Source: Gluconacetobacter tumulicola (GTDB taxonomy: Bacteria > Pseudomonadota > Alphaproteobacteria > Acetobacterales > Acetobacteraceae). From it: a stretch of 64,000 nucleotides of DNA. The number at the start of each line of letters is the position of its first letter. Position 1 is the first letter of the stretch. The position numbers were made by a program, and so were the translations under genes. The stretch spans positions 124,001 to 188,000 of the forward strand of contig NZ_JABEQL010000003.1 of the NCBI RefSeq assembly GCF_014174215.1, in the 5' to 3' direction. This document shows, one piece after another, positions 1 to 64,000 of this stretch. A model generated the notes under the pieces. The model did not search any database and was not told where the DNA came from. It saw only the letters and a list, made by a program, of their open reading frames with translations.

Positions 1-289
1 ACACTTCCGAGGCCGCAGCATACAGCCCTTCGGCCTGTTCGATGACATGCCGGGCTTCGGCCAGAATCCTGTGCCCGGCCGGCGTCAGCGACAATCCCTG
101 GGCATGGTGGCGAACGAAGAGCTGAACGCCCAACTCCTGTTCCAGATGGCTGATCGCGGTCGAAATCGATGGCTGCGAGATGGAAAGCCGTTCCGACGCA
201 CGGGTGATCGACCCCAGATCACCCGCGGCGATGAAATATTCCAATTGTCGCAGCGTATAGCGCGTCGCGCCCCACATTCCGTCCCGCAT
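1..289 (-). CDS. LysR-family transcriptional regulator, 3' truncated by window edge
   Basis: Reading the minus strand from an ATG at 289 gives 96 codons that stay open to the window edge. The residues include YTLRQLEYFIAAG, ITRASERLSISQPSIS and LEQELGVQLFVRH, which is the classic N-terminal winged helix-turn-helix of LysR-type regulators, followed by LTPAGHRIL and the start of the linker helix. The effector-binding domain lies outside the window. A second in-frame ATG at 277 is possible; an in-frame stop lies just upstream of 289. The gene follows the monooxygenase gene by 67 bp on the same strand, so the regulator may be co-transcribed with it or act on it; that link is inference. Confidence 0.85.
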   Translation of the reverse strand, partial: MRDGMWGATRYTLRQLEYFIAAGDLGSITRASERLSISQPSISTAISHLEQELGVQLFVRHHAQGLSLTPAGHRILAEARHVIEQAEGLYAAASEV

Positions 290-356
290 CAGCCATGTGC
301 ATCATATCGCCAGGCAATGATCAAGCGGAAACCCCGCTTGGATGCCCCAGCGACAG

Positions 357-1589
357 TCAGCCTCCGTTCCGGGCCTCTATCTGCCCGGCCAGATAGTCCG
401 CATCGTGCCACACGCCCCAGATGAAGGGGGACGCCCTGCGCGACAGCCACGCGAGGCCGAGGAAATAGAGCCCCGGCTCTTCCGAAACGCCGCGCTGGTG
501 GCGCGGAGCCCCGCGCTCGTCGAAAATGTCCGACTTGATCCATCCAAAATCGAGCGCGTAGCCGGTTGCCCAGACGACCGAGGTGATGCCGGAAGCGGCC
601 AGGTCGAGTTGCGGGACAGGGTCGGTGACGCAGGCAGGATCGGGGCCGATCCTGCGCGCTTCCGGCTCCTCCGGCAGATCCAATCCCTCGCTCAGGCAAT
701 AGGCATCCGCCGCATCCAGCATCGACAGGTAATTCGCATCGCCCTCGGCGATGTTCCTGGCCAGATCGGGCATGATGTCCATGACGCCGTTGCGGAACGA
801 CGCACACATGCCCAGCAGGGTAATCCCGGATGCTGCAAGATCGCGAAAATCGACGGTATGCCCGCCACGCGCACCACTGACCGCGATCGTGACATGCGCC
901 GTCGCCGGATCACGCACTTCGGTGTTCCACATGCCCAGCACGCCCAGCCACCACACGAAGTCGCGGCCGCGATAACGGCGCGGCGGCCGATCGTGCGGGC
1001 CGACCGACAGCCAGACCGGACGGCCGGCGCGCCGCAATTCATCGGCGATCTGCGCGCCGGAAGATCCCGCCCCGATCACCAGCACGCCACCCTCGGGCAA
1101 TTGGGAGGGATTCCTGTAATCCTTCGAATGGATCTGCATCACTCCGGCATCTTCCGGGATGATGGGCGGAACGGCAGGTTTCTGGAACGGACCGGTCGCT
1201 ACGACGACATTGGTCGCGTCGATCACGCCCCGCGACGTTTCGGCCCGGAACCCCTGTCCGTCATCCGCCTTGCGCAGGGCAAGCACCTCGACCCCGCAGC
1301 GGATCGGCGCCTTGATCTGTCCGGCATAGGCTTCGAAATATTCGACGATCTGGTCGCGCGGCGCAAAACCGTCCCCATCGGTATGGGGAAACGTCATGTT
1401 GGGAAATCTGTCGTGCCACGCGGGGCCGTTGGCAACGAGGGAATCCCAGCGCTCCGAACGCCAGCGTTCCGCGATCCGGCTCCGTTCGACGACGAGGTGC
1501 GACATGCCCCGGCGGCCCAGATGCTCGCTCATGGCCAGGCCGGCCTGCCCGCCCCCGATGACAAGCGTATCGACCTTCTCAACCGTCAT
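357..1589 (-). CDS. Flavin-dependent monooxygenase (FMO/CzcO-like NAD(P)/FAD oxidoreductase)
   Basis: 410 residues. An FAD-binding Rossmann motif GGGQAG lies at residues 12-17 of a VDTLVIGGGQAGLAM strand-turn-helix. A second dinucleotide-binding motif GAGSSG at 163-168 would bind NADPH. ATG-type linkers are VVVATGPF near 129-135 and VVWATGYALDF near 328-338. The segment MQIHSKDYRNP before the second Rossmann fold is typical of single-component flavin monooxygenases often annotated as putative flavoproteins of the CzcO/TrkA-like group. Substrate cannot be read from sequence. The gene is preceded by an unusually AT-rich 330-bp intergenic region and followed by a LysR gene on the same strand. 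Confidence 0.85.
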   Translation of the reverse strand: MTVEKVDTLVIGGGQAGLAMSEHLGRRGMSHLVVERSRIAERWRSERWDSLVANGPAWHDRFPNMTFPHTDGDGFAPRDQIVEYFEAYAGQIKAPIRCGVEVLALRKADDGQGFRAETSRGVIDATNVVVATGPFQKPAVPPIIPEDAGVMQIHSKDYRNPSQLPEGGVLVIGAGSSGAQIADELRRAGRPVWLSVGPHDRPPRRYRGRDFVWWLGVLGMWNTEVRDPATAHVTIAVSGARGGHTVDFRDLAASGITLLGMCASFRNGVMDIMPDLARNIAEGDANYLSMLDAADAYCLSEGLDLPEEPEARRIGPDPACVTDPVPQLDLAASGITSVVWATGYALDFGWIKSDIFDERGAPRHQRGVSEEPGLYFLGLAWLSRRASPFIWGVWHDADYLAGQIEARNGG

Positions 1590-1921
1590 AGTGTACCTCG
1601 CTGTCGGATTTTACGGATTTTGTTATGACATCGTGATGTCCTCTTCCATTTCATAATAAAAATGTTCAACATCAGAAATAATAATAATATTTTCTTCTGA
1701 TTAGGTTTTTCCTATGGGAAATTCGAATGCGCATTGCTTTGCCATAGGCAGCCGGCATCGGCGTCGCTCACGCGCATGGCTGCGGAGCACGGGGGAATCT
1801 TCGGGAAAGATCGTAACATTCACGCTGACGCCGGAACGCTTCGCAAGCGTTCGCATGCGGCAACATTGATTGCCGCCCTGGCTGGCGAAAAACCGGATGC
1901 CTGCCAGGGCAGCGCGCGGCG
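1590..1921. promoter_or_regulatory. AT-rich intergenic region with candidate operator
   Basis: 332 bp with no convincing gene, between the start of the monooxygenase gene and the stop of gor. Bases from about 1605 to 1735 are strikingly A+T rich against the GC-rich surroundings, as expected of a promoter. A perfect 14-bp palindrome GACATCGTGATGTC occupies 1627-1640, about 40 bp upstream of the monooxygenase start. A second dyad pairs atcagaa (1671-1677) with ttctgat (1695-1701). Either could be a regulator-binding site, for example of the adjacent LysR protein; no -10/-35 pair is asserted. Confidence 0.5.
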
Positions 1922-3319
1922 TCAGTCCGCGATGCGTTCCGTCACGCGGGTACGGGCCCGCATGGTCACGAATTCCTCGGCCGAGGTCGGGTGGATGCCG
2001 ACCGTGCGGTCGAAATCCTGCTTGGTCAGTCCCGCCGTCACGGCGATGGCCAGCCCCTGCATCATCTCCGGCGCGTCGTCGCCCAGCATATGCGCGCCGA
2101 CGATTTTCTGGCTCGCCTGATCGACCACCAGCTTCATCACCGTCTTGCGCGTCCGGCCGCTGAGCGTGTGGCGCATCGGCGTGAAGCGCGCCAGATAGAT
2201 ATCGACCGTGCCGTCCCGCGCCGCCTCATCCTCGGTCAGCCCGACGCTGGCCAGCGGCGGCGAGAAGAATATGGCCTTGGGCGTGGTCTCCAGCGACCAC
2301 TCGCGCGGACGCCCCTTGCCGAACAGACGATCGGCCAGGCAGTGGCCCTCGGCGATGGCAACCGGCGTCAGGTTCAGCCGGTTCGTCACGTCGCCGATGG
2401 CGAAGATGCCGGGCACGTTCGTCTCGCCCACGGCATCGACGACGATGCGCCCCCCTGCCGTCACCGACACGCCCGCATGGTTCAGGCCCAGCGCACCCAC
2501 ATTCGGGTTGCGCCCGGTGGCGAAGAACACGCAATCGGTCTCGATCTCCGCGCCATCGTCCAGCACGACCGTATAGCCGTCACCATGGGCACGGATCGAA
2601 ACTGGCGAGCGCCCTTCATGCTGCCGGATACCCCTGTCCCCGATGGCCTGATGCAGGGCCGTGCGCAGATCATGGTCGAACCCACGCACCGGCAGATGCT
2701 GGCGATAGACCAGATCGACCTCCGACCCCAGCCCCTGGAAGATGCCGGCGAACTCCACCCCGATATAGCCGCCGCCAATCATGCACACCCGGTTCGGCCG
2801 CTTCGCGAGATGAAACGCCTGGTCCGAGGAAATCGCATGCTCGATCCCCGGAATCTCGGGCAGATCGGGCCGCGACCCGGTCGCGATCACGATCCGCGCC
2901 GCCGTCACGCGCCGCACCGGCGCCTCCGGCGCCAGCTCGCCGGGACCGATCACGATCGTATGCGCGTCCTCGAACCGGGCGGTGCCGGTCAACAGCGTCA
3001 CCCCGGACTTTTCCAGCATCGAGACATAGATGCCGTTCAGGCGCGCGATCTCATGGTCCTTGGCGGCGATCAGGGCCGCCCAGTCATGATGGCCGGGGGC
3101 GAAATCCCAGCCGAACCCGTGGCTGTCACGGGCCAGGTCGCCATATTCGGCGGCCTGGACCATCAGCTTTTTGGGCACACATCCCAGATTGACGCAGGTG
3201 CCGCCCCAATGCCGGTTCTCGGCGACGGCAACGCGGGCACCGTGCGCGGCGGCAATGCGCGCGCAGCGCACACCGCCCGACCCCGCACCGATGACGAACA
3301 GGTCGAAATCATACGTCAT
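1922..3319 (-). CDS. gor: Glutathione-disulfide reductase
   Basis: 465 residues, the normal length for the family. The FAD motif GAGSGG is at residues 11-16. The redox-active disulfide segment GGTCVNLGCVPKK puts the two cysteines at residues 42 and 47. A central NAD(P) domain carries GGGYIGVEFAG, and the C-terminal VGIHPTSAEE supplies the catalytic His-Glu of the dimer partner. The enzyme reduces oxidised glutathione with NADPH in the cytoplasm. It lies 12 bp downstream of fpr on the same strand, so the two NADPH-linked flavoenzymes are probably co-transcribed. Related enzymes such as mycothione or trypanothione reductase are less likely given the HPTSAEE context. Confidence 0.93.
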   Translation of the reverse strand: MTYDFDLFVIGAGSGGVRCARIAAAHGARVAVAENRHWGGTCVNLGCVPKKLMVQAAEYGDLARDSHGFGWDFAPGHHDWAALIAAKDHEIARLNGIYVSMLEKSGVTLLTGTARFEDAHTIVIGPGELAPEAPVRRVTAARIVIATGSRPDLPEIPGIEHAISSDQAFHLAKRPNRVCMIGGGYIGVEFAGIFQGLGSEVDLVYRQHLPVRGFDHDLRTALHQAIGDRGIRQHEGRSPVSIRAHGDGYTVVLDDGAEIETDCVFFATGRNPNVGALGLNHAGVSVTAGGRIVVDAVGETNVPGIFAIGDVTNRLNLTPVAIAEGHCLADRLFGKGRPREWSLETTPKAIFFSPPLASVGLTEDEAARDGTVDIYLARFTPMRHTLSGRTRKTVMKLVVDQASQKIVGAHMLGDDAPEMMQGLAIAVTAGLTKQDFDRTVGIHPTSAEEFVTMRARTRVTERIAD

Positions 3320-3331
3320 GTCGGTTTCCGC

Positions 3332-4243
3332 TCAGCGTTCGGCGAACGCCTTTTCGACCACATAGGCGCCGGGGTTGGAATTGTTGCCCTCGTCGAAGCC
3401 ACGGGCTTCCAGCAGCGCCTCGGTATCGGCCAGCATCTCGGGCGAACCGCAGATCATCACGCGGTCATGCTCGGGGTCCAGCTCGGGAATGTTCAGATCG
3501 GTAAAGATCTTGCCGGACTCGATCAGCTTGGTAATGCGGTCGGTCACGGCGAACTCCTCGCGCGTCACCGCCGGATAGTACAGCAGCTTGCCCGACACGT
3601 CCTCGCCCAGGAATTCATGCTGCGGCAACTCGTGGCGGATATGGTTGGCATAAGCCAGCTCGCCCGAGATCCGCACCGTATGGCTCAGGATCACCTTGTC
3701 GAACCGCTCATAGACCGCCGGGTCCTTGATCAGGCTCATGAACGGCGCCAGCCCGGTGCCCGTGGACAGGAAATACAGGTTGCGGCCGGGGCGCAGATTG
3801 TCCAGCAGCAGCGTGCCGGTGGGCTTGCGGCCGATCAGCACCTTGTCGCCCGGCTTGACGTGCCGCAGGCGCGAGGTCAGCGGCCCGTCGGGCACGGCGA
3901 TGGAGAGGAATTCGAGCTGTTCCTCGTAATTCGCGCTGGCGATCGAATAGGCACGCAGCAGCGGCTTGCCCTCGACCTCGATGCCGATCATCGCGAACTG
4001 CCCGTTCTCGAACCGCAGCGCCGCATCGCGGGTGGTTGTGAAGCTGAACAGGCGGTCGGTCCAGTGATGGACGGTCAGCACCGTCTCGGCGTTCAGGTGG
4101 CCATAGGTCTTGGTCGGCTCGGCCAGATGATACACGCCCGCCTCACCCGGAACAGGTTCCAGACCGCTCGGCACGGTCCCGGCAGGCATGGTCCCAACAG
4201 GCATGGTCAACGTCTCGGACATGAGATCAGAACTCTCCGTCAT
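3332..4243 (-). CDS. fpr: Ferredoxin--NADP(+) reductase
   Basis: About 303 residues from the ATG at 4243; a GTG at 4246 and an ATG at 4222 are alternatives. The 4222 start gives a length nearer to typical bacterial FNRs and has GGAG upstream. The FAD-binding motif LLRAYSIAS lies near residues 96-104 and the NADP-binding motif STGTGLAPFMSL near 161-172. The C terminus ends VVEKAFAER, as in bacterial plant-type FNRs. The protein transfers electrons between NADPH and ferredoxin or flavodoxin. It is the first gene of a probable fpr-gor pair and diverges from the Suv3-like helicase gene over a 160-bp intergenic region. Confidence 0.92.
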   Translation of the reverse strand: MTESSDLMSETLTMPVGTMPAGTVPSGLEPVPGEAGVYHLAEPTKTYGHLNAETVLTVHHWTDRLFSFTTTRDAALRFENGQFAMIGIEVEGKPLLRAYSIASANYEEQLEFLSIAVPDGPLTSRLRHVKPGDKVLIGRKPTGTLLLDNLRPGRNLYFLSTGTGLAPFMSLIKDPAVYERFDKVILSHTVRISGELAYANHIRHELPQHEFLGEDVSGKLLYYPAVTREEFAVTDRITKLIESGKIFTDLNIPELDPEHDRVMICGSPEMLADTEALLEARGFDEGNNSNPGAYVVEKAFAER

Positions 4244-4404
4244 CACAGGGATTCAGTACGCCACGAGCCGCGGCAAGGCCCCGTTCGTGCAGAAGGGAGT
4301 GATGTTTAAGCACCCAACGCCCCCGATGCCAGCACAAAACCGCGATCGGAGGGTTGAGGCAGCGTCAGGTCTGCCCAACCACGACCGTTGAGACTTGACG
4401 CGCG

Positions 4405-6843
4405 ATGGCGCACAAACCGGGTATGACATCCAACTCTCCCGCCGCCAGCGCCGTCGCCGCCGCCATCGCCGAAACCGGCCTGACGGTCGAAACCCGCGAA
4501 CTGCCCAAGCTGGAACGCACCGTCGCCCGCGCCCTCGTCCCGGGCCAGGACCGCGTCGACGACGCCACCTTCCGCGCGGCCCTCTGCACCGTCCGCCGCA
4601 AGCCATGGGGCTCGCGCCTGATGGACCTCACCCGCCGCGCGGGCCAGGTCTGGGTAACCCGCGCGGATACCGAGGCCGCCGCCGCGACCATCGACGAGCC
4701 CGAACCCGCCGACGCCCAACTGCTCGACGCGCTCGGCGTCGTCGTCCGCGCGCGCCTCCGCGCCAGCGCCCCCACGCCCGAGGCGGCCGTGGAGACCGTC
4801 CGTGCCGACCTGTTCGACGGCACCGGCCGCGTCCTGACGCCGGCCGAGACCGAAACCCTGTCCCGCGCGGTGGCCGAAGCCTTCGCCCTGGACCCGCAAT
4901 CGGGCTTCGTCGAGGGCATGCGGCGCGACGCCGACATCAGGCGGCAGGAACAGGAGGCCATCGAACAGGCCGCCCGTACCCGCCGCACCGAGGAAGAACG
5001 CCGGCTGCAGGAATGGGAAACCAGCCTGGTCGGCTTCTCCGAGGTTCCGCGCCTGCTGCGTTGCTCGGGCAAGGAAGCCCTGCGCTGGATCGCCGAGAAC
5101 CGCCTGCCCGTCGCCCGCCGCGTGCCGCAGCCGGACGGCACCGAACACTGGGAATTCGACCCCAGGGAACTGGTGGCCCTGCGCAAGCACCTGCCGGAAT
5201 GGCGCGGCGGCGCCCCCACCTCCCCTGCCCTGGTCCCGGATGCCGGCACCCGCAAGGTCGGCAACGCCGTCATCGCCCGCGTCGCGGCACTCGATCGCTA
5301 TGCCGCGCATTTCAAGACCGCACGGGCCTTGAAACGCCGCATCACGCTGGTCACCGGCCCGACCAACAGCGGCAAATCCCACACCGCGCTGGAAGCCCTG
5401 GCCCGCGCCGAAAGCGGCATGGCGCTGGCGCCATTGCGCCTGCTGGCCCACGAATTCCGCGAAGCCCTGACGGCGCGCGGCGTGCCCACATCCCTGGCCA
5501 CGGGCGAGGAACGGATCGATGTCCCGGGCAGCCGCCACCTGGCCGCCACGGTCGAGATGTGCCCCTTACACAACCCCGTCGATGTCGCGATCATCGACGA
5601 GGCCCAGATGCTGTCCGACCCCGATCGCGGCGCCGCCTGGACGGCCGCGATCATGGGCGCCCCGGCACGACATCTCTATGTGCTGGGCGCCCCGGACTGC
5701 GTGCCGATGGTCCGCCGCATCGCCGAACTGTGCGGCGACCCGCTGGACGAGGTGCGGCTGGAGCGCAAGGGCCCGCTGGTCACCGCCAGCGAAGCCGTCC
5801 AGGTCAAGGACCTGAAACCCCATGACGCGCTGATCGCCTTCTCCCGGCGCGAGGTGCTGGACCTGCGTGCATTGCTGCTGGCACGCGGCCGCAAGGTCGC
5901 CGTGGTCTACGGCGCCCTCAGCCCCGAAGTCCGCCGCGCCGAAGCCCAGCGCTTCAATGACGGCGCCGCCGATATCCTGATCGCGACCGACGCCATCGGC
6001 ATGGGCCTGAACCTGACGATCCGGCGCGTGATCTTCACCGCGCTGCGCAAGTTCGACGGCACCCAGACCCGCGACCTGAACGCGCAGGAGGTCAAGCAGA
6101 TCGGCGGCCGCGCCGGCCGCTACGGCAAGCACGAGCAGGGCGTGGTGGCCGTGCTGGCCGGCGCGGGCAGCGTCAGCTTCGTGCGCGCCATGCTGGCCGC
6201 CCCACCCGCCGAGCCCACCGACCTCCGCCCGCAGGTCCAGCCCGATTCCGACATCATCCAGGCGGTCGCGGCCGAAATCGGGTCGGAGAGCCTGTTCGGC
6301 GTGCTGTCACGCATCCGCCGCGCCGTGCTGCGCCATGACGACCCGAATTACCGCCTGGCGAACATGGAACAGGCCTTCGCCATCGCCACCGCGCTGGAAG
6401 GTGTCACCGGCCTCACGCTGGCCCAGCGCTGGGTCTATGCGATGTGCCCGGTCGACGACCGCGACAACGGCATCCAGCGCCTGGTCCAATGGGCCGCGGA
6501 CCACGCCGCCGGCCGTCCGGTCATCCCCCCCGGCACCGGCCGCCTGCCCCCCGCCGAGAGCGCCGACCGCATCGAACTGGAACGCGCGGAAAAACGCCAC
6601 AAGCGCCTGGTCGCCTGGCGCTGGCTGGCCCTCCGCTTCCCCGACGCCTACCGCGCGAACGAAGACGCCGAAGACGCCACCGCCCGCCTGAACGACTGGA
6701 TCGAGGACGTGCTGCGCCAGCAGAGCAGCCGCGCCCGCGCGGACAATGCCGAGCAGCCGGCACACAAGCGCTCCGGCCCCTACAAGCCGGGCAAGGGCCC
6801 AGGCGGCAACGGGCGCAAGCCCCGATCGGCTGCCCGCACCTGA
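4405..6843 (+). CDS. Suv3-like superfamily 2 RNA helicase
   Basis: 812 residues. Helicase motifs in order are Walker A TGPTNSGKSHTAL near residues 317-329, motif II as IIDEAQML, IATDAIGMGLNL (motif V) and QIGGRAGRYG (motif VI). The GPTNSGKT-like Walker A with DEAQ and QIGGRAGRYG is diagnostic for the SUV3/mitochondrial degradosome helicase group, which alphaproteobacteria share. The first 300 residues are an arginine- and alanine-rich N-terminal extension; the C terminus is a basic, glycine-rich tail that may bind RNA. An alternative start is the ATG at 4423. A role in RNA turnover is inferred from the family. Confidence 0.88.
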   Translation: MAHKPGMTSNSPAASAVAAAIAETGLTVETRELPKLERTVARALVPGQDRVDDATFRAALCTVRRKPWGSRLMDLTRRAGQVWVTRADTEAAAATIDEPEPADAQLLDALGVVVRARLRASAPTPEAAVETVRADLFDGTGRVLTPAETETLSRAVAEAFALDPQSGFVEGMRRDADIRRQEQEAIEQAARTRRTEEERRLQEWETSLVGFSEVPRLLRCSGKEALRWIAENRLPVARRVPQPDGTEHWEFDPRELVALRKHLPEWRGGAPTSPALVPDAGTRKVGNAVIARVAALDRYAAHFKTARALKRRITLVTGPTNSGKSHTALEALARAESGMALAPLRLLAHEFREALTARGVPTSLATGEERIDVPGSRHLAATVEMCPLHNPVDVAIIDEAQMLSDPDRGAAWTAAIMGAPARHLYVLGAPDCVPMVRRIAELCGDPLDEVRLERKGPLVTASEAVQVKDLKPHDALIAFSRREVLDLRALLLARGRKVAVVYGALSPEVRRAEAQRFNDGAADILIATDAIGMGLNLTIRRVIFTALRKFDGTQTRDLNAQEVKQIGGRAGRYGKHEQGVVAVLAGAGSVSFVRAMLAAPPAEPTDLRPQVQPDSDIIQAVAAEIGSESLFGVLSRIRRAVLRHDDPNYRLANMEQAFAIATALEGVTGLTLAQRWVYAMCPVDDRDNGIQRLVQWAADHAAGRPVIPPGTGRLPPAESADRIELERAEKRHKRLVAWRWLALRFPDAYRANEDAEDATARLNDWIEDVLRQQSSRARADNAEQPAHKRSGPYKPGKGPGGNGRKPRSAART

Positions 6844-6848
6844 ACTAT

Positions 6849-6872
6849 CCCCCGGACGCGCGCGTCCGGGGG
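6849..6872. terminator. Perfect 12-bp palindromic hairpin between convergent genes
   Basis: CCCCCGGACGCG (6849-6860) is immediately followed by its reverse complement (6861-6872). It lies 6 bp after the helicase stop and 10 bp before the serS stop, a typical place for a bidirectional terminator. No U-tract follows on either strand, so it may work with Rho or as an mRNA end-stabiliser. Confidence 0.55.
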
Positions 6873-6881
6873 GCAAACAGG

Positions 6882-8156
6882 TCAGCCGGCGGTGATGACG
6901 GCCTGCCCGCCCATATAGGGACGCAGCACCTCCGGCACCGTGATGCTGCCGTCCTCGTTCTGGTAATTCTCCATCACCGCGATCAGCGTACGCCCGACCG
7001 CCAGACCCGACCCGTTGAGCGTATGGACGAACTCCGGCGCCTCGCCCTCGGCGGGCCGGAAGCGCGCATTCATCCGCCGCGCCTGGAAATCGCGCGTGGT
7101 GGAGCAGGAGGAAATCTCCCGCCACGCATCCTGCCCCGGCAGCCACGCTTCCAGGTCGAACGTCTTCGCCGCCCCAAAGCCGGTATCGCCCGCGCACAGC
7201 AGCATGCGGCGATAGGGAATACCCAGCCGCTCCAGCACCGTCTCGGCGCAGCGGGTCATGCGCTCCAGTTCCGCGTCGCTGTCTTCCGGCCGCGTGACAG
7301 ACACCATCTCGACCTTCTGGAACTGATGCTGACGCAGCATGCCCCGCGTATCGCGCCCCGAAGCCCCGGCCTCGCTGCGAAAACAGGAAGACAGCGCCAC
7401 CATCCGACGCGGCAACGCGGATGCCGGCAGAATATCCCCCGCCACGCTGGCGGTCAGCGGCACCTCGGCCGTCGGCACCAGCCATCGCCCGTCCTCGGTG
7501 CGGAAGGACTGATCGGCGAATTTCGGCAGCTTGTCGGTGCCGAACATCGCGGCCTCGTTGACCAGCACCGGCACGGAAGTCTCGGTATAGCCATGCTCCT
7601 GCGCATGCAGGTCGAGCATGAACTGCCCCAGCGCCCGCTCCATCCGCGCCAGCGCCCCACGCAGCACCACGAAGCGCGCGCCCGACAGCTTGGACGCGGT
7701 CTCGAAATCCATCTGTCCCAGCGCCTCGCCCAGCGCGAAATGCTCGCGGGGAGCAAAGCCGAAATTCCGCCGCTCGCCCACCTGATGCACCACCACGTTC
7801 GCGGCCTCGTCCGCGCCGTCGGGCACGGTCTCATCCAGCCGGTTGGGCAGCGTCACCAGCAGGTCGCGGATTTCCGCATCCCGGTCCCGGACCACCGCCT
7901 CAAGCTGCTCGATCTCCGCGCGCAGCGCGACAGCCTCTTCCTCCAGCGCCGCGCTGTCGGCCCCCGTGCGGCGCAGGGTCCCGATCTCTTTCGAGAGCGT
8001 CTTGCGCCGGGCCTGACGGTCCTGCAACGCCGTCACGGCGGCGCGCCGATCCTCGTCCAGCCGCACGACATGCGCGGCGACGGGGGCATCCCCCCGGCGC
8101 GTCAGGGCAGCGTCGAAGGCGGCCGGATCGGCGCGAAGCGCGCGAAGATCATGCAT
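6882..8156 (-). CDS. serS: Seryl-tRNA synthetase
   Basis: 424 residues, normal for bacterial SerRS. The N terminus [18 protein letters not shown] and the charged segment around residues 30-105 form the tRNA-binding coiled-coil arm. Class II core motifs are visible: motif 2 around [14 protein letters not shown] and motif 3 around [19 protein letters not shown]. The enzyme charges tRNA-Ser (and selenocysteine tRNA where present). Its start overlaps the tatC stop by 8 bp, so it is the last gene of the dgt-to-serS operon. Confidence 0.95.
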
Positions 8157-8988
8157 GAATATTCTCCTGATCCAGATCCTCAGGGCGCTTGGGCTGGACC
8201 AGACGCGCGCAGACGATGGAAATTTCGTACAACCCGATCAGCGGCACCGCCAGACCGGTCTGGGTGATGATGTCCGGCGGCGTCAGGATCGCCGCGACCA
8301 CGAAGGCACCGACATAGGCATAGCGCCGGAAGCGCTTCAGCGTGGCGGCGGTCACGATCCCCACCCGCGCCAGCAGCGTCAGCGCCACCGGCAGCTCGAA
8401 CGCCACGCCGAAGGCCATGATCAGCTTCATGACCAGCGCCAGATATTCCGACACCTTGGCCTGAAGCTGGATCTGCAACCCGTCCTGCCCGTCGGCGGTC
8501 TGGAACGAGAGGAAGAACTTCCAGGCAAAGGGAAAGACGAAATAATAGGCCAGCGCCGCCCCCATCACGAACATGATCGGGGTCGCGACCAGAAACGGCA
8601 GGAAAGCCCGCTTCTCGCTGCGATAAAGCCCCGGCGCCACGAACATCCAGGCCTGCATGGCCACCATCGGAAAGGACAGGAACGCCGCCCCGAAGATCGC
8701 CACCTTGATGTACGTAAAGAATGCCTCGTACAGCGCCGTATAGATCAGGTGCGGCTGCTCGCCCTGCGCGCGCATCACGTCGCCCAGCGGCTGGGCGAGA
8801 AACAGGTAGATCCGCGCCGAGAAATGGTAGCACAGCAGGAAGCACAGGCCGAACGCCACCGCCGACCAGATCAGGCGGCGGCGCAGTTCGACCAGATGCT
8901 CCAGCAGCGGCATGGGCTGGTCGTGGATCGGATCGTTATGGCCCGGATCGTCGTTCAGGATCGTCTCTCCCGGCTTGGCTTGGTCCAT
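8149..8988 (-). CDS. tatC: Twin-arginine translocase subunit TatC
   Basis: 279 residues with six hydrophobic segments. After a cytoplasmic N-terminal tail comes [16 protein letters not shown], the conserved TatC region that recognises the twin-arginine signal peptide. [16 protein letters not shown] and [17 protein letters not shown] are also family hallmarks. TatC is the receptor of the inner-membrane Tat pathway, which exports folded and often cofactor-containing proteins. The start codon overlaps the tatB stop by one base (TAATG), so translation is coupled. Confidence 0.96.
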
Positions 8989-9587
8989 TATGTCGGCTCT
9001 CCCGCAGGCGCGGGCGGCACCGCCGGCCCGTCCATGGGCACCCGTCGCGCCCCATGGATCACCCGTACCGGCGGCAGGAAGGCGGGCGGATGCAGCCGCG
9101 CCCGGTCGGCAGCCAGCCGCCGCGCGACGGAAGGCGGCAGCAGTGCCGGCGCCGGACCGGCATCCGCGACCGGCGGAAACGTGGCGTCCTCATAGGGCTG
9201 CGCCGGCGGCACGTAGCCATAGCGATGCTGCCCGTCCGGATCGAAACCGGGCGTCGCGGCCGGGGGCTGGACCAGGGGCGCGGAAGGCCGAGCATCCAGC
9301 GGCGATTCGTTGAAGGTACGCTGAAGCACGCCGTCATCGTCGATCGCCCGCATGATCTGGTTGCGGACATTGAAGCGCCTGATGCCGCCCAGCGCGTCCC
9401 GCGCCTCGGTCAGGTCCGCCTCGCGCACCATCTCGTCGACATGGGTCTGGAATTCCGAGGCCATCTTGCGGGCCTTCTTGATCAGGCCGGTGATGGTGCG
9501 GATCGCCACCGGCATGTCCTTGGGCCCGATCAGCAGCAGGGCGACGACACCGATCAGCGCCATCTCGGACCATGCGAAATCAAACAT
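8988..9587 (-). CDS. tatB: Sec-independent translocase subunit TatB
   Basis: 199 residues from the ATG at 9587. The protein opens MFDFAWSEMALIGVVALLLI, with the TatB glutamate at residue 8 and the GP hinge at 21-22, then an amphipathic helix (KKARKMASEFQTHVDEM) and a long low-complexity proline/alanine-rich tail. The reading frame stays open upstream of 9587, but that part is repeat-element sequence, so I reject a longer start. No tatA gene sits at its usual place just upstream; instead a palindromic repeat fills the scpB-tatB gap. TatB works with TatC in signal-peptide binding. Confidence 0.93.
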   Translation of the reverse strand: MFDFAWSEMALIGVVALLLIGPKDMPVAIRTITGLIKKARKMASEFQTHVDEMVREADLTEARDALGGIRRFNVRNQIMRAIDDDGVLQRTFNESPLDARPSAPLVQPPAATPGFDPDGQHRYGYVPPAQPYEDATFPPVADAGPAPALLPPSVARRLAADRARLHPPAFLPPVRVIHGARRVPMDGPAVPPAPAGEPT

Positions 9588-9600
9588 GACCGATCCCTGG

Positions 9601-9769
9601 CTCAGAGCCTGACTGGAAAATGCGGGCTGGCGAGCGAGAGCGGCCCGCAGGGCCGCGCCCGGCGTGTGTTGCCGAGCATCGGAGCGGAGTGGCCTTGATG
9701 GCCATGAGCACCGAAGCGCAGGCAACGCGCGTTGGATCGCCGCCAGCGCGTATTTTCGGTCAGGCTCTC
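9601..9769 (-). repeat. Palindromic repeat element, copy A (scpB-tatB intergenic)
   Basis: Read on the minus strand, this segment shares a core with 41390-41497 and 49428-49536, including the string GGCCATCAAGGCC and CCGATGCTCGG. The core is bounded by imperfect inverted arms of about 29 bp (9604-9632 and 9741-9769) whose sequence, containing AGAGCCTGAC and GAAAAT, differs completely from the arms at the other two loci yet still pairs with itself. An internal hairpin GCGGCCC-TGC-GGGCCGC is present. The element ends 14 bp before tatB. See findings. Confidence 0.85.
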
Positions 9770-9858
9770 AGACTTGGACATTAAAACGGACCCAGACATG
9801 GCATGACGCGAACCGCGCGCCGGCACGCACCGACATGCGCGGAAAGGATGGACACCTA

Positions 9859-10587
9859 TCACGCCCCCGGCGGGCCGGAAACCGCTTCCGTCTTCGCCCC
9901 ATCCGTCTTGGCCTCATCCGGCGCGGCGGCCCGCAGCGCCGGATTGTCCGGCACATCCACCAGCAGTTCCTCGCGGCGCGGCAGGTCGCGCAGGTCGCGC
10001 AGGCCGAAATAACGCAGGAAATCGGCCGACGTGCCCCACAGGATCGGCCGCCCCGGAACCTCCTTGCGGCCACGCGGCACGATCAGCGAAGCCTCCAGCA
10101 AATTGTCCAGCACCTGCTGGCTAAGCGACACGCCGCGAATTTCCTCGATTTCCGCACGGGTGCAGGGTTGGTGATAGGCAATGATCGCCAGGCTCTCCAG
10201 CGTGGCCCGGGGCAGCCGCCGGGGCCGCTGCAACACCCGGGTCAGGCGCGGCGCCAGGTCGGCCGCCGTCCTGAACTGCCATCCGCCCGCCACCAGGACG
10301 GGCGCCACCCCCCGCCCGGCATATTGCGTCACCACCCCGTCGATCACACCCCGCACATAGGCGGCCAGATCCTCCGCCTCGGGCGGCACCAGCCCCTGCG
10401 CCTCCAGCAGGTCGGCGATCGCGCGTTCGGACACCGGGTCGGGGCTGGCGAAGATCATCGCCTCCACCAGCCGGACCGCCAGCTCTACGGCCCCCGCGCC
10501 CGACTCCTCATGCGCTCCCGCAATCGCGGCATGCGATTCGTCACCGGAAGCCGGCGCGGCCGGAATCTGCTGGCTGTCGTCGGTCAT
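9859..10587 (-). CDS. scpB: Segregation and condensation protein B
   Basis: 242 residues from the ATG at 10587. Family hallmarks are VRLVEAMIFASPDPVSE near the N terminus, LESLAIIAYHQPCTRAEIEEIRGV and LLEASLIVPRGRKEVPGRP in the paired winged-helix domains, and ILWGTSADFLRYFGL. ScpB dimers bind the kleisin ScpA in the SMC-ScpAB condensin that organises and segregates the chromosome. Its start overlaps the scpA stop by 4 bases (ATGA). Reading open upstream of 10587 belongs to a shadow of scpA. Confidence 0.93.
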   Translation of the reverse strand: MTDDSQQIPAAPASGDESHAAIAGAHEESGAGAVELAVRLVEAMIFASPDPVSERAIADLLEAQGLVPPEAEDLAAYVRGVIDGVVTQYAGRGVAPVLVAGGWQFRTAADLAPRLTRVLQRPRRLPRATLESLAIIAYHQPCTRAEIEEIRGVSLSQQVLDNLLEASLIVPRGRKEVPGRPILWGTSADFLRYFGLRDLRDLPRREELLVDVPDNPALRAAAPDEAKTDGAKTEAVSGPPGA

Positions 10588-11465
10588 TCCGCCGCGTCCA
10601 TCCTGTCCATGTCCGGATCGTTGGCTGCTTCGCCCCCCACATGGGGGCGCAGCATGATCCGGCCGAATTGTTCGTCCTGACGCAGCTCGATCGTACCGTT
10701 GCGCGCCAGTTCCAGCCCGGCGATCAGCGTACCGGCCATGGCCGCCCGGCGCTGCTGGATACGCTCTTCCACATCCTCGCCCTCCATGGCCGGCCCGCCC
10801 TCGGGCAGGAAGGCGCCAAGCTCGCACCACTCCCCTCCGCCGGGAATGCTGTCCGCCCCCAGCAGCCGGTGCAGGCGGGCCAGCGCATCCTGCACCGTCC
10901 AGAAATGCATCCGCCGGGGCTGGTAGACGCGCTTGCGCGCCCCCCGCCGCATGGCCGCCATATAGGCGCCCATCAATTGCGACAGATCCAGCGCCAGCCC
11001 GGAGCGATCGATTTCCGTCAGATCCTCGCGCTCACCACGGGCAAACACGTCGCGGCCCAGTTGCGGGCGCGCGCCCAGCCACGCCGCCGCCTGCCCGATC
11101 CGCGCCAGTTCGACCAGCCGCGCCTGGAGCAGTTCGGCCGCCTCCTCGGCGTCCACATCCTCGCCGTCCTCGGCCGGCAGCAGCAGGCGCGACTTCAGCC
11201 AGGCCAGCCACGCGGCCATCACCAGCCAGTCGGCCGCCAGTTCCAGGCGGATGCGGCGGGCGGATTCGACGATCGCCAGATATTGCTCGACCAGTTGCAG
11301 GATCGAAATCCGTGCCAGATCGACCTTCTGCGCCCGGGCCAGCTCCAGCAGCAGGTCCAGCGGCCCCTCGAACCCGTCCAGATGCAGCATGGGCGCGGTC
11401 AGCCCATCGGGCAGGCCCCCCTCCTGCCCTTCCTCCAGCATGCGATCAACGGGCTCCGTCACCAA
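10584..11465 (-). CDS. scpA: Segregation and condensation protein A (kleisin)
   Basis: 293 residues. The N terminus holds the signature FEGPLDLLLELARAQKVDLARISILQLVEQY split around residue 33, followed by AADWLVMAAWLAWLKSRLLLP, which is the SMC-neck-binding region of kleisins. The C-terminal winged helix is near RNGTIELRQDEQFGRIML. ScpA bridges the SMC heads. It lies 10 bp after the SPOR-domain gene and is translationally coupled to scpB by an ATGA overlap. In many alphaproteobacteria nagZ sits just upstream of scpA; no nagZ is present here. Confidence 0.93.
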   Translation of the reverse strand: MVTEPVDRMLEEGQEGGLPDGLTAPMLHLDGFEGPLDLLLELARAQKVDLARISILQLVEQYLAIVESARRIRLELAADWLVMAAWLAWLKSRLLLPAEDGEDVDAEEAAELLQARLVELARIGQAAAWLGARPQLGRDVFARGEREDLTEIDRSGLALDLSQLMGAYMAAMRRGARKRVYQPRRMHFWTVQDALARLHRLLGADSIPGGGEWCELGAFLPEGGPAMEGEDVEERIQQRRAAMAGTLIAGLELARNGTIELRQDEQFGRIMLRPHVGGEAANDPDMDRMDAAE

Positions 11466-11475
11466 CGCCCCGGTC

Positions 11476-12417
11476 CTAGAACCCGGCCAGGGTGCAGGCC
11501 AGCCCGTTCAGCCGCACATGCTCGCAGAACGACGTGGCCTGGGCGATGCTGGCAAACCCGCGCGTGCGCAGCCGGAAGAAGACCGCCCCATTGCGCTCGG
11601 TCCGCTCGATGATCGGCGTGTGGCTCCCGAACAGGTCCGGATAATGCTGCGTCAGGCGCGCCCATTCCTTCTCGGCGGCCTGCTGCGAATCCAGCGCCGC
11701 AAGCTGCACGCCATAGCGCCCCACCGCAGCCGCAGCCGGAGCCGCCGCTGGCGCGGCACTCGCGGCCGACGGCACAGGCGTGGCCGGTTCGGCAGGCGGC
11801 GTTGCCACGGGCGCGGAAGGTACCCCGGCCAGCGGCGCCGGTGCGGCAGCAGTCGGCCCTGCCGGCACCGGGCTGGCAGCAGGCGCCGGAGCCTCGGCCA
11901 CAGGCGGGCTGGCGGGTGCCGGCGGCGCCGCAGGGACCGCCGATGCTCCGGATGCCTTGGCGTCGGTGGCCGGCGCTTCCGGCGGCTGACCATATTGCTG
12001 GGCCAGACGATCGGGGCGCGGCTGCTCCGGCCCCGGTGCCAGACGGGCAACCGCGCCGTCATCGCCGCTCGGCGCTTCGGCCCCCAGAACCTGCATGCCA
12101 CCCGGATCGACCGGCCGCACCCGCACCGGGCCGGGCGGCGGCCCGATAACGGGAATACCCGTCTGCTGGTGCCCCAGCAGCGCCCAGCCGCCGATGGCGA
12201 TCACCAGCAGGCCACCCAGCCCGGCCGCGCCATAGGCCAGGCGCCGCGTGGTGGGGTCGGCACCCAGCAATCCATCCAGCATGCCGCCCGCCCGGCGGGC
12301 CGGGCGCGAACGCGGCGGCGGCAGATCGTCATCGCCATAATCAGCGCTCATGCGCTCGCGCACGCGGTTCAGGCGATCCTCATACGGGTCGCGGCCAGAC
12401 GGATCGGTATCGCTCAT
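11476..12417 (-). CDS. SPOR-domain inner-membrane protein
   Basis: 313 residues. A charged cytoplasmic N terminus is followed by one transmembrane segment near residues 60-80 (LAYGAAGLGGLLVIAIGGWALL), then a long Pro/Ala-rich periplasmic linker. The C-terminal 75 residues, starting RYGVQLAALDSQQAAEKEW, form a SPOR domain, which binds denuded septal peptidoglycan. The arrangement matches alphaproteobacterial SPOR proteins encoded next to argS. Overlap of 4 bp with the argS stop (ATGA) shows operon membership. A division or septum-remodelling role is inferred from the domain. Confidence 0.85.
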   Translation of the reverse strand: MSDTDPSGRDPYEDRLNRVRERMSADYGDDDLPPPRSRPARRAGGMLDGLLGADPTTRRLAYGAAGLGGLLVIAIGGWALLGHQQTGIPVIGPPPGPVRVRPVDPGGMQVLGAEAPSGDDGAVARLAPGPEQPRPDRLAQQYGQPPEAPATDAKASGASAVPAAPPAPASPPVAEAPAPAASPVPAGPTAAAPAPLAGVPSAPVATPPAEPATPVPSAASAAPAAAPAAAAVGRYGVQLAALDSQQAAEKEWARLTQHYPDLFGSHTPIIERTERNGAVFFRLRTRGFASIAQATSFCEHVRLNGLACTLAGF

Positions 12418-14207
12418 CGCATTTCCTCAACCGGCTCGACACCCAGCACCGCCAGACCGGAACGGATGACGGTCGCCGTCGCCTCGACCAGCGCCAGCTT
12501 CGCACGGGTGGCAACCGGGTCGTCTTCCTGCAGGAACCGCAATGTCGCATCATCGCGGCCGCGATTCCACAGCGTATGGAAATCCCCCGCCAGTTCACCC
12601 AGGTAGAAGGCAACCCGGTGCGGTTCATGCGCCTGGGCAGCACCTTCCACCGTACGCGGCCACTGGGCAATTCGCCGCAGCAGCGCCAGTTCGGCATCCG
12701 ACCCGATTCCGTCAAGCCCGGCCTCGGCCAGCGCCACGGGAGCGATCGCCGCCTCGCCCAGCATCTCCTGCGCCGCCCGCAGCACGGAGCGGCAGCGCGC
12801 ATGGGCGTACTGCACGTAGAAGACCGGATTGTCGCGCGTCTGCGCCACCACCTGATCAAGGTCGAATTCCATCTGCGCGTCGGCCTTGCGCGTCAGCATG
12901 GTAAAGCGCACCGCGTCGCGCCCCACCTCGTCGATCAGGTCGCGCAGCGTGACGAAGGTCCCCGCGCGCTTGGACATGCGCACCGGCTCCCCATCGCGCA
13001 CGATCCGCACGATCTGGCACAGCAGCACATCGAACCCGACGCTCTTCCCGCCCACGGCCAGCGCCTGCACCGCCGCCTTCATCCGGGTGACATAGCCGCC
13101 ATGGTCGGCGCCCCAGACATCGATCAGCAGGTCCGCACCGCGACGCACCTTGTCGTCGTGATAGCCGATATCGTTGGCGAAATAGGTGTTCGACCCGTCC
13201 GACTTGCGCAGCGGCCGGTCCACGTCATCGCCAAAGGCGGTGGAGCGGAACAGGGTCTGGGGCCGGGCCTCCCAATCGTCGGGCAGCTTGCCCTTCGGCG
13301 GCTCCAGCACGCCTTCGTACAGCAGGCCCTGCGCATCCAGCCGGGCAATGGCCTGGTCGGTCACGCCATCGGCCAGGATCTTCGCCTCGCTGGTGAAGAC
13401 GTCATGCCGCACGCCCAGCGCGTCCAGATCCTCGCGGATCATGGCCATCATCGCGGTCACCACGAAGGGCTTGACCGTCCCCATCCAGGTCTCGGGCGCC
13501 GCCGGATGCCCATCCGGACCGGCCAGGCCGGTGCCATGCTGCTCGGCCAGCGCCTGCCCCACCGGGACCAGATAATCGCCGCCATACTGGATGCCGCCAG
13601 GCACCAGGGCCGCGAAAGCCTCCCGGTCCATCGTCGTGCCGATGGCCTCCAGGTAGCGCCAATAGGCCGCCCAGGCCAGGGCGATGACCTGTGCCCCGGC
13701 ATCGTTGATGTAATATTCCTTGGTGACCGCATAGCCGGCCTTGGCCAGCAGATTGGCAAGCGCGTCACCCACGACCGCGCCCCGGCAATGGCCGACATGC
13801 ATCGGCCCCGTCGGGTTGGCCGAAACATATTCGACATTCACCCGCACGCCCTCGCCCAGCGCGGCATCACCATAGGATTCGCCGGCGCGCAGCACATCGC
13901 CCACCACCCCACGCAGCACCGATTCGTCCAGCGTCACGTTGACGAATCCCGGCCCGGCGGGCTCGGCTCGGGCAATGCCCGGCACCTCGACCAGCGCCGC
14001 CGCCAGCTCGGCCGCGATCTCGGCAGGGCGCCGCCGCGCCGGCTTGGCCGCCAGCAGGGCGGCATTGGTGGCCATGTCGCCATGGGCCGGGTCGCGCGTC
14101 GGGGTCAGTTCCACGCGCGCCGCCACCTCCTCCGGCAGGTCCGGAACGATCCGTCGCAGGGCATCGCGCACATGCGAGAGATAGCGGACGTACAGGCTGT
14201 CGGACAT
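12414..14207 (-). CDS. argS: Arginyl-tRNA synthetase
   Basis: 597 residues. The class I HIGH motif appears as PMHVGHCRGAVVGDA near residues 135-149, preceded by VEYVSANPTGP. A KMSKS-like loop is PVRMSKRAGTFVTL. The N-terminal region (LYVRYLSHVRDALRR) is the Add-1 domain and the C-terminal helical domain binds the anticodon. It charges tRNA-Arg. Located 80 bp after dgt and coupled by ATGA to the SPOR gene. Confidence 0.95.
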   Translation of the reverse strand: MSDSLYVRYLSHVRDALRRIVPDLPEEVAARVELTPTRDPAHGDMATNAALLAAKPARRRPAEIAAELAAALVEVPGIARAEPAGPGFVNVTLDESVLRGVVGDVLRAGESYGDAALGEGVRVNVEYVSANPTGPMHVGHCRGAVVGDALANLLAKAGYAVTKEYYINDAGAQVIALAWAAYWRYLEAIGTTMDREAFAALVPGGIQYGGDYLVPVGQALAEQHGTGLAGPDGHPAAPETWMGTVKPFVVTAMMAMIREDLDALGVRHDVFTSEAKILADGVTDQAIARLDAQGLLYEGVLEPPKGKLPDDWEARPQTLFRSTAFGDDVDRPLRKSDGSNTYFANDIGYHDDKVRRGADLLIDVWGADHGGYVTRMKAAVQALAVGGKSVGFDVLLCQIVRIVRDGEPVRMSKRAGTFVTLRDLIDEVGRDAVRFTMLTRKADAQMEFDLDQVVAQTRDNPVFYVQYAHARCRSVLRAAQEMLGEAAIAPVALAEAGLDGIGSDAELALLRRIAQWPRTVEGAAQAHEPHRVAFYLGELAGDFHTLWNRGRDDATLRFLQEDDPVATRAKLALVEATATVIRSGLAVLGVEPVEEMR

Positions 14208-14287
14208 GCGATGCGGCTTCCCACTGAAATACCGGCGCGGGCGGATACCCCGCCCGGCGCGTCAGAATGATGATCTGGTCGGGCGTT

Positions 14288-15481
14288 TCAGCCCGGCACG
14301 GACAGATCCGTCAACCGTCGATGTTCTTCCATCGCGAATCGATCCGTCATCCCGGCTATATAATCGGCCACGATCCGCCGCGCACCCATCGCATCGGTGG
14401 CACGCGCTTCCTGCCGCCAGCCGTCGGGCAGCAGAGAGATATCGTTGGCCAGAATCGAGAAGATCGATTCGACCGCGATCCTTGCCTTGCGCGTCATGCG
14501 GTTCACCCGCCAATGCCGGTACATCCGCGCATACAGGAAAGTACGGATCTCCCCGTTATCGCGCGCCATGGCCGGGCTGTATGCCACGACCGGCCTGGCG
14601 GCACGGCGCACATCGTCAGCCGATTGCGGGGCCAGTTCGGCGAGGTTGCGTCTCGTCTGCTCCGTCAGGTCCACCGCCAGGGCGTTGATGACCCGCCGGA
14701 TGGTCTCATGCCGCATCCGGTCCTGCACATGCGCTTCCTCGGCAGCGTCACCCGACATGGCGATTCCGCCCGCCATCTCCCGAACCTGCGCCAGCGCCGC
14801 GCCCACCACCGGCAGGTCCGCCAGATCCGCCAGATCCAGCAGGCCGGCGCGCATCCCGTCATCCAGATCGTGGGCGTGATAGGCGATATCGTCGGCCATG
14901 GCGGCAATCTGCGCCTCGACCGAGGCGTAACTGCCCAGATCCAGCCCCAGCCCCTCCGCATAGCGGGCCACATAGCCGGTGGGGTGATCCACCGGGCCGT
15001 TATGCTTGATCAGCCCCTCCAGCGTCTCCCAGGTCAGGTTCAGCCCGTCGAAGCCGAAATAGCGGCGCTCCAGCTTCGTCACCTGCCGCAGGGTCTGGGT
15101 ATTGTGGTCGAAGCCACCCCAATCCTTCATGGCGGCGGCCAGCGCATCCTCGCCCGCATGGCCGAACGGGGTGTGGCCCAAGTCATGGGCCAGCGACAGG
15201 GTCTCGGTCAGGTCCTCGTCCACCGACAGGCTGCGGGCGATCGAGCGCGCGATCTGCGCCACTTCCAGCGAATGGGTCAGCCGGGTGCGAAAGAAATCGC
15301 CCTGGTGGTTGACGAAGACCTGCGTCTTGTATTGCAGCGTGCGAAAACCGGCGGAATGCAGCACCCGGTCCCGGTCGCGCTGCCACGGCGAACGGCTGGG
15401 GGATTCCGGCTCGGCATACAGGCGCCCCCGGGCGGTGGCGGTCTGGACAGCATAGGGTGCGACGCTCATATATAACCCCAA
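14288..15481 (-). CDS. dgt: Deoxyguanosinetriphosphate triphosphohydrolase-like HD protein
   Basis: 397 residues. HD-domain metal ligands are visible: RTRLTHSLEVAQIARSIARSL (first His), SLAHDLGHTPFGHAGEDAL (HD pair) and AMADDIAYHAHDLDDG (later Asp). The N terminus RSPWQRDRDRVLHSAGFRTL is typical of the dNTPase family. Such enzymes cleave dNTPs to nucleoside and triphosphate and influence dNTP pools. It is the first gene of the operon running to serS and diverges from erpA. Confidence 0.88.
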   Translation of the reverse strand: MGLYMSVAPYAVQTATARGRLYAEPESPSRSPWQRDRDRVLHSAGFRTLQYKTQVFVNHQGDFFRTRLTHSLEVAQIARSIARSLSVDEDLTETLSLAHDLGHTPFGHAGEDALAAAMKDWGGFDHNTQTLRQVTKLERRYFGFDGLNLTWETLEGLIKHNGPVDHPTGYVARYAEGLGLDLGSYASVEAQIAAMADDIAYHAHDLDDGMRAGLLDLADLADLPVVGAALAQVREMAGGIAMSGDAAEEAHVQDRMRHETIRRVINALAVDLTEQTRRNLAELAPQSADDVRRAARPVVAYSPAMARDNGEIRTFLYARMYRHWRVNRMTRKARIAVESIFSILANDISLLPDGWRQEARATDAMGARRIVADYIAGMTDRFAMEEHRRLTDLSVPG

Positions 15482-15558
15482 TCCCGGATGGGTGGCGGCC
15501 GCCCGGCGTCAGACGAGCCGGACCCGCCCCCTGTCGATAACCCGCCCGGCGCCGCAAG

Positions 15559-15572
15559 GCCAGCATGCTGGC
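15559..15572. promoter_or_regulatory. 14-bp perfect palindrome in the dgt/erpA divergent region
   Basis: GCCAGCATGCTGGC lies 29 bp upstream of the likely erpA start in the 119-bp gap between divergent dgt and erpA. Its symmetry and position suggest an operator; the binding protein is unknown. Confidence 0.35.
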
Positions 15573-15600
15573 TCAGCATGCCGACCCGGGCCGCGCGACG

Positions 15601-15987
15601 ATGGTGATCCCGATGGACATGCCGCTCCCTTCTTCTTCCTCGCCCGAAACGGCTTTCCGCGTCTCGCCCCAGGCCGCCATCCGCCTGCAGGAGATCATTG
15701 CCGCCCAACCCGGCGCCGATGCCACCTCCAACGGGCTGCGCGTCAGCGTCCTGGCCGGCGGCTGCAACGGCTTTCAGTACAGTTTCGCCCTGGATGGCGA
15801 AGCCCGCCCCGACGACATCGTCGTGCCCGCCGGCAGCGCCCGCGTTCTGGTCGACCCGGCGAGCCTGGACCTGCTGTCCGGCGCGGAACTGCATTTCAAC
15901 GATTCGCTGATGGGCGCGCACTTCACCGTGCGCAATCCCAACGCCACCTCGTCCTGCGGGTGCGGCACCAGCTTCTCGATCGACTGA
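15601..15987 (+). CDS. erpA: Iron-sulfur cluster insertion protein (A-type carrier, ErpA/IscA)
   Basis: 128 residues from the ATG at 15601; an ATG at 15613 or an upstream start at 15565 is possible. The three A-type carrier cysteines are present: one in VLAGGCNGFQYSF and the pair in SSCGCGTSFSID at the C terminus. These ligate or deliver Fe-S clusters to apo-proteins. A Ser/Pro-rich N-terminal stretch precedes FRVSPQAAIRLQEII. Followed 18 bp later by xthA on the same strand. Confidence 0.88.
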   Translation: MVIPMDMPLPSSSSPETAFRVSPQAAIRLQEIIAAQPGADATSNGLRVSVLAGGCNGFQYSFALDGEARPDDIVVPAGSARVLVDPASLDLLSGAELHFNDSLMGAHFTVRNPNATSSCGCGTSFSID

Positions 15988-16005
15988 GCAGGCCGCCCTA
16001 CCAAG

Positions 16006-16788
16006 ATGAAAATCGCAAGCTGGAACGTCAATTCCATCCGCCAGCGCCAGACCCATGTGCTGGACTGGCTGGAGCGCGAAAAACCCGACCTGGTCGGCCT
16101 TCAGGAAATCAAGTGCGAGGAAGGCATCTTCCCCGCCGATGCCTTCCGCGCCGCCGGTTACGAATCGGTCGTGGTCGGACAGAAGAGCTATAACGGCGTC
16201 GCCATCCTGTCGCGCCTGCCCTTCTCCGTCACGGCCCGATGCCTGCCGTTCCTGAACGACGACGCCCCCCAGGCACGCTACCTCGAAATCGAGGCGAACG
16301 GCCTGGTCTTCGGCAATCTCTACCTGCCCAACGGCAATTCCGGCGGCGAGGCGGGATACGAGGCCAAGCTGGCCTTCATGGAGGCACTGGCCCTGCATGC
16401 GCGCGCGCTGCTGGATGCGGGGCGGGATTTCGTCCTGACGGGCGATTACAATGTCTGCCCCACCGACGAAGATTGCGCCCCCGGCGCCCTGCCGCCCACC
16501 GATGCGCTGGTGCGCCCCGAAACGCGCGCGGCCTTCCGCCGCCTGATCTGGCTGGGCCTGACCGACGCCGTGCGGGCCCTGCACCCGCACGGAAGATATT
16601 ACACGTTCTGGGATTATCAGGCTGGCGCCTGGCCCCGCGATTGCGGCCTGCGGATCGACCACGCCCTGCTGTCCCCGCGTCTGGCGGAACGCCTGCGCGA
16701 CGCCCGCCCCGACCGTGACGAGCGCGGACGCAACCAGCCCTCGGACCATGTGCCGCTGGTCGTCACCCTGGAAGACGCACGCCCCTGA
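16006..16788 (+). CDS. xthA: Exodeoxyribonuclease III
   Basis: 260 residues. Endonuclease/exonuclease/phosphatase fold with MKIASWNVNSIRQR at the N terminus, GLQEIKCEE (metal-binding Glu), FGNLYLPNGN, LTGDYNVCPTDEDC (catalytic Asp/Asn) and the C-terminal RIDHALLS and QPSDHVPLV (Asp-His). The enzyme is an AP endonuclease and 3'-5' exonuclease in base excision repair. No clear Shine-Dalgarno sequence precedes the ATG, so it may depend on translation of erpA upstream. Confidence 0.94.
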   Translation: MKIASWNVNSIRQRQTHVLDWLEREKPDLVGLQEIKCEEGIFPADAFRAAGYESVVVGQKSYNGVAILSRLPFSVTARCLPFLNDDAPQARYLEIEANGLVFGNLYLPNGNSGGEAGYEAKLAFMEALALHARALLDAGRDFVLTGDYNVCPTDEDCAPGALPPTDALVRPETRAAFRRLIWLGLTDAVRALHPHGRYYTFWDYQAGAWPRDCGLRIDHALLSPRLAERLRDARPDRDERGRNQPSDHVPLVVTLEDARP

Positions 16789-16794
16789 AACTGA

Positions 16795-16826
16795 GGTCCC
16801 CGCCAACGGTCACGCAGGCGGGGACC
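16795..16826. terminator. GC hairpin between convergent xthA and the small secreted-protein gene
   Basis: GGTCCCCGCC (16795-16804) pairs perfectly with GGCGGGGACC (16817-16826) around a 12-nt loop. It starts 7 bp after the xthA stop. No long U-tract follows. Confidence 0.5.
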
Positions 16827-16842
16827 CCGTTACATCGTCCGG

Positions 16843-17181
16843 TCAGCGCCAGCCGGGCCGTACCCAGACCCAGCGCGGGCCGCGCTGCATCCAGCGTCCC
16901 GGTCCCCAGCCGCCATGCCGGCCACGGCGCACATAGTGCCCCGGTACCCAGGCATATCCGCCATTGACCCAGTCCCAGCCGCCACCGACCCAGACCCAGC
17001 CGGGGCGCGGCGGAGGCATTCTTTCAAAACGCGGCGGCGGCATGGGCGGCGGCGCCCAGCCCGGCATCACCGGACCATAGCGATAGGCCTGCGCCCGGGC
17101 CGGGGCGGCATCCACCACCATCGCGCCCCCGGCGACGACGCCCAGCGCCAGAAGGGCACCCCTGACAATCTGCCTGTTCAT
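16843..17181 (-). CDS. Small secreted proline/tryptophan-rich protein with WVPGHY-type repeat
   Basis: 112 residues from the ATG at 17181. A Sec signal peptide is clear: basic start, hydrophobic core LLALGVVAGGAMVV and APARAQA cleavage region. The mature part is Pro/Gly/Trp-rich with GWVWVGGGWDW, NGGYAWVPGHYVRRG and WVWVRPGWR, resembling the YXWVPGHW/WXXGXW short-repeat proteins of the alphaproteobacterial periplasm or outer membrane. Function is unknown. Confidence 0.7.
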   Translation of the reverse strand: MNRQIVRGALLALGVVAGGAMVVDAAPARAQAYRYGPVMPGWAPPPMPPPRFERMPPPRPGWVWVGGGWDWVNGGYAWVPGHYVRRGRHGGWGPGRWMQRGPRWVWVRPGWR

Positions 17182-17293
17182 TGCGAACCAACTCCTGTCT
17201 GCACACGGGATCTTCACGTCCCGTCAGCCTCAATATGGTCCGACCATCATGGCGCTGGAATGGCGAAATATGACCGTATGGAACAGCGAGCCA

Positions 17294-18697
17294 TCACGAT
17301 GGCGCACGGCCGCCCCGGCGCGGCGCAACCGCACCCAGCGCCACGATCAGGACCAATGTCAGGCTGCCCAGCTCGATCTGCACCCGCGTGTCCGGCGTCA
17401 GCATCATCGTCACCATCACCAGCAGAATGGCCCCCACCGTCAGCCAGGACAGATACGGAAACAGCAGCATCGGAAAGGCCGGCTGCCGCCCCTCGCCATG
17501 CATCCTCCGGCGCAGCGCGATCTGGGCGAAGACCACCATCAGATAATCGAACAGGATGATCGCCCCGGATGCATTGAGCAGAAAGCCGAAGACCTCGCCC
17601 GGGAAGGTCGCCGCAATCACCGTCAGCACAACGGCCACCAGGCTGCCGATGGCAATCGCCCGGCGCGGCGCCCCGCTGGGCCCGGTACGCACCAGCACCG
17701 CCGGCGCATCGCCATGCGCCGCCATTTCGAACAGGATGCGCGAGGTCACATACAGCGTGGAATTCAGGCACGACGCGATCGCCACCAGCACCACCACCGT
17801 CATCGCGGCCTCGGCGCCCGGAATGCCGATCCGGTGCAGCACGTCCAGGAACGGCGAATGGCCGGAGCGGATCTGGTTCCACGGGATCAGGCACAGGATC
17901 ACACCCAGCGAGCCCATGTAGAACAGCATGACCCGCACCACGACGGTGCGGATGGCCTGCACGGTATTATAGCCCGGATTATCGGTCTCCGCCGCCGCGA
18001 CGGTCGCAATCTCGGCACCAGCGAACGTGAACAGGATCGCCGGCAACAGCGACAGCGAGGCCCCGAACCCGTGCGGCATGAACCCGCCCTGGTCCCACAG
18101 ATGCGCGATCCCGCCATGCAGCGAAGACCCGATCACCCCGAACAGCGCCAGCCCGGCAACGACCGTGAACACGCCGATCGCCGTGATCTTCATCAGCGAG
18201 AACCAGAATTCGAACTCGCCATACCCCCGGACCGACCCCATGTTCACGGCCGTCATCAGCCCGATCAGTGCCAGCGCCACCGGCAACTGGGCAACGCCCA
18301 GCATCGGCGCCACGATCAGCGCCGCCGCCTTGGCCTCGACCGAGGCCACCACCACCCAGAACAGCCAGTACGACCAGCCGGTGACGAAGGCGGCCCGATG
18401 CCCCAGCCCCCGCCGCACATGCCCGACGAACGACCCCGCCTCCGGGCACTCGATCGCCATCTCCCCCAGCATCCGCATGACCAGGAAGACGATCATCCCG
18501 GCCATCAGATAGGACAGCAGCACCAGCGGCCCCGCCCCCTGGATCATGACCGACGTGTTCACGAACAGCCCGGCCCCGACCATCCCGCCGATGGCAATCA
18601 TCGAAACGTGGCGGGTCCGCAACGAATGGGCCAGGCCGCCCCCGTTGGCGGGCGCCGCGTCCGGCTGGCTGTCCTCGATCGGCGTAGGGTTCAGCAT
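17294..18697 (-). CDS. Amino acid permease (APC superfamily, AAT/GABA-permease type)
   Basis: 467 residues from the ATG at 18697. About twelve hydrophobic segments are present. The N-terminal consensus SLRTRHVSMIAIGGMVGAGLF matches the first helix of AAT-family permeases, and EMAIECPEAGSFVGHV and GWSYWLFWVV follow as expected. Substrate cannot be assigned beyond amino acids or related compounds. Its start overlaps the eipB stop by 7 bp. Confidence 0.85.
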   Translation of the reverse strand: MLNPTPIEDSQPDAAPANGGGLAHSLRTRHVSMIAIGGMVGAGLFVNTSVMIQGAGPLVLLSYLMAGMIVFLVMRMLGEMAIECPEAGSFVGHVRRGLGHRAAFVTGWSYWLFWVVVASVEAKAAALIVAPMLGVAQLPVALALIGLMTAVNMGSVRGYGEFEFWFSLMKITAIGVFTVVAGLALFGVIGSSLHGGIAHLWDQGGFMPHGFGASLSLLPAILFTFAGAEIATVAAAETDNPGYNTVQAIRTVVVRVMLFYMGSLGVILCLIPWNQIRSGHSPFLDVLHRIGIPGAEAAMTVVVLVAIASCLNSTLYVTSRILFEMAAHGDAPAVLVRTGPSGAPRRAIAIGSLVAVVLTVIAATFPGEVFGFLLNASGAIILFDYLMVVFAQIALRRRMHGEGRQPAFPMLLFPYLSWLTVGAILLVMVTMMLTPDTRVQIELGSLTLVLIVALGAVAPRRGGRAPS

Positions 18698-19524
18698 CGG
18701 TGACCTTCCGGGGCTGGGGTGAAACTGCGCAGCGTGCCGTGCATGCGGAAATCTCCGAAATCCATGTCCAGATCGTCGGATACCCCGTTGGCGAAATACC
18801 GCATCCCGATCTCGTAATCGGGACGCATATCGTGCGACGAGGCCGTATAGAACGCCACATGCACCCGGCCGGACGGCAGGCGGGCCAGCGCCGGAAACGG
18901 GCTGGCCGAGGGCGGATGGTTCCACCCCAGGATCATGATATACGTATCCTGCGCCCCGTCCTCGCCGGTTCCGTCGAACAGCACCGGCGCCAGAGAGGCC
19001 TTTCCCTGTTCGCCGGCACGGATGATCGCCCTGGTATGGGCCATCGGGAACAGCACCCCGGCCGGAAGGCCGACCGTATGCGCGCGCGGCTGGGTATAGC
19101 GGATCTCGCCGCCGGTCGGGGTCATCGTCGCCTCGCCCATCACCCGGCTGGCCGGACGGCCATTCGCGGTCTGGACGGTCTGGAACACCAGATTATGGCC
19201 GTCCTTGGCCTCCAGCGTCGCGTAATCCGACACCATCTCGGTCACCGCGCCCGAGCGCGAGACCGTCTGCAGCTTCAGTTGCTGCTGGGTCGACCACGCC
19301 GAACACGCGTCGCTGACCGTATAGGTCATGGTTCCGCTGGCGGAAATCGTATCGCCGCCGGTCACGGCCACCAGCGTCAGGTCATACACCGCGCGGTGGG
19401 GTGCCAGCACGACAGGCGTCTCCGCCCGGGCAGGGCGTCCCACCCCCGGCAGAGCCAGGAGGACCGCCGCCAGCAGCGCCCTGCCCGGCCGCGCCATGGC
19501 GGCGCATCGGATGCTTGGTTTCAT
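18691..19524 (-). CDS. eipB: EipB-like cell envelope integrity protein (DUF1849)
   Basis: 277 residues from the ATG at 19524; other starts up to 19584 or down to 19497 are open. A signal peptide (ALLAAVLLALPGVGRPARAE) is followed by APHRAVYDLTLV, the opening strand of the DUF1849 family. One cysteine lies in SDACSAW and another is the final residue, matching the disulfide pair known for Brucella EipB. EipB is a periplasmic beta-spiral protein needed for envelope integrity. It sits 67 bp after aspS on the same strand. Confidence 0.82.
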   Translation of the reverse strand: MKPSIRCAAMARPGRALLAAVLLALPGVGRPARAETPVVLAPHRAVYDLTLVAVTGGDTISASGTMTYTVSDACSAWSTQQQLKLQTVSRSGAVTEMVSDYATLEAKDGHNLVFQTVQTANGRPASRVMGEATMTPTGGEIRYTQPRAHTVGLPAGVLFPMAHTRAIIRAGEQGKASLAPVLFDGTGEDGAQDTYIMILGWNHPPSASPFPALARLPSGRVHVAFYTASSHDMRPDYEIGMRYFANGVSDDLDMDFGDFRMHGTLRSFTPAPEGHRC

Positions 19525-19591
19525 GACCGCAGCAGAGCCCATCGCGCCTTTCCGCGCAATGATGCTCCGCTGGCAACGCACCATCTCCGGC

Positions 19592-21403
19592 CTATTCCGC
19601 CGGCTTGGCGTCCTTGCCGGCCGATGGCTTGGGCCGCGGCAGGTCGAGCGCCAGCGACAGCTCCTTCAGCCGCTCGGGCGGCACCGGTGCCGGGGCCCCC
19701 ATCATCAGGTCCTCGCCCTGCTGGTTCAGCGGGAACAGGATCACCTCGCGGATATTCGGCTCGTCGGCCAGCAGCATGACCATGCGGTCCACGCCCGGCG
19801 CCGAACCGCCATGCGGCGGCGCGCCGTAGCGGAAGGCGTTCAGCATGCCGCCGAACCGCGCCTCGACCTCGCTGGCCGGATAGCCCGCCAGTTCGAACGC
19901 CCGGATCATCACATCCGGACGATGGTTGCGGATCGCGCCCGACGACAGCTCGATACCGTTGCAGACGATATCGTACTGATAGGCCGTGATCGTCAGCGGG
20001 TCCTGGCTGTTCAGCGCCTCCAGCCCGCCCTGCGGCATCGAGAACGGGTTGTGCGAGAAATCGATCTGGCCCGTTTCCTCGTTGCGCTCATACATCGGGA
20101 AATCGGTGATCCAGCAGAAGCGGAAGGCATTCTGCTCGATCAGCTCCAGCTCGGTCGCGACGCGCGTGCGCACCTGGCCGGAGAATTTCACGACCTCGTC
20201 GCCCTTGCCCGCCGCGAAGAACACGGCATCGCCCGCCTTCAGCCCGGTCACGGCACGGATCGCCTCCACGCGCTCGGGCTCCAGGTTCTTGGCGATCGGC
20301 CCCTTGCCACCTTCCTCGTCGAAGATGATGTAGCCCAAGCCCCCGGCCCCGGCTTCGCGCGCCCAGGCGTTCAGCTTGTCATAGAAGGCACGCGGACGGT
20401 CGCCCGCCCCCGGCGCGGGAATCGCGCGCACCTCGCCGCCCGCGGCGACGATGCGGGCAAACAGGCCGAAGCCCGAATCGGCAAACGATTCGGTCACGTC
20501 GCTGATCAGCAGCGGGTTGCGTAGGTCGGGCTTGTCGCTGCCATACAGCTTCATCGCCGTGGCATAGGGAATCCGCTCGAACGGCGCCGCGCTGACCGTG
20601 CGCCCACCGCCGAACTCGCGGAACACGCCCTCCATCACCGGCTCCAGGGTCGCGAACACGTCTTCCTGGGTGGCGAACGCCATCTCGAAATCAAGCTGAT
20701 AGAACTCGCCCGGCGACCGGTCGGCACGCGCCGCCTCGTCACGGAAACAGGGCGCGATCTGGAAATACCGGTCGAACCCGGCGACCATCGCCAACTGCTT
20801 GAACTGCTGCGGGGCCTGCGGCAGGGCATAGAACTTGCCCGGATGCATCCGCGCCGGCACCAGGAAGTCGCGCGCGCCCTCGGGCGAAGAGGCCGTCAGG
20901 ATCGGCGTCTGGAACTCGATGAACCCCTGCTCCGTCATGCGGCGGCGCAGGCTGGCGATCACCTGCGAGCGCAGCAGGATGTTCCGATGCACCTTGTCCC
21001 GCCGCAGGTCGATATAGCGGTAGGTCAGGCGCAGATCCTCGGGATAGTTCTCGTGCCCCGCAACCTGGAACGGCAGCACCTCGGCCGCCGACTGCACGTC
21101 CACCGCCTGCGCGCGCAGCTCGATATCGCCGGTCGGCAGGTTCGGGTTGCGCGTCGCGTCGTCACGCAGCACGACCTCGCCCGTCACCGTCAGCACGCTC
21201 TCCACGCGCACCCGCTCGACCGCCTCCAGCACCGGCGAGCCGGCGGGAATCACGATCTGGGTGATGCCGAAATGATCGCGCAGATCGATGAACAGCAGAC
21301 CGCCATGATCGCGCTTGCTGTGCACCCAGCCGGAGAGGCGGGCGGTCTGCCCGGCGTCGCTGGCCCGAAGCGCGGCACAGCTATGGGTACGGTAGGGATG
21401 CAT
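19592..21403 (-). CDS. aspS: Aspartyl-tRNA synthetase
   Basis: 603 residues from the ATG at 21403, which has AGGA seven bases upstream. The N-terminal OB fold contains [24 protein letters not shown]. Class II motifs follow: [19 protein letters not shown] (motif 2) and [24 protein letters not shown] (motif 3). The GAD insertion typical of bacterial AspRS is present in the middle. It charges tRNA-Asp (possibly tRNA-Asn as well, if no AsnRS exists). A strong terminator-like hairpin with a U6 tract ends only 20 nt upstream of the start codon, which is unusual. Confidence 0.95.
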
Positions 21404-21422
21404 GGTCCGGTCCTGTGTCACC

Positions 21423-21455
21423 AAAAAACAAGGGACGGGGCGCGACGCGCCCCGT
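21423..21455 (-). terminator. Intrinsic terminator or attenuator just upstream of aspS
   Basis: On the minus strand, ACGGGGCGCG pairs with CGCGCCCCGT (plus coordinates 21446-21455 with 21435-21444, one-base centre), followed six bases later by TTTTTT (21428-21423). This is a canonical Rho-independent terminator. It lies downstream of mtnA but its U-tract ends only 20 nt before the aspS ATG, leaving no room for a separate promoter after it. Confidence 0.75.
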
Positions 21456-21532
21456 TCGGTCGAAGGCGGAGGAAGCCGGGCCGGGCCGCCCCTGTCAAGG
21501 GTTGCCTGCGCCTACCAGCCGCCGCCCCGCCA

Positions 21533-22636
21533 TTACGCCTCGGCGTGTTCCGGAAACAGCCCGGCCAGCCCCAGTTGCGAGGCCGCGCACAGCCCGCGCT
21601 CGGTGATCAGCCCCGTCACCAGCCGCGCGGGTGTCACGTCGAACGCCGGATTGGCCGCCCGGCTGCCCGGCGGCGTCACCCGCACGGTCTCGACCCGCCC
21701 GTCTTCGGTCTGGCCGGTCACACTCGTCACCTCGGCGCCCGCGCGCTCCTCGATCGGGATTTCGGTCAGCCCGTCGGTCACGCGCCAGTCGATGGTGGTC
21801 GACGGCAGCGCAACCCAGAACGGCACGCCATTGTCATGCGCCGCCAGCGCCTTCAGATAGGTGCCGATCTTGTTGGCCACGTCCCCGCCGCGCGTCACGC
21901 GGTCGGTGCCCACGATCACCAGATCGACCGATCCGTGCTGCATCAGGTGCCCGCCGGCATTGTCGGCCACCACCGTATGCGGCACGCCATGGCTGCCCAG
22001 CTCCCACGCCGTCAGCGCGGCGCCCTGGTTGCGCGGCCGGGTTTCATCCACCCAGACATGGACCTTCAGCCCGCCGTCATGGGCCATGTAGATCGGGGCC
22101 AGCGCGGTGCCCCAGTCGACGGTGGCAATCCATCCGGCATTGCAGTGGGTCAGGATATTGACCGTCGCCCCCTCGCCCCGCCGCGCCGCAATCTCCTGGA
22201 TCAGGCTCAGCCCATGCCGGCCGATCGCCTCGTTCTGCGCCGCATCCTCGTCGCAGATCCGCCCGGCCTCGTCATAGGCGGCGGCAACCCGCGCCTCGGC
22301 CGGCAGCGGACGCAGCCGCGCCAGCATGCGCTCGATCGCCCAGCGCAGGTTGATCGCGGTCGGCCGCGTATCCGCCAGCAAGGCGGCATCGCGCTCCATC
22401 GCGGCGTCGGAGGCATCGACGCGCAACGCCAGCGCCAGCCCATAGGCCGCCACCGCGCCGATCAGCGGCGCGCCGCGCACCTGCATGCTGCGGATCGCCT
22501 GCGCCACCTGGTCCCGCTCGGTCAGGCGCAGGATATCCAGCGCCCAAGGCAGGCGGGTCTGGTCGAAGATATGGACCGACCAGCCATCATCCTGGTCCAC
22601 CCATACGCTGCGATAAGGGACGTTACCGATCTTCAT
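21533..22636 (-). CDS. mtnA: S-methyl-5-thioribose-1-phosphate isomerase
   Basis: 367 residues from the ATG at 22636. Signature segments are [13 protein letters not shown] near residue 54, [20 protein letters not shown] with the catalytic cysteine, ADNAGGHLM and [19 protein letters not shown] with the catalytic aspartate. The enzyme isomerises methylthioribose-1-phosphate to the ribulose form in methionine salvage. eIF2B-alpha-like proteins share the fold, but the Cys/Asp pair supports the isomerase. No other salvage genes are adjacent. Confidence 0.92.
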
Positions 22637-22699
22637 GTCGCATGTTCCAATGGCTGGGAAAAAGGCCGCGCAGGGAAGCACCCAAGCCCCGCGACATCA

Positions 22700-22771
22700 A
22701 GCCCGCAACCATCCGGCTGCGGGCTCCACGCGACAGAATATCAGGTTCACGCGGCAGATGCGCGTGAACCT
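22700..22771. terminator. Two hairpins between htpG and mtnA
   Basis: AGGTTCACGCG (22743-22753) pairs with CGCGTGAACCT (22761-22771), and AGCCCGCA (22700-22707) pairs with TGCGGGCT (22718-22725). The first begins 14 bp after the htpG stop on the minus strand. Neither is followed by a U-tract, so they may end or stabilise htpG mRNA. Confidence 0.4.
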
Positions 22772-22784
22772 GTCATGGCAGGCG

Positions 22785-24638
22785 TCAGGCCGCGCCGCCC
22801 TGGATATGGGTCAGCGTCGCCGTCAGCCGGCTGGCAAAGGCCGTCGGGTCCTTCAGGCTCTCGCCCTCCTGGATCCGCGCGATATCCAGCAGGATCAGCG
22901 CCGTATCGGTCACCGATTCACCGCGCGCCACCCGCGCCGCCAGGTCGCGGATCAGCGGATGGGCCGGATTGACCTCCAGCGCCGGCGCCAGGTCCGGCAC
23001 CGCCTGCCCGCTGCGGCGCAGCAGGCGCTGCAATTGCAGGTCCGGCCCCTGGCCGGCCGCCGCCAGCACCACCGCGCTGCTCACCAGCCGCGTGCTGCCG
23101 CGCACCTCCGACACCGCATCGCCCAGCGCGTCCTTCAGCGCCGGCAGCAGCGTGTCCAGCTCCGCCTTCTCGCCTTCCGACAGCGGGGCCTCGAACTTCT
23201 CCAGGTCGGCATGGCTCTGGCTGACGCTGCGCAGCGGCTTGCTCTCGAACGTGCCCAGACGATCGGGCCAGAAGGAATCGACCGGATCGGTCAGCAGCAG
23301 CACCTCGATCCCGCGTGCCTTGAACCCTTCCAGTTGCGCCGAGGCAGGCAGCGTGTCGGGATTGTCGCCGGTCAGGTAATAGATCGCCTCCTGCCCGTCC
23401 TTCATCCGCGCCACGTAATCGGCCAGCGTGGTCCAGCCCTCCTCGGTGCTGGAGCGGAAACGGGCCAGACCCGCCAGGTCGGTGCGGTATTCCGCATCGT
23501 CCCAGATCCCTTCCTTCACCACCGGGCCGAAATTGTCCCAGAAGCCGGCATAGGATTCGACATCCTTGGCGCGGGTGCGCAGCTCGTTCAGCACCCGATT
23601 GGTCACGGCCTTGCGGATACGCTGCAACACCGGCGTCGCCTGCAGCATCTCGCGCGAGACGTTCAGCGGCAGATCCTCGGTATCCACCACGCCCTGCACA
23701 AAGCGCAGCCAGGGCGGCAGCAGCGCCGCATCGTCGGTGATGAACATGCGGCGGACATGCAGCCGCACGCGGCTCTCGCGCACCTGCTCGCCGAACTCGA
23801 ACGGGCGGCTGCCGGGGATGAACAGCAGGGCCGTGAAATCGATCGTCCCTTCGGCATGCCAGTGCAGCGTCGCCCAGGGCGTATCGAAATTATGGCTGAC
23901 ATGGCGATAGAATTCGGTCAGCTGCTCTTCCGTGACCTCACTGCGCGGCTTGCGCCACAGGGCCGTGCCCGCATTGGCCGCCTTGTCCTCGCCATCGCTG
24001 CGGATCGTGATCGGCCAGGCGATGTGATCGGCCCATTTGCGCACGATCGCTTCCAGCCGCCACGCGTCCAGAAACTCGTCGGCATCCTCCTTCATGTAAA
24101 GGATGATGTCGGTGCCCGGCTGCTCGCGCGTCGCGGGGCTGAGGGTAAAGCTGCCCTTGCCGTCCGACGACCAGCGCCACGCCTCGTCGCTGCCCGCACG
24201 GCGCGACACCACGTCGACATGCTCCGCCACCATGAAGGCGGCATAGAAGCCGACGCCGAACTGCCCGATCAGTCCGGACCGTTCGTCCGGCTTGTGCTTG
24301 GCCAGTTCCTCGCCGAACGCACGGGTGCCCGAGCGCGCAATGGTGCCCAAATTGCGCGCCAGCTCGTCCTTGCTCATGCCCGCGCCATCGTCGCTGATGG
24401 TCAGGCGCCGTGCATCCTTGTCGGGCTCGATGCGCACCTTCGCGCCCTCGGGCAGCGCCTGGGCGGCATCGGTCAGGGCCTCGAAGCGCCGCCGGTCGGT
24501 GGCGTCGGCGGCGTTGGCCACCAGTTCACGCAGGAAAATCTCGCGCTCGGAATACAGCGCATGCACCACCAGATCGAGCAGCCGCCCGACCTCCGCGCTG
24601 AAAGCATGTTCCTCGCCACCCGTCGCCTGATCGACCAT
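22785..24638 (-). CDS. htpG: Molecular chaperone HtpG (Hsp90)
   Basis: 617 residues from the ATG at 24638; a start at 24668 is also open. GHKL ATPase motifs: [20 protein letters not shown] with the ATP-binding Asn, [11 protein letters not shown] and [15 protein letters not shown]. The middle domain contains [19 protein letters not shown] and [18 protein letters not shown], highly conserved in Hsp90. It is a cytosolic ATP-dependent chaperone. The usual NASDA motif reads NAADA here. It lies 94 bp after the Nudix gene on the same strand. Confidence 0.95.
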
Positions 24639-24732
24639 GTCGGAAATCTCTCTGTTACGTAAAATCATCCAGTGGCAGCATATGGGTCACGAACATCATG
24701 ATTTCAACGCCCTGCGGCCCATCCATCTTCCG

Positions 24733-25365
24733 TCACTCGAAATCGGCCGGCAGGCCAGGCTCCCGGTAATGGTCGAACATGCGCCGTATCTGCCCCGGCA
24801 GCACCCGGCCCAGCGACAGGTCGGCCGGAATCTCCTCCGGGCCGAACCAGCCGATCTCCGAGGTCTCGATACTGGTGGCCGCTTCCCCACCCGCCAGATC
24901 GCACAGAAAGAAGAACTTGGCGCAGGAAAACGCCTTGTGCTCATGCCCCTGCCGGTCGCGATCCCACACCGCCGCCAGCCTACGCACCGTCACGATATAG
25001 CCGCTTTCCTCCTGCACTTCCTTCACAGCGTTCTCGGCCGGGGTCAGGTTCACATCCGCCCACCCACCGGGCAGCGTCCACCGCCCGCCGTCCAGCACTT
25101 CGCGCACCATCAGGATACGACCCGCCGCGTCGAACACGGCGGCGCGCACTTCGACCTTGGGCGTCGCATAGCCCTCCTGCCCGGCAAACAGGCTCTCGAT
25201 CCACGCCACGGGCGCGCCGGTGCCCACCGCCATCATGCGCGCGGCGATCGCCCGCAGCATCACGTACCGCTCGCGGTCGAACGGGTCCTGGGTAAAGGTC
25301 AGGCCGGTCTGTGCAATGGCCTGGATCTCCCGTCCCCAGACCAGCCACTCCGGCTTGCCGCTCAC
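24733..25365 (-). CDS. Nudix hydrolase with N-terminal YjhB-type domain
   Basis: 210 residues from a GTG at 25365. AAGGAG lies seven bases upstream and the GTGA overlaps the stop of the DUF985 gene, which fixes this start. The N-terminal REIQAIAQTGLTFTQDPFDR is the helical domain of YjhB-like Nudix proteins. The Nudix box region reads GGWADVNLTPAENAVKEVQ then EESGY. Compared with GX5EX7REUXEEXGU, the first Glu is replaced (Leu) and Arg is Lys, while the metal-binding EVQEE is kept. The substrate, probably a nucleoside diphosphate derivative such as ADP-ribose, is unproven. Confidence 0.82.
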   Translation of the reverse strand: MSGKPEWLVWGREIQAIAQTGLTFTQDPFDRERYVMLRAIAARMMAVGTGAPVAWIESLFAGQEGYATPKVEVRAAVFDAAGRILMVREVLDGGRWTLPGGWADVNLTPAENAVKEVQEESGYIVTVRRLAAVWDRDRQGHEHKAFSCAKFFFLCDLAGGEAATSIETSEIGWFGPEEIPADLSLGRVLPGQIRRMFDHYREPGLPADFE

Positions 25366-25826
25366 GCCGCCGCTCCTTCCGGCGCCCAGCCCGGCGGGGC
25401 GAGTTCGAAGCCCGAGAACTGGAAGGCCGGGGCGACGATGCAGCCCACCACGCTCCACGCCCCCAGCGATTCGGCCGCCTGCCAGCCCATCACCGGCACC
25501 ACCGCCTGCTGAAGATGACCTTCGCCCGGGCACGGCCCCAGAATCACGCTCTCTTCCACCCCGTCCCGCGCCATGCGCAGCCGCAGCGGCGCACCGCCCT
25601 GCCAGCACCAGATTTCGGCCGCATCGACCCGGTGCCAGTGCGACCGCTCGCCCCGCGCGAGCAGGAACTGGATGGTCGTAGCCGTCCCGCGCCCGCCATC
25701 CGGCGGCGTATCGCGCCACAATTCGCGATACCACCCGCCCTCCGGGTGCGGCGACAGGGCCAGCGCCTCGCGCACGGCATCGGCCGGCAGGTCGGGATTA
25801 CGCAGATCGATCGCAGGCCGGGTCAT
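25362..25826 (-). CDS. DUF985 cupin-fold protein
   Basis: 154 residues. LALSPHPEGGWYRELWRD near the N terminus, TTIQFLLARGERSHWHRVDAAEIW with cupin metal-ligand-like histidines, and AWSVVGCIVAPAFQFSGFEL at the C terminus match the DUF985 cupin family. Its biochemical role is not established. It starts 9 bp after the stop of the chorismate-lyase-like gene and is translationally coupled to the Nudix gene. Confidence 0.82.
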   Translation of the reverse strand: MTRPAIDLRNPDLPADAVREALALSPHPEGGWYRELWRDTPPDGGRGTATTIQFLLARGERSHWHRVDAAEIWCWQGGAPLRLRMARDGVEESVILGPCPGEGHLQQAVVPVMGWQAAESLGAWSVVGCIVAPAFQFSGFELAPPGWAPEGAAA

Positions 25827-25835
25827 GGCGTCTCC

Positions 25836-26522
25836 TCACTTCGACGGGCCGTCAGCGGGCGGCGGCGGAAAATCCAGCATGGCGCCGGTATAGGTCTCCA
25901 CCACCTCGCTGAACGGCAATCCGTCCTGACGATATAACAGCGCACGATGGCGCAGGATTTCGGCCGGAATCGCAATCCTGCCCGCGCCGGGCGGCGGCAG
26001 GCCCCGCCGCTCCCAATCGTCGGGCAACGGCGCGAACAGGCGGGCGCTGTCCAGCGTCCGGCGGGTGAAATGCAGGTCGGCCACCACATGGCCGAACGCG
26101 GTGTCGGTCCGCGACAGCAGGTCATTCATCGCCGGGGTCAGGCGCGACGGCACATACCAATTATCCGCCATCGACAGCACGCGCCCCCCGCATGCCAGCG
26201 CCACCCGGCGATAGGCGATCGCCTCGTCCGGCCCCACGGCCAGTTCCCGCCGCTGTTCCGCACTCGGCACCCGCACCACGCCCGCTATGCGCCGCGCCAC
26301 CACATGGGCCACCGGCGCCAGATCATGGTCGCGGCACCACCCTTCCAGCGTCAGGGTCGCGCTGGGGTGGGAAAGCAGACGCGCATCCAGCGTCGCAATC
26401 AGGGTTTCCAACTCCAGGCGCGCACGCGGCGTGTCGGGCCACATCGTCCCTCCTTCCGCCGCCACGGCGGGCACTGCGCAGGACAGGCCGGCCAGCAGCA
26501 TGAATGCGTGGAGCGCCTTCAC
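25836..26522 (-). CDS. Chorismate-lyase-like protein with N-terminal signal peptide
   Basis: 228 residues from a GTG at 26522 that overlaps the azgA stop as GTGA. The N terminus KALHAFMLLAGLSCAVPAVAA looks like a Sec signal peptide. The body has SMADNWYVPSRLTPAMNDLL, DTAFGHVVADLHFTRRTL and EILRHRALLYRQDGLPFSEV, similar to UbiC-type chorismate pyruvate-lyase and UTRA folds. If exported it could not act on cytoplasmic chorismate in ubiquinone synthesis, so a different substrate or role is likely. An ATG at codon 8 is an alternative start but would weaken the signal peptide. Function is inferred only at fold level. Confidence 0.6.
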   Translation of the reverse strand: MKALHAFMLLAGLSCAVPAVAAEGGTMWPDTPRARLELETLIATLDARLLSHPSATLTLEGWCRDHDLAPVAHVVARRIAGVVRVPSAEQRRELAVGPDEAIAYRRVALACGGRVLSMADNWYVPSRLTPAMNDLLSRTDTAFGHVVADLHFTRRTLDSARLFAPLPDDWERRGLPPPGAGRIAIPAEILRHRALLYRQDGLPFSEVVETYTGAMLDFPPPPADGPSK

Positions 26523-27883
26523 GCACCGCCCCCGATACCGCTGGCCAGCACCAGATAGAAAACGAACACCCCATCCAGCAGCAGCAGGATCGGCGTAATC
26601 TCGCTCCAGCGCCGCCCCACGACCGCCAGAACGGTATAGAGCAGCAGCCCCAGCGCCAGGCTGACCATGAAATTGCCGGTCATGACCGTCACCAGCACCA
26701 TCAGCAGCGGCGTCAGAATCTCCCCTGCATCCTCCTGCTCCGCCCGCCCAATATCGGCCAGCATACCCAAGCCCACCAGGATCAGCACCGGCGCGGTCGC
26801 CACCGCCGGCACGGCGGTAATGACCGGCCACAGGACCGACGACAGCGCGAACAGCGCGGCCACCGTAATCCCCACCAGCCCCGTCCGCCCCCCGGCCTCG
26901 GCACCGACCAGCGATTCCAGATAGGCCGACACGGTCGACGTCCCGAGTATCGACCCCACCACGCTGGCGGTACCGTCGGCGACGAAGGCAGCCCGGCCCA
27001 GTACCGGCTGCCCGTCCTCGACCGACAGGCCGGCCTTGCGCGTCACCGCCATCATGGTGCCCGTCGCATCGAAGAAATCCCCAAGGAAGAAATACAGCGT
27101 CACCGGCAGCACCAGGCCGAAATGCGTGACGAACCCATGGAAATCGAAGGGAAACAGCATGTGGACCGGATAATGCGGCCATTCCAGCCACGCCGACGGC
27201 CCGACCGTGACCGGCTGGCCGCCGGGATGATGGACGAAACACCCCGCGATGGTGACGGCAATGATGCTCAGCAGCATCCCGGCCGGCACGCGCATCATCC
27301 GCAGCACCCCGGCCAGGAACAGCCCGCCGACCGCCAGCAGCACCGCCGGATCGCGCAGCGAGCCAAAGGCGAAACCGTCCGCGCTCTTCACCGCCAGCCC
27401 GCCGCTGACCATGCCGATATGGGCGATAAAGGCGCCGATCGCGCAGTGAATGCCGGTGCGGACCGACACGGGAAAACCCATCACGATCTTCTGCCGCCAG
27501 CGCGTCAGCGACAGCGCGACGAAGGCCAGCCCCCCGATGAAGACCATGGTAAAGGCCACCGGCGGCGCGATCCCCATCTGCACGACCACGACCTGCGCGA
27601 AGATGAGGTTGCTGCTCATGGCCGGGGCCAGAGCAATGGGCAGGTTGGCCAGCAGCGCCATCAGCAGCGATCCGAAGACCGAGGCCGCGATGGTCGTCAT
27701 GATCATGTCGTGCCGGTCCAGCCCCGCCAGGGCCAGGATCGCCGGGTTGACGATCATGATATAGGCCATGGCCCCGAACGTGGTCAGCCCGGCGATCAAT
27801 TCCCGCGACAGGGTCGAACCTCGGCGCGTCACATGGAAAAAACGGTCGATCCAGCCGGTTGCCCCGGCGCCGTCATGCGTCAC
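26519..27883 (-). CDS. NCS2-family purine permease (AzgA type)
   Basis: 454 residues with 12-14 hydrophobic segments. The N terminus STLSRELIAGLTTFGAMAYI then IMIVNPAIL is the AzgA-type opening, and LYFFLGDFFDATGTMMAVTRKAGL plus TSTVSAYLESLVGAEAGGRTG are family hallmarks. These are proton symporters for adenine, guanine and hypoxanthine in the inner membrane. Translationally coupled (GTGA) to the chorismate-lyase-like gene and 73 bp after glk. Confidence 0.9.
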   Translation of the reverse strand: MTHDGAGATGWIDRFFHVTRRGSTLSRELIAGLTTFGAMAYIMIVNPAILALAGLDRHDMIMTTIAASVFGSLLMALLANLPIALAPAMSSNLIFAQVVVVQMGIAPPVAFTMVFIGGLAFVALSLTRWRQKIVMGFPVSVRTGIHCAIGAFIAHIGMVSGGLAVKSADGFAFGSLRDPAVLLAVGGLFLAGVLRMMRVPAGMLLSIIAVTIAGCFVHHPGGQPVTVGPSAWLEWPHYPVHMLFPFDFHGFVTHFGLVLPVTLYFFLGDFFDATGTMMAVTRKAGLSVEDGQPVLGRAAFVADGTASVVGSILGTSTVSAYLESLVGAEAGGRTGLVGITVAALFALSSVLWPVITAVPAVATAPVLILVGLGMLADIGRAEQEDAGEILTPLLMVLVTVMTGNFMVSLALGLLLYTVLAVVGRRWSEITPILLLLDGVFVFYLVLASGIGGGA

Positions 27884-27956
27884 TGCCAGTCTCTTCCCTC
27901 AACAAGATGAGGCGACTGTCCTACCGCTTCCGATATGATGCAAGGGAGACCGTCCG

Positions 27957-28925
27957 TTAATGGAACCGTTCCGCAAAGGCCGCCGCCGCCCCCAGCAGGC
28001 CGGGCTGCGGATGCGTGATCAGCTTCACCGGCAGCCCCGCCATCATCGATTCGAATCGCCCCTTGGCCACGAATCGCTCGGCGAATCCGGATCGCGGCAG
28101 ATGGTCCGCCAGCCGCAGCCCCACCCCACCCGCGATCACCACGCCATTGGCGCCCTGCGCCAGGGCCAGATCGCCGGCAACCCCGCCCAGCGCCAGGCAG
28201 AACCGCTCCACCGCCGCCGACGCCATCGGGTCGCGCCTCTCCAGCCCCAGGGTCCATAATTCCTTGTCGTCGTGGATTCGGGTCGGCTGGCCCTCAAGCT
28301 CGGCAATCGTCTCGTACAGGTTCACCAGCCCCGGCCCGGAGACGATCCGCTCGGCCGAAACCCGGCGGTAACGCTGCCGCAGCCGCTGCAGAATCCGGTC
28401 ATCGACACTGTCCAGCGGCGCAAAATCCACATGCCCGCCCTCGGTCTCGCACACCAGGCAGCGCCCGTCGCGCCGCACGACATAGGCCGAGCCCAGTCCC
28501 GTGCCGGGCCCGACGATGGTCGTCACCCCGTTGGCCGGCAGGTCGCGGTCGGGGCCGCACAGGTGCCGCAGATGCGTCGCGTCGACCTGGGCCACCGCAT
28601 AGCCGATGGCGCCGAAATCATTGACCAGGACGTGCTCGTCCACCCCAAGCTGCGCCCCAAGCTGGGCGGGCCGGATCATCCAGGGATTGTTCGTCAGCTT
28701 CAGGATATCGCCCTGAACCGGACAGGCGACGGCAATGCCGGCGGCACGCGGCAGCGCGCGCCCGATCTGCCGGCCGAACGCCTCCCACGCCAGTTGCAGG
28801 CTGGCATGCTCGGCGCATTTCAGGGTCAGCGCATCCCCCAGCGCGGTCACGCGCCCGGCTTCCACCGTGGCAATCGCGAATCGGGCATGGGTTCCGCCGA
28901 TATCCACGGCGACGATTTCTTTCAT
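27957..28925 (-). CDS. glk: Glucokinase
   Basis: 322 residues from the ATG at 28925. The phosphate-binding motif VAVDIGGTHARFAIA is at residues 4-18; LTNNPWMI and VLVNDFGAIGYAV carry the catalytic Asp; TIVGPGTGLGSAYV, ETEGGHVDFAP and VIAGGVGLRL complete the bacterial Glk family pattern. It phosphorylates glucose with ATP in the cytoplasm, feeding the pentose phosphate or Entner-Doudoroff routes. Confidence 0.93.
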   Translation of the reverse strand: MKEIVAVDIGGTHARFAIATVEAGRVTALGDALTLKCAEHASLQLAWEAFGRQIGRALPRAAGIAVACPVQGDILKLTNNPWMIRPAQLGAQLGVDEHVLVNDFGAIGYAVAQVDATHLRHLCGPDRDLPANGVTTIVGPGTGLGSAYVVRRDGRCLVCETEGGHVDFAPLDSVDDRILQRLRQRYRRVSAERIVSGPGLVNLYETIAELEGQPTRIHDDKELWTLGLERRDPMASAAVERFCLALGGVAGDLALAQGANGVVIAGGVGLRLADHLPRSGFAERFVAKGRFESMMAGLPVKLITHPQPGLLGAAAAFAERFH

Positions 28926-28980
28926 GTCCTGGCCAGGCTCCCTGCGGGTACTATGCCGACGCACATCGTCGCCGGAGGAT

Positions 28981-29796
28981 TCATGTCGTCGGTCGGGGCG
29001 CCTGTTCAGCCTTCAGGCGCCTCAGCACGAAATCCCGTATCGGACGCGGCAGCACAATGTCCAGCAGGCGCAGCCCCGCGAAGATCCGGGGGAAGATCAG
29101 ATGCGGCCGTTCCTCCTCCACTGCCCGCGCGATCAGGCGCGCGGCCTGGGGCGCACTTTGCAGGAACGGCTTGGCACTGCTGACCCGACGACTCATCGGC
29201 GTATCGACAAATCCCGGCGACACCAGCGTCACGCCCACACCATGCTCCAGCAGCCCATTGCGCAGCGCCTCGGAGAAACGCGCCAGCCCGGCTTTCGATC
29301 CCGAATAACCAGCCGCGAAGGGCAACGCATGAAAGGCCGCGACCGAGCCCAGCAGCACGATATGCCCCCGCCGCCGCGCCACCATCCGCTCGGCCCCGGC
29401 GGTCGCCAGCGCGGCCGGCGTCGCAAAATTCACCAGCCCCAATTCCAGCACCGTCTCCGCCCGCTCGGTCAGCGCGGTCTGCGGGCGCATGTCCCCCAGC
29501 CCGGCGGCAAGGATCAGCAGATCGACCGGATGCGCATCGTCATCCTCGCGAAAGGCCGCTATCGCGGCGGCCCCGTCGGCCAGATTCAACGTACGTGTCG
29601 CCACCGTGGCCCCCATGGTCCGGCAGTCGCGCGCCACCTGTTCCAGCCGGGCCGGATCACGCCCCCACAGCACCAGCCGACGGCCGGACCGGGCATAGAA
29701 GCGGGCCAGTTCCGCCCCGATGCCGCTGGAAGCCCCGGTAATCAGGACGGTCGCCGGATCGAAACGGATTTCGCCACCCTGATGTGTCTTGGCCAT
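28981..29796 (-). CDS. Short-chain dehydrogenase/reductase
   Basis: 271 residues from the ATG at 29796, preceded by AAAGGGG. The NAD(P) motif TGASSGIG, the LILAAGLGD strand (NAG-like), the SVAAFHALPFAAGYSGSKAGL active site (Ser and YxxxK) and SPGFVDTPM are visible. The Tyr-Ser-Gly-Ser-Lys arrangement shows an active classical SDR. Substrate is unknown. Longer starts at 29826 or 29862 are open. It lies 55 bp before glk on the same strand and diverges from the GNAT-like gene. Confidence 0.85.
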   Translation of the reverse strand: MAKTHQGGEIRFDPATVLITGASSGIGAELARFYARSGRRLVLWGRDPARLEQVARDCRTMGATVATRTLNLADGAAAIAAFREDDDAHPVDLLILAAGLGDMRPQTALTERAETVLELGLVNFATPAALATAGAERMVARRRGHIVLLGSVAAFHALPFAAGYSGSKAGLARFSEALRNGLLEHGVGVTLVSPGFVDTPMSRRVSSAKPFLQSAPQAARLIARAVEEERPHLIFPRIFAGLRLLDIVLPRPIRDFVLRRLKAEQAPRPTT

Positions 29797-29903
29797 CGGG
29801 CCCCTTTCTTTGACTACCAATTCCATGTCATCAGCACAGGCTGGCCGTTGCGGCCAATCCATTCAGCCACTTGCCTACCCCACCGCCAGAAAACGGACCG
29901 GTC

Positions 29904-31067
29904 ATGAACGAAGCGGATCAACTTGTCATCACTCCCGTATCCGGCCTTCGTCAGCTGTCGCAGTTCATCCGCCTTCCCCGCCGGCTCTATGCCGGGCTGC
30001 CCGGCTATGCGCCGCCGCTGGACATGGAGCAGAAGGACCTGCTCCACCCGCGCAAGAGCGCCTTCTTCGGTCACGGGCGGGCGCAATATTTCCTGGCCAT
30101 GCGCGGCGGGCGGCCCGTCGGCCGGATTTCCGCACAGATCGACGATCTGGCCATCGAGAGACTCGGCGAAAATATTGGCTTTTTCGGGGCGCTGGACGCG
30201 ATCGACGACGCTGCGGTGGTCTCGGCCCTGCTGGACGCCGCATGCAACTGGCTGCGCGAGCGGGGCATGGTCACCGCCCGCGGCCCCTTCACGCTGAATT
30301 CCAACGGTGAAACGGGCCTGATGATCGAGGGCCATGACGCCCCGCCGATGATCGCGATGCCCTGGCACCCGCGCTGGCTGCCGCCGCTGATCGAGGCCGC
30401 CGGCTTCGCCAAGGCGATGGATTTCCTCGCCTACCAGATGGAAATCGGCCCGCAGGCTGAGGCGAAGCACCTGGTTCCCTCCAGCCTGCGACTGGGCGAA
30501 GGGCGACTGGGCAGCGTGACGACGCGCACCATGCGCAAGGACAGGATGGCGGAAGACGGCGAGATCCTGCGCGGACTCTACAACGATGCCTGGCGCAACA
30601 ATTGGGGCTCCCTGCCGCTGACCCAGGACGAGATGACGGCGATGGTCGCGCAGATGAAGCCGATCCTGAAGCCCGAGCATTTCGTGCTGATCGAGCAGAA
30701 AGGCCAGCCCGTGGCCGTCGCCCTGGTGGTGCCGAACCTCTACGACATCGCGGGCGACCTCGGCGGCGCCCCCTCGCCGCTGGGCTGGGTCAAGCTGGCG
30801 GCGAGACTGCTGCGCCACCAATTCCATACCGCCCGCGTCATCCTGCTGGGCGTCAGCTCCAAGATGGAAGGAACGGCACTGGGCGCCATCCTGCCCGCCC
30901 TGGCCATTACCGAACTGATGCAGCGCGGCCACTCCCTGCCCTACCGCATGGTCGAAATGAGCTGGATCGTGGAAAACAACATGCCCATGCGGCGCCTCAT
31001 CGAGCGCCTCACCCCGGAGCCCTGCAAGCGCTACCGCGTGTATGACCGTTCGCTGACAGCGAACTGA
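29904..31067 (+). CDS. GNAT-fold conserved protein (putative acyltransferase)
   Basis: 387 residues from the ATG at 29904. Early segments FIRLPRRLYAGLPGYAPPLDME and HPRKSAFFGHGRAQYFLAMR, then GRPVGRISAQIDD and LNSNGETGLMIEGHDAPPMI, are typical of a conserved bacterial family with an N-acetyltransferase-like fold. The motif HFVLIEQKGQPVAVALVVPN near residue 250 resembles the core beta strands of GNAT enzymes. Substrate is unknown; some members carry doubtful pyrophosphohydrolase annotations. It stands alone on the plus strand and converges with thiL. Confidence 0.65.
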   Translation: MNEADQLVITPVSGLRQLSQFIRLPRRLYAGLPGYAPPLDMEQKDLLHPRKSAFFGHGRAQYFLAMRGGRPVGRISAQIDDLAIERLGENIGFFGALDAIDDAAVVSALLDAACNWLRERGMVTARGPFTLNSNGETGLMIEGHDAPPMIAMPWHPRWLPPLIEAAGFAKAMDFLAYQMEIGPQAEAKHLVPSSLRLGEGRLGSVTTRTMRKDRMAEDGEILRGLYNDAWRNNWGSLPLTQDEMTAMVAQMKPILKPEHFVLIEQKGQPVAVALVVPNLYDIAGDLGGAPSPLGWVKLAARLLRHQFHTARVILLGVSSKMEGTALGAILPALAITELMQRGHSLPYRMVEMSWIVENNMPMRRLIERLTPEPCKRYRVYDRSLTAN

Positions 31068-31078
31068 AGGGGCCGGGG

Positions 31079-32065
31079 CTACAGGTGGCTCCAGCCGGTA
31101 CGATCCAGCGCCAGCGTGCCGCCCGCCCCATCGCGCACTTCGACCCCTTGCAGCGCGCGATCAAAGCGGCCGATCCGGGTCACCGGCACGCCGCCCTGTG
31201 CGGCAGCCTCGCGCAGGCCGTCCTCCCGTTCCGGCGGAACCGCCAGCAACAGCTCATAATCGTCACCGCCAGTCAGGCAGGTCGCCAGCCAGTCCGGCCC
31301 CGCCCGCCGCGCGGCATCCGACAGCGGCACGCATGACGCATCGAGCCACGCCCCCAGCCCGCTTTCCCGCGCCAGATGGCCCAGATCCTGCACCAGCCCG
31401 TCCGACACATCCATCGCCGCCGAGGCAATCCCCCCCAGCCCCAGCCCCAGCCTTGGTTCCGGCAGGCGATAGCGACGGGCCAGAAAGCCCGATGCATCCG
31501 TCAGTTCGCCCCGCAGCACCCGCAACCCCAGCGCCCCGTCCCCAATCGTGCCGGTCACCCAGACATCGTCCCCGTCGCGTGCCCCGCTGCGCCGCAGGGC
31601 ACCCCCCGGGCGGACATGGCCCAGAATGGTCAGGGACAGGACCAGCGGCCCCGATGTCGCGGTGGTATCGCCCCCCAGCAGGGTCAGGCCGTAGCGGGTC
31701 TGGTCATCTCCCAGCCCCGCCGCGAACGCGCCGAACCATTCCTCATCGCGCGAATGCGGCCGGGTGAGCGCCAGCAGATAGCCCAGCGGCGTCGCGTCCA
31801 TCGCCGCCAGGTCGGACAGATTGCAGCGCAGCAGCTTGCGGCCCACCGTGTCGGGCGGATCGTCCGGCAGGAAATGCACCGATTCGACCATCGTATCGAC
31901 CGCGATCACCAGTTCGCGGCCTTCCGGCGGATGCACCAGCGCGGCGTCGTCCGTCAGGCCAAGCGCCCCCTCGCCCGCAAGCGCGCGGAAATGCCGCCGG
32001 ATGAACCGGAATTCCGACGGCAGGGGCGCCGCGCGCCCCGCCGGATCAGGCGCCTTCGGCTCCAT
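31079..32065 (-). CDS. thiL: Thiamine-monophosphate kinase
   Basis: 328 residues from the ATG at 32065. Features are LTDDAALVHPPEGRELVIAVD with metal-binding Asp residues, KLLRCNLSDLAAMDATPLGY, LLGGDTTAT, AMDVSDGLVQDLGHL and LTGGDDYELLLAVP, all standard for ThiL. The enzyme phosphorylates thiamine monophosphate to the diphosphate cofactor. It overlaps nusB by 20 bp. Confidence 0.94.
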   Translation of the reverse strand: MEPKAPDPAGRAAPLPSEFRFIRRHFRALAGEGALGLTDDAALVHPPEGRELVIAVDTMVESVHFLPDDPPDTVGRKLLRCNLSDLAAMDATPLGYLLALTRPHSRDEEWFGAFAAGLGDDQTRYGLTLLGGDTTATSGPLVLSLTILGHVRPGGALRRSGARDGDDVWVTGTIGDGALGLRVLRGELTDASGFLARRYRLPEPRLGLGLGGIASAAMDVSDGLVQDLGHLARESGLGAWLDASCVPLSDAARRAGPDWLATCLTGGDDYELLLAVPPEREDGLREAAAQGGVPVTRIGRFDRALQGVEVRDGAGGTLALDRTGWSHL

Positions 32066-32627
32066 GGGCGTCCTCGGGCATCTCCTCGGCCACGGTCTCG
32101 GCTTCGGCCTCGCTCGCCGGCGCGGTATCGGATGCACGCAGCCGGCGCGCCAGCGTGTCGAGCACGCCATTGACCATCTTCGGCTCGTCCCCGGAGAAGA
32201 AACCGTGGGCGATGTCGAGATATTCGTTGATGACCACCCGCGTCGGCACCCCGCCAACCACCGCCAGTTCCCCGCCGGCGGCGCGCAGCAGGGCACGCAG
32301 CACCGGGTCAAGCCGCCCCACCGGCCAGGAGGCCGGCAGCACGTCGACAATCAGGGCATCGATCTGCTCGCGCCGCGCCATCGCCGAGCGCACCACCTGC
32401 TCGAACAGGCGGATATCCGCCTCGGGCACACGCCCGTCCTCATACTCGGCACCATGGTCCGCGGCCGGCACCACGCCCAGCCGATGACGCAGGAATTGCT
32501 GGATCACCGCCTCGGGCGTGTCGCCGGCCTGTTCGATCTGGAAAAGGGCCTGCACCACCGCCACGCGCGATGCGGTCCGCGAGCGGGTCCGCGCATGGGT
32601 CCTGTCTTCGTCCTGCGATCCGTTCAT
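32046..32627 (-). CDS. nusB: Transcription antitermination factor NusB
   Basis: 193 residues from the ATG at 32627, which has AGGAG eight bases upstream; a GTG at 32648 is less likely. SRVAVVQALFQIEQAG opens the all-helical domain and LRALLRAAGGELA, VVINEYLDIAHGFF and MVNGVLDTLARRL are conserved. NusB binds boxA RNA with NusE in rRNA antitermination. A Glu/Ala-rich C-terminal tail of about 25 residues is added. Many bacteria place ribE/ribH before nusB; here nrdR is directly upstream. Confidence 0.93.
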   Translation of the reverse strand: MNGSQDEDRTHARTRSRTASRVAVVQALFQIEQAGDTPEAVIQQFLRHRLGVVPAADHGAEYEDGRVPEADIRLFEQVVRSAMARREQIDALIVDVLPASWPVGRLDPVLRALLRAAGGELAVVGGVPTRVVINEYLDIAHGFFSGDEPKMVNGVLDTLARRLRASDTAPASEAEAETVAEEMPEDAHGAEGA

Positions 32628-32667
32628 GCGCCTGTCTCCTGCTGCCACGATTCCGCGAGAGGCGGCT

Positions 32668-33204
32668 TCATCGCCTCTTTACGTCGCCAGGTCCATAGCC
32701 ACCTTCCTCGGGCGCGTCGTTCTTCCGTCCCCCGGCCGCCGCCCGGGCCTCGGCCGCTCCGGGGATCGACTCCAGGATCGCCGCGAAATCCTTGGTTTCA
32801 CGAAAATCCCAATGTACGCTGGCGAAACGAATATAGGCCACGATATCGACCTCGCGCAGCGTGTCCATCACCAGCTTGCCGATATCGACCGACGGAATGT
32901 CGGTTTCCCCCGACGCTTCCAGCTTGCGGACCAGGCCGTTGACGATTCGCTCGATCCGCTCGTCGTCCACCGGGCGCTTGCGCAGCGCGACACGCACCGA
33001 CCGCGCCAGCTTGTCCCGCTCGAACGGCACACGCCGTCCATCGGCCTTGACCACATACAGGTCCCGAAGCTGCACCCGCTCGATGGTCGTGAAGCGCTGG
33101 CCGCATGAGGCACAGATCCGCCGGCGCCGGATCGCCGCCCCATCCTCATGCGGGCGGCTGTCCTTGACCTGGGTATCGTCATGACCACAAAAAGGGCATC
33201 TCAT
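32668..33204 (-). CDS. nrdR: Transcriptional repressor NrdR
   Basis: 178 residues from the ATG at 33204. It begins [18 protein letters not shown], with [21 protein letters not shown] completing the four-cysteine zinc ribbon, then an ATP-cone domain ([20 protein letters not shown]). NrdR senses dATP/ATP and represses ribonucleotide reductase genes. The C-terminal 25 residues beyond the ATP cone are Ala/Gly-rich. It heads the nrdR-nusB-thiL operon. Confidence 0.95.
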
Positions 33205-33281
33205 GCGGGCTTCAGTCCTGCGCGGCGTATTCCTGGCACGGGAAATGCGCACGAAATCAACCGGACGCAAGCCCGTGTGGA

Positions 33282-33314
33282 CATGCCGGGTGCGCTTTGT
33301 CCCCACCCGGCATG
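33282..33314. promoter_or_regulatory. Inverted repeat in the nrdR / PCu(A)C-like divergent region
   Basis: CATGCCGGGTG (33282-33292) and CACCCGGCATG (33304-33314) are perfect 11-bp inverted copies around an 11-nt spacer. The dyad ends 37 bp before the secreted copper-chaperone-like gene and 78 bp from nrdR. It may be an operator for one or both genes, or a leader hairpin. Confidence 0.4.
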
Positions 33315-33351
33315 CTGATAACCTCTCCGAAATGCCGAAGCCGAGGAGCCC

Positions 33352-33849
33352 ATGACGCGACACGCGCTGCTGATCGGATTACTGGTCCTCATGAGTCAGG
33401 CCGCCCTCTCGGCCGCCCGGGCCGCTCCGCTCACGCCCGACGACGACCAGGCCGCCGCCGGGCAGGATATCGATATCCGCGATACCTCGATCCAGATCCT
33501 CCGCCCCGAACGCCGGATCGCGGCCGGATATTTCACGATCGAGAACCGGGGCAGCGCCGTCCACCTGCTGGCCGGCGTCTCGTCGCCCGCCTGCCGCAAT
33601 CTGTTCGCCCACCATACGGAACAGGAAAGCACGGGCGAAACCGCCGGCCTGTTCACGCATCTGGCCCTGCCGCCCGAGACCACCCTGGTCTTCCCGCCGG
33701 GCGGCTATCACCTCATCTGCGCCGGCTATGACGACAGTGTGCGCCCCGGCCAGCAGATCACCATCACCTTCCGCTTCCTGGGCGGCGCAACCCGCAGCGT
33801 CCCCTTCGCCGTCCACCCCGCGGCGAATACCGAGGAAACCACACCGTAG
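33352..33849 (+). CDS. PCu(A)C-like periplasmic protein with altered copper ligands
   Basis: 165 residues. A signal peptide ([20 protein letters not shown]) precedes a cupredoxin-like domain with [22 protein letters not shown] and [21 protein letters not shown], matching the PCu(A)C/DUF461 family. Such chaperones deliver copper to cytochrome oxidase through an H-x10-M-x21-H-x-M motif. Here a His pair (FAHHTEQ) and the GGYH histidine remain, but the methionine positions read Leu/Thr/His and Ile/Cys. Copper binding may be changed or lost. GAGGAG precedes the ATG. It converges with glpK. Confidence 0.75.
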
Positions 33850-33865
33850 CCTCCCCGGATCGCGC

Positions 33866-35362
33866 TCAGGCCGCCTTCGGCGTCAGGGTCCGACGCACCG
33901 CCTGGCGCCAGCCGTCCAGCATCGTCTGGCGCTGCGCACCGTCCATGCTGGCCTCGAACACGCGCCCGCGCGACCAGCGCGCCGCCACATCATCCAGGTC
34001 GGTCCAGACACCACAGGCCAGCCCGGCCAGGAAGGCGGCGCCCGTCGCCGTGGTCTCCAGATGCGCCGGCCGTTCCACGCCCGCCTGCAGAATGTCCGCC
34101 AGGAACTGGCAGAACCAGTCATTGGCCGCCATCCCGCCGTCCACGCGCAGGGTGGTGACCAGCCCGCCCCCATCCTGCGCCATCGCCTCCATCAGGTCAT
34201 AGGTCTGGTAGGCCACGGATTCCAGGGCTGCACGGGCGATATGCGCCGCCGTGGCATCCAGCGTCAGGCCGCAGATCAGGCCGCGCGCCTCCGGGTCCCA
34301 GTGCGGCGCGCCCAGCCCCACGAAGCCGGGCACCATATACACGCCATGGCTGTGCGGAATGCGCGTCGCCATGTCGTCGGTCTGCGAGGCATGGGTGATC
34401 AGGTGCAGCCCGTCGCGCAGCCATTTGATCGCGGCCCCGGCGACGAAAATCGCACCTTCAAGGGCATAAACCGTCTTTCCGCCGATCCGATAGCCGATCG
34501 TGGTCAGCATCCGGTTCGCCGAGGTCACGGGCGCCTCGCCGGTATTCAGCAGCACGAAGCAGCCCGTGCCATAGGTCGCCTTGGCCATGCCGGGCGTAAA
34601 ACAGGCCTGCCCGACCAGGGCCGCCTGCTGGTCGCCCGCCATGCCCGCCACCGGAATCGCACGGCCCAGGAGCGCCGGATCGGTCTCGCCATAGATCTCG
34701 CTATTGCCCCGCACCTCGGGCAGCAGGCTCCGGGGGATATTGAACAGGCGCAGCAGATCCTCATCCCAGCACTGGCGATGGATGTCGAACAGCAGCGTGC
34801 GCGAGGCATTGGTCACATCGGTGGCATGCACCCGCCCACCCGTCAGGCGCCACAGCAGGAAACTGTCGATCGTGCCGAAGGCCAGCCGCCCGGCCTCGGC
34901 ATCCCGCCGGGCACCGGCCACATTGTCCAGGATCCAGGCCAGCTTGCTGGCCGAGAAATACGGGTCCAGCAGCAGCCCCGTCCGCTCGCGCACCAGCCCC
35001 TCGCATCCCTCCTGCCGCATGCGGGCGCAGAGCGGGGCGGTACGGCGATCCTGCCAGACGATGGCCCGGTGGACCGGCTTGCCGGTCTCGCGGTTCCACA
35101 CCACGATCGTCTCGCGCTGGTTGGTAATGCCGATCGCCGCCACGCTGTCCCCGGCGCCGCTCTGCTCCAGCGCATCGCGCGCGGTCGACACTACGTCACG
35201 CCAGATTTCCTCCGCATCATGCTCGACCCAGCCATGGTCGGGATAATGCTGCGCGAATTCGGCGCGCGCCGTCGCCAGGGGCCGCGCGTCATGGTCGAAG
35301 ACGATGCTGCGGGTCGAGGTCGTGCCCTGGTCGATCGCCAGGATGGTGTTCTTCTTGCTCAT
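33866..35362 (-). CDS. glpK: Glycerol kinase
   Basis: 498 residues, normal length. FGGY-kinase motifs are clear: [16 protein letters not shown] at the N terminus, [17 protein letters not shown]-like segment (here [16 protein letters not shown]), [12 protein letters not shown], and near the C terminus [20 protein letters not shown]. It phosphorylates glycerol to glycerol-3-phosphate. GGGAGGA precedes the ATG. It is the last gene of a glpD-glpF-glpK operon, 29 bp after glpF. Confidence 0.96.
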
Positions 35363-35391
35363 GGTCGTTCCTCCCGAGTCTCCGCTCGATG

Positions 35392-36255
35392 TCAGGGCTT
35401 GCCGGCAACGTGGGCGTCGGTCACATGGGCGTCGGCCAGGGGGCCGACCTCCGACGTCACCCGGTCACGCAGGCGCGGCATATAGGGACGCACCAGGTAC
35501 TGATAGGCCCCGGCACCGATCACGCCGCCCGCCAGCGGCCCGACGATGGGCACCCACCAGTAATGGCCCGGCGACGGCAGCGCGGACGGCCCCCAGCCCG
35601 CGAAATAACAGAACAGGCGCGGCCCGAAATCGCGCGCCGGATTGATCGCCCAGGCCTCCAGATAGCCCGCGCACCCGCCGATCGCCGCCACCAGCAGCCC
35701 GATGATCAACGCGCCGGAATTCGCCTGCGGCGCCTGGGTATTGTACTCGCACGTCACGGCGAAGATCCCGAACAGCAGTACCGCCGTCAGGATGGTCTCA
35801 TCCATCAGGGCATGGAGCGGCGTGATGAAGTCGCCCGGATGGGTAAAGAACACCCCGGCCGCCCCACCGTCATGCAGGCGGTCCAGATGATGTGCCAGAT
35901 TGAAATGATCGATCACCGGCGCATAGAGGGCATAGACGATGGCCGCCCCCGCCATGCCGCCCAGCACCTGGACAGCGACATAGGGCACCACCTTGCGCCA
36001 GGAAAAACCGCGAAACAGCGCAAGCGCCAGCGTGACGGCGGGATTGGCATGGGTGCCCGAAACCGCGCCCGTGACATAGATGGCAATGGTGACTCCCAAC
36101 CCCCAGACGATGCACACGCCCCAATAGGCGTTGCGATAGGGGCTGGGATCGTACAGCGAATACATCGCGGCCACCGAATCACCGATCAGGATGATGATGA
36201 AGACGGCGATGAATTCGGAGATCAGTTCTCCGACAAACTGCCTGTTCCTGTCCAT
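35392..36255 (-). CDS. glpF: Glycerol uptake facilitator (aquaglyceroporin)
   Basis: 287 residues from the ATG at 36255. Six transmembrane helices with the two MIP half-helix motifs [11 protein letters not shown] and [13 protein letters not shown]; the Asp after NPAR marks an aquaglyceroporin rather than a water-only channel. It passes glycerol across the inner membrane, with GlpK trapping it as the phosphate. Located 86 bp after glpD. Reading open upstream of 36255 lacks support. Confidence 0.95.
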
Positions 36256-36341
36256 GGTCCCGTTTCTTCTCGTTATTGATTTTCGGGTTATTGCTCTTGG
36301 GGTCTCTGAACCCGCCGCCATGCCCTACCGGGCAGCCGGTC

Positions 36342-37904
36342 CTAGCCCGCCATGGCGGGCCGGATGTCGGGCACATTCTCGCGCCGGGCCTCCAGATAGC
36401 GTTCCAGCCGCGCCCTGCCCGCCTGGTCGATATGCAGCCCAAGGCGCGAACGGCGCCACAGGATATCGTCGGCAGTCACGGCCCATTCCCGCGCGATCAG
36501 ATATTCGACCTCTCGCGCCGTCAGGCCGCCGCCGAAATCCTCGCCCAGATCGGACCGGCGCTGCGCCTTCCCCACGATCTCCCAGGCCAGCGTGCCGTAA
36601 CTGCGAACCAGCCGCCACGCCTCATCGGCCGAGAGAAACGGCACGTCGGCACGCAGCCGCGCCAACGCGGCATCGAACCCGCCCGGCCCCAGGTCGCCGC
36701 CCGGCAATGGCCGGCTGGCGGTCCATCCCTGCCCGCCCAGAACCGGCAGGCTGGGCGCCAGCTTCTCCAGCGCATGCTCGGCCAGGCGGCGATAGGTCGT
36801 GATCTTGCCGCCGAAGATCGACAGCAGCACGCCTTCCCCCGGCGGCCCGTCGACATCCAGCACATAATCGCGCGTCACCGCCGAGGCATTCTGCGCCGCA
36901 TCGTCATAGAGCGGCCGCACCCCGGCATAGGACCACACGACATCCTCGGGCGTGACCGGATTGCGGAAATACCGGTTCACGCTCTCGCACAGATAACGCA
37001 CCTCGTCATCGGTAATCCGGACCTCGCCCGGATCGGCGGCCCACGGAATGTCGGTGGTACCGATCAGCGTGAAATCCCGCTCGTACGGGATCGCGAACAC
37101 GATCCTCTTATCGGGATTCTGGAAAATATAGGCCTGTTCGCCTTCGAACTGCCGTGGCACCACGATATGGCTGCCCTTGACCAGCCGGACCTGCTTGGAG
37201 GTCCCGATCGCCAGCCTGTCGCGCAGCACGCGCTCCACCCACGGCCCGGCGGCATTCACCAGCCCGCGCGCCCGCACGACCCGCTGCCCGGCCGCATCCT
37301 CGATCGTCGCTTCCCACACACCATCGACCCGACGGGCACCAATCAAGGCGGTGCGGGTCCGGATATCGGCCCCCTTCGCCCGCGCATCCATGGCGTTCAG
37401 CACCACCAGCCGGCTGTCCAGTACCCGCCCGTCGGAATAGATGAAGCCACGCCGATAGTCCGGCCGCAGCGGCTTGCCGACCGGGTCCCGGTCCAGCCGC
37501 ACTCCGCGCGAGCGCGGCAGCGTCATCCGCCCGCCCAGATGATCGTACAGGAACAACCCCATCCGCAGCATCCAGGCCGGCCGCACCAGCCTGGAATGTG
37601 GCAGCACGAACGAGAGCGGCCAGATGATATGCGGCGCGATCGCCAGCAGCCGCTCGCGCTCGATCAGCGCCTCGCGCACCAGGCGGAATTCGTAATATTC
37701 CAGATACCGCAACCCGCCATGGATCAGCTTGGTGCTGGCGGACGAGGTATGGGACGCCAGATCATGCTGCTCCACCAGCAGCACCGACGCCCCTCGTCCG
37801 GTGGCATCCCGCGCGATACCGACGCCGTTGATACCGCCACCGACAATCAGCAGGTCATAGGGTTCCCGCGCGGCATTCGCCCCGCGTGATGGATCGGACA
37901 GCAT
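36342..37904 (-). CDS. glpD: Aerobic glycerol-3-phosphate dehydrogenase
   Basis: 520 residues. The N-terminal FAD motif is LLIVGGGINGVGIARDATGRG (around residues 22-42), followed by SSASTKLIHGGLRYLEYYEF, diagnostic of GlpD. LIGTTDIPW and VWSYAGVRPLYDD are also conserved. The membrane-associated enzyme oxidises glycerol-3-phosphate to dihydroxyacetone phosphate and feeds electrons to quinone. AGGAGG lies eight bases before the ATG, and a GlpR-type operator overlaps the region 20-37 bp upstream. Confidence 0.96.
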   Translation of the reverse strand: MLSDPSRGANAAREPYDLLIVGGGINGVGIARDATGRGASVLLVEQHDLASHTSSASTKLIHGGLRYLEYYEFRLVREALIERERLLAIAPHIIWPLSFVLPHSRLVRPAWMLRMGLFLYDHLGGRMTLPRSRGVRLDRDPVGKPLRPDYRRGFIYSDGRVLDSRLVVLNAMDARAKGADIRTRTALIGARRVDGVWEATIEDAAGQRVVRARGLVNAAGPWVERVLRDRLAIGTSKQVRLVKGSHIVVPRQFEGEQAYIFQNPDKRIVFAIPYERDFTLIGTTDIPWAADPGEVRITDDEVRYLCESVNRYFRNPVTPEDVVWSYAGVRPLYDDAAQNASAVTRDYVLDVDGPPGEGVLLSIFGGKITTYRRLAEHALEKLAPSLPVLGGQGWTASRPLPGGDLGPGGFDAALARLRADVPFLSADEAWRLVRSYGTLAWEIVGKAQRRSDLGEDFGGGLTAREVEYLIAREWAVTADDILWRRSRLGLHIDQAGRARLERYLEARRENVPDIRPAMAG

Positions 37905-37923
37905 GACTCGTTCCTCCTGAACG

Positions 37924-37941
37924 ATGTTCGTAAACGAACAT
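37924..37941. promoter_or_regulatory. GlpR operator O1 upstream of glpD
   Basis: ATGTTCGTAAACGAACAT is a palindrome with 7-bp arms and 4-bp centre. It is almost identical to the Escherichia coli GlpR operator consensus (TATGTTCGATAACGAACATA). It lies 20 bp upstream of the glpD ATG, where bound repressor would block the promoter or start site. Confidence 0.85.
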
Positions 37942-38187
37942 AAAAGGAAGAATCAACGCAAAACGAAGCATCGAAGCGCGGTTACGAACTCTTGATGCCC
38001 GGCAGGCGCGTTGCCCTTGACCCACCAAAGGGCGGTCGCCTTTGGAAATCCATTCGGTACCAAATGATTGGAGCGCGGAGCTTCAGGCTCTGCCGGGTCT
38101 CAGCCGGAATTGGCCGAGGCTTCTTCAGCCGGAACGGCCCGCCTTATGCGTCACTCTCAAGGCGCGTTGATATAAGACCCGGCCGCC

Positions 38188-38205
38188 ATGTTCGTTTTAG
38201 AACAT
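38188..38205. promoter_or_regulatory. GlpR operator O2 just downstream of glpR
   Basis: ATGTTCGTTTTAGAACAT keeps the outer ATGTTC/GAACAT arms of the GlpR operator. It begins 10 bp past the glpR stop and its centre is about 264 bp from that of O1, close to 25 helical turns, so repression by looping is possible (inference). Confidence 0.72.
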
Positions 38206-38214
38206 AGCGGACAT

Positions 38215-38994
38215 TTACGCGCCGACACCCGCGATATGCAGGGCGACCTGATGCTGCTCCAGCACCGCACGTACCGATGGCGGCGGCGGCCGATCCGTGA
38301 ACAGCGCCTGCACCTCGGACAGATGCCCCACCCGCCCCATCGGCCGCCGCCCGAACTTGGTGTGATCGGCCAGCAGGAACACGGTGCGCGCATTACGCAT
38401 GATGGCCCGCGCCAGATCGATCTCATCGAGGTCGAAATCCAGCAACGTGCCGTCTTCCTCGATACCGCTGATCCCGATCACCCCGAAATCGGCCCGATAC
38501 TGGTCGATCATCGCGGTCGCGGTCGGGCCCGTGATGCCCCCGTCATGCGAACGCACCGTCCCCCCCGCCACCACAACGCGAAAACTGGATTCCGGCGCCA
38601 GGGTCGAGGCCACATGCAGATTGTTGGTAATGACCCGCAGCCCCTGATGATGCCGCAGGGCGCGGGCGAAGGCCTCGGTCGTCGTACCGATATTGATGAA
38701 CAGCGACGAATGGTCCGGAATTTCCCGGGCCGCGATCTGGCCGATCGCCTCCTTCTCCCGCCGGTTGAGGATCTGCCGCTCGGCATAGGCAATGTTCTCG
38801 ATCGACGAGACCAGCCCCGCCCCGCCATGATGCCGGGCCAACTGCCCGATGCTGGCCAGATGGTTCACGTCGCGGCGGATCGTCTGCACCGCCACACGCA
38901 GGCGCTGCGCCAGTTCCTCGTTCGCCACATAGCCACGCGCGCGCACCAGCGACAGGATCTCGCGATAGCGTTCCTCGGTCGGCACCCCGGCCAT
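38215..38994 (-). CDS. glpR: DeoR-family repressor of glycerol metabolism
   Basis: 259 residues from the ATG at 38994. The N-terminal DeoR helix-turn-helix is EERYREILSLVRARGYVANEELAQRL with VAVQTIRRDVNHL. The C-terminal sensor domain includes INIGTTTEAFARAL and NNLHVA (phosphosugar-isomerase-like fold) and FGVIGISGIEEDG and LLADHTKFGR. In GlpR the effector is glycerol-3-phosphate. Adjacent glpD/F/K and GlpR-type operators support this identity over other DeoR regulators. The gene starts 4 bp after the recQ stop, so it may be transcribed from the recQ promoter. Confidence 0.92.
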   Translation of the reverse strand: MAGVPTEERYREILSLVRARGYVANEELAQRLRVAVQTIRRDVNHLASIGQLARHHGGAGLVSSIENIAYAERQILNRREKEAIGQIAAREIPDHSSLFINIGTTTEAFARALRHHQGLRVITNNLHVASTLAPESSFRVVVAGGTVRSHDGGITGPTATAMIDQYRADFGVIGISGIEEDGTLLDFDLDEIDLARAIMRNARTVFLLADHTKFGRRPMGRVGHLSEVQALFTDRPPPPSVRAVLEQHQVALHIAGVGA

Positions 38995-38998
38995 GGAA

Positions 38999-40852
38999 TC
39001 AGCCCGCCTCGGCCAGAACCTGCAGCACGGCGTCGCCGTAGCGGTCCAGCTTCGACGCCCCCACACCCTTGATCCGCCCCAGTTCGTCCAGCGTCGCCGG
39101 ACGTTCGATCGCGATGTCATGCAACACCGCGTCATGGAAGATCACATAGGGCGGAATTTCCTGTTCCCGCGCCTCCCCCAGCCGCCAGGCACGCAACGCC
39201 GCAAACGGGCCCTCGGCCTCCGGCGGCAGGACAATTGCCGGCCGGGCGGTGCCGGCGGGTTTCGCACCGCGCGTCGTCTTCAGTTCCTCAACCGGATCGT
39301 CGCGCAGCAGCACCTTTTCCTCGCCCCGCAGGATCGGGCGGGCCAGCGGCTCGTTCAGCGCCAGCGCATTGTAATCGCCGGTCACCCGAATGGCCCCGCG
39401 CGCGATCAACTGCCGGATCACCCCGCGCCAGAACTGCTCCGGCCTGTCCTTGCCGATCCCGAACACGCTCAACCGGTCATGGCTGTAGCGCGCCCCCATT
39501 TCGTTCACCTTGCCGCGCAGCACCGCCGCCACATGCACGGCGCCGAATTTCTGGCCAATGCGATAGATCGTCGACAGGACCTTCTGCGCCTCGACGGTAC
39601 CGTCGAACGAGGCGACCGGATTGCGGCAATTGTCGCAATGCCCGCACGGCGTGGCCAGCGTCTCGCCGAAACAGCCCAGCAGCGCCTGCGTGCGACACCC
39701 CGTGGTCTCGGTCAGGGTGATCATCGCCTCCAGCCGGGCGCTCATGATCCGCTTCTGCGCCTCGGGCGCGGCCGATTGCTCCAGCCAGTGCCGCGCCCGC
39801 GCGATATCGTCACCGCCATAGAGCAGGACGGTCTCCGATTTCTCGCCATCACGGCCGGCGCGGCCAATCTGCTGGTAATAGGCTTCGGGCGACGAGGGCA
39901 TGTCCAGATGCACCACCGTCCGCACGTCCGGTCGGTCGATCCCCATCCCGAACGCCACGGTCGCGACGATCACCACCGGCTCGCCGGAGCGGAAACGGGC
40001 CAGGGCCGCGCGCTTCTCGATCGGCGACAATCCGGCATGGAACGGCAACGCCGGCCAGTCACGCTCGGCGAGCGACTTCGCCACCCGCTCGGTCTTGTTG
40101 CGGCTGCCGCAATAGACAATCGCCGCCTCGCCCGCATGCCGCCCCAGCACTTCGAGCACCTGCCGCAGCTCCGACGTCTTCGCCCGCACGGCGATATCGA
40201 GGTTCGGCCGATGGAAGCTGGCGCGCAGCACCAGCGCCTCGGGCATCGCCAGCGCGCCCAGGATGTCGGTCTGGGTGCGCGGATCGGCGGTGGCCGTCAG
40301 CGCAATGCGCGGCACACCGGGAAAATGCTCGGGCAGGCTGGCCAGCGCCCGATATTCGGGCCGGAATTCATGCCCCCAGGCCGAAATGCAATGCGCCTCG
40401 TCAATCGCAATCACCGAGATCGTCAGCCGCGACAGCCGATCCAGCGTGCCGGGCGACAGCAGCCGCTCGGGCGAGACATACAGGATATCCAGTCGGCCGG
40501 CGGCCAGGTCCGACCGCACCCGCGCCGCGTCATCGGGCTCCAGTTCCGAATGCAGCGCCCCGGCATTCACCCCGACCTGCCGCAGCGCCGCCACCTGGTC
40601 GTCCATCAGCGCGATCAGCGGCGAAATCACCAGCCCGGTGCCCGGACGCGCCAGGGCCGGCACCTGGTAGCAGATGCTCTTGCCGCCGCCGGTCGGCATC
40701 AGCACCAGGCAATCGCGCCCGGCCATCACCGCATCCACCGCCTCTTCCTGCAGGCCGCGGAAATCCGGGAATCCGAACACGCGCGACAGGATCGCCCGGG
40801 GCGTATCCTCCGCCTCGACACCCGTCATGCCGGCAAGGGGCGACCTCATCAT
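38999..40852 (-). CDS. recQ: ATP-dependent DNA helicase RecQ
   Basis: About 617 residues from the ATG at 40852; ATGs at 40849 and 40828 are alternatives. Motifs: FRGLQEEAVDAVMAGRDCLV, LMPTGGGKSICYQVPAL (Walker A), VIAIDEAHCISAWGHEFRPEY (DEAH and RecQ signature), ATVAFGMGIDRPDVRTVVH and QQIGRAGRDG. The zinc-binding RQC region has ATPCGHCDNC, and the C-terminal HRDC domain ends near LDELGRIKGVGASKLDRYG. It acts in recombination and replication repair. It is preceded by the OmpA-like lipoprotein gene and followed 4 bp later by glpR. Confidence 0.94.
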   Translation of the reverse strand: MMRSPLAGMTGVEAEDTPRAILSRVFGFPDFRGLQEEAVDAVMAGRDCLVLMPTGGGKSICYQVPALARPGTGLVISPLIALMDDQVAALRQVGVNAGALHSELEPDDAARVRSDLAAGRLDILYVSPERLLSPGTLDRLSRLTISVIAIDEAHCISAWGHEFRPEYRALASLPEHFPGVPRIALTATADPRTQTDILGALAMPEALVLRASFHRPNLDIAVRAKTSELRQVLEVLGRHAGEAAIVYCGSRNKTERVAKSLAERDWPALPFHAGLSPIEKRAALARFRSGEPVVIVATVAFGMGIDRPDVRTVVHLDMPSSPEAYYQQIGRAGRDGEKSETVLLYGGDDIARARHWLEQSAAPEAQKRIMSARLEAMITLTETTGCRTQALLGCFGETLATPCGHCDNCRNPVASFDGTVEAQKVLSTIYRIGQKFGAVHVAAVLRGKVNEMGARYSHDRLSVFGIGKDRPEQFWRGVIRQLIARGAIRVTGDYNALALNEPLARPILRGEEKVLLRDDPVEELKTTRGAKPAGTARPAIVLPPEAEGPFAALRAWRLGEAREQEIPPYVIFHDAVLHDIAIERPATLDELGRIKGVGASKLDRYGDAVLQVLAEAG

Positions 40853-40871
40853 GCGGTCCGCAACCGGGGCG

Positions 40872-41246
40872 TCAGGGTGCTGCAATCTCAATCTCGACCC
40901 GGCGCGACCCGACAGCGCCGTCCTCGTTCGCGGGCGCACGCGGCCGCTGCCGGATACGGTCGGCCTTCACCCCGTCAGCCACCAATTGTCCCGAGACCTT
41001 CTTCACCCGATCGATGGCCAGCAGGGCATCGGCCGACAGGTCGCCATGCGCCGAGGCATACCCCTCGACCGTCACGACCGAGAGCGGATATTGCCCGGCC
41101 TGCTCCGCCGCATGCTGCACCACCCACAGGGCCGGGTCTTCCAGCGCCGTGGAATCGCGCGTGAAGAACACAACATATTTCCGCGACGGACCGTCGGCGC
41201 ATCCCGCCAGCAGGCACAACCCCAGGACCAGAGAGAGGCGACGCAT
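40872..41246 (-). CDS. OmpA-like domain lipoprotein
   Basis: 124 residues. A lipoprotein signal with lipobox LLAGC puts the acylated cysteine at residue 16. After YVVFFTRDSTALEDPAL comes a small OmpA_C-like peptidoglycan-binding domain: VVTVEGYASAHGDLSADALLAIDRV, VADGVKADRIRQRPRA and SRRVEIEI. It probably anchors in the outer membrane and touches peptidoglycan. It sits between the repeat array and recQ on the minus strand. Confidence 0.78.
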   Translation of the reverse strand: MRRLSLVLGLCLLAGCADGPSRKYVVFFTRDSTALEDPALWVVQHAAEQAGQYPLSVVTVEGYASAHGDLSADALLAIDRVKKVSGQLVADGVKADRIRQRPRAPANEDGAVGSRRVEIEIAAP

Positions 41247-41361
41247 CGGCAGATCCCCTTGCTTGAACGGCTTACGGATGAATCCGCCGCTAACAATGCG
41301 GGAAAGTCAGCGACATATGGACAGGGGACCTTGGTGCCTCCTCCCCACCCCCACGTCAACA

Positions 41362-42027
41362 GTTTCTGCCCGGAAACGGGGTTCTGGTGGCGATCCGACG
41401 CGCGTTTCCTGTGCGCCGGTGCTCACGGCCATCAAGGCCGCTCCGCTCCGGTGCTCGGAAACACACGACGGCCGTGCCGCTGCGCGGCACTCTCGCTCAC
41501 CAGAACCCCGTTTCCGGGCAGAAACCCGTGCGCCCCTTGGAAGACATTTGCGTCGGCGATCCGACGCACGTTTCCTGTGCGCCGGTGCTCACGGCCATCA
41601 AGGCCGCTCCGCTCCGATGCTCGGAAACACACGACGGCCGTGCCGCTGCGCGGCACTCTCGTTCACCAGAACCCCGTTTCCGGGCAGAAACCCATGCGCC
41701 CCTTGGAAGACATTTGCGTCGGCGATCCGACGCGCGTTTCCTGTGCGCCGGTGCTCACGGCCATCAAGGCCGCTCCGCTCCGATGCTCGGAAACACACGC
41801 CGGGCGCGGCCCGTTCCGGACCGCTCTCGCTCACCAGCACACCTTTCCGGGCAGAAACCCGTGCGCCCCTTGGAAAACATTTGCATCGGCAATCCGACGC
41901 CGTTTTCTGCGCTTCGCGGCAGACGGCCATCAAGGCCGCTCCGCTTCGATGCTCGGAAACACACGACGGGCGTGCCGCTGCGCGGCACTCTCGCTCACCA
42001 GAACCCCATTTCCGGGCAGAAACCCGT
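41362..42027 (+). repeat. Palindromic repeat element, copy B: tandem array of four 166-bp units
   Basis: The core string ACGGCCATCAAGGCC begins at 41425, 41591, 41757 and 41923, an exact 166-bp period. Unit 1 (41362-41525) is bounded by perfect 28-bp inverted arms (41362-41389 and 41498-41525). Units 2-4 keep the right arm, but a linker with a GCGTCGG/CCGACGC hairpin replaces the left arm. Unit 4 has a diverged left half. Each unit carries a hairpin such as GTGCCG-CTGCG-CGGCAC, which in unit 3 is replaced by GCGGCCCG-TTC-CGGACCGC. The array fills the gap between cydC and the lipoprotein gene. Bases 41247-41361 hold only presumed promoter sequence. Confidence 0.9.
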
Positions 42028-42061
42028 GCGCCCCCTGTTCGATATTAGCGAGCCGCCCGCT

Positions 42062-43759
42062 TCAAACAGCGGCGGCGACTGCCTTTCCGTCCGACAGGCG
42101 CCAGACGCGGTCCAGTTTTTCCACCCCGACCAACCGATGCGCGATCAGGATCACCGTGCGGCCGGCCGTCACGTCATAGAGCGTGGTCAGGAATTCGCGT
42201 TCGGTCTCGGCATCCAGCCCGGTCGCCGGCTCGTCCAGAATCAGGATCGGCGCGTCGGACAGCAGGGTCCGCGCCAGCGCGATCCGCCGCCCCTGGCCAC
42301 CCGAGAGCGACGCCCCGCCCTCGCCCAGCCAGGCATCCAGCCCCTCGGGCAGCGCGCGGACCACATCGCCCACCTGGGCACGATCCAGCGCCGTCCACAG
42401 GTCGGCCTCCGTCGCATCGGGCCGACCCAACAACAGATTAGCGCGGATCGTATCGGCAAACAGATGCGTGGCCTGAGACAGCCACGCCATCCGCTGGCGC
42501 ACCGAACCACTCTCCAGCGTCGCCAGCTCCTCGCCCCCCAGCATGATCCGCCCCGATGACGGCGACGCCACCTTCAGCAGCAGCGCCGCGAGCGAGGATT
42601 TGCCAATCCCCGACGGCCCCAGGATCGCAACCCGCGCTCCCTGCCGGATCTCCAGGTTCAATCCGTCGAATACGGCAGCCCGATCCGCCTGCCAGCGGAA
42701 CGAGACCTGCTCGAAGCGGATATCGGTACCGGCCGGGGCCGGCCGCGTACCCACGCTGACCGCCGGCCCGTCGCTCTCACCAACAGCAACCACCCGCGCC
42801 GCCGCACGGCTGATCCCACCGGCCAGCGCCCCGGCCCGCGTCAGGCCACCGGCACTCTCGAACCCCGCGATCACAAGAAACAGCAGCCCCACCCCACGCG
42901 CCGCCGGGATCGACCCCAGCCCGACACCCAGGATCGCGGCCAGCACCGCCAGCACCGCCGCCTGACCGCACAGATAGGACACCCCGCCCATCACCGCCAG
43001 TAACCGCGCCTGCCGCGCCTGCCCCCGCAGCAACGCGGCATCGCGCGCCCGCGCATGCGCCAACATGCGTCCTTCAGCCCCAAAGGCCCGGATCTCGCGC
43101 AGCCCGGTGACCAGATCCAGCACGCCGATCCGCAGATCGGCCAGACGATGCGTCAGGATCGCCGCCTCGCGCCGCCCCATCAGCGCCGCCGCCAGCGGCA
43201 GCACAAAGGCGCCGACCACGAACAACCCGCCAACGATCACCGCCAGCACCGGGTCGACCGGCAGAACCGTCAGCACCAGAAACGGCAGGACCAGACACGC
43301 CCCAGCCAGCGGAACCATGATCCGCAGATACAGCCCGTCCAGCGCCTCGACATCCGACACCAGGCGCGACAGCAGGTCGCCCGCGCGGCGGAAGCCCAGC
43401 CCGGCCGCCGCCCCACCGGCAAGGCGGCGAAAGAACCAGACGCGGATATCGGCCAGCGCCCGGAACATCGCATCATGCGTGACCAGGCGCTCGACATAGC
43501 GCAGCACCACGCGCGCCACACCCGATGCCCGCAGCAGCACCAGCCCCACCACCGCGCCGCCGAAGGCCAGCCCGGCCATGCGCGCGCCGGCCCCACCCAT
43601 CAGCACCAGCCCGGCCAGCAACGCCAGCAGCGACAATACGGCACCCGCAGCCAGTCGCGGCGCGCGGCGCTTCCACAACCCCATAATGCGCAGCACCGGC
43701 GCCAGGCCGTCACGATCCTCGGCCGCCCGGCCGGACAGGGATCTGTCAGACATGGGCAT
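42062..43759 (-). CDS. cydC: Thiol reductant ABC exporter subunit CydC
   Basis: 565 residues. An N-terminal six-helix ABC exporter domain is followed by a nucleotide-binding domain with Walker A ILGPSGIGKSSLAALLL, signature SLSGGQGRRIALARTLL and Walker B ILILDEPATGLDAETE. The protein pairs with CydD to export glutathione/cysteine to the periplasm, needed for cytochrome bd and c-type cytochrome maturation. The start overlaps cydD by 14 bp (or 8 bp if the ATG at 43753 is used). Its stop is 35 bp from the repeat array. Confidence 0.9.
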   Translation of the reverse strand: MPMSDRSLSGRAAEDRDGLAPVLRIMGLWKRRAPRLAAGAVLSLLALLAGLVLMGGAGARMAGLAFGGAVVGLVLLRASGVARVVLRYVERLVTHDAMFRALADIRVWFFRRLAGGAAAGLGFRRAGDLLSRLVSDVEALDGLYLRIMVPLAGACLVLPFLVLTVLPVDPVLAVIVGGLFVVGAFVLPLAAALMGRREAAILTHRLADLRIGVLDLVTGLREIRAFGAEGRMLAHARARDAALLRGQARQARLLAVMGGVSYLCGQAAVLAVLAAILGVGLGSIPAARGVGLLFLVIAGFESAGGLTRAGALAGGISRAAARVVAVGESDGPAVSVGTRPAPAGTDIRFEQVSFRWQADRAAVFDGLNLEIRQGARVAILGPSGIGKSSLAALLLKVASPSSGRIMLGGEELATLESGSVRQRMAWLSQATHLFADTIRANLLLGRPDATEADLWTALDRAQVGDVVRALPEGLDAWLGEGGASLSGGQGRRIALARTLLSDAPILILDEPATGLDAETEREFLTTLYDVTAGRTVILIAHRLVGVEKLDRVWRLSDGKAVAAAV

Positions 43760-45500
43760 GCCCCTCCTCGACAGGCGCCATCAGGCCGGCGCCCGGCTGC
43801 GAACAGCGTATTCTTCCCAGATCGAGGCACGGGCCGGCAAACGCCCGCACCCCCGCCGCATGGCTGGACAGGATCACCGTCCGCCCCCGCGCCAGAATAC
43901 GCAGGCTGGCGAAGATCTCGCTCTCGGTCTCCGGGTCCAGATGCGCCGTCGGCTCATCCAGCAGCAGCAGCGGCGCATCCTTCAGATAAGCCCGCGCAAT
44001 CGCCACCCGCTGCGCCTGCCCACCCGACAGGCCGAACCCGCCTTCGCCGATCGGCGTATCCAGCCCCTCGGGCAGATCCGCGGCAAAGCGGTCGACCGCT
44101 GCCGCGCGCAGGGCCGCGCGCAATGTATCCTCGTCGGCATCGGGCCGGGCGAACAGAATATTCTCGCGCAGCGTGCCGGCAAACAGCACCGGTTTCTGCC
44201 CGATCCACGACATCAGCCCCGATTGGGCCGCCGGCGCCATGGTGGCCAGGTCCACGCCGCCAACCAGCACGCGGCCGCTATCCGGCACGATAAAGCCCAG
44301 CAGCATCTCGATGATCGTCGATTTGCCGGCGCCGGAAGGCCCCACCAGCGTCAGGATCTCCCCCGCCGGAACGGTGAAGCTCAGCTCTTCGAAGACCGGC
44401 CCGCGCGCGGCATCCCACGCGAAGGTGACGTTCTCGAAAGCCACCGATACCCCGCCCTCCGAGAGGACAGGCACCGCACCCCGTGCCGTAGCGGCCGATA
44501 CCGTCCCGTCCGGCAGGTCCCCCATCGCCGACGCGGCACCGGACGCATGGGCGCGATCCTGATAGGCCAGGGCCAGCGCGCGCAGGGGGGCGAAGAATTC
44601 TGGCACCAGCAGCAGCACGAACAGGCTGCGCGCCACCGCATCGGCCAGCGCGGCCGACGCGCCGCCATGCCGCAGAACCTGCACCATCCCGCCGTCACGC
44701 ACCACGATCAGCACCAGCGCCACCACCATCGCGCAATCGATCGACGCCGAGGACAGAAACGCCACCCGCAGCACCTTCATGGTTCGCCGGCGCAGTTCGT
44801 CGGCGGCATCGGCCAGCCGCTTTGCCTCGTCATCGGCCCGGTTCAGCAGGACGATGGTGGCAATTCCGCGCACCCGATCGAGGAACCGGGCCTGCAACCG
44901 GGTCATGGCCAGAAACTGGTTGCGCGACGCCACGGCGGCGCCGATGCCGAAGACGGCCTGCCCCACCGGCACGGCCAGGCCGCACACGATCATGATCAGC
45001 CCCGCCCTCGGCTGCACCAGCGCGGCCAGCGCCGCGATCAGCCCCGGAACCGCGATCCACAGAACCGAGGCCGGAATCCAGCGCGCGAAGAACCCGTCCA
45101 GGGCCTCGATCCGGTCGACGGCCAGCGCCGTCAGTTCCGCGCTGTGCCGACGCCGCAACAGCGCCGGCCCGCCCCGCAGGATGGCTCCCAGTACCTCGTC
45201 GCGCAGCCGCGCGCGGGCACCACGCCCGGCCCGGGCCGCCGAAACGTCACCCAGGGCCAGCAGCAGGGCGCGCAGCAAGGCCAGCCCCGCCAGGGCGGCC
45301 AGCAACTGGCCGGCACCGGGCCATACGGCCGTACCGGGCCCGACCAACCCCCGCGCGAGGATGGAGGCCACACACCATGCCTGGCCGACGGCCACCAGCC
45401 CTGCCAGCATGCCGCAGGCCATGACGGGCATCGCCTGCCTTCGTCCCAGGCGCGACTGCGCCCGTGTCCAGGCACGCATCACCATTTTGTCACCGCTCAT
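43746..45500 (-). CDS. cydD: Thiol reductant ABC exporter subunit CydD
   Basis: 584 residues. Transmembrane domain with SAELTALAVDRIEALDGFFARW and a nucleotide-binding domain with LVGPSGAGKSTIIEMLLGF, GLSGGQAQRVAIARAYL and LLLLDEPTAHLDPETE. The RYxPQ-like helix region and order cydD-cydC identify the heterodimeric exporter. No cydA/cydB genes are near, although these are often adjacent. An ATG at codon 6 is an alternative start. Confidence 0.9.
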   Translation of the reverse strand: MSGDKMVMRAWTRAQSRLGRRQAMPVMACGMLAGLVAVGQAWCVASILARGLVGPGTAVWPGAGQLLAALAGLALLRALLLALGDVSAARAGRGARARLRDEVLGAILRGGPALLRRRHSAELTALAVDRIEALDGFFARWIPASVLWIAVPGLIAALAALVQPRAGLIMIVCGLAVPVGQAVFGIGAAVASRNQFLAMTRLQARFLDRVRGIATIVLLNRADDEAKRLADAADELRRRTMKVLRVAFLSSASIDCAMVVALVLIVVRDGGMVQVLRHGGASAALADAVARSLFVLLLVPEFFAPLRALALAYQDRAHASGAASAMGDLPDGTVSAATARGAVPVLSEGGVSVAFENVTFAWDAARGPVFEELSFTVPAGEILTLVGPSGAGKSTIIEMLLGFIVPDSGRVLVGGVDLATMAPAAQSGLMSWIGQKPVLFAGTLRENILFARPDADEDTLRAALRAAAVDRFAADLPEGLDTPIGEGGFGLSGGQAQRVAIARAYLKDAPLLLLDEPTAHLDPETESEIFASLRILARGRTVILSSHAAGVRAFAGPCLDLGRIRCSQPGAGLMAPVEEGHAHV

Positions 45501-45588
45501 GACCGCGACCTATAATCGAAGCGCCCGGCCAGGGACACCCATTCCAGATCGTGAATCGCCCCGCCATCCGGCCACCCGCCATGCGGAT

Positions 45589-47391
45589 TCAGCGGACGAG
45601 ATCGCCCGTCTCTTCCGCTTTCAGAGGAAACAGAAGGATATAGCGCGTCCCGTCCTCCTCGATGATCTTCAGGCTCCCACCCAATTGCCGCGCGAAACCG
45701 CGGATCAGCTGCATGCCGATCCCGCTTCGCTCCTCGCCCGACAGCCGGTATCCGCCGGCCAGCCCGATCCCGTCATCAGCAATGTCCAGCCGCGCCTGGC
45801 TGGGCTCCACCCGCTCCAGCCTGACGGAAATGGTGCCGCGCCGCCCGTCGGCAAAGGCATGCTTGATGGCATTGCTGACAATCTCGGTGATGATCAGCGC
45901 CAGCGGCACCGCCTGGTCGGGCTCCAGCTCCAGGGTCGCCGCATGGACCGAAAGGTCGAGGCGCCCGCCGCCCGCATGCCCCGCCGCCTGCATGATCTGG
46001 CTGCACAGTTCGGTGACGAAATGCTCCATGTTCATGCTGAACAGTTCGCCTTCGGCGTACAGGTAACGATGCAGGGTCGCCAGCGCCCGCACCCGGTCGC
46101 GGGCCTGCGCGAATTCCTCGCGCGCCTCGGTCTGGCGGATGCGGTTGGCCTGCAGGTTCAGAAGCGAGGCGACGATCTGCAGGTTGTTCTTGACCCTGTG
46201 ATGCATCTCCTTCAGCAGCAGCTCCTGCCTCACCGCCGCGCGCGCCAGGCGCCGTTCGTCGCGGGCCAGGCTGCGGGTCGCCTGCGTGAAGGCCCGCGCC
46301 AGCTGGCGGATCTCGACCGGCACCACCCAGTTCGAACGCGCATTGAACACGCCGTCACCCGCCTGCCACCGCTCGACCGAATCGGTCAGCCGGCGCAAGG
46401 GCGCGATCAGCAGCGCATTGGCGCTCTGCGTCACCATGATCAGGCAGAGCCCCAGCAGGCTGACGATGATGAACAGCCAGATCACGAACATGACCAGCGC
46501 CTGGGTTTCGGCCGGGTTGCGGCGGGTCATCGTCAGGGCCGCGACACCGCCTTCGATCGGGCCATACGCGAATGCGGCATCCCCGACGCTCAGGGTCTGC
46601 CGGGTATCGCGCTGTACGGACGTCATGCCTCCAAGCCAGCGCACGACATCCGGCGGCGGCGGCCCCGGAGAGGCGCAATCGTCGCACAAGGGAGAAAGCG
46701 TGCGGTCGCGACCGATGATCCACGCATCGATCGCTCCGTTCTTCTGCATGAAATCCAGCCGCGGATCGCCGATCTGCAAATGATGCCGGCTCCAGACCAC
46801 AGGCATGACAGCGGTCAGGAAGCCGGATCGCACCGTCCCCAATGAATCGGCGATCGGCGTGGAAAGCGTGACCCGTATATAGGAATGCCGGACCGTATCT
46901 GGCGACGGGATATCCAGCTGCACCACCCGCACATCCCCGCTGAAGCGCGGCAGGTCCTCATATGGCACCTGGTCGGGCAGAGGCAGCGGCGTGTCGCCAT
47001 TGACCGCCAGCAGCACGCGCCCCTCATCATCCAGCAACGCCAGCCGATAGAATTCCCCGGTCAGCGAGCGGGCCATCTGCAGGGTCCGCACAAACCCATT
47101 CTCGTCCAGCGACATGCGACTGACGGAAGACAGCAGGGCGCCGATGTGATCGACATCGTGGCGCACCTCCAGATCGATCCGGCTGATGGCCATGTCCGCC
47201 CGGAAAGCCGGCGCCTGAAGCGTATGACGATAGCTGTTCCATGCCTGAAAGCCGGCGATAATCGCCATCGGGCCGGCCGCGCAGAAGATGATCGCGATCA
47301 TCCGCGCGCTCACCGTCCCGAACAGCTGCAGAAACCATCCGCTATAGGGCACGCCCCACCCCGGCTGCCTCCGCTCGCCACCCTTGTCCAT
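45589..47391 (-). CDS. Membrane sensor histidine kinase, HisKA_2 type (PhyK-like)
   Basis: 600 residues. A transmembrane segment near residues 30-50 (MIAIIFCAAGPMAIIAGF), a periplasmic sensor region of about 240 residues, a second transmembrane segment (VMFVIWLFIIVSLLGLCLIM), a HAMP region, then the HisKA_2 box KEMHHRVKNNLQIVASLLNLQ with the phospho-acceptor His. ATPase motifs are TEIVSNAIKHAF (N), ADDGIGL (G1) and GIGMQLIRGFA (G2). In alphaproteobacteria such kinases encoded beside nepR-ecfG control PhyR phosphorylation. Its ATG directly abuts the nepR stop. Confidence 0.88.
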   Translation of the reverse strand: MDKGGERRQPGWGVPYSGWFLQLFGTVSARMIAIIFCAAGPMAIIAGFQAWNSYRHTLQAPAFRADMAISRIDLEVRHDVDHIGALLSSVSRMSLDENGFVRTLQMARSLTGEFYRLALLDDEGRVLLAVNGDTPLPLPDQVPYEDLPRFSGDVRVVQLDIPSPDTVRHSYIRVTLSTPIADSLGTVRSGFLTAVMPVVWSRHHLQIGDPRLDFMQKNGAIDAWIIGRDRTLSPLCDDCASPGPPPPDVVRWLGGMTSVQRDTRQTLSVGDAAFAYGPIEGGVAALTMTRRNPAETQALVMFVIWLFIIVSLLGLCLIMVTQSANALLIAPLRRLTDSVERWQAGDGVFNARSNWVVPVEIRQLARAFTQATRSLARDERRLARAAVRQELLLKEMHHRVKNNLQIVASLLNLQANRIRQTEAREEFAQARDRVRALATLHRYLYAEGELFSMNMEHFVTELCSQIMQAAGHAGGGRLDLSVHAATLELEPDQAVPLALIITEIVSNAIKHAFADGRRGTISVRLERVEPSQARLDIADDGIGLAGGYRLSGEERSGIGMQLIRGFARQLGGSLKIIEEDGTRYILLFPLKAEETGDLVR

Positions 47392-47577
47392 CTAGCCCCT
47401 GGTCTTGCGGTCTTCCTCGATCAGGCGCAACAGCTCCTCGGGAAGAGGTTCGGAAGCGACTTCATCGAAAAGCGCATGCAGCCCGCGCTTGAGCCATAGC
47501 TCGAACGGATCGTCTCGCTGGGTGGTCTTGCTGGCTTTCGACGGCCGCGTCGGACGGGAATCCTTGCGGGACGTCAT
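47392..47577 (-). CDS. nepR: Anti-sigma factor NepR
   Basis: 61 residues from the ATG at 47577; the frame is open to 47628. A basic N terminus is followed by DDPFELWLKRGLHALFDEVA and EPLPEELLRLIEED, the conserved core of NepR. NepR binds and silences the ECF sigma factor EcfG until phosphorylated PhyR titrates it. The neighbouring ecfG, kinase and phyR genes make the assignment firm. Confidence 0.92.
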   Translation of the reverse strand: MTSRKDSRPTRPSKASKTTQRDDPFELWLKRGLHALFDEVASEPLPEELLRLIEEDRKTRG

Positions 47578-47736
47578 CGGTGATCCCTGAGATCCACTAA
47601 TACCCCGCCAACCCTCTGAAACCTGCATCCCGATCGTGTCGATGTCGGCGGACAGTAAAACAGCCCGCGACCTACCGTCCAGCCGTCCGACTCAGGATTT
47701 AACCATCAGGCAAGCGAAGGGTTGCGGGGGCGTGAA

Positions 47737-48312
47737 TCAGGGATGTGTCGCTTCAGCCTCGCGTGTCCCCATCCGCGCGCCCAGCAGGCCACGCATGCGG
47801 GCCACCCGCGCCCTGATCTGCGGCGATTCCTGGTCCTCCCCGATCATCCAGCTTTCCAGCTGGCGGCGGGCACGGAAGACCCGGCTCTTGGCCGTGCCGA
47901 CCGCGCAGCCGGTCGCCTCGGCCAGATGCTCGTAGCTCATGCCGTGCAGGACCACCATGATCAGGGCCTCGCGCTGGTCTTCGGGCAGGCGGTCCAGTGC
48001 CATCGCAAGGTCCTTCAGCGCCAGCCGGTCCTCATGCGGGGCCGTGGTCGCCAGCACCGACGCGGGAATATCCTCGATATCGGTGGTCTCCCGCCGCTTG
48101 CGCAGGTCGGAAATGAAGCGGTTACGGAGGATGCGGTGCATCCAGGCAGAAAAATTGGTCCCGGGGATGAAACTGTCCTGGGCGGCCAGCGCATTGCACA
48201 CGGCATCCTGCACCAGGTCTTCAGCCATCGTTCGGTTCCGTGTCAGGGCAAGCGCCTGAACGCGCAGACGCGGGAGGATCGCGATGACCTGGTCATGGAA
48301 ATTGTTCGCCAT
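47737..48312 (-). CDS. ecfG: General stress response ECF sigma factor EcfG
   Basis: 191 residues. Sigma region 2: LTRNRTMAEDLVQDAVCNALA and FSAWMHRILRNRFISDLRKR. Region 4: LDRLPEDQREALIMVVLHGM and YEHLAEATGCAVGTAKSRVF. It matches the alphaproteobacterial ECF15 (EcfG) group, and the nepR/phyR context confirms this. The regulon should include stress genes. It is the first gene of ecfG-nepR-kinase, with GAGG before the ATG. I could not find a clear GGAAC-N16/17-CGTT EcfG promoter in front of it. Confidence 0.9.
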   Translation of the reverse strand: MANNFHDQVIAILPRLRVQALALTRNRTMAEDLVQDAVCNALAAQDSFIPGTNFSAWMHRILRNRFISDLRKRRETTDIEDIPASVLATTAPHEDRLALKDLAMALDRLPEDQREALIMVVLHGMSYEHLAEATGCAVGTAKSRVFRARRQLESWMIGEDQESPQIRARVARMRGLLGARMGTREAEATHP

Positions 48313-48675
48313 TGTTCTGTTCCTCGCTTGCCGAAACTTGCATCAGTGTAATGGCTGGCTTGTGTTTTAATCATGACGAAAGCGTGAAGAGCGTTTAGAA
48401 AACCCAAATCTACCGTGAAAATCCCGTCGTGACCCCAATCCGATACTTTGAAACCAGCATCCGCCGCCGTTTATGCACATATCCTGCCGATCGCCACCCG
48501 CGGGCGGGCGAAGCGTTCCATCCGCCGTCCGGATGTCGCGACAGCGACACGATCGTCCGGCGAAGGGCGAGCCTACTCCCTGGTTCCTCTTGCGGACAAT
48601 TTTAACGCTGTCATGATCAACAATGTAACGTGTTTCTTGTTAACGTAACGTGTTCCTTGCGGAGTTGACCGTTCA
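48313..48675. promoter_or_regulatory. Divergent ecfG/phyR control region with 20-bp-spaced direct repeats
   Basis: 363 bp with no convincing gene. A 15-bp direct repeat GTAACGTGTTYCTTG occurs at 48625-48639 and 48645-48659, a 20-bp (two helical turns) spacing just upstream of phyR. This suggests cooperative binding of a regulator on one face of the helix. No EcfG consensus promoter with correct spacing was found. Confidence 0.5.
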
Positions 48676-49413
48676 ATGCCCCTCTCGCGGCGGCAGGATC
48701 TGATCCGGGCCCTTCCCTATGCCAGGCGATATGCCCGTGCCCTGACCGGCAGTCAGCCACGCGGCGATCTCCTGGTGGCCGAAAGCCTGCGGGGCCTGGC
48801 CGTGGCGGAAGCCGGGCCATTGCCGGCACGGCAATGCCTGTACCAGTGGATCTCGCGGCAGTTCAGGCCCGCACCGGCCTCGGAGGCCGAAGCCCTGAAC
48901 ATTCTGGAGCGCAAGCTCCTGCTTCTGACATCGCTGGAAGAACTCACGATCGCCGACGCCGCGCGGGTCCTGGACCTGGGCGAGGCCGAAGCCGCCGAAA
49001 TCCTCGCCCGCGCCCATGCCGGCCTGCGCAAGGTCGCCCAGACCTCCATCCTGATCATCGAGGATGAGCCGATCATCGCGATGGATATCGAGGACCTGGT
49101 CCGCTGGTGCGGCCATCAGGTCGCCGGCGTGGCCGCGACCGAGGCCGACGCGATCGAACTGGCCCGCCAGACCAAGCCGGGCCTGATCCTCGCGGACATC
49201 AATCTGGGCACGGGCGGCGACGGCGCGAACGCCGTGGCCAGCATCCTGCGCCATCACATGGCACCGGTCATCTTCGTCACCGCCTACCCCGAACGCCTGC
49301 TGACGGGCGAGGCCATCGAACCCGCCTTCGTCGTCACCAAACCGTTCGAGCCGATGACCCTCGCCATCGCGACCTACCAGGCAGTCACCGGCGGCCTCCA
49401 AAACCTGCCTTGA
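48676..49413 (+). CDS. phyR: Response regulator / anti-anti-sigma factor PhyR
   Basis: 245 residues. The N-terminal half mimics an ECF sigma factor (LPYARRYARALTGSQPRGDLL, then NILERKLLLLTSLEELTIADAARVL). The C-terminal half is a receiver domain with SILIIEDEPIIAMDIEDLV, ILADINLGTGGDG (phospho-acceptor Asp about residue 174), VIFVTAYPERLL and VTKPFEP. This two-part layout is unique to PhyR, which sequesters NepR on phosphorylation. It diverges from ecfG. The last codons and stop (49400-49413) form part of the left arm of a palindromic repeat. Confidence 0.95.
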   Translation: MPLSRRQDLIRALPYARRYARALTGSQPRGDLLVAESLRGLAVAEAGPLPARQCLYQWISRQFRPAPASEAEALNILERKLLLLTSLEELTIADAARVLDLGEAEAAEILARAHAGLRKVAQTSILIIEDEPIIAMDIEDLVRWCGHQVAGVAATEADAIELARQTKPGLILADINLGTGGDGANAVASILRHHMAPVIFVTAYPERLLTGEAIEPAFVVTKPFEPMTLAIATYQAVTGGLQNLP

Positions 49414-49564
49414 GAGCCGGTCTGGCGGCGGTCCGACGCGCGCTCCCTGCGCGCCGGTGCTCACGGCCATCAAGGCCGCTCCGCGCCGAGGCTCGGGAGA
49501 CGCACGCCGACGGCGGCCCTTTGGGCCGCTCCCGCTCGCCAGACCGGCTCTCAAGGCAGGTTTT
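49400..49564 (+). repeat. Palindromic repeat element, copy C (phyR 3' end)
   Basis: Perfect 28-bp inverted arms occupy 49400-49427 and 49537-49564. The left arm includes the final codons and stop of phyR, so the right arm is an inverted copy of the gene's 3' end. The core between the arms matches the 41.4-42.0 kb array and 9601-9769, including ACGGCCATCAAGGCCGCTCC. Inner hairpins are CGCGC/GCGCG and GCGGCCC-TTT-GGGCCGC. Arms end in AAAA/TTTT, so it could serve as a terminator for phyR. Confidence 0.88.
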
Positions 49565-49628
49565 CTCCTTAACAGGGATTTGGCCTTTCCCCTTGCGTGC
49601 CGCCCTTGCCATGGTCCAGAACCCGGTC

Positions 49629-51440
49629 ATGTCGCCTCCTCTCCTTCTTCTTCAGGACATCACCCTGACCCTCGGCGGCGCTCCGCTGCTCAACGGCGCC
49701 GGTTTCGGCGTCTCGGCCGGCGAACGGATCTGCCTCGTCGGGCGCAATGGCAGCGGGAAATCCACCCTGTTGCGCATCGCGGCCGGCGAACTGGCGGCCG
49801 ATGACGGCACACGATTCCTCCAGCCCGGTACCACCGTCCGATACCTGCTTCAGGAGCCCGACCTGTCGGGCTTTGCCACGACACTGGATTACGTCCGCTC
49901 CGGCATACCCGCCGACGGGCCCGATTACCGCGCTGCCCTGCTGCTGGGTGAACTGGGCCTGACGGGCGAAGAGAATCCGGCCAACCTTTCGGGGGGCGAG
50001 GCCCGCCGCTGCGCCCTGGCCTGGGCCCTGGCGCCCGAACCCGACCTGCTGTTGCTGGACGAGCCCACCAACCATCTCGACATGCCGACCATCGAGTGGC
50101 TGGAACGCGAATTGCTGTCCCTGTCCTCGGCCATGGTCATCATCAGCCATGACCGCCGCCTGCTGGAAACCCTGTCCCGCAGCGTCGTCTGGCTGGATCG
50201 CGGCGTCACGCGGCGCCTGGACCAGGGCTTCGCCCGCTTCGAATCCTGGCGTGAAGAAATCCTGGAACAGGAAGAACGCGACGCCCACAAGCTGGACCGC
50301 CAGATCGCGCGCGAAGAAGACTGGATGCGCTACGGCGTCACCGCCCGGCGCAAGCGCAACGTGCGCCGCGTGGGCGAACTCGCCGCCCTCCGCCAGGCAC
50401 GGCGCGAGGCGGTGCGCGCCCCCGGCGGCGTGAAGATGCTGGCCAACGAAGACGGATTGTCCGGCAAGCTCGTCGCCGTGGCCGAGGATGTGCGCAAGGC
50501 CTACGGCCCCCGCACGGTCATCGACGGGCTGGATTTGCGCGTGCTGCGCGGCGACCGGCTGGGCATCGTCGGCGCCAACGGCGCGGGCAAGAGTACCCTC
50601 CTGCGACTGCTGACGGGTCAGGACCAGCCCGATTCGGGCGAAATCCGCATCGGCACCGCCCTGTCGGTCGTCACCCTCGACCAGCAGCGCCGCACGCTCG
50701 ACCCCACCCGCACGCTGGCCGATACGCTGACCGGCGGCGGCGGCGACATGGTCCAGGTCGGCAGCGAGAAGCGCCACGTCATCGGCTACATGAAGGATTT
50801 CCTCTTCCGCCCGGAACAGGCCCGCACCCCGGTCAGCGCCCTGTCGGGCGGCGAACGCGGACGGCTGATGCTGGCCTGCGCCCTCGCCCGCCCCTCCAAC
50901 CTGCTGGTGCTGGACGAACCGACCAACGACCTGGATCTGGAAACCCTCGACCTGCTGCAGGAGATGCTGGACGCCTATGCCGGTACCGTGCTGCTCGTCA
51001 GCCACGATCGCGATTTCCTCGACCGGGTGGCCACGTCGGTGCTGCTGGCAGAGGGCGCCGGACGATGGGTTGAATATGCCGGCGGCTATAGCGACATGCT
51101 CGCCCAGCGCGGGGGCATCGCCCCGGCGGGCCGGGGCGACCGGCGCGCCGACGCCGCCACGCCTTCGGCGCCACAGAAACGGGCGGAAAAGGGCCCGGCG
51201 CGCAAACTGTCCTACAAGGACCAGCACGCGCTGGACCGCCTGCCCGGCCAGATCGCGACCCTGGAGGAGCAGATCGGCCAGTTGCGGACGATCCTGTCGG
51301 ATGGCAGCCTCTACGCCCGCGATCCGGCTTCCTTCACCGCGACGACGGAAAAACTGGACCGCGCCGAGGCCGAACTGACAGCGGCCGAGGAACGTTGGCT
51401 GGAACTGGAAATGCTGCGCGAGTCGCTGGGTTCATCCTGA
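49629..51440 (+). CDS. uup: ABC-F family ATPase (Uup-like)
   Basis: 603 residues from the ATG at 49629 (or 609 from 49611). Two ABC domains and no membrane segments: Walker A LVGRNGSGKSTLLRI, signature NLSGGEARRCALAWAL, Walker B LLLLDEPTNHLDMPTIEWL; then VGANGAGKSTLLRLL, ALSGGERGRLMLACAL and LLVLDEPTNDLDLETLDLL. A C-terminal coiled-coil tail (LPGQIATLEEQIGQLRTIL) as in Uup. ABC-F proteins act on the ribosome or in genome stability. Reading upstream of 49611 is repeat sequence and should not be included. Confidence 0.9.
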   Translation: MSPPLLLLQDITLTLGGAPLLNGAGFGVSAGERICLVGRNGSGKSTLLRIAAGELAADDGTRFLQPGTTVRYLLQEPDLSGFATTLDYVRSGIPADGPDYRAALLLGELGLTGEENPANLSGGEARRCALAWALAPEPDLLLLDEPTNHLDMPTIEWLERELLSLSSAMVIISHDRRLLETLSRSVVWLDRGVTRRLDQGFARFESWREEILEQEERDAHKLDRQIAREEDWMRYGVTARRKRNVRRVGELAALRQARREAVRAPGGVKMLANEDGLSGKLVAVAEDVRKAYGPRTVIDGLDLRVLRGDRLGIVGANGAGKSTLLRLLTGQDQPDSGEIRIGTALSVVTLDQQRRTLDPTRTLADTLTGGGGDMVQVGSEKRHVIGYMKDFLFRPEQARTPVSALSGGERGRLMLACALARPSNLLVLDEPTNDLDLETLDLLQEMLDAYAGTVLLVSHDRDFLDRVATSVLLAEGAGRWVEYAGGYSDMLAQRGGIAPAGRGDRRADAATPSAPQKRAEKGPARKLSYKDQHALDRLPGQIATLEEQIGQLRTILSDGSLYARDPASFTATTEKLDRAEAELTAAEERWLELEMLRESLGSS

Positions 51441-51504
51441 CCCGGCCCGCGCGGCATGCACTCCGGCCGCACGGACAATACGACCGGCTGAAGGATAATT
51501 GACC

Positions 51505-51849
51505 ATGCCTCTTTCCGCCGCCGCCCTCGCGCGCGAGGTCATCGCCCCGTGCCCCCGCAACACGCCGGCCCTGACACGCGCCGAGGCCGAAACCCTGCTG
51601 GCCCAGATCCCCAACTGGACCCTGTCACCGGACGCAACGATGCTGATGCGATCCTGCGTCCTGCCCGATTTCGCCAACGCCTATGCGCTGGTCGAACGCA
51701 TCGCGGCCCTGGCGGAGGCCGCCGACCACCATCCGGACATCGCCTTCGGCTGGGGTTATGTGCGCCTCACGCTGCAAACCCACAGCATCGGCGGCCTGCA
51801 CCGCAACGATTTCATCATGGCGGCCCGCATCGAGACCCTGCCCCACTAG
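51505..51849 (+). CDS. phhB: 4a-hydroxytetrahydrobiopterin dehydratase
   Basis: 114 residues from the ATG at 51505, with AAGGA nine bases upstream. Conserved PCD/DCoH features: LTRAEAETLLAQIPNWTL, FANAYALVERIAALAEAADHHPDI with the catalytic HH pair, and LTLQTHSIGGLHRNDFIMAARI. The enzyme recycles pterin cofactor or performs a related pterin/moco-linked role. No phenylalanine hydroxylase gene is visible nearby. A strong terminator follows directly. Confidence 0.9.
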   Translation: MPLSAAALAREVIAPCPRNTPALTRAEAETLLAQIPNWTLSPDATMLMRSCVLPDFANAYALVERIAALAEAADHHPDIAFGWGYVRLTLQTHSIGGLHRNDFIMAARIETLPH

Positions 51850-51901
51850 AGCATTTCCACCGAACACAGGTTCGGTAGAAATGCTGTAGTTTATTGTTTT
51901 T
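51850..51901 (+). terminator. Rho-independent terminator of phhB
   Basis: AGCATTTCCACCGAAC pairs with GTTCGGTAGAAATGCT (one mismatch) across 51850-51885, then a T-rich run GTTTATTGTTTTT to 51901. It begins at the last base of the phhB stop codon. Confidence 0.8.
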
Positions 51902-51903
51902 AC

Positions 51904-51950
51904 GAGCATCTTCACCTGTTCGAACGCACACGTTCAAACAGGATCTGCTC
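51904..51950 (-). terminator. Hairpin after the Gfo/Idh gene
   Basis: CCTGTTCGAACG (51915-51926) pairs with CGTTCAAACAGG (51931-51942) with one mismatch, and GAGCA/TGCTC closes an outer stem. On the minus strand it follows the dehydrogenase stop (51961), and the complement of the phhB T-tract gives no U-run immediately, so strength as a terminator is uncertain. Confidence 0.5.
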
Positions 51951-51960
51951 TGGCCACCCG

Positions 51961-52980
51961 TCAGCCGGGGCTGACCAGCCCCGACTTCTCCCACAGGGCC
52001 CGCACCGAAGCGATACCGTCCGTCACCGCCAGCGCCGCCGCCAGCGCGCGCCGGCCGGCCTGCGCATCCACCAGCACAGGCGCCCCATCCAGGCACGCGG
52101 CGGCGAAGGCCACATGCTCGGCAGCCAGCGTGTCATGGTCGTCCCAGCTCACGACCTCGCGGCGGAAGCCCCCGGTGCCGGGCAGCGTCAGCCCCTTCTT
52201 CCGGCCGATCATCGTCAGCTCGCGCTTCACGAAATCGGCCGAGAGATACCCTTCTTCCGAAAACAGGCGCATCCGCCGCTCCGTCTTCAGCGAGATCCGG
52301 CTGGCGGTGATGGTGGCCACGCACCCGTTCGCAAAACGGACACGGGCATTGGCAATGTCCTCATGCTGCGAACTCACCGCCGCCCCCAGCGCATCCACAT
52401 CCACGATCTCGCTGTCCACGATCGCCAGCACCAGGTCCAGATCATGGATCATCAGGTCCAGGATCACCGACACATCGGTGCCGCGCGGCTTGAAGGGGGC
52501 GATGCGCGTCGCCTCGATATAAAGCGGGCGCGTGATCCGCGCCGCGATGGCATGGTGCTCGGCCGAATAGCGCAGCAGATGCCCCACCTGCAGCACTAGC
52601 CCCGTCTCCACGGCCAGCGCCGCCAGCCGGTCCGCCTGCTCCAGGGTCGAGGCGATCGGCTTCTCCACCAGCACATGCCGGCCGGCCCGCAGTGCGCGGT
52701 CGGCCAGCGCAAAATGATGTTCGGCCGGGGCCGCGATCACCACCGCCTCGCAACACTTCAGCAGCGCGTCCAGCGCCAGCGCCGGCGCACCGCCGGCCTC
52801 GGTCCCGACAGCGGCCGCCCGCGCCTGGTCCGGATCGTGGATGCCCACCAGGCACTCGCGCGGCGACGCCGCCACCTTCAGCGCATGGAACCGTCCGAAA
52901 TGCCCGGCACCGATGACGCCCACGCGCAATTGCCGCGCCGCCTCACCCCGTCCCGCTCCGCCACCGAACAGCCCCGCCAT
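51961..52980 (-). CDS. Gfo/Idh/MocA-family NAD(P)-dependent oxidoreductase
   Basis: 339 residues from the ATG at 52980. Rossmann motif LRVGVIGAGHFGRFHALKV near residues 18-36, then AVVIAAPAEHHFALA, RAGRHVLVEKPIASTLEQA (the EKP catalytic-lysine motif) and LILDLMIHDLDLVL-like segment (here VSVILDLMIHDLDLVLAIV). These identify the sugar/inositol dehydrogenase superfamily. Possible roles include nucleotide-sugar oxidation such as GnnA-type modification of lipid A; no neighbouring genes settle this. A longer frame to 53100 is unlikely. Confidence 0.82.
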   Translation of the reverse strand: MAGLFGGGAGRGEAARQLRVGVIGAGHFGRFHALKVAASPRECLVGIHDPDQARAAAVGTEAGGAPALALDALLKCCEAVVIAAPAEHHFALADRALRAGRHVLVEKPIASTLEQADRLAALAVETGLVLQVGHLLRYSAEHHAIAARITRPLYIEATRIAPFKPRGTDVSVILDLMIHDLDLVLAIVDSEIVDVDALGAAVSSQHEDIANARVRFANGCVATITASRISLKTERRMRLFSEEGYLSADFVKRELTMIGRKKGLTLPGTGGFRREVVSWDDHDTLAAEHVAFAAACLDGAPVLVDAQAGRRALAAALAVTDGIASVRALWEKSGLVSPG

Positions 52981-53158
52981 CGCATCCTCTCCGCATCCAG
53001 GATGACGAAGGGTTAGAGCACCGGCGCCCCATGGGCCAGAGGCGCCAGCCGCACAGGACAGGTGCAAGGTCACATGTTCTCTTTTTGTTCTTGAAGGCAC
53101 GACACCGGCCTGCCATCATGCCGCCTGCCCCACCGGGCGCATCACGCCGGAGCCCGCC

Positions 53159-54307
53159 ATGTCCGACTCTTCCTCCATCCGCATCGGCCCCGGACAGCCG
53201 ACCCGCGCCGCGCCGCGCACACTGGCGGGCGAATCGTCCAGCCTGGCCGGCATCCGCCACGGGCGCGGCGCCACCCTCTCACCGCCCGACCGCTTCGCCC
53301 GGCACCAATCCTCCCCGGTCGATGACGGATGGGACAGCCTGGCCGAGGACGAATCCGCTCCGCGCACCGAACTGACATTCGAGCCCGCGCGCACCATCAT
53401 CACCCGTAACGAGAGTCCGGATCTCGGTTTCGATCGGTCGATCAACGCCTATCGCGGCTGCGAACATGGTTGCATCTATTGCTTCGCCCGCCCCACCCAC
53501 GCCTGGATCGGCCTGTCGCCGGGGCTGGATTTCGAAACCCGCCTGACCTGCAAGCCCGACGCCGCCCGCCTGCTGGAGCGTGAATTGCGCTACCCCGCCT
53601 ACCGGGTGCGCCCGATCGCGCTGGGCACCAATACCGACCCCTACCAGCCCGTGGAACGCCAGATGGGCCTCACCCGCGCCATCCTGACGGTGCTGGACCG
53701 GTTTTCTCACCCGGTCACCATCGTCACCAAATCGGCCGGCATCCTGCGCGACCTCGACGTGCTGAAGGCTATGGCGGCGCGCAATCTGGTGCGCGTCAGC
53801 CTGTCGGTGACGACGCTCGATACCGACCTGGCCCGCAGGATGGAACCGCGCGCCTCCACACCCGCCCGCAGGCTGGAGGCCATATCCGCCCTGGCCGCCG
53901 CCGGCATTCCCTCAGGCGTCCTGGCCGCGCCGATGATTCCGGCCCTGAACGATCATGAACTGGAAGCGATTCTCGCCGCCGCCGCCGGGGCCGGCGCGTG
54001 CGATGCCGGCTACGCCCTGCTGCGCCTGCCGCTGGAAGTCGCGCCACTGTTCGAGGACTGGCTGGCACGCCATTACCCCGATCGCGCGCACCACGTCCTG
54101 CAGCGCATCCGCGCGGTGCGCGGCGGCAAGCTGAACGATTCGGCCTTCGGCTGGCGCGGCCGTGGCCAGGGGGTGCATGCCGACCTGCTGGCCCAGCGTT
54201 TCACCCGCGCCCGCCGGGCGCTGGGCCTGACCCGTGGGCGTCCCCTGGACTGCACGCGCTTCGCCCCGCCACCGCCCCCTCCCGAGGCACAACTGTCACT
54301 GTTCTGA
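53159..54307 (+). CDS. Radical SAM protein (PA0069/SplB-like)
   Basis: 382 residues. The CxxxCxxC cluster motif is RGCEHGCIYCFARPTH near residue 100-115. Surrounding segments ARTIITRNESPDLGFDRSINAY, LGTNTDPYQPVERQMGLTR and IVTKSAGILRDLDVL match the PA0069 family, related to spore photoproduct lyase-like radical SAM proteins. It should bind a 4Fe-4S cluster and S-adenosylmethionine; its substrate is unknown. It diverges from the Gfo/Idh gene over 178 bp. Confidence 0.85.
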   Translation: MSDSSSIRIGPGQPTRAAPRTLAGESSSLAGIRHGRGATLSPPDRFARHQSSPVDDGWDSLAEDESAPRTELTFEPARTIITRNESPDLGFDRSINAYRGCEHGCIYCFARPTHAWIGLSPGLDFETRLTCKPDAARLLERELRYPAYRVRPIALGTNTDPYQPVERQMGLTRAILTVLDRFSHPVTIVTKSAGILRDLDVLKAMAARNLVRVSLSVTTLDTDLARRMEPRASTPARRLEAISALAAAGIPSGVLAAPMIPALNDHELEAILAAAAGAGACDAGYALLRLPLEVAPLFEDWLARHYPDRAHHVLQRIRAVRGGKLNDSAFGWRGRGQGVHADLLAQRFTRARRALGLTRGRPLDCTRFAPPPPPPEAQLSLF

Positions 54308-54470
54308 CGAGTACGGGTGCGAAACGGAGGGATTCCGCATCACCAGTGCCCGCCAGCGGTTGCATCCCGCGCGCCGGCCCGGCATGTTCCCGCGTCGCCG
54401 GCCGTCCGGCGGCATCGACACGCGAACAGGGAGCCGGCTGGGCCGGGCGTAAGGAGCACCCTTTTCAGTC

Positions 54471-56027
54471 ATGATGTATTACAGCCGGCTCAAATTGGCC
54501 TCGGTCGTCGCCGTTTGCCTTCTGGGAGTGCTGCTCTGCCTTCCCAATGCCCTGCGCCAGCCCGCGCCCACGGTTCCGTGGCGACAGATTCATCTGGGGC
54601 TCGACCTGCGGGGCGGCTCGTACCTGCTGATGCAGGTGGACATGAACAGCGTCACCGCCGACCGCCTGCGCACGCTGGCCGACGGCACCCGCCAGGCGCT
54701 GCTGGGCGCGAGCCTCGGCTATCGCGACATCGCGACCGACGCGCATGCCGGCACCGTGACTTTCACGCCGCGCACGCCGTCCGAAACTGACGCCGACCTC
54801 AAGACCCTGCGCGCCATGCCGATGGCGGTGGCCAATGAATTCGCGGTCGCCCAGCGGCCCGACGGCGCCATCGCCATCACGCTCTCGCCCGAGGCCATGC
54901 GCCTGCGCGCGACCGAGGCCGTCACCCAGTCGATCGAAATCGTCCGCCGCCGCATCGACGCGACCGGCGCGGTCGATCCCGAGATCACCCGCCAGGGTGA
55001 CGACCGCATCGTGGTCGAACTGCCGGGCATCAGTGACCCGGAACGCGTCAAGCACCTGCTGGGCACCACGGCGAAGATGACCTTCCACATGGTGCAGGAC
55101 AGCGCGCTCGGCGCCATGCCCGGCCCCGGCGTCAGCCTGCTGCCGATGATGAACGCGCCGGACCAGAAACTGCCGATCGCGGACCATGTCGATGTCGATG
55201 GCTCGGACCTGACCAACGCCTCCGCCGCCATCGACCAGCAGACCGGCGAATGGGCCGTCGATTTCACCTTCGATTCCGTGGGCGCGCGCGCCTTCGCCAC
55301 GACCACGAAGGCCAATGTCGGCCGCCGCTTCGCCATCGTGCTTGACAACAAGGTGGTGCAGGCTCCGGTCATCCGCAGCGCCATCACCGGCGGCAACGGC
55401 CAGATCAGCGGCGGGTTCGACGCGCAATCGGCCACCGACCTCGCCCTGCTGCTGCGCGCCGGCGCCCTGCCCGCCCCGCTGTCGGTCATCGAACAGCGTT
55501 CCATCGGCCCGTCCCTGGGCGCTGATTCGATCCGCGCCGGCATGATCAGCCTGGGCGTCGGCTTCGGGCTGGTGATCGTCTTCATGGCCCTGTTCTATGG
55601 CCGGTTCGGCTGGTACGCGAACGTCTCCCTGCTGGCCAACCTGGTGCTGATGGTCGCCATCCTGTCGCTGTTCCAGGCCACGCTGACCCTGCCCGGCATG
55701 GCCGGCATGCTGCTGACCCTGGGCATGGCGGTCGATGCCAACATCCTGATCAACGAACGCATCCGCGAGGAAATCGCCCGCAACCGCACCCCCCTGGCCG
55801 CGATGCAGGCGGGCTTCGAGCGCGCGACCTCCACCATCCTGGACAGCAACGCGACCGCCCTGCTGGCGCATATCATGCTGTTCGCCTTCGGTACCGGCCC
55901 GGTGCAGAACTTCGCCCTGACGATCATGATCGGCATCGTCACGACGCTGTTCACCACGCTGCTGCTGTCGCGGATGCTGATGGTGCGCTGGTACGCGCGC
56001 ACCCGTCCCACTGTCCTGCCGGTCTGA
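54471..56027 (+). CDS. secD: Protein translocase subunit SecD
   Basis: 518 residues. First transmembrane segment near residues 8-27, then IHLGLDLRGGSYLLMQVDM (D1 motif), a periplasmic P1 domain with VTQSIEIVRRRIDATG and DRIVVELPGI, and five C-terminal transmembrane helices including LTLGMAVDANILINERIREE. SecD with SecF uses proton motive force to complete protein export. The yajC gene, often just upstream, is not in the 163-bp gap. The ATG at 54474 is an equally possible start. Confidence 0.95.
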   Translation: MMYYSRLKLASVVAVCLLGVLLCLPNALRQPAPTVPWRQIHLGLDLRGGSYLLMQVDMNSVTADRLRTLADGTRQALLGASLGYRDIATDAHAGTVTFTPRTPSETDADLKTLRAMPMAVANEFAVAQRPDGAIAITLSPEAMRLRATEAVTQSIEIVRRRIDATGAVDPEITRQGDDRIVVELPGISDPERVKHLLGTTAKMTFHMVQDSALGAMPGPGVSLLPMMNAPDQKLPIADHVDVDGSDLTNASAAIDQQTGEWAVDFTFDSVGARAFATTTKANVGRRFAIVLDNKVVQAPVIRSAITGGNGQISGGFDAQSATDLALLLRAGALPAPLSVIEQRSIGPSLGADSIRAGMISLGVGFGLVIVFMALFYGRFGWYANVSLLANLVLMVAILSLFQATLTLPGMAGMLLTLGMAVDANILINERIREEIARNRTPLAAMQAGFERATSTILDSNATALLAHIMLFAFGTGPVQNFALTIMIGIVTTLFTTLLLSRMLMVRWYARTRPTVLPV

Positions 56028-56039
56028 GGCGCCCTGCCC

Positions 56040-56981
56040 ATGTTCTCTCGCCCCCTTCTGCGCTTCGTGCCCAACGGTACCCGGATCAATTTCATGCGCG
56101 GCCGGTTCATCGGCCTGGCCACGTCCGCCGTGCTGTCGATCGCGTCCATCATCCTGTTCCTCCATCCCGGCCTGACGCTGGGGCTGGATTTCCGCGGCGG
56201 CATCGTCGTCGAGGTCCGCACCCAGGGGCCAGCCGATTTCGGCCAGGTCCGCGCGGCCCTCGCGGCCCAGCATGTCGATGCCGCCGGCGTCCAGTCCTTC
56301 GGCGCCCCCGACGACGTGCTGATCCGCCTGGATGCGCCCCCCGCTGCCAGCGCCGATCACGAAGCCCGCACCCAGGCGCTGGTCGATTCGGTCCGCCACG
56401 CGGTCGCCACCCTGCCGGGCGCGCAGGTGCTGCGCGCCGATGCGGTCGGCGCCTCGGTCTCGGCCGAACTGTTCCGCGACGGCATGCTGGCGCTCGGCAT
56501 CAGCCTGCTGATGATCCTGGGCTATATCTGGTTCCGCTTCGAATGGGAGTTCGCGGTCAGCGCCGTGATCACCCTCATCCTCGACCTGACCAAGGCCGTC
56601 GGCTTCCTGGTCGTGACGCATTTCGAGTTCGACCTGGTGATGGTCGCGGCCATCCTCACGATCCTGGGCTATTCCACCAACGACAAGGTGGTGGTCTACG
56701 ACCGGGTGCGCGAGAATTTGCGCAAATACCGCACCATGCCGCTGGCCGAACTGATCGACCTGTCGATCAACGAAACGCTCAGCCGCACGCTGGGCACATC
56801 CATGACCGTGTTCCTGGCCGCCCTGCCGCTGGCCCTGTTCGGCGCCAGCCTGTCCAGCTTCGCATGGGTGATGCTGTTCGGGATCGTGGTCGGAACCTCG
56901 TCCTCGATCTTTATCGCGGCGCCGATTCTGCTGTTGCTGGGCGAGAAGCGCCTGCGACGGGACGCCCGGCCTCCCCGCTGA
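56040..56981 (+). CDS. secF: Protein translocase subunit SecF
   Basis: 313 residues. TLGLDFRGGIVVEV follows the first membrane helix, and FEFDLVMVAAILTILGYSTNDKVVVYDRVREN and ETLSRTLGTSMTVFLAALPL are conserved. Six predicted membrane segments. It is 12 bp after secD. Its 3' end overlaps the convergent lipoprotein gene by 71 bp. Confidence 0.95.
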   Translation: MFSRPLLRFVPNGTRINFMRGRFIGLATSAVLSIASIILFLHPGLTLGLDFRGGIVVEVRTQGPADFGQVRAALAAQHVDAAGVQSFGAPDDVLIRLDAPPAASADHEARTQALVDSVRHAVATLPGAQVLRADAVGASVSAELFRDGMLALGISLLMILGYIWFRFEWEFAVSAVITLILDLTKAVGFLVVTHFEFDLVMVAAILTILGYSTNDKVVVYDRVRENLRKYRTMPLAELIDLSINETLSRTLGTSMTVFLAALPLALFGASLSSFAWVMLFGIVVGTSSSIFIAAPILLLLGEKRLRRDARPPR

Positions 56982-57378
56982 CCGGCGACGGCCCCAGGCA
57001 GGCAGCGGTCGACCCGCTGTTTGCCTGCTGGACACAGGCCAGCATCGTCTCGATGGCCAACTGCACCCGGCGCTGGCCCTCCGCCGTCGGGTGCAGCAGG
57101 TTCCCGGCGGTCAATTGCCTTGCATAAAGCGCGCTGGCCACCAGGTCCCGCGCCTGGTCATGCATCAGCCGCCCATCCGACAACCGCCCCCGAACCATCC
57201 CCTGGGCGATGAAATAAGCGTCGACGCTCAGATACGCCTGCAACGGCAATGGCAATTGACTGACCGGCTGGATCGTCCCCGCCGGCACTTCGGCATGGCA
57301 CCCCGCCAGCCCGATAAAGCCCGCCACCAGCAAGGCCATGGGCTTCCGCCGTCCGATCATGTTCCAGCTCTTCGTCAT
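56911..57378 (-). CDS. Putative lipoprotein, unknown function
   Basis: 155 residues; ATG starts at 57378, 57360 or 57339. The N terminus RRKPMALLVAGFIGLAGCHA is a lipoprotein signal with lipobox GLAGC. The body (YLSVDAYFIAQGMVRGRLSDG, MHDQARDLVASALYARQL) has no family I recognise. The C-terminal 24 codons lie antisense to secF. Position and signal support a real gene, but the 3' end is less certain. Confidence 0.55.
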   Translation of the reverse strand: MTKSWNMIGRRKPMALLVAGFIGLAGCHAEVPAGTIQPVSQLPLPLQAYLSVDAYFIAQGMVRGRLSDGRLMHDQARDLVASALYARQLTAGNLLHPTAEGQRRVQLAIETMLACVQQANSGSTAACLGPSPVSGEAGRPVAGASRPATAESAPR

Positions 57379-57628
57379 GGCCGAAGCCTAGAGCAGAATC
57401 GACCCCGATCAAAACCTCTCGTGCCGACCGGTGCGGATGGGCGGCATCCCTGTCAATTCCCGGCCGCACATACCGCGCCCGCACCCTCCCTGCCGCCCAA
57501 TTCCTTGTGACCCGGCGGAACCCGCTGCATAGAAGATGGAGGCGCCTTGCCGGCTCGGCAACGGACATGTCCCGCGGCCCCAGGCAAGTCGGCACCTCCG
57601 CCTCCACCAGAAGCCAAGGATGAAATCC

Positions 57629-58360
57629 ATGACCCAGCGTGTCGCCCTCGTGACCGGCGGAAGCCGTGGAATCGGCGCCGCCATCGCCGCAAAACTGGCT
57701 GAAGACGGTTTCGACGTCGCCGCGACCTATGCCAGCAACGCCACGGCTGCCACCCAGGTCGTGACCAAGGTCCAGGCCCTCGGTCGCCGCGCCGTGGCCA
57801 TCCAGGCCGACGGCGCCACCACCGAAGGCAACGTCGCCGCCATCACCCAGACCGTGGCGGCACTCGGCCGGCTGGACGTCCTGGTGTGCAACGCCGGCAT
57901 GTATCCCTACGGTCCGATCGGCGAGATGAGCGTGGAACAGATCGACCGCACGCTGCACCTGAACGTGCGTGCGGTGATGGTCGAAACCATGGAAGCCGTG
58001 AAGCATATGGGCCAAGGCGGCCGGTTGATCTATATCGGCTCGGCTTTCGGCCAGCGCGCCCCCTTCCCCGGCATCTCGCTCTATTCCGCCACCAAGGCGG
58101 CATTGGGCGGCTTCGCGCGCGGCGTGGCACGCGATCTGGGCGAGCGCGGCATTACCGCCAACGTGGTGGAACCCGGCCCGATCGACACCGACCTGAACCC
58201 GGCGCACGGCGACGGAGCGGCGACCATCCGCGGCTTCACCGCCACCGGCAGCTACGGCAAGGTCTCCGATATCGCGGATATGGTGTCGTTCCTGGCCAGC
58301 CCCCGCGCCGGCTACATCACCGGCACCTGCCTCGCCGTCGATGGCGGCCTGACCGCCTGA
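57629..58360 (+). CDS. SDR-family 3-oxoacyl-ACP-reductase-like oxidoreductase
   Basis: 243 residues from the ATG at 57629, with CAAGGA eight bases upstream; the ATG at 57620 is in frame. VALVTGGSRGIGAAIAAKLAE (cofactor binding), LVCNAGMYP, IYIGSAFGQRAPFPGISLYSATKAAL (Ser-Tyr-Lys) and ITGTCLAVDGGLTA are typical of FabG-like classical SDRs. It is a lone gene, so a role in fatty acid synthesis is not implied. Confidence 0.87.
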   Translation: MTQRVALVTGGSRGIGAAIAAKLAEDGFDVAATYASNATAATQVVTKVQALGRRAVAIQADGATTEGNVAAITQTVAALGRLDVLVCNAGMYPYGPIGEMSVEQIDRTLHLNVRAVMVETMEAVKHMGQGGRLIYIGSAFGQRAPFPGISLYSATKAALGGFARGVARDLGERGITANVVEPGPIDTDLNPAHGDGAATIRGFTATGSYGKVSDIADMVSFLASPRAGYITGTCLAVDGGLTA

Positions 58361-58367
58361 TTCAAAG

Positions 58368-58394
58368 GCCGCCATCCGCCAGGCGGATGGCGGC
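58368..58394. terminator. Hairpin between convergent SDR and mscL genes
   Basis: GCCGCCATCCGCC (58368-58380) pairs perfectly with GGCGGATGGCGGC (58382-58394). It lies 7 bp from each stop codon and likely ends transcription from both sides. Confidence 0.65.
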
Positions 58395-58400
58395 GCACGC

Positions 58401-58865
58401 TCAGGGTACGGTCTTCTTCGCGGCCAGCAGGTCGCGAATGTCTTCCAGCAGCACTTCGCTGCGCGGCGGTGGCGGCGGGGCGGCCGGCGCCGCCTCGGGC
58501 TTCACAGTCAGCTTGTTCACGGCCTTGACCACCCAGAAGATCACGAAGCCGATGATGACGAACTGGATCAGCGCATTCAGGAACAGCCCGACATTGATCG
58601 TCACCGCCCCGGCCTTCTGCGCATCTGCCAGGGTCGGCAGATGCGGCCCGCGCAGGGTAAAGAAGACATTGGTGAAATCGAAGCCACCGATCAGCAGCCC
58701 GATGAACGGGGTAAAGATATCCTTGACCAGACTGTTGACGATCGCGGTAAAGGCCGCGCCGATGATGACACCGACCGCAAGGTCGACGACGTTCCCACGC
58801 ATGAGAAAGGTGCGGAATTCCAAAATCCATCCCGGAGTGTGGATGGACGGGGCCTTGACGGACAT
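58401..58865 (-). CDS. mscL: Large-conductance mechanosensitive channel
   Basis: 154 residues. FRTFLMRGNVVDLAVGVIIGAAFTAIV forms the N-terminal amphipathic helix and first membrane helix; VNSLVKDIFTPFIGLLIGG and LFLNALIQFVIIGFVIFWVV the loop and second membrane helix. The cytoplasmic tail contains a PPPPP run and an EVLLEDIRDLLA helix. The channel opens on osmotic downshock. AAGGAGG precedes the ATG. Confidence 0.95.
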   Translation of the reverse strand: MSVKAPSIHTPGWILEFRTFLMRGNVVDLAVGVIIGAAFTAIVNSLVKDIFTPFIGLLIGGFDFTNVFFTLRGPHLPTLADAQKAGAVTINVGLFLNALIQFVIIGFVIFWVVKAVNKLTVKPEAAPAAPPPPPRSEVLLEDIRDLLAAKKTVP

Positions 58866-59086
58866 GAAGCCTCCTTGCGCATTGCCGACAGACAGTTGAT
58901 AGCAACCCGGTTGATACCGCGTGAACAGGAAAACGCAGCATCCACACGCCCGTTGCGGCCGTGCCGCCGCGGATCGACTGCCTCACCCGTCAGGCAGATA
59001 GGCGTTGATCCCGCATCGAGCCTCATCTATACGGCCATGCAAACGCCCCCGGTCGGCATCGGCGGGCCCAACATGAAGGTTTGACG

Positions 59087-59320
59087 ATGAAATCCGGCAT
59101 TCACCCCGACTATCACGAAATCAATGTCATCATGACCGATGGCACCGAATACAAGACCCGTTCCTGCTACGGGCAGGCCGGCGCGACGCTGCGCCTGGAC
59201 ATCGACCCCAAGTCGCATCCGGCGTGGACGGGCGTGCAGCGCATGCTCGACACCGGGGGCCAGGTGGCGAAGTTCAACAAGAAGTTCGGTGGTCTGGGCC
59301 GCCGCGCCAAGGCGGAATAA
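59087..59320 (+). CDS. rpmE: 50S ribosomal protein L31
   Basis: 77 residues from the ATG at 59087. [19 protein letters not shown], then [15 protein letters not shown] and KFNKKFGGL are typical L31. Only one cysteine is present (RSCYGQ), so it is a zinc-free (C-minus) form. An intrinsic hairpin follows 4 bp after the stop. Confidence 0.94.
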
Positions 59321-59324
59321 GGCT

Positions 59325-59343
59325 GCGGGGGCAACACCCCCGC
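59325..59343 (+). terminator. Hairpin after rpmE
   Basis: GCGGGGG (59325-59331) and CCCCCGC (59337-59343) flank a CAACA loop five bases after the rpmE stop. No strong U-tract follows. Confidence 0.55.
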
Positions 59344-59366
59344 CCGCCACATTGTCATGTTTGCAG

Positions 59367-59399
59367 AACCCTGCCCCTTGAACCGGGGGGCGGGGTTTC
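59367..59399 (+). terminator. Second GC-rich hairpin between rpmE and the sHsp gene
   Basis: AACCCTGCCCC (59367-59377) pairs with GGGGCGGGGTT (59387-59397) with one G-U pair, then TTTCT. It may be the main rpmE terminator. Confidence 0.5.
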
Positions 59400-59413
59400 T
59401 CACATCAGGGATA

Positions 59414-59517
59414 CGGAAACGCCATCCGGGTTTCCGCCAGTCAGGCACCGATCCGCTCCATGAGGGGTCACCATTCCGCCTGCTGAATTGAACCTTGCTG
59501 TCGAGGAGGTTGACATG
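59414..59517 (+). promoter_or_regulatory. ROSE-like RNA thermometer in the sHsp leader
   Basis: Three hairpins run into the start codon. Hairpin I: CGGAAAC (59414-59420) with GTTTCCG (59430-59436). Hairpin II: outer stem 59438-59446 with 59478-59485 enclosing a small stem 59450-59469. Hairpin III: AACCTTGCT (59491-59499), loop GTCG, AGGAGGTT (59504-59511). In hairpin III the UUGCU segment pairs with the Shine-Dalgarno through a U-G pair and a bulged G, exactly as in ROSE elements, which melt on heat shock to allow translation. Confidence 0.82.
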
Positions 59518-60012
59518 ACCTATGATTTCGCACCGCTGTTTCGCACCGCCATCGGCTTCGACCGTCTGGCACGCCTCGTGGACAATGCCGCCCAGAACCC
59601 GGCGGGCCCGTCCTATCCCCCCTACAATATCGAAAAGCTTGGCGAGGACAGCTACGTCCTGACGATGGCAGTCGCCGGCTTCGGGCCCGAGGATATCGAA
59701 CTGACGGTTCAGGACAACACGCTGGTCGTGGCCGGTCGTCTGGCCAATGCCACGCCGGCCGGTGAGGTCCTGCATCGCGGCATCGCCACGCGGGCATTCG
59801 AACGCCGCTTCGTTCTCGCCGACCATATCGTGGTCGACAATGCGGACCTGACCAACGGCCTGCTGCGCGTCGCCGTCAGGCATTTCGTGCCGGAGGCTCT
59901 GAAGCCGCGCCGTATTCCGATCGGCACCGGCGCGCCCACGATCCCGGCCCAGGCGGCGCCGGAAGTGGCAAATGACGGCACCGCCGCGCCCACGGCCGAA
60001 CACGCGGCCTGA
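59515..60012 (+). CDS. Small heat shock protein (Hsp20/alpha-crystallin)
   Basis: 165 residues from the ATG at 59515, four bases after AGGAGGTT. N-terminal MTYDFAPLFRTAIGFDRLARLV is typical of alphaproteobacterial class A/B sHsps; the alpha-crystallin domain contains YNIEKLGEDSYVLTMAVAGFG, ELTVQDNTLVVAGRL, FERRFVLADHIVVDNADLTNGLLRV. A Pro/Ala-rich tail follows. The upstream ROSE-like structure indicates heat-controlled translation. A canonical terminator follows. Confidence 0.92.
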   Translation: MTYDFAPLFRTAIGFDRLARLVDNAAQNPAGPSYPPYNIEKLGEDSYVLTMAVAGFGPEDIELTVQDNTLVVAGRLANATPAGEVLHRGIATRAFERRFVLADHIVVDNADLTNGLLRVAVRHFVPEALKPRRIPIGTGAPTIPAQAAPEVANDGTAAPTAEHAA

Positions 60013-60047
60013 GAGCCGCGCAGGTCCAAGGTACCGTTCAGAAACAG

Positions 60048-60076
60048 GGGGCCGGACGCAAGTCCGGCCCCTTTTT
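60048..60076 (+). terminator. Rho-independent terminator of the sHsp gene
   Basis: GGGGCCGGAC (60048-60057), loop GCAA, GTCCGGCCCC (60062-60071), then TTTTT (60072-60076): a perfect 10-bp stem with U-tract. Confidence 0.92.
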
Positions 60077-60246
60077 CATGGCCCGAAGGCCCCGCCTGCC
60101 CTTGACCCCTCCCCCCGAACGGCCCCATATCGGTAATCAAGTCATTGCGCGTCTGCAGGCACGCAGGGGTGGACCGGGTTCCGGGACGCTGACATGGATC
60201 GGGTGCCTGCGCGGCGCCACCCATTGCGCAGTTAGGACCCGTTATC

Positions 60247-60825
60247 ATGAACGCACTGCCCCTGATGCCGAAGGCCACCGCCGTGTGGCTCATCGAAAAG
60301 ACGGCACTGACCTTCACCCAGATCGCGGAATTCTGCGGCATGCATCCGCTGGAAGTCCAGGCCATCGCCGATGGCGAGGTCGCGCAGGGCATCGTCGGTT
60401 ACGACCCCGTCGCCAACCATCAGGTCCGCCAGGAAGACATCACCCGCTGCGAGGCCAATCCCGACCTGCGGCTGAAAGTCCTGTCGACGCCCAACCCGAT
60501 CCATCGCCGTGCGAAGGGCGCGCGCTACACGCCCGTCGCCAAGCGCAACGACCGCCCGGACGCAATCGCCTTCATCCTGCGCAATTTCCCGCAGCTTTCC
60601 GAGCCGCAGATCGTCAAGCTGCTGGGCACCACCAAGGACACGATCGCCAAGGTGCGCGATCGCCAGCACTGGAACAGCGCCAACATCAAGCCGCGCGACC
60701 CGGTCATTCTGGGCCTGTGCAGCCAGACGGATCTGAACGCGATGGTCCAGGCAGCGAACGACCGCCTGACCCGCGAAGGCCATTCCGTTCCCGTGCCGCT
60801 GGAAATCGGCGAAGACGCCACCTGA
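60247..60825 (+). CDS. trcR: Cell cycle transcriptional regulator TrcR (DUF1013)
   Basis: 192 residues. MPKATAVWLIEKTALTFTQIA and EFCGMHPLEVQAIADGEVA, then YTPVAKRNDRPDAIAFILRNF, PQIVKLLGTTKDTIAKVRDR and HWNSANIKPRDPVILGLCSQ match the DUF1013 family, known as TrcR in alphaproteobacteria, where it associates with transcription of cell-cycle genes. Two helix-turn-helix-like segments are visible. Stand-alone gene. Confidence 0.9.
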   Translation: MNALPLMPKATAVWLIEKTALTFTQIAEFCGMHPLEVQAIADGEVAQGIVGYDPVANHQVRQEDITRCEANPDLRLKVLSTPNPIHRRAKGARYTPVAKRNDRPDAIAFILRNFPQLSEPQIVKLLGTTKDTIAKVRDRQHWNSANIKPRDPVILGLCSQTDLNAMVQAANDRLTREGHSVPVPLEIGEDAT

Positions 60826-60872
60826 TCCGCGCGGGCGGGCTCATGCCCGCCCCCCGGCCAGCCCGCGTCCCG

Positions 60873-61040
60873 TCAGGGCTGGGACAGCCGTTCGATCTCT
60901 TCCTTGATCCGCAGCTTCTCCACCTTCAGCCGGCGCAGCACGCTGTGATCAGGCGACGGGCGATGGTCTTCGTCGAAGATCCTGTCATCAAGGCGGGCAT
61001 GGCGCAGGCGCAGACTACGAATCCTGGGTTCGTGGGACAT
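60873..61040 (-). CDS. DUF465 (YdcH-family) small protein
   Basis: 55 residues from an ATG at 61040 with GGAGG four bases upstream. The sequence contains RIRSLRLRHARLDDRIFDED, then a heptad-like helix LRRLKVEKLRIKEEIERL, the two-helix DUF465 pattern (short basic helix with H-x-x-LD, then K-x-x-KL-x-x-KDEI). The function of this family is unknown. A second DUF465 gene begins 175 bp away in divergent orientation. Confidence 0.8.
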   Translation of the reverse strand: MSHEPRIRSLRLRHARLDDRIFDEDHRPSPDHSVLRRLKVEKLRIKEEIERLSQP

Positions 61041-61215
61041 GATGCCTCCAGCGAGTTTGCGTTTCCGACATCAGGCAGCCTAAGCCAGCGGTGCCGACGC
61101 AGCGCATGCTAAAATTGCAGGACTCGTCGGGGCGGCCATGCGCGCTATCGGGGATCTCGCCATCGCTGCGGGAATCGATAGAATGGGCTGCCGACCACAT
61201 GCCAGACGGGGTACA

Positions 61216-61416
61216 ATGCTGACTGACCGGGATACCGTGCTCCGCAAGCTGCACGAACTGCGCAGCGAACACCGCGACCTTGACACCGTCATCAGCCGGC
61301 TGGCGCTGCATCCGATGGATCAACTCCAGCTCCAGCGGCTGAAGAAGCGCAAGCTGCTGCTGAAAGACGAGATCTCGTGGCTGGAAAGCCGCCTGATCCC
61401 CGACAATATCGCCTAA
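61216..61416 (+). CDS. DUF465 (YdcH-family) small protein
   Basis: 66 residues from the ATG at 61216 (GGGG five bases upstream). [20 protein letters not shown] and [21 protein letters not shown] fit the DUF465 coiled-coil hairpin. It is 32 bp before purE on the same strand. Function unknown. Confidence 0.82.
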
Positions 61417-61448
61417 ATCCCCTCCGCAGCCCTCGAAAGCCGACCAGC

Positions 61449-61976
61449 GTGACCGATACGCCTCCCTCCCCATCCCCCCATTCCGCCTCCCAGACCCCTC
61501 CCCGGGTCGGGCTGATCATGGGCAGCCAGTCCGACTGGGAAACCATGCGGCATGCCGTATCGGTGCTGGAGGCGCTGGACATCGCGCATGAGGTCCGGAT
61601 CGTCTCCGCCCACCGCACACCCGACCGCCTGGCCGAATATGCCCGCACCGCCGCCGCACGCGGGCTCTCGGTCATCATCGCCGGCGCGGGCGGAGCCGCC
61701 CACCTGCCCGGCATGTGCGCCGCCTGGACCATCCTGCCCGTCCTGGGCGTACCCGTGGAATCCCACGCCCTGAAAGGCATGGACAGCCTGCTGTCGATCG
61801 TCCAGATGCCCGGCGGCGTGCCGGTGGGCACGCTGGCCATCGGCAAGGCAGGCGCGACCAACGCCGGCCTGATGGCGGCCTCGATCCTGGCCCTGAACGA
61901 TTCCGCCCTGTCCGGCCGGCTGTCAGCCTGGCGTCAGGCCCAGACGGACGCGGTCGCGGACAGCCCGTCCCGATGA
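61449..61976 (+). CDS. purE: 5-(carboxyamino)imidazole ribonucleotide mutase
   Basis: 175 residues from a GTG at 61449. [37 protein letters not shown] and [21 protein letters not shown] are the conserved class I PurE motifs, with the SAHRTP active-site loop. The enzyme rearranges N5-CAIR to CAIR in purine synthesis. It is coupled to purK through an ATGA overlap. Confidence 0.95.
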
Positions 61977-63127
61977 GCGTGCCCGCCCCCCTGCCGCCCG
62001 GCACGGTCCTGGGCATCGTCGGCGGTGGCCAGCTCGGCCGGATGTCGGCCATCGCGGCCGCTCGCTTGGGCTATCGGGCCCACATCCTGACCGACGAACC
62101 GGACGGCCCGGCAGCCCAGGTCGTCCACGCCGTCACGATCGGCGCCTATGACGACCCGGACGCCCTGCGCCGCTTCGCCATGGCGGTCGATGTCGTCACC
62201 TTCGAGTTCGAGAATGTCAGCGCCGATGGGCTGGAACTGCTGGCGGCCCTCCGCCCGGTGCGCCCGTCCGGCCACATCCTGCGCATCAGCCAGGATCGCG
62301 TGGCCGAAAAGCGCTTCCTGACCGAAGCCGGCATCCAGGTCGCGCCCTGGCGCGAGATCCGCACGCTGGACGACCTCTCGTCCGCCTCGACCGAACTCGG
62401 CTTGCCCTTCATCCTCAAGACCACCCGCCTGGGCTATGACGGCAAGGGCCAGAGCCGCATCCATCGCGACGAGGACATGCAGGCCGCCTTCGACAGTCTG
62501 GCCCCCCACCCGCTGGTCGCAGAGGGGATGGTCGATTTCGCATGCGAAGTCAGCGTGATGGTCGCCCGCGGCCTGGACGGCACGGCGGTGACCTTCGATG
62601 TGACGGAAAACCGCCACCGGAACGGCATCCTCGATCTCAGCCTTGCCCCTGCCCGCGTGCCGGAGACAGTCCGCGACGATGCACGCGCGATCGCACTGCG
62701 TATCGCCACGGCGCTGGAGCTCGTCGGGCTGCTGGGCGTGGAAATGTTCATCGATCGCGATGGGCAGGTCCTGGTGAACGAGATCGCGCCGCGCCCGCAC
62801 AATTCCGGCCACTGGACCATGGACGCCTGCCCGGTCGACCAGTTCGCCATGCATGTCCGCGCTGTGGCCGGCCTACCCCTGCCACCGGCTGTCCGGCATT
62901 CCGACGCGGTCATGAAAAACTTGGTCGGTCCCGACGACATGGCGCTCTGGCCGGCCATCCTGGCAACGCCCGGCCTGCTGCCGCATCATTACGGCAAGAC
63001 CGAGGCCCGGCCCGGCCGCAAGATGGGACACGTCAACGTGCTGTTCCCCCCCGGCGCACTACCGGGAGAGTTCGGCGTCGACGCCGCCCTGGGCCCGCTG
63101 GCCGAAGACGGGGGAAAACCCGCCTAG
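61973..63127 (+). CDS. purK: 5-(carboxyamino)imidazole ribonucleotide synthase
   Basis: 384 residues from the ATG at 61973. ATP-grasp enzyme with [16 protein letters not shown] at the N terminus, [61 protein letters not shown]. It makes N5-CAIR from AIR, bicarbonate and ATP, passing it to PurE. Its stop overlaps the convergent regulator gene by 4 bp. Confidence 0.95.
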
Positions 63128-64000
63128 GCTTCGGCCTCGATCGACAGGGCCCTGATCTTCCGGTGCAGGGTCGAGCGGCTGATCCCCAGTTGCCGCGCCG
63201 CCGCACTGACATTGCCCCGCGCGGAGGCCAGGGCAGCCTCGACCACCGCCTTCTCGGCGGCGCGGAAACCGTCCCGGCCAGGGCCCCGTTCGTCCATTAG
63301 GCAGAATTGCAACTCATCGCCGTCCTTCAGCCCCATTTCCCGGCGCGCCGCATGGGTCGCGCCCACCACGCGGCGGTCGGCATCCAGCGCCAGCAGCGGC
63401 GCCGAACTGCCGTCATCCGCCCCCATCGTCACAATCATCTGCCCGCGATAAAGGTCACTGAAACAGCGCGCCTCGATCCGCCGCGCCGTGTCGGTGATCG
63501 TGTTGCGGATCAGCGCGACATCGCGCGCATCCGGATCGGGATGGTACGAACTGGCATCCAGCGCCCCTGCCAGACGCCCCAGCGCGTCATAGACCGGCAC
63601 CGCGGTGCAGGTCAGATAGCGCAGGTTCACCCGCCAGTGCTGGTTCATATGCACGGTGACGGGCCGCTGCTCCGCCAGGCAGGTCCCGATGCCGTTGGTG
63701 CCTTCCTCGCGCTCGTTCCACCGCGCGCCCGGCCATAAATGCCAGCGCCGGCATCCGCGCTCGCTGTCCCGCACGGTCCGGCGGGTCAGGACGGTGCCGG
63801 TCCGGTCAGCCAGCAGAACCGCGTATTCCATGTCGCGCACGATCGCATGCAGCCGGTCCAGCTCGGCATCGGCAAACCGCAGCAGCGGCCCGGCCTCGTC
63901 ACAGGATTGGCGCAGCTCGAAGCATGACAGCAGGTCCGACAGCCCCGATTGCGCCGGGTCCAGGGCGTAATCGCCCTCGCAGCGTTGCCAGGACGCCGCC
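63124..64000 (-). CDS. GAF-domain Fis-type transcriptional regulator, 5' truncated
   Basis: At least 291 residues, open past the window edge. Upstream codons in the same frame encode SWQRCEGDYALDPAQSGL, typical of the N terminus of AcoR-like regulators. A GAF-like region includes NEREEGTNGIGTCLAEQRPV and LTCTAVPVYDALGRLAGALD. The C terminus is a Fis-type helix-turn-helix: EKAVVEAALASARGNVSAAARQLGISRSTLHRKIRAL. No AAA+ sigma-54-interaction domain lies between GAF and HTH, so it probably does not activate sigma-54 promoters. Effector is unknown. Confidence 0.85.
   Translation of the reverse strand, partial: AASWQRCEGDYALDPAQSGLSDLLSCFELRQSCDEAGPLLRFADAELDRLHAIVRDMEYAVLLADRTGTVLTRRTVRDSERGCRRWHLWPGARWNEREEGTNGIGTCLAEQRPVTVHMNQHWRVNLRYLTCTAVPVYDALGRLAGALDASSYHPDPDARDVALIRNTITDTARRIEARCFSDLYRGQMIVTMGADDGSSAPLLALDADRRVVGATHAARREMGLKDGDELQFCLMDERGPGRDGFRAAEKAVVEAALASARGNVSAAARQLGISRSTLHRKIRALSIEAEA

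Follow-up and report, generated by a model that had tools for sequence, protein, structure and literature searches.

The 64,000-nucleotide stretch of the Gluconacetobacter tumulicola genome analyzed here (hereafter, the window) carries copies of a palindromic, non-coding element of ~163 bp at three loci. As originally predicted, this element is real, and a covariance model places the copies at all three loci in a family that is found throughout the genus. The sequence GGCCATCAAGGCC occurs in the window six times with 0 mismatches, and all six occurrences are confined to these loci. At one of them, positions 41362 to 42027, one complete and three partial copies are arranged in tandem, all with the minus strand as the best-folding one. 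The complete copy (41362 to 41525; 178.2 bits, model positions 1 to 164) is followed by copy 2 (41554 to 41665; 109.2 bits, model positions 27 to 138), which consists of the core without a left arm of its own, then by copy 3 (41705 to 41847; 109.8 bits) and by the partial copy 4 (41887 to 41997; 87.8 bits, model positions 27 to 138). Beyond the far side of the array lies a minus-strand gene (42062 to 43759), and a piece of this region (42062 to 42900) has matches over almost its full length in 13 of the 14 genomes of the genus, that of G. tumulicola (G000) included. The repeat unit of the array, ~166 bp, includes the right arm and a spacer, and its copy number rises and falls between species (orthologues L168 to L172): there is one copy in the congeners G005, G001, and G010, about two in G003 and G006, and four in G000.

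The copy at 49400 to 49564 (minus strand; 156.6 bits), for which orthologous sites were compared, is entered by the 3' end of the plus-strand gene at 48676 to 49413, called from codon usage, and its outer arm holds the stop codon of that gene (49411 to 49413). In congeners that lack the element, the end of this gene differs in position by no more than a few codons, and some of them use a different stop codon. The third copy (plus strand; 172.6 bits for 9604 to 9768) is a recent insertion, present in G000 and G003 and absent with clean junctions from G005, G001, G006, G010, and G007. Comparison of the orthologous sites gives CTGGCTCAGACTTGG as the empty form and CTGGCTCA-element-TCAGACTTGG as the occupied one, so that the mobile unit is 9605 to 9767, flanked by a target-site duplication of TCA at 9602 to 9604 and 9768 to 9770 (TGA on the other strand). 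The inverted arms are perfect, as first reported, at 41362 to 41389 and 41498 to 41525 and at 49400 to 49427 and 49537 to 49564 (0 of 28 mismatches in each pair), and the description of those at the 9601 locus as near-perfect stands if a one-base bulge and three mismatches are allowed for.

A BLAST search with the core yields 48 matches in the G. tumulicola genome, and a covariance model built from 28 copies yields 110 matches at an E value of 0.01 or better, the weakest of which may be due to chance (150 of 7548 candidates were scored). The table of copies used below has 87 entries: 22 of the 110 matches, mostly short or weak ones, were left out, one of the 88 taken was dropped, and members of tandem arrays were included. 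With stricter filters, 20 of 60 genomes (G. tumulicola included) have matches, representing 7 of 47 genera and including all 14 genomes of the genus. Matches are thus present in each of the 13 congeneric genomes, some of which hold fewer than G. tumulicola does. One of the seven genera, represented by genome G045, belongs to another family and has seven weak matches to the model, with a best E value of 5.8e-9. A pattern scan of named genomes detected 58 stretches in Gluconacetobacter species, Endobacter medicaginis, and an Acidisphaera metagenome-assembled genome. Residence on plasmids or phages was considered and rejected, as the one copy tried against each collection had no match. Identity with an Rfam family was likewise rejected for the absence of any match in Rfam 15, either for the whole window at gathering scores or for 41340 to 42050 at E values up to 1.

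The arms had at first been taken to be unrelated between loci. Across the 87 copies, they are mainly versions of a single terminal inverted repeat, approximately GAGCCTGACCGGAAATG, with an arm consensus of about (A)GAGCCTGACCGGAAATGYGSGCTGGYG and sub-types that include GAGGCTGTTTCAAAAGC and GTTTGTGGCCGGAAACG. Two of the three copies in the window belong to atypical sub-types, which is why their arms looked unrelated. The consensus-arm pattern, with up to 2 mismatches allowed, has 138 matches in the G. tumulicola genome, compared with 0 for the reversed control, and the ends of the element are of the type GAGCC(T/C)GA...GAAA. At G000:C26:15419-15475, a spacer of 7 bases separates two facing arms; this core-less 57-bp hairpin probably arose through internal deletion.

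Orthologous regions were sought by means of markers for 56 of the 87 copies, for 26 of them in five species and for 30 in two, and were fetched where found, with the fifth species (G010) giving only 9; the three sites of the window were traced across the genus. In the flank comparison, 38 rows passed the gap filter, of which 12 rows at 7 sites were read as clean empty sites. The remaining rows, which include those at C5:176359, C6:174292, C15:39769, C7:142872, C31:31776, and C4:198952, represent tandem arrays, another copy at the site, remnants, or messy junctions. A 3-bp duplication is seen at all 7 clean sites. The same triplet is present on both sides at five of them (C30:44651; C3:133604, which is the 9601 copy of the window and is empty in five species; C32:34441; C14:42861; and C2:179250), and one base on one side has changed at the other two (C35:11529 and C1:35440, with TGA and CGA flanks). 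In gene sense, that is, on the complement of the folding strand, an empty xxTGAyy becomes an occupied xxTGA-element-TGAyy at six sites, and at one site the triplet is TCA. When identical triplets on both sides are counted without an empty site for reference, they are found in 17 of the 87 copies (mean of 7.4 and maximum of 14 in shuffles). The duplication is invisible in most copies, and several of the junctions compared are messy; both points count against assigning the family to miniature inverted-repeat transposable elements (MITEs). Nevertheless, the copies are short, non-coding, and multicopy and have consensus terminal inverted repeats; the repeat consensus and the 3-bp target duplication together make the element a MITE, where the original prediction had seen something other than an ordinary one. 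At G000:C4:198952, another element lies at a stop codon ahead of an older one and in the same orientation, with only the older type found in G005 and G001; this seems to be a second insertion.

We therefore read the family, with a probability of close to 0.9, as a non-autonomous MITE of ~163 bp from the IS1031-type branch of the IS5 family, with about a hundred copies, of which about half have one fixed end at the stop codon of a gene that reads into them. An IS5-family transposase would move the element in trans. For the IS1031 subgroup, a TNA target and a 3-bp repeat are described, as is a member with ends GAACCTGTCTAGTATCT (GAACCTG type) that was found inserted at TGA (PMC12016507). The duplications at the 7 clean sites (TGA in 6, TCA in 1) fit this TNA rule. 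As far as that description extends, the element shares with the IS1031 subgroup and MITEs derived from it the GAGCCTG- or GAACCTG-type ends, the 3-bp TNA duplication, and the presence of IS5-family transposases in the genus. It differs from the subgroup in that its 163-bp body is non-coding and has a conserved fold with a three-way junction, its arms diversify by paired changes, and it shows a bias in orientation and toward stop codons.

The G. tumulicola genome has 7 matches to PF13340 (IS5 type), all of them on contigs other than that of the window. Two IS5-type copies located at contig starts (L204 and L205) have CTGTCTGACCGGAAATGAG at the end, adjoining TCA or TGA; counted from the TNA, 14 of 17 letters are equal to those of the element, for the one end that is visible. 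Of the seven such loci checked for inverted repeats (L204 to L210), L206, L208, and L209 were rejected as partners, the ends seen there being different from those of the element. A closer look at congeners shows a 930-bp IS of the IS5 family in G004 and G012 with ends GAGCCCGATCCGAAAG, whose end type GAGCCCGATCCGAAA resembles that of the element. In the seven copies examined (L430, L435, L439, L422, L431, L436, and L440), TNA is found at 14 of 14 flanks, and the same triplet lies on both sides in five. This IS has 13 and 15 entries among the matches listed for two congeneric genomes, which comprise 2 and 3 contigs. NCBIfam model NF033580 matches its transposases and also those of the G003 relative of the IS from G. 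tumulicola. An automatic repeat search around further IS copies recovered GAGCC-type ends only for L430 and L422. No autonomous element with exactly matching ends was found in the G. tumulicola genome, and inspection by eye of the places listed in that genome revealed no inverted pair of arms 0.6 to 4 kb apart. This, together with the 3 differing letters of 17 in the best IS there, also counts against the MITE assignment.

The position of the element relative to genes was assessed with gene calls from a custom codon-usage finder, which was seeded on codon-position GC and checked by eye on the window only. Of the 85 G. tumulicola copies that have a gene on one fixed side, 68 have this gene directed into the element. 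The outer end of the element lies within 3 bases of the stop codon of that gene in 45 of the 87 copies (and in 1 on the other side), with the last base of the stop codon being the first base of the arm in 33 of these 45. Among 98 distinct copies from other genomes, 81 of 95 are read into, 50 are located at the stop codon, and 1 has the mirror arrangement; orthologous sites recur in the two sets, which are thus not fully independent. In the window, TGA stop codons make up 19.5% of the TGA sites at which genes are spared (43 stops and 177 non-coding sites). Against this background of ~20%, 27 of the 36 G. tumulicola copies with a TCA edge (TGA in gene sense) are at a stop codon (binomial P of about 1e-12). 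The stop codons used at the copies in other genomes are TGA in 38 cases, TAG in 7, and TAA in 5, compared with 43, 8, and 6, respectively, for the genes of the window. A pure TNA target would not predict this share of TAG and TAA unless stop codons changed after insertion, a point against the MITE assignment; such changes are suggested at C36:26665 and C15:39769.

Of the 7 fresh insertions, no more than 2 or 3 lie at stop codons, which hints, on these small numbers, that later survival adds to the bias. At orthologous sites in G003 and G005, a full copy has been kept in 52 of 75 cases for stop-codon copies and in 14 of 34 for the others (P = 0.0065, for two species that were pooled and are not independent, with 2 rows of too little sequence left out). 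The orientation bias, 45:1 in G. tumulicola and 50:1 in the other genomes, is not explained by a plain MITE with like ends; it is the least explained fact in our data and speaks against that assignment. As the outer ~16 bases of the two ends are mostly alike, the bias has to come either from the inner, unlike parts or from selection. We infer that the element would insert at TGA in a preferred orientation and that an insertion at a TGA stop codon would leave the protein intact because the TGA is regenerated. Stop-codon copies would then be kept preferentially, with the hairpin being harmless there or useful as an RNA 3' end or transcription boundary.

The folding strand begins with AGCGAGAG (or AGCGGGAG) behind the arm. 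In its predicted fold, the two arms pair as a long stem, accompanied by a three-way junction and two hairpins, one short and one long with GGCC(UUGAU)GGCC at its tip. Compared with dinucleotide shuffles, the z scores of the fold are -12.6 for the 49400 copy, -13.6 for the complete copy at 41362, and -10.4 for the 9601 copy, the last having a folding energy of -123.7 kcal/mol on the folding strand versus -101.6 kcal/mol on the other. In an alignment of 97 distinct copies from other genomes, which was fitted to the covariance model, 96.8% of the stem cells are paired (80.9% in shuffles), 55 of 66 pairs have changed on both sides (34.8 in shuffles), and both sides differ in 888 cells (197 in shuffles). 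None of 500 shuffles reached these values on paired share, two-sided pairs, or two-sided cells, and the paired share dropped to 32 to 46% once partners were shifted by one, two, or three columns. Among orthologues from sister species (54 comparisons), 147 of 223 differences in the left arm have a mirrored counterpart in the right arm; the figure becomes 119 of 189 when the two comparisons that involve different elements (C4:198952 versus G005 and G001) are removed. Of the 61 occupied comparisons, 7 were out of register and do not enter these counts, and comparisons that share a G. tumulicola copy are not independent. Both arms change together, and so pairing is kept, in the inner stems as well as the arms: the long stem is maintained despite sequence change, as had been proposed.

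The site C19:20401 has four versions of the arm in six genomes, with the partner arm matching or nearly matching each time. At C15:82555, one arm of the G001 copy is near the G000 type and the other is near the G003 type. The symmetry of the arms might be kept through selection on the hairpin, through arm-to-arm copying in a folded single strand, or through both. In some relatives, short hairpins built from pieces of the element are found at stop codons (L308, L323, L350, and L253) and look as if they were shortened copies made symmetric again. On the strand opposite to the gene, G.U pairs outnumber A.C pairs by 52:25 and 170:60 in alignments fitted to that very model, and a bias on the same strand is seen at rarely mispaired positions in the arms of 75 G. 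tumulicola copies (38:16; P = 0.004). One-sided changes at orthologous sites show it as well, at 39:19 overall and 21:16 outside inherited columns. This wobble bias is mostly inherited and is not used here as a basis for argument.

Several other origins of the element can be weighed against these data. One option raised in the original prediction is that the element duplicates its target flank in inverted orientation, with the arms deriving from the locus. This would account for arms that vary between loci and match within each of them, for the arm-like stretch TGAAACCCGCCTCGAAAGG behind the stop codon at the 49400 site in the element-free G006 and G010, and for the complementarity that extends 8 bases past the arm at C28:25684. 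However, the arms obey a family consensus, which the arm-like stretches also resemble, and these stretches are equally well explained as remnants of deleted copies, which are seen in other cases. The comparison of flanks in sister species revealed, at all 7 clean sites, plain insertion with an ordinary 3-bp duplication into an empty site free of arm sequence; with no arm there beforehand, an inverted copy of the flank is not what happens. The proposal is largely refuted, and we regard it as highly improbable. We give even less credence to a mobile core that inserts within the loop of terminator hairpins already present, with arms of host origin: the arms do differ from site to site and in many copies begin at the stop codon, and some relatives have short hairpins at the same place, but copies share an arm consensus, clean empty sites are devoid of hairpin arms, and the duplication lies at the outer ends of the arms.

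Repetitive extragenic palindromes (REPs) and their composite forms (BIMEs) are abundant extragenic palindromes near gene ends and in this respect are similar to the element. Movement of such an element as single-stranded DNA by a Y1 transposase (RAYT, IS200/IS605) would agree with the orientation-specific placement behind a short target and with the better folding of one strand. The element, unlike REPs and BIMEs associated with RAYT, has long terminal repeats (arms of 28 bases) and a 3-bp duplication at insertion. The reported lack of a RAYT gene in the window holds more widely, as PF01797 has no match in any of the 14 genomes of the genus, compared with 5 of 14 control genomes. This rules out Y1-dependent movement for the present genomes; an ancient enzyme that was later lost may have been involved, and overall this origin appears scarcely credible. 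Other known MITEs, namely, ERIC, RUP, and Correia/NEMIS, are described as being small and non-coding, with terminal repeats, target duplication, and stem-loop transcripts (PMC2229807), all of which makes them similar to the element, and the orientation of ERIC is reported to matter for its effect on upstream transcripts (PMC2229807). Judged by these descriptions rather than by their sequences, the element is set apart by its high GC content, base-exact position at the stop codon, and paired evolution of its terminal repeats.

A more serious competitor is a family of structured RNAs or terminators that serve the 3' ends of genes, with the copies kept for this function and mobility being incidental. 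In favor of such a family are the exact position at stop codons and the constant orientation of the copies in two sets (not fully independent), the strong paired change both at orthologous sites and across the family, and the more frequent sharing of stop-codon copies by several species. On the other hand, about half of the copies are away from stop codons, there is no match in Rfam, and the wobble bias is slight once a few inherited columns are set aside (in gene sense, A.C 21 versus G.U 16 among one-sided changes at orthologous sites). A T tract behind the far arm, TTTT within 12 bases, is present in just 1 of 87 copies, so that by the usual criterion the element does not qualify as an intrinsic terminator, and the strand that folds better is opposite to the mRNA of the gene, which speaks against a simple mRNA hairpin. 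We consider this alternative possible but doubtful. Within the MITE assignment, the stop-codon copies may act as portable 3'-end hairpins. The MITE could then be a transposon-borne 3'-end module that inserts at TGA in a preferred orientation, settles at stop codons, and is kept as a general gene-end hairpin, with terminal repeats that evolve by paired changes after fixation; we put this forward tentatively, as a plausible extension that falls short of even odds.

In conclusion, the element belongs to a MITE family of IS1031 type that is unusual in its association with stop codons and in the way its ends evolve in pairs, and for which no earlier description was found in the literature searched. 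The choice between selection and arm-to-arm copying is a long-standing question for quasi-palindromes, and the series of orthologous arms described here allows a direct test between selection on the hairpin and arm-to-arm copying during replication. A single genus supplies natural insertions that can be counted and aligned, so that a comparison of sister species can tell apart the preference at insertion, the later selection at gene ends, and the paired evolution of the palindrome arms. If the proposed role is true, the element would provide a portable 3' untranslated region to dozens of genes per genome, common to orthologous genes of several species. Should the stop-codon copies affect termination or the stability of mRNA, many genes at once would owe their 3' ends to a mobile element.
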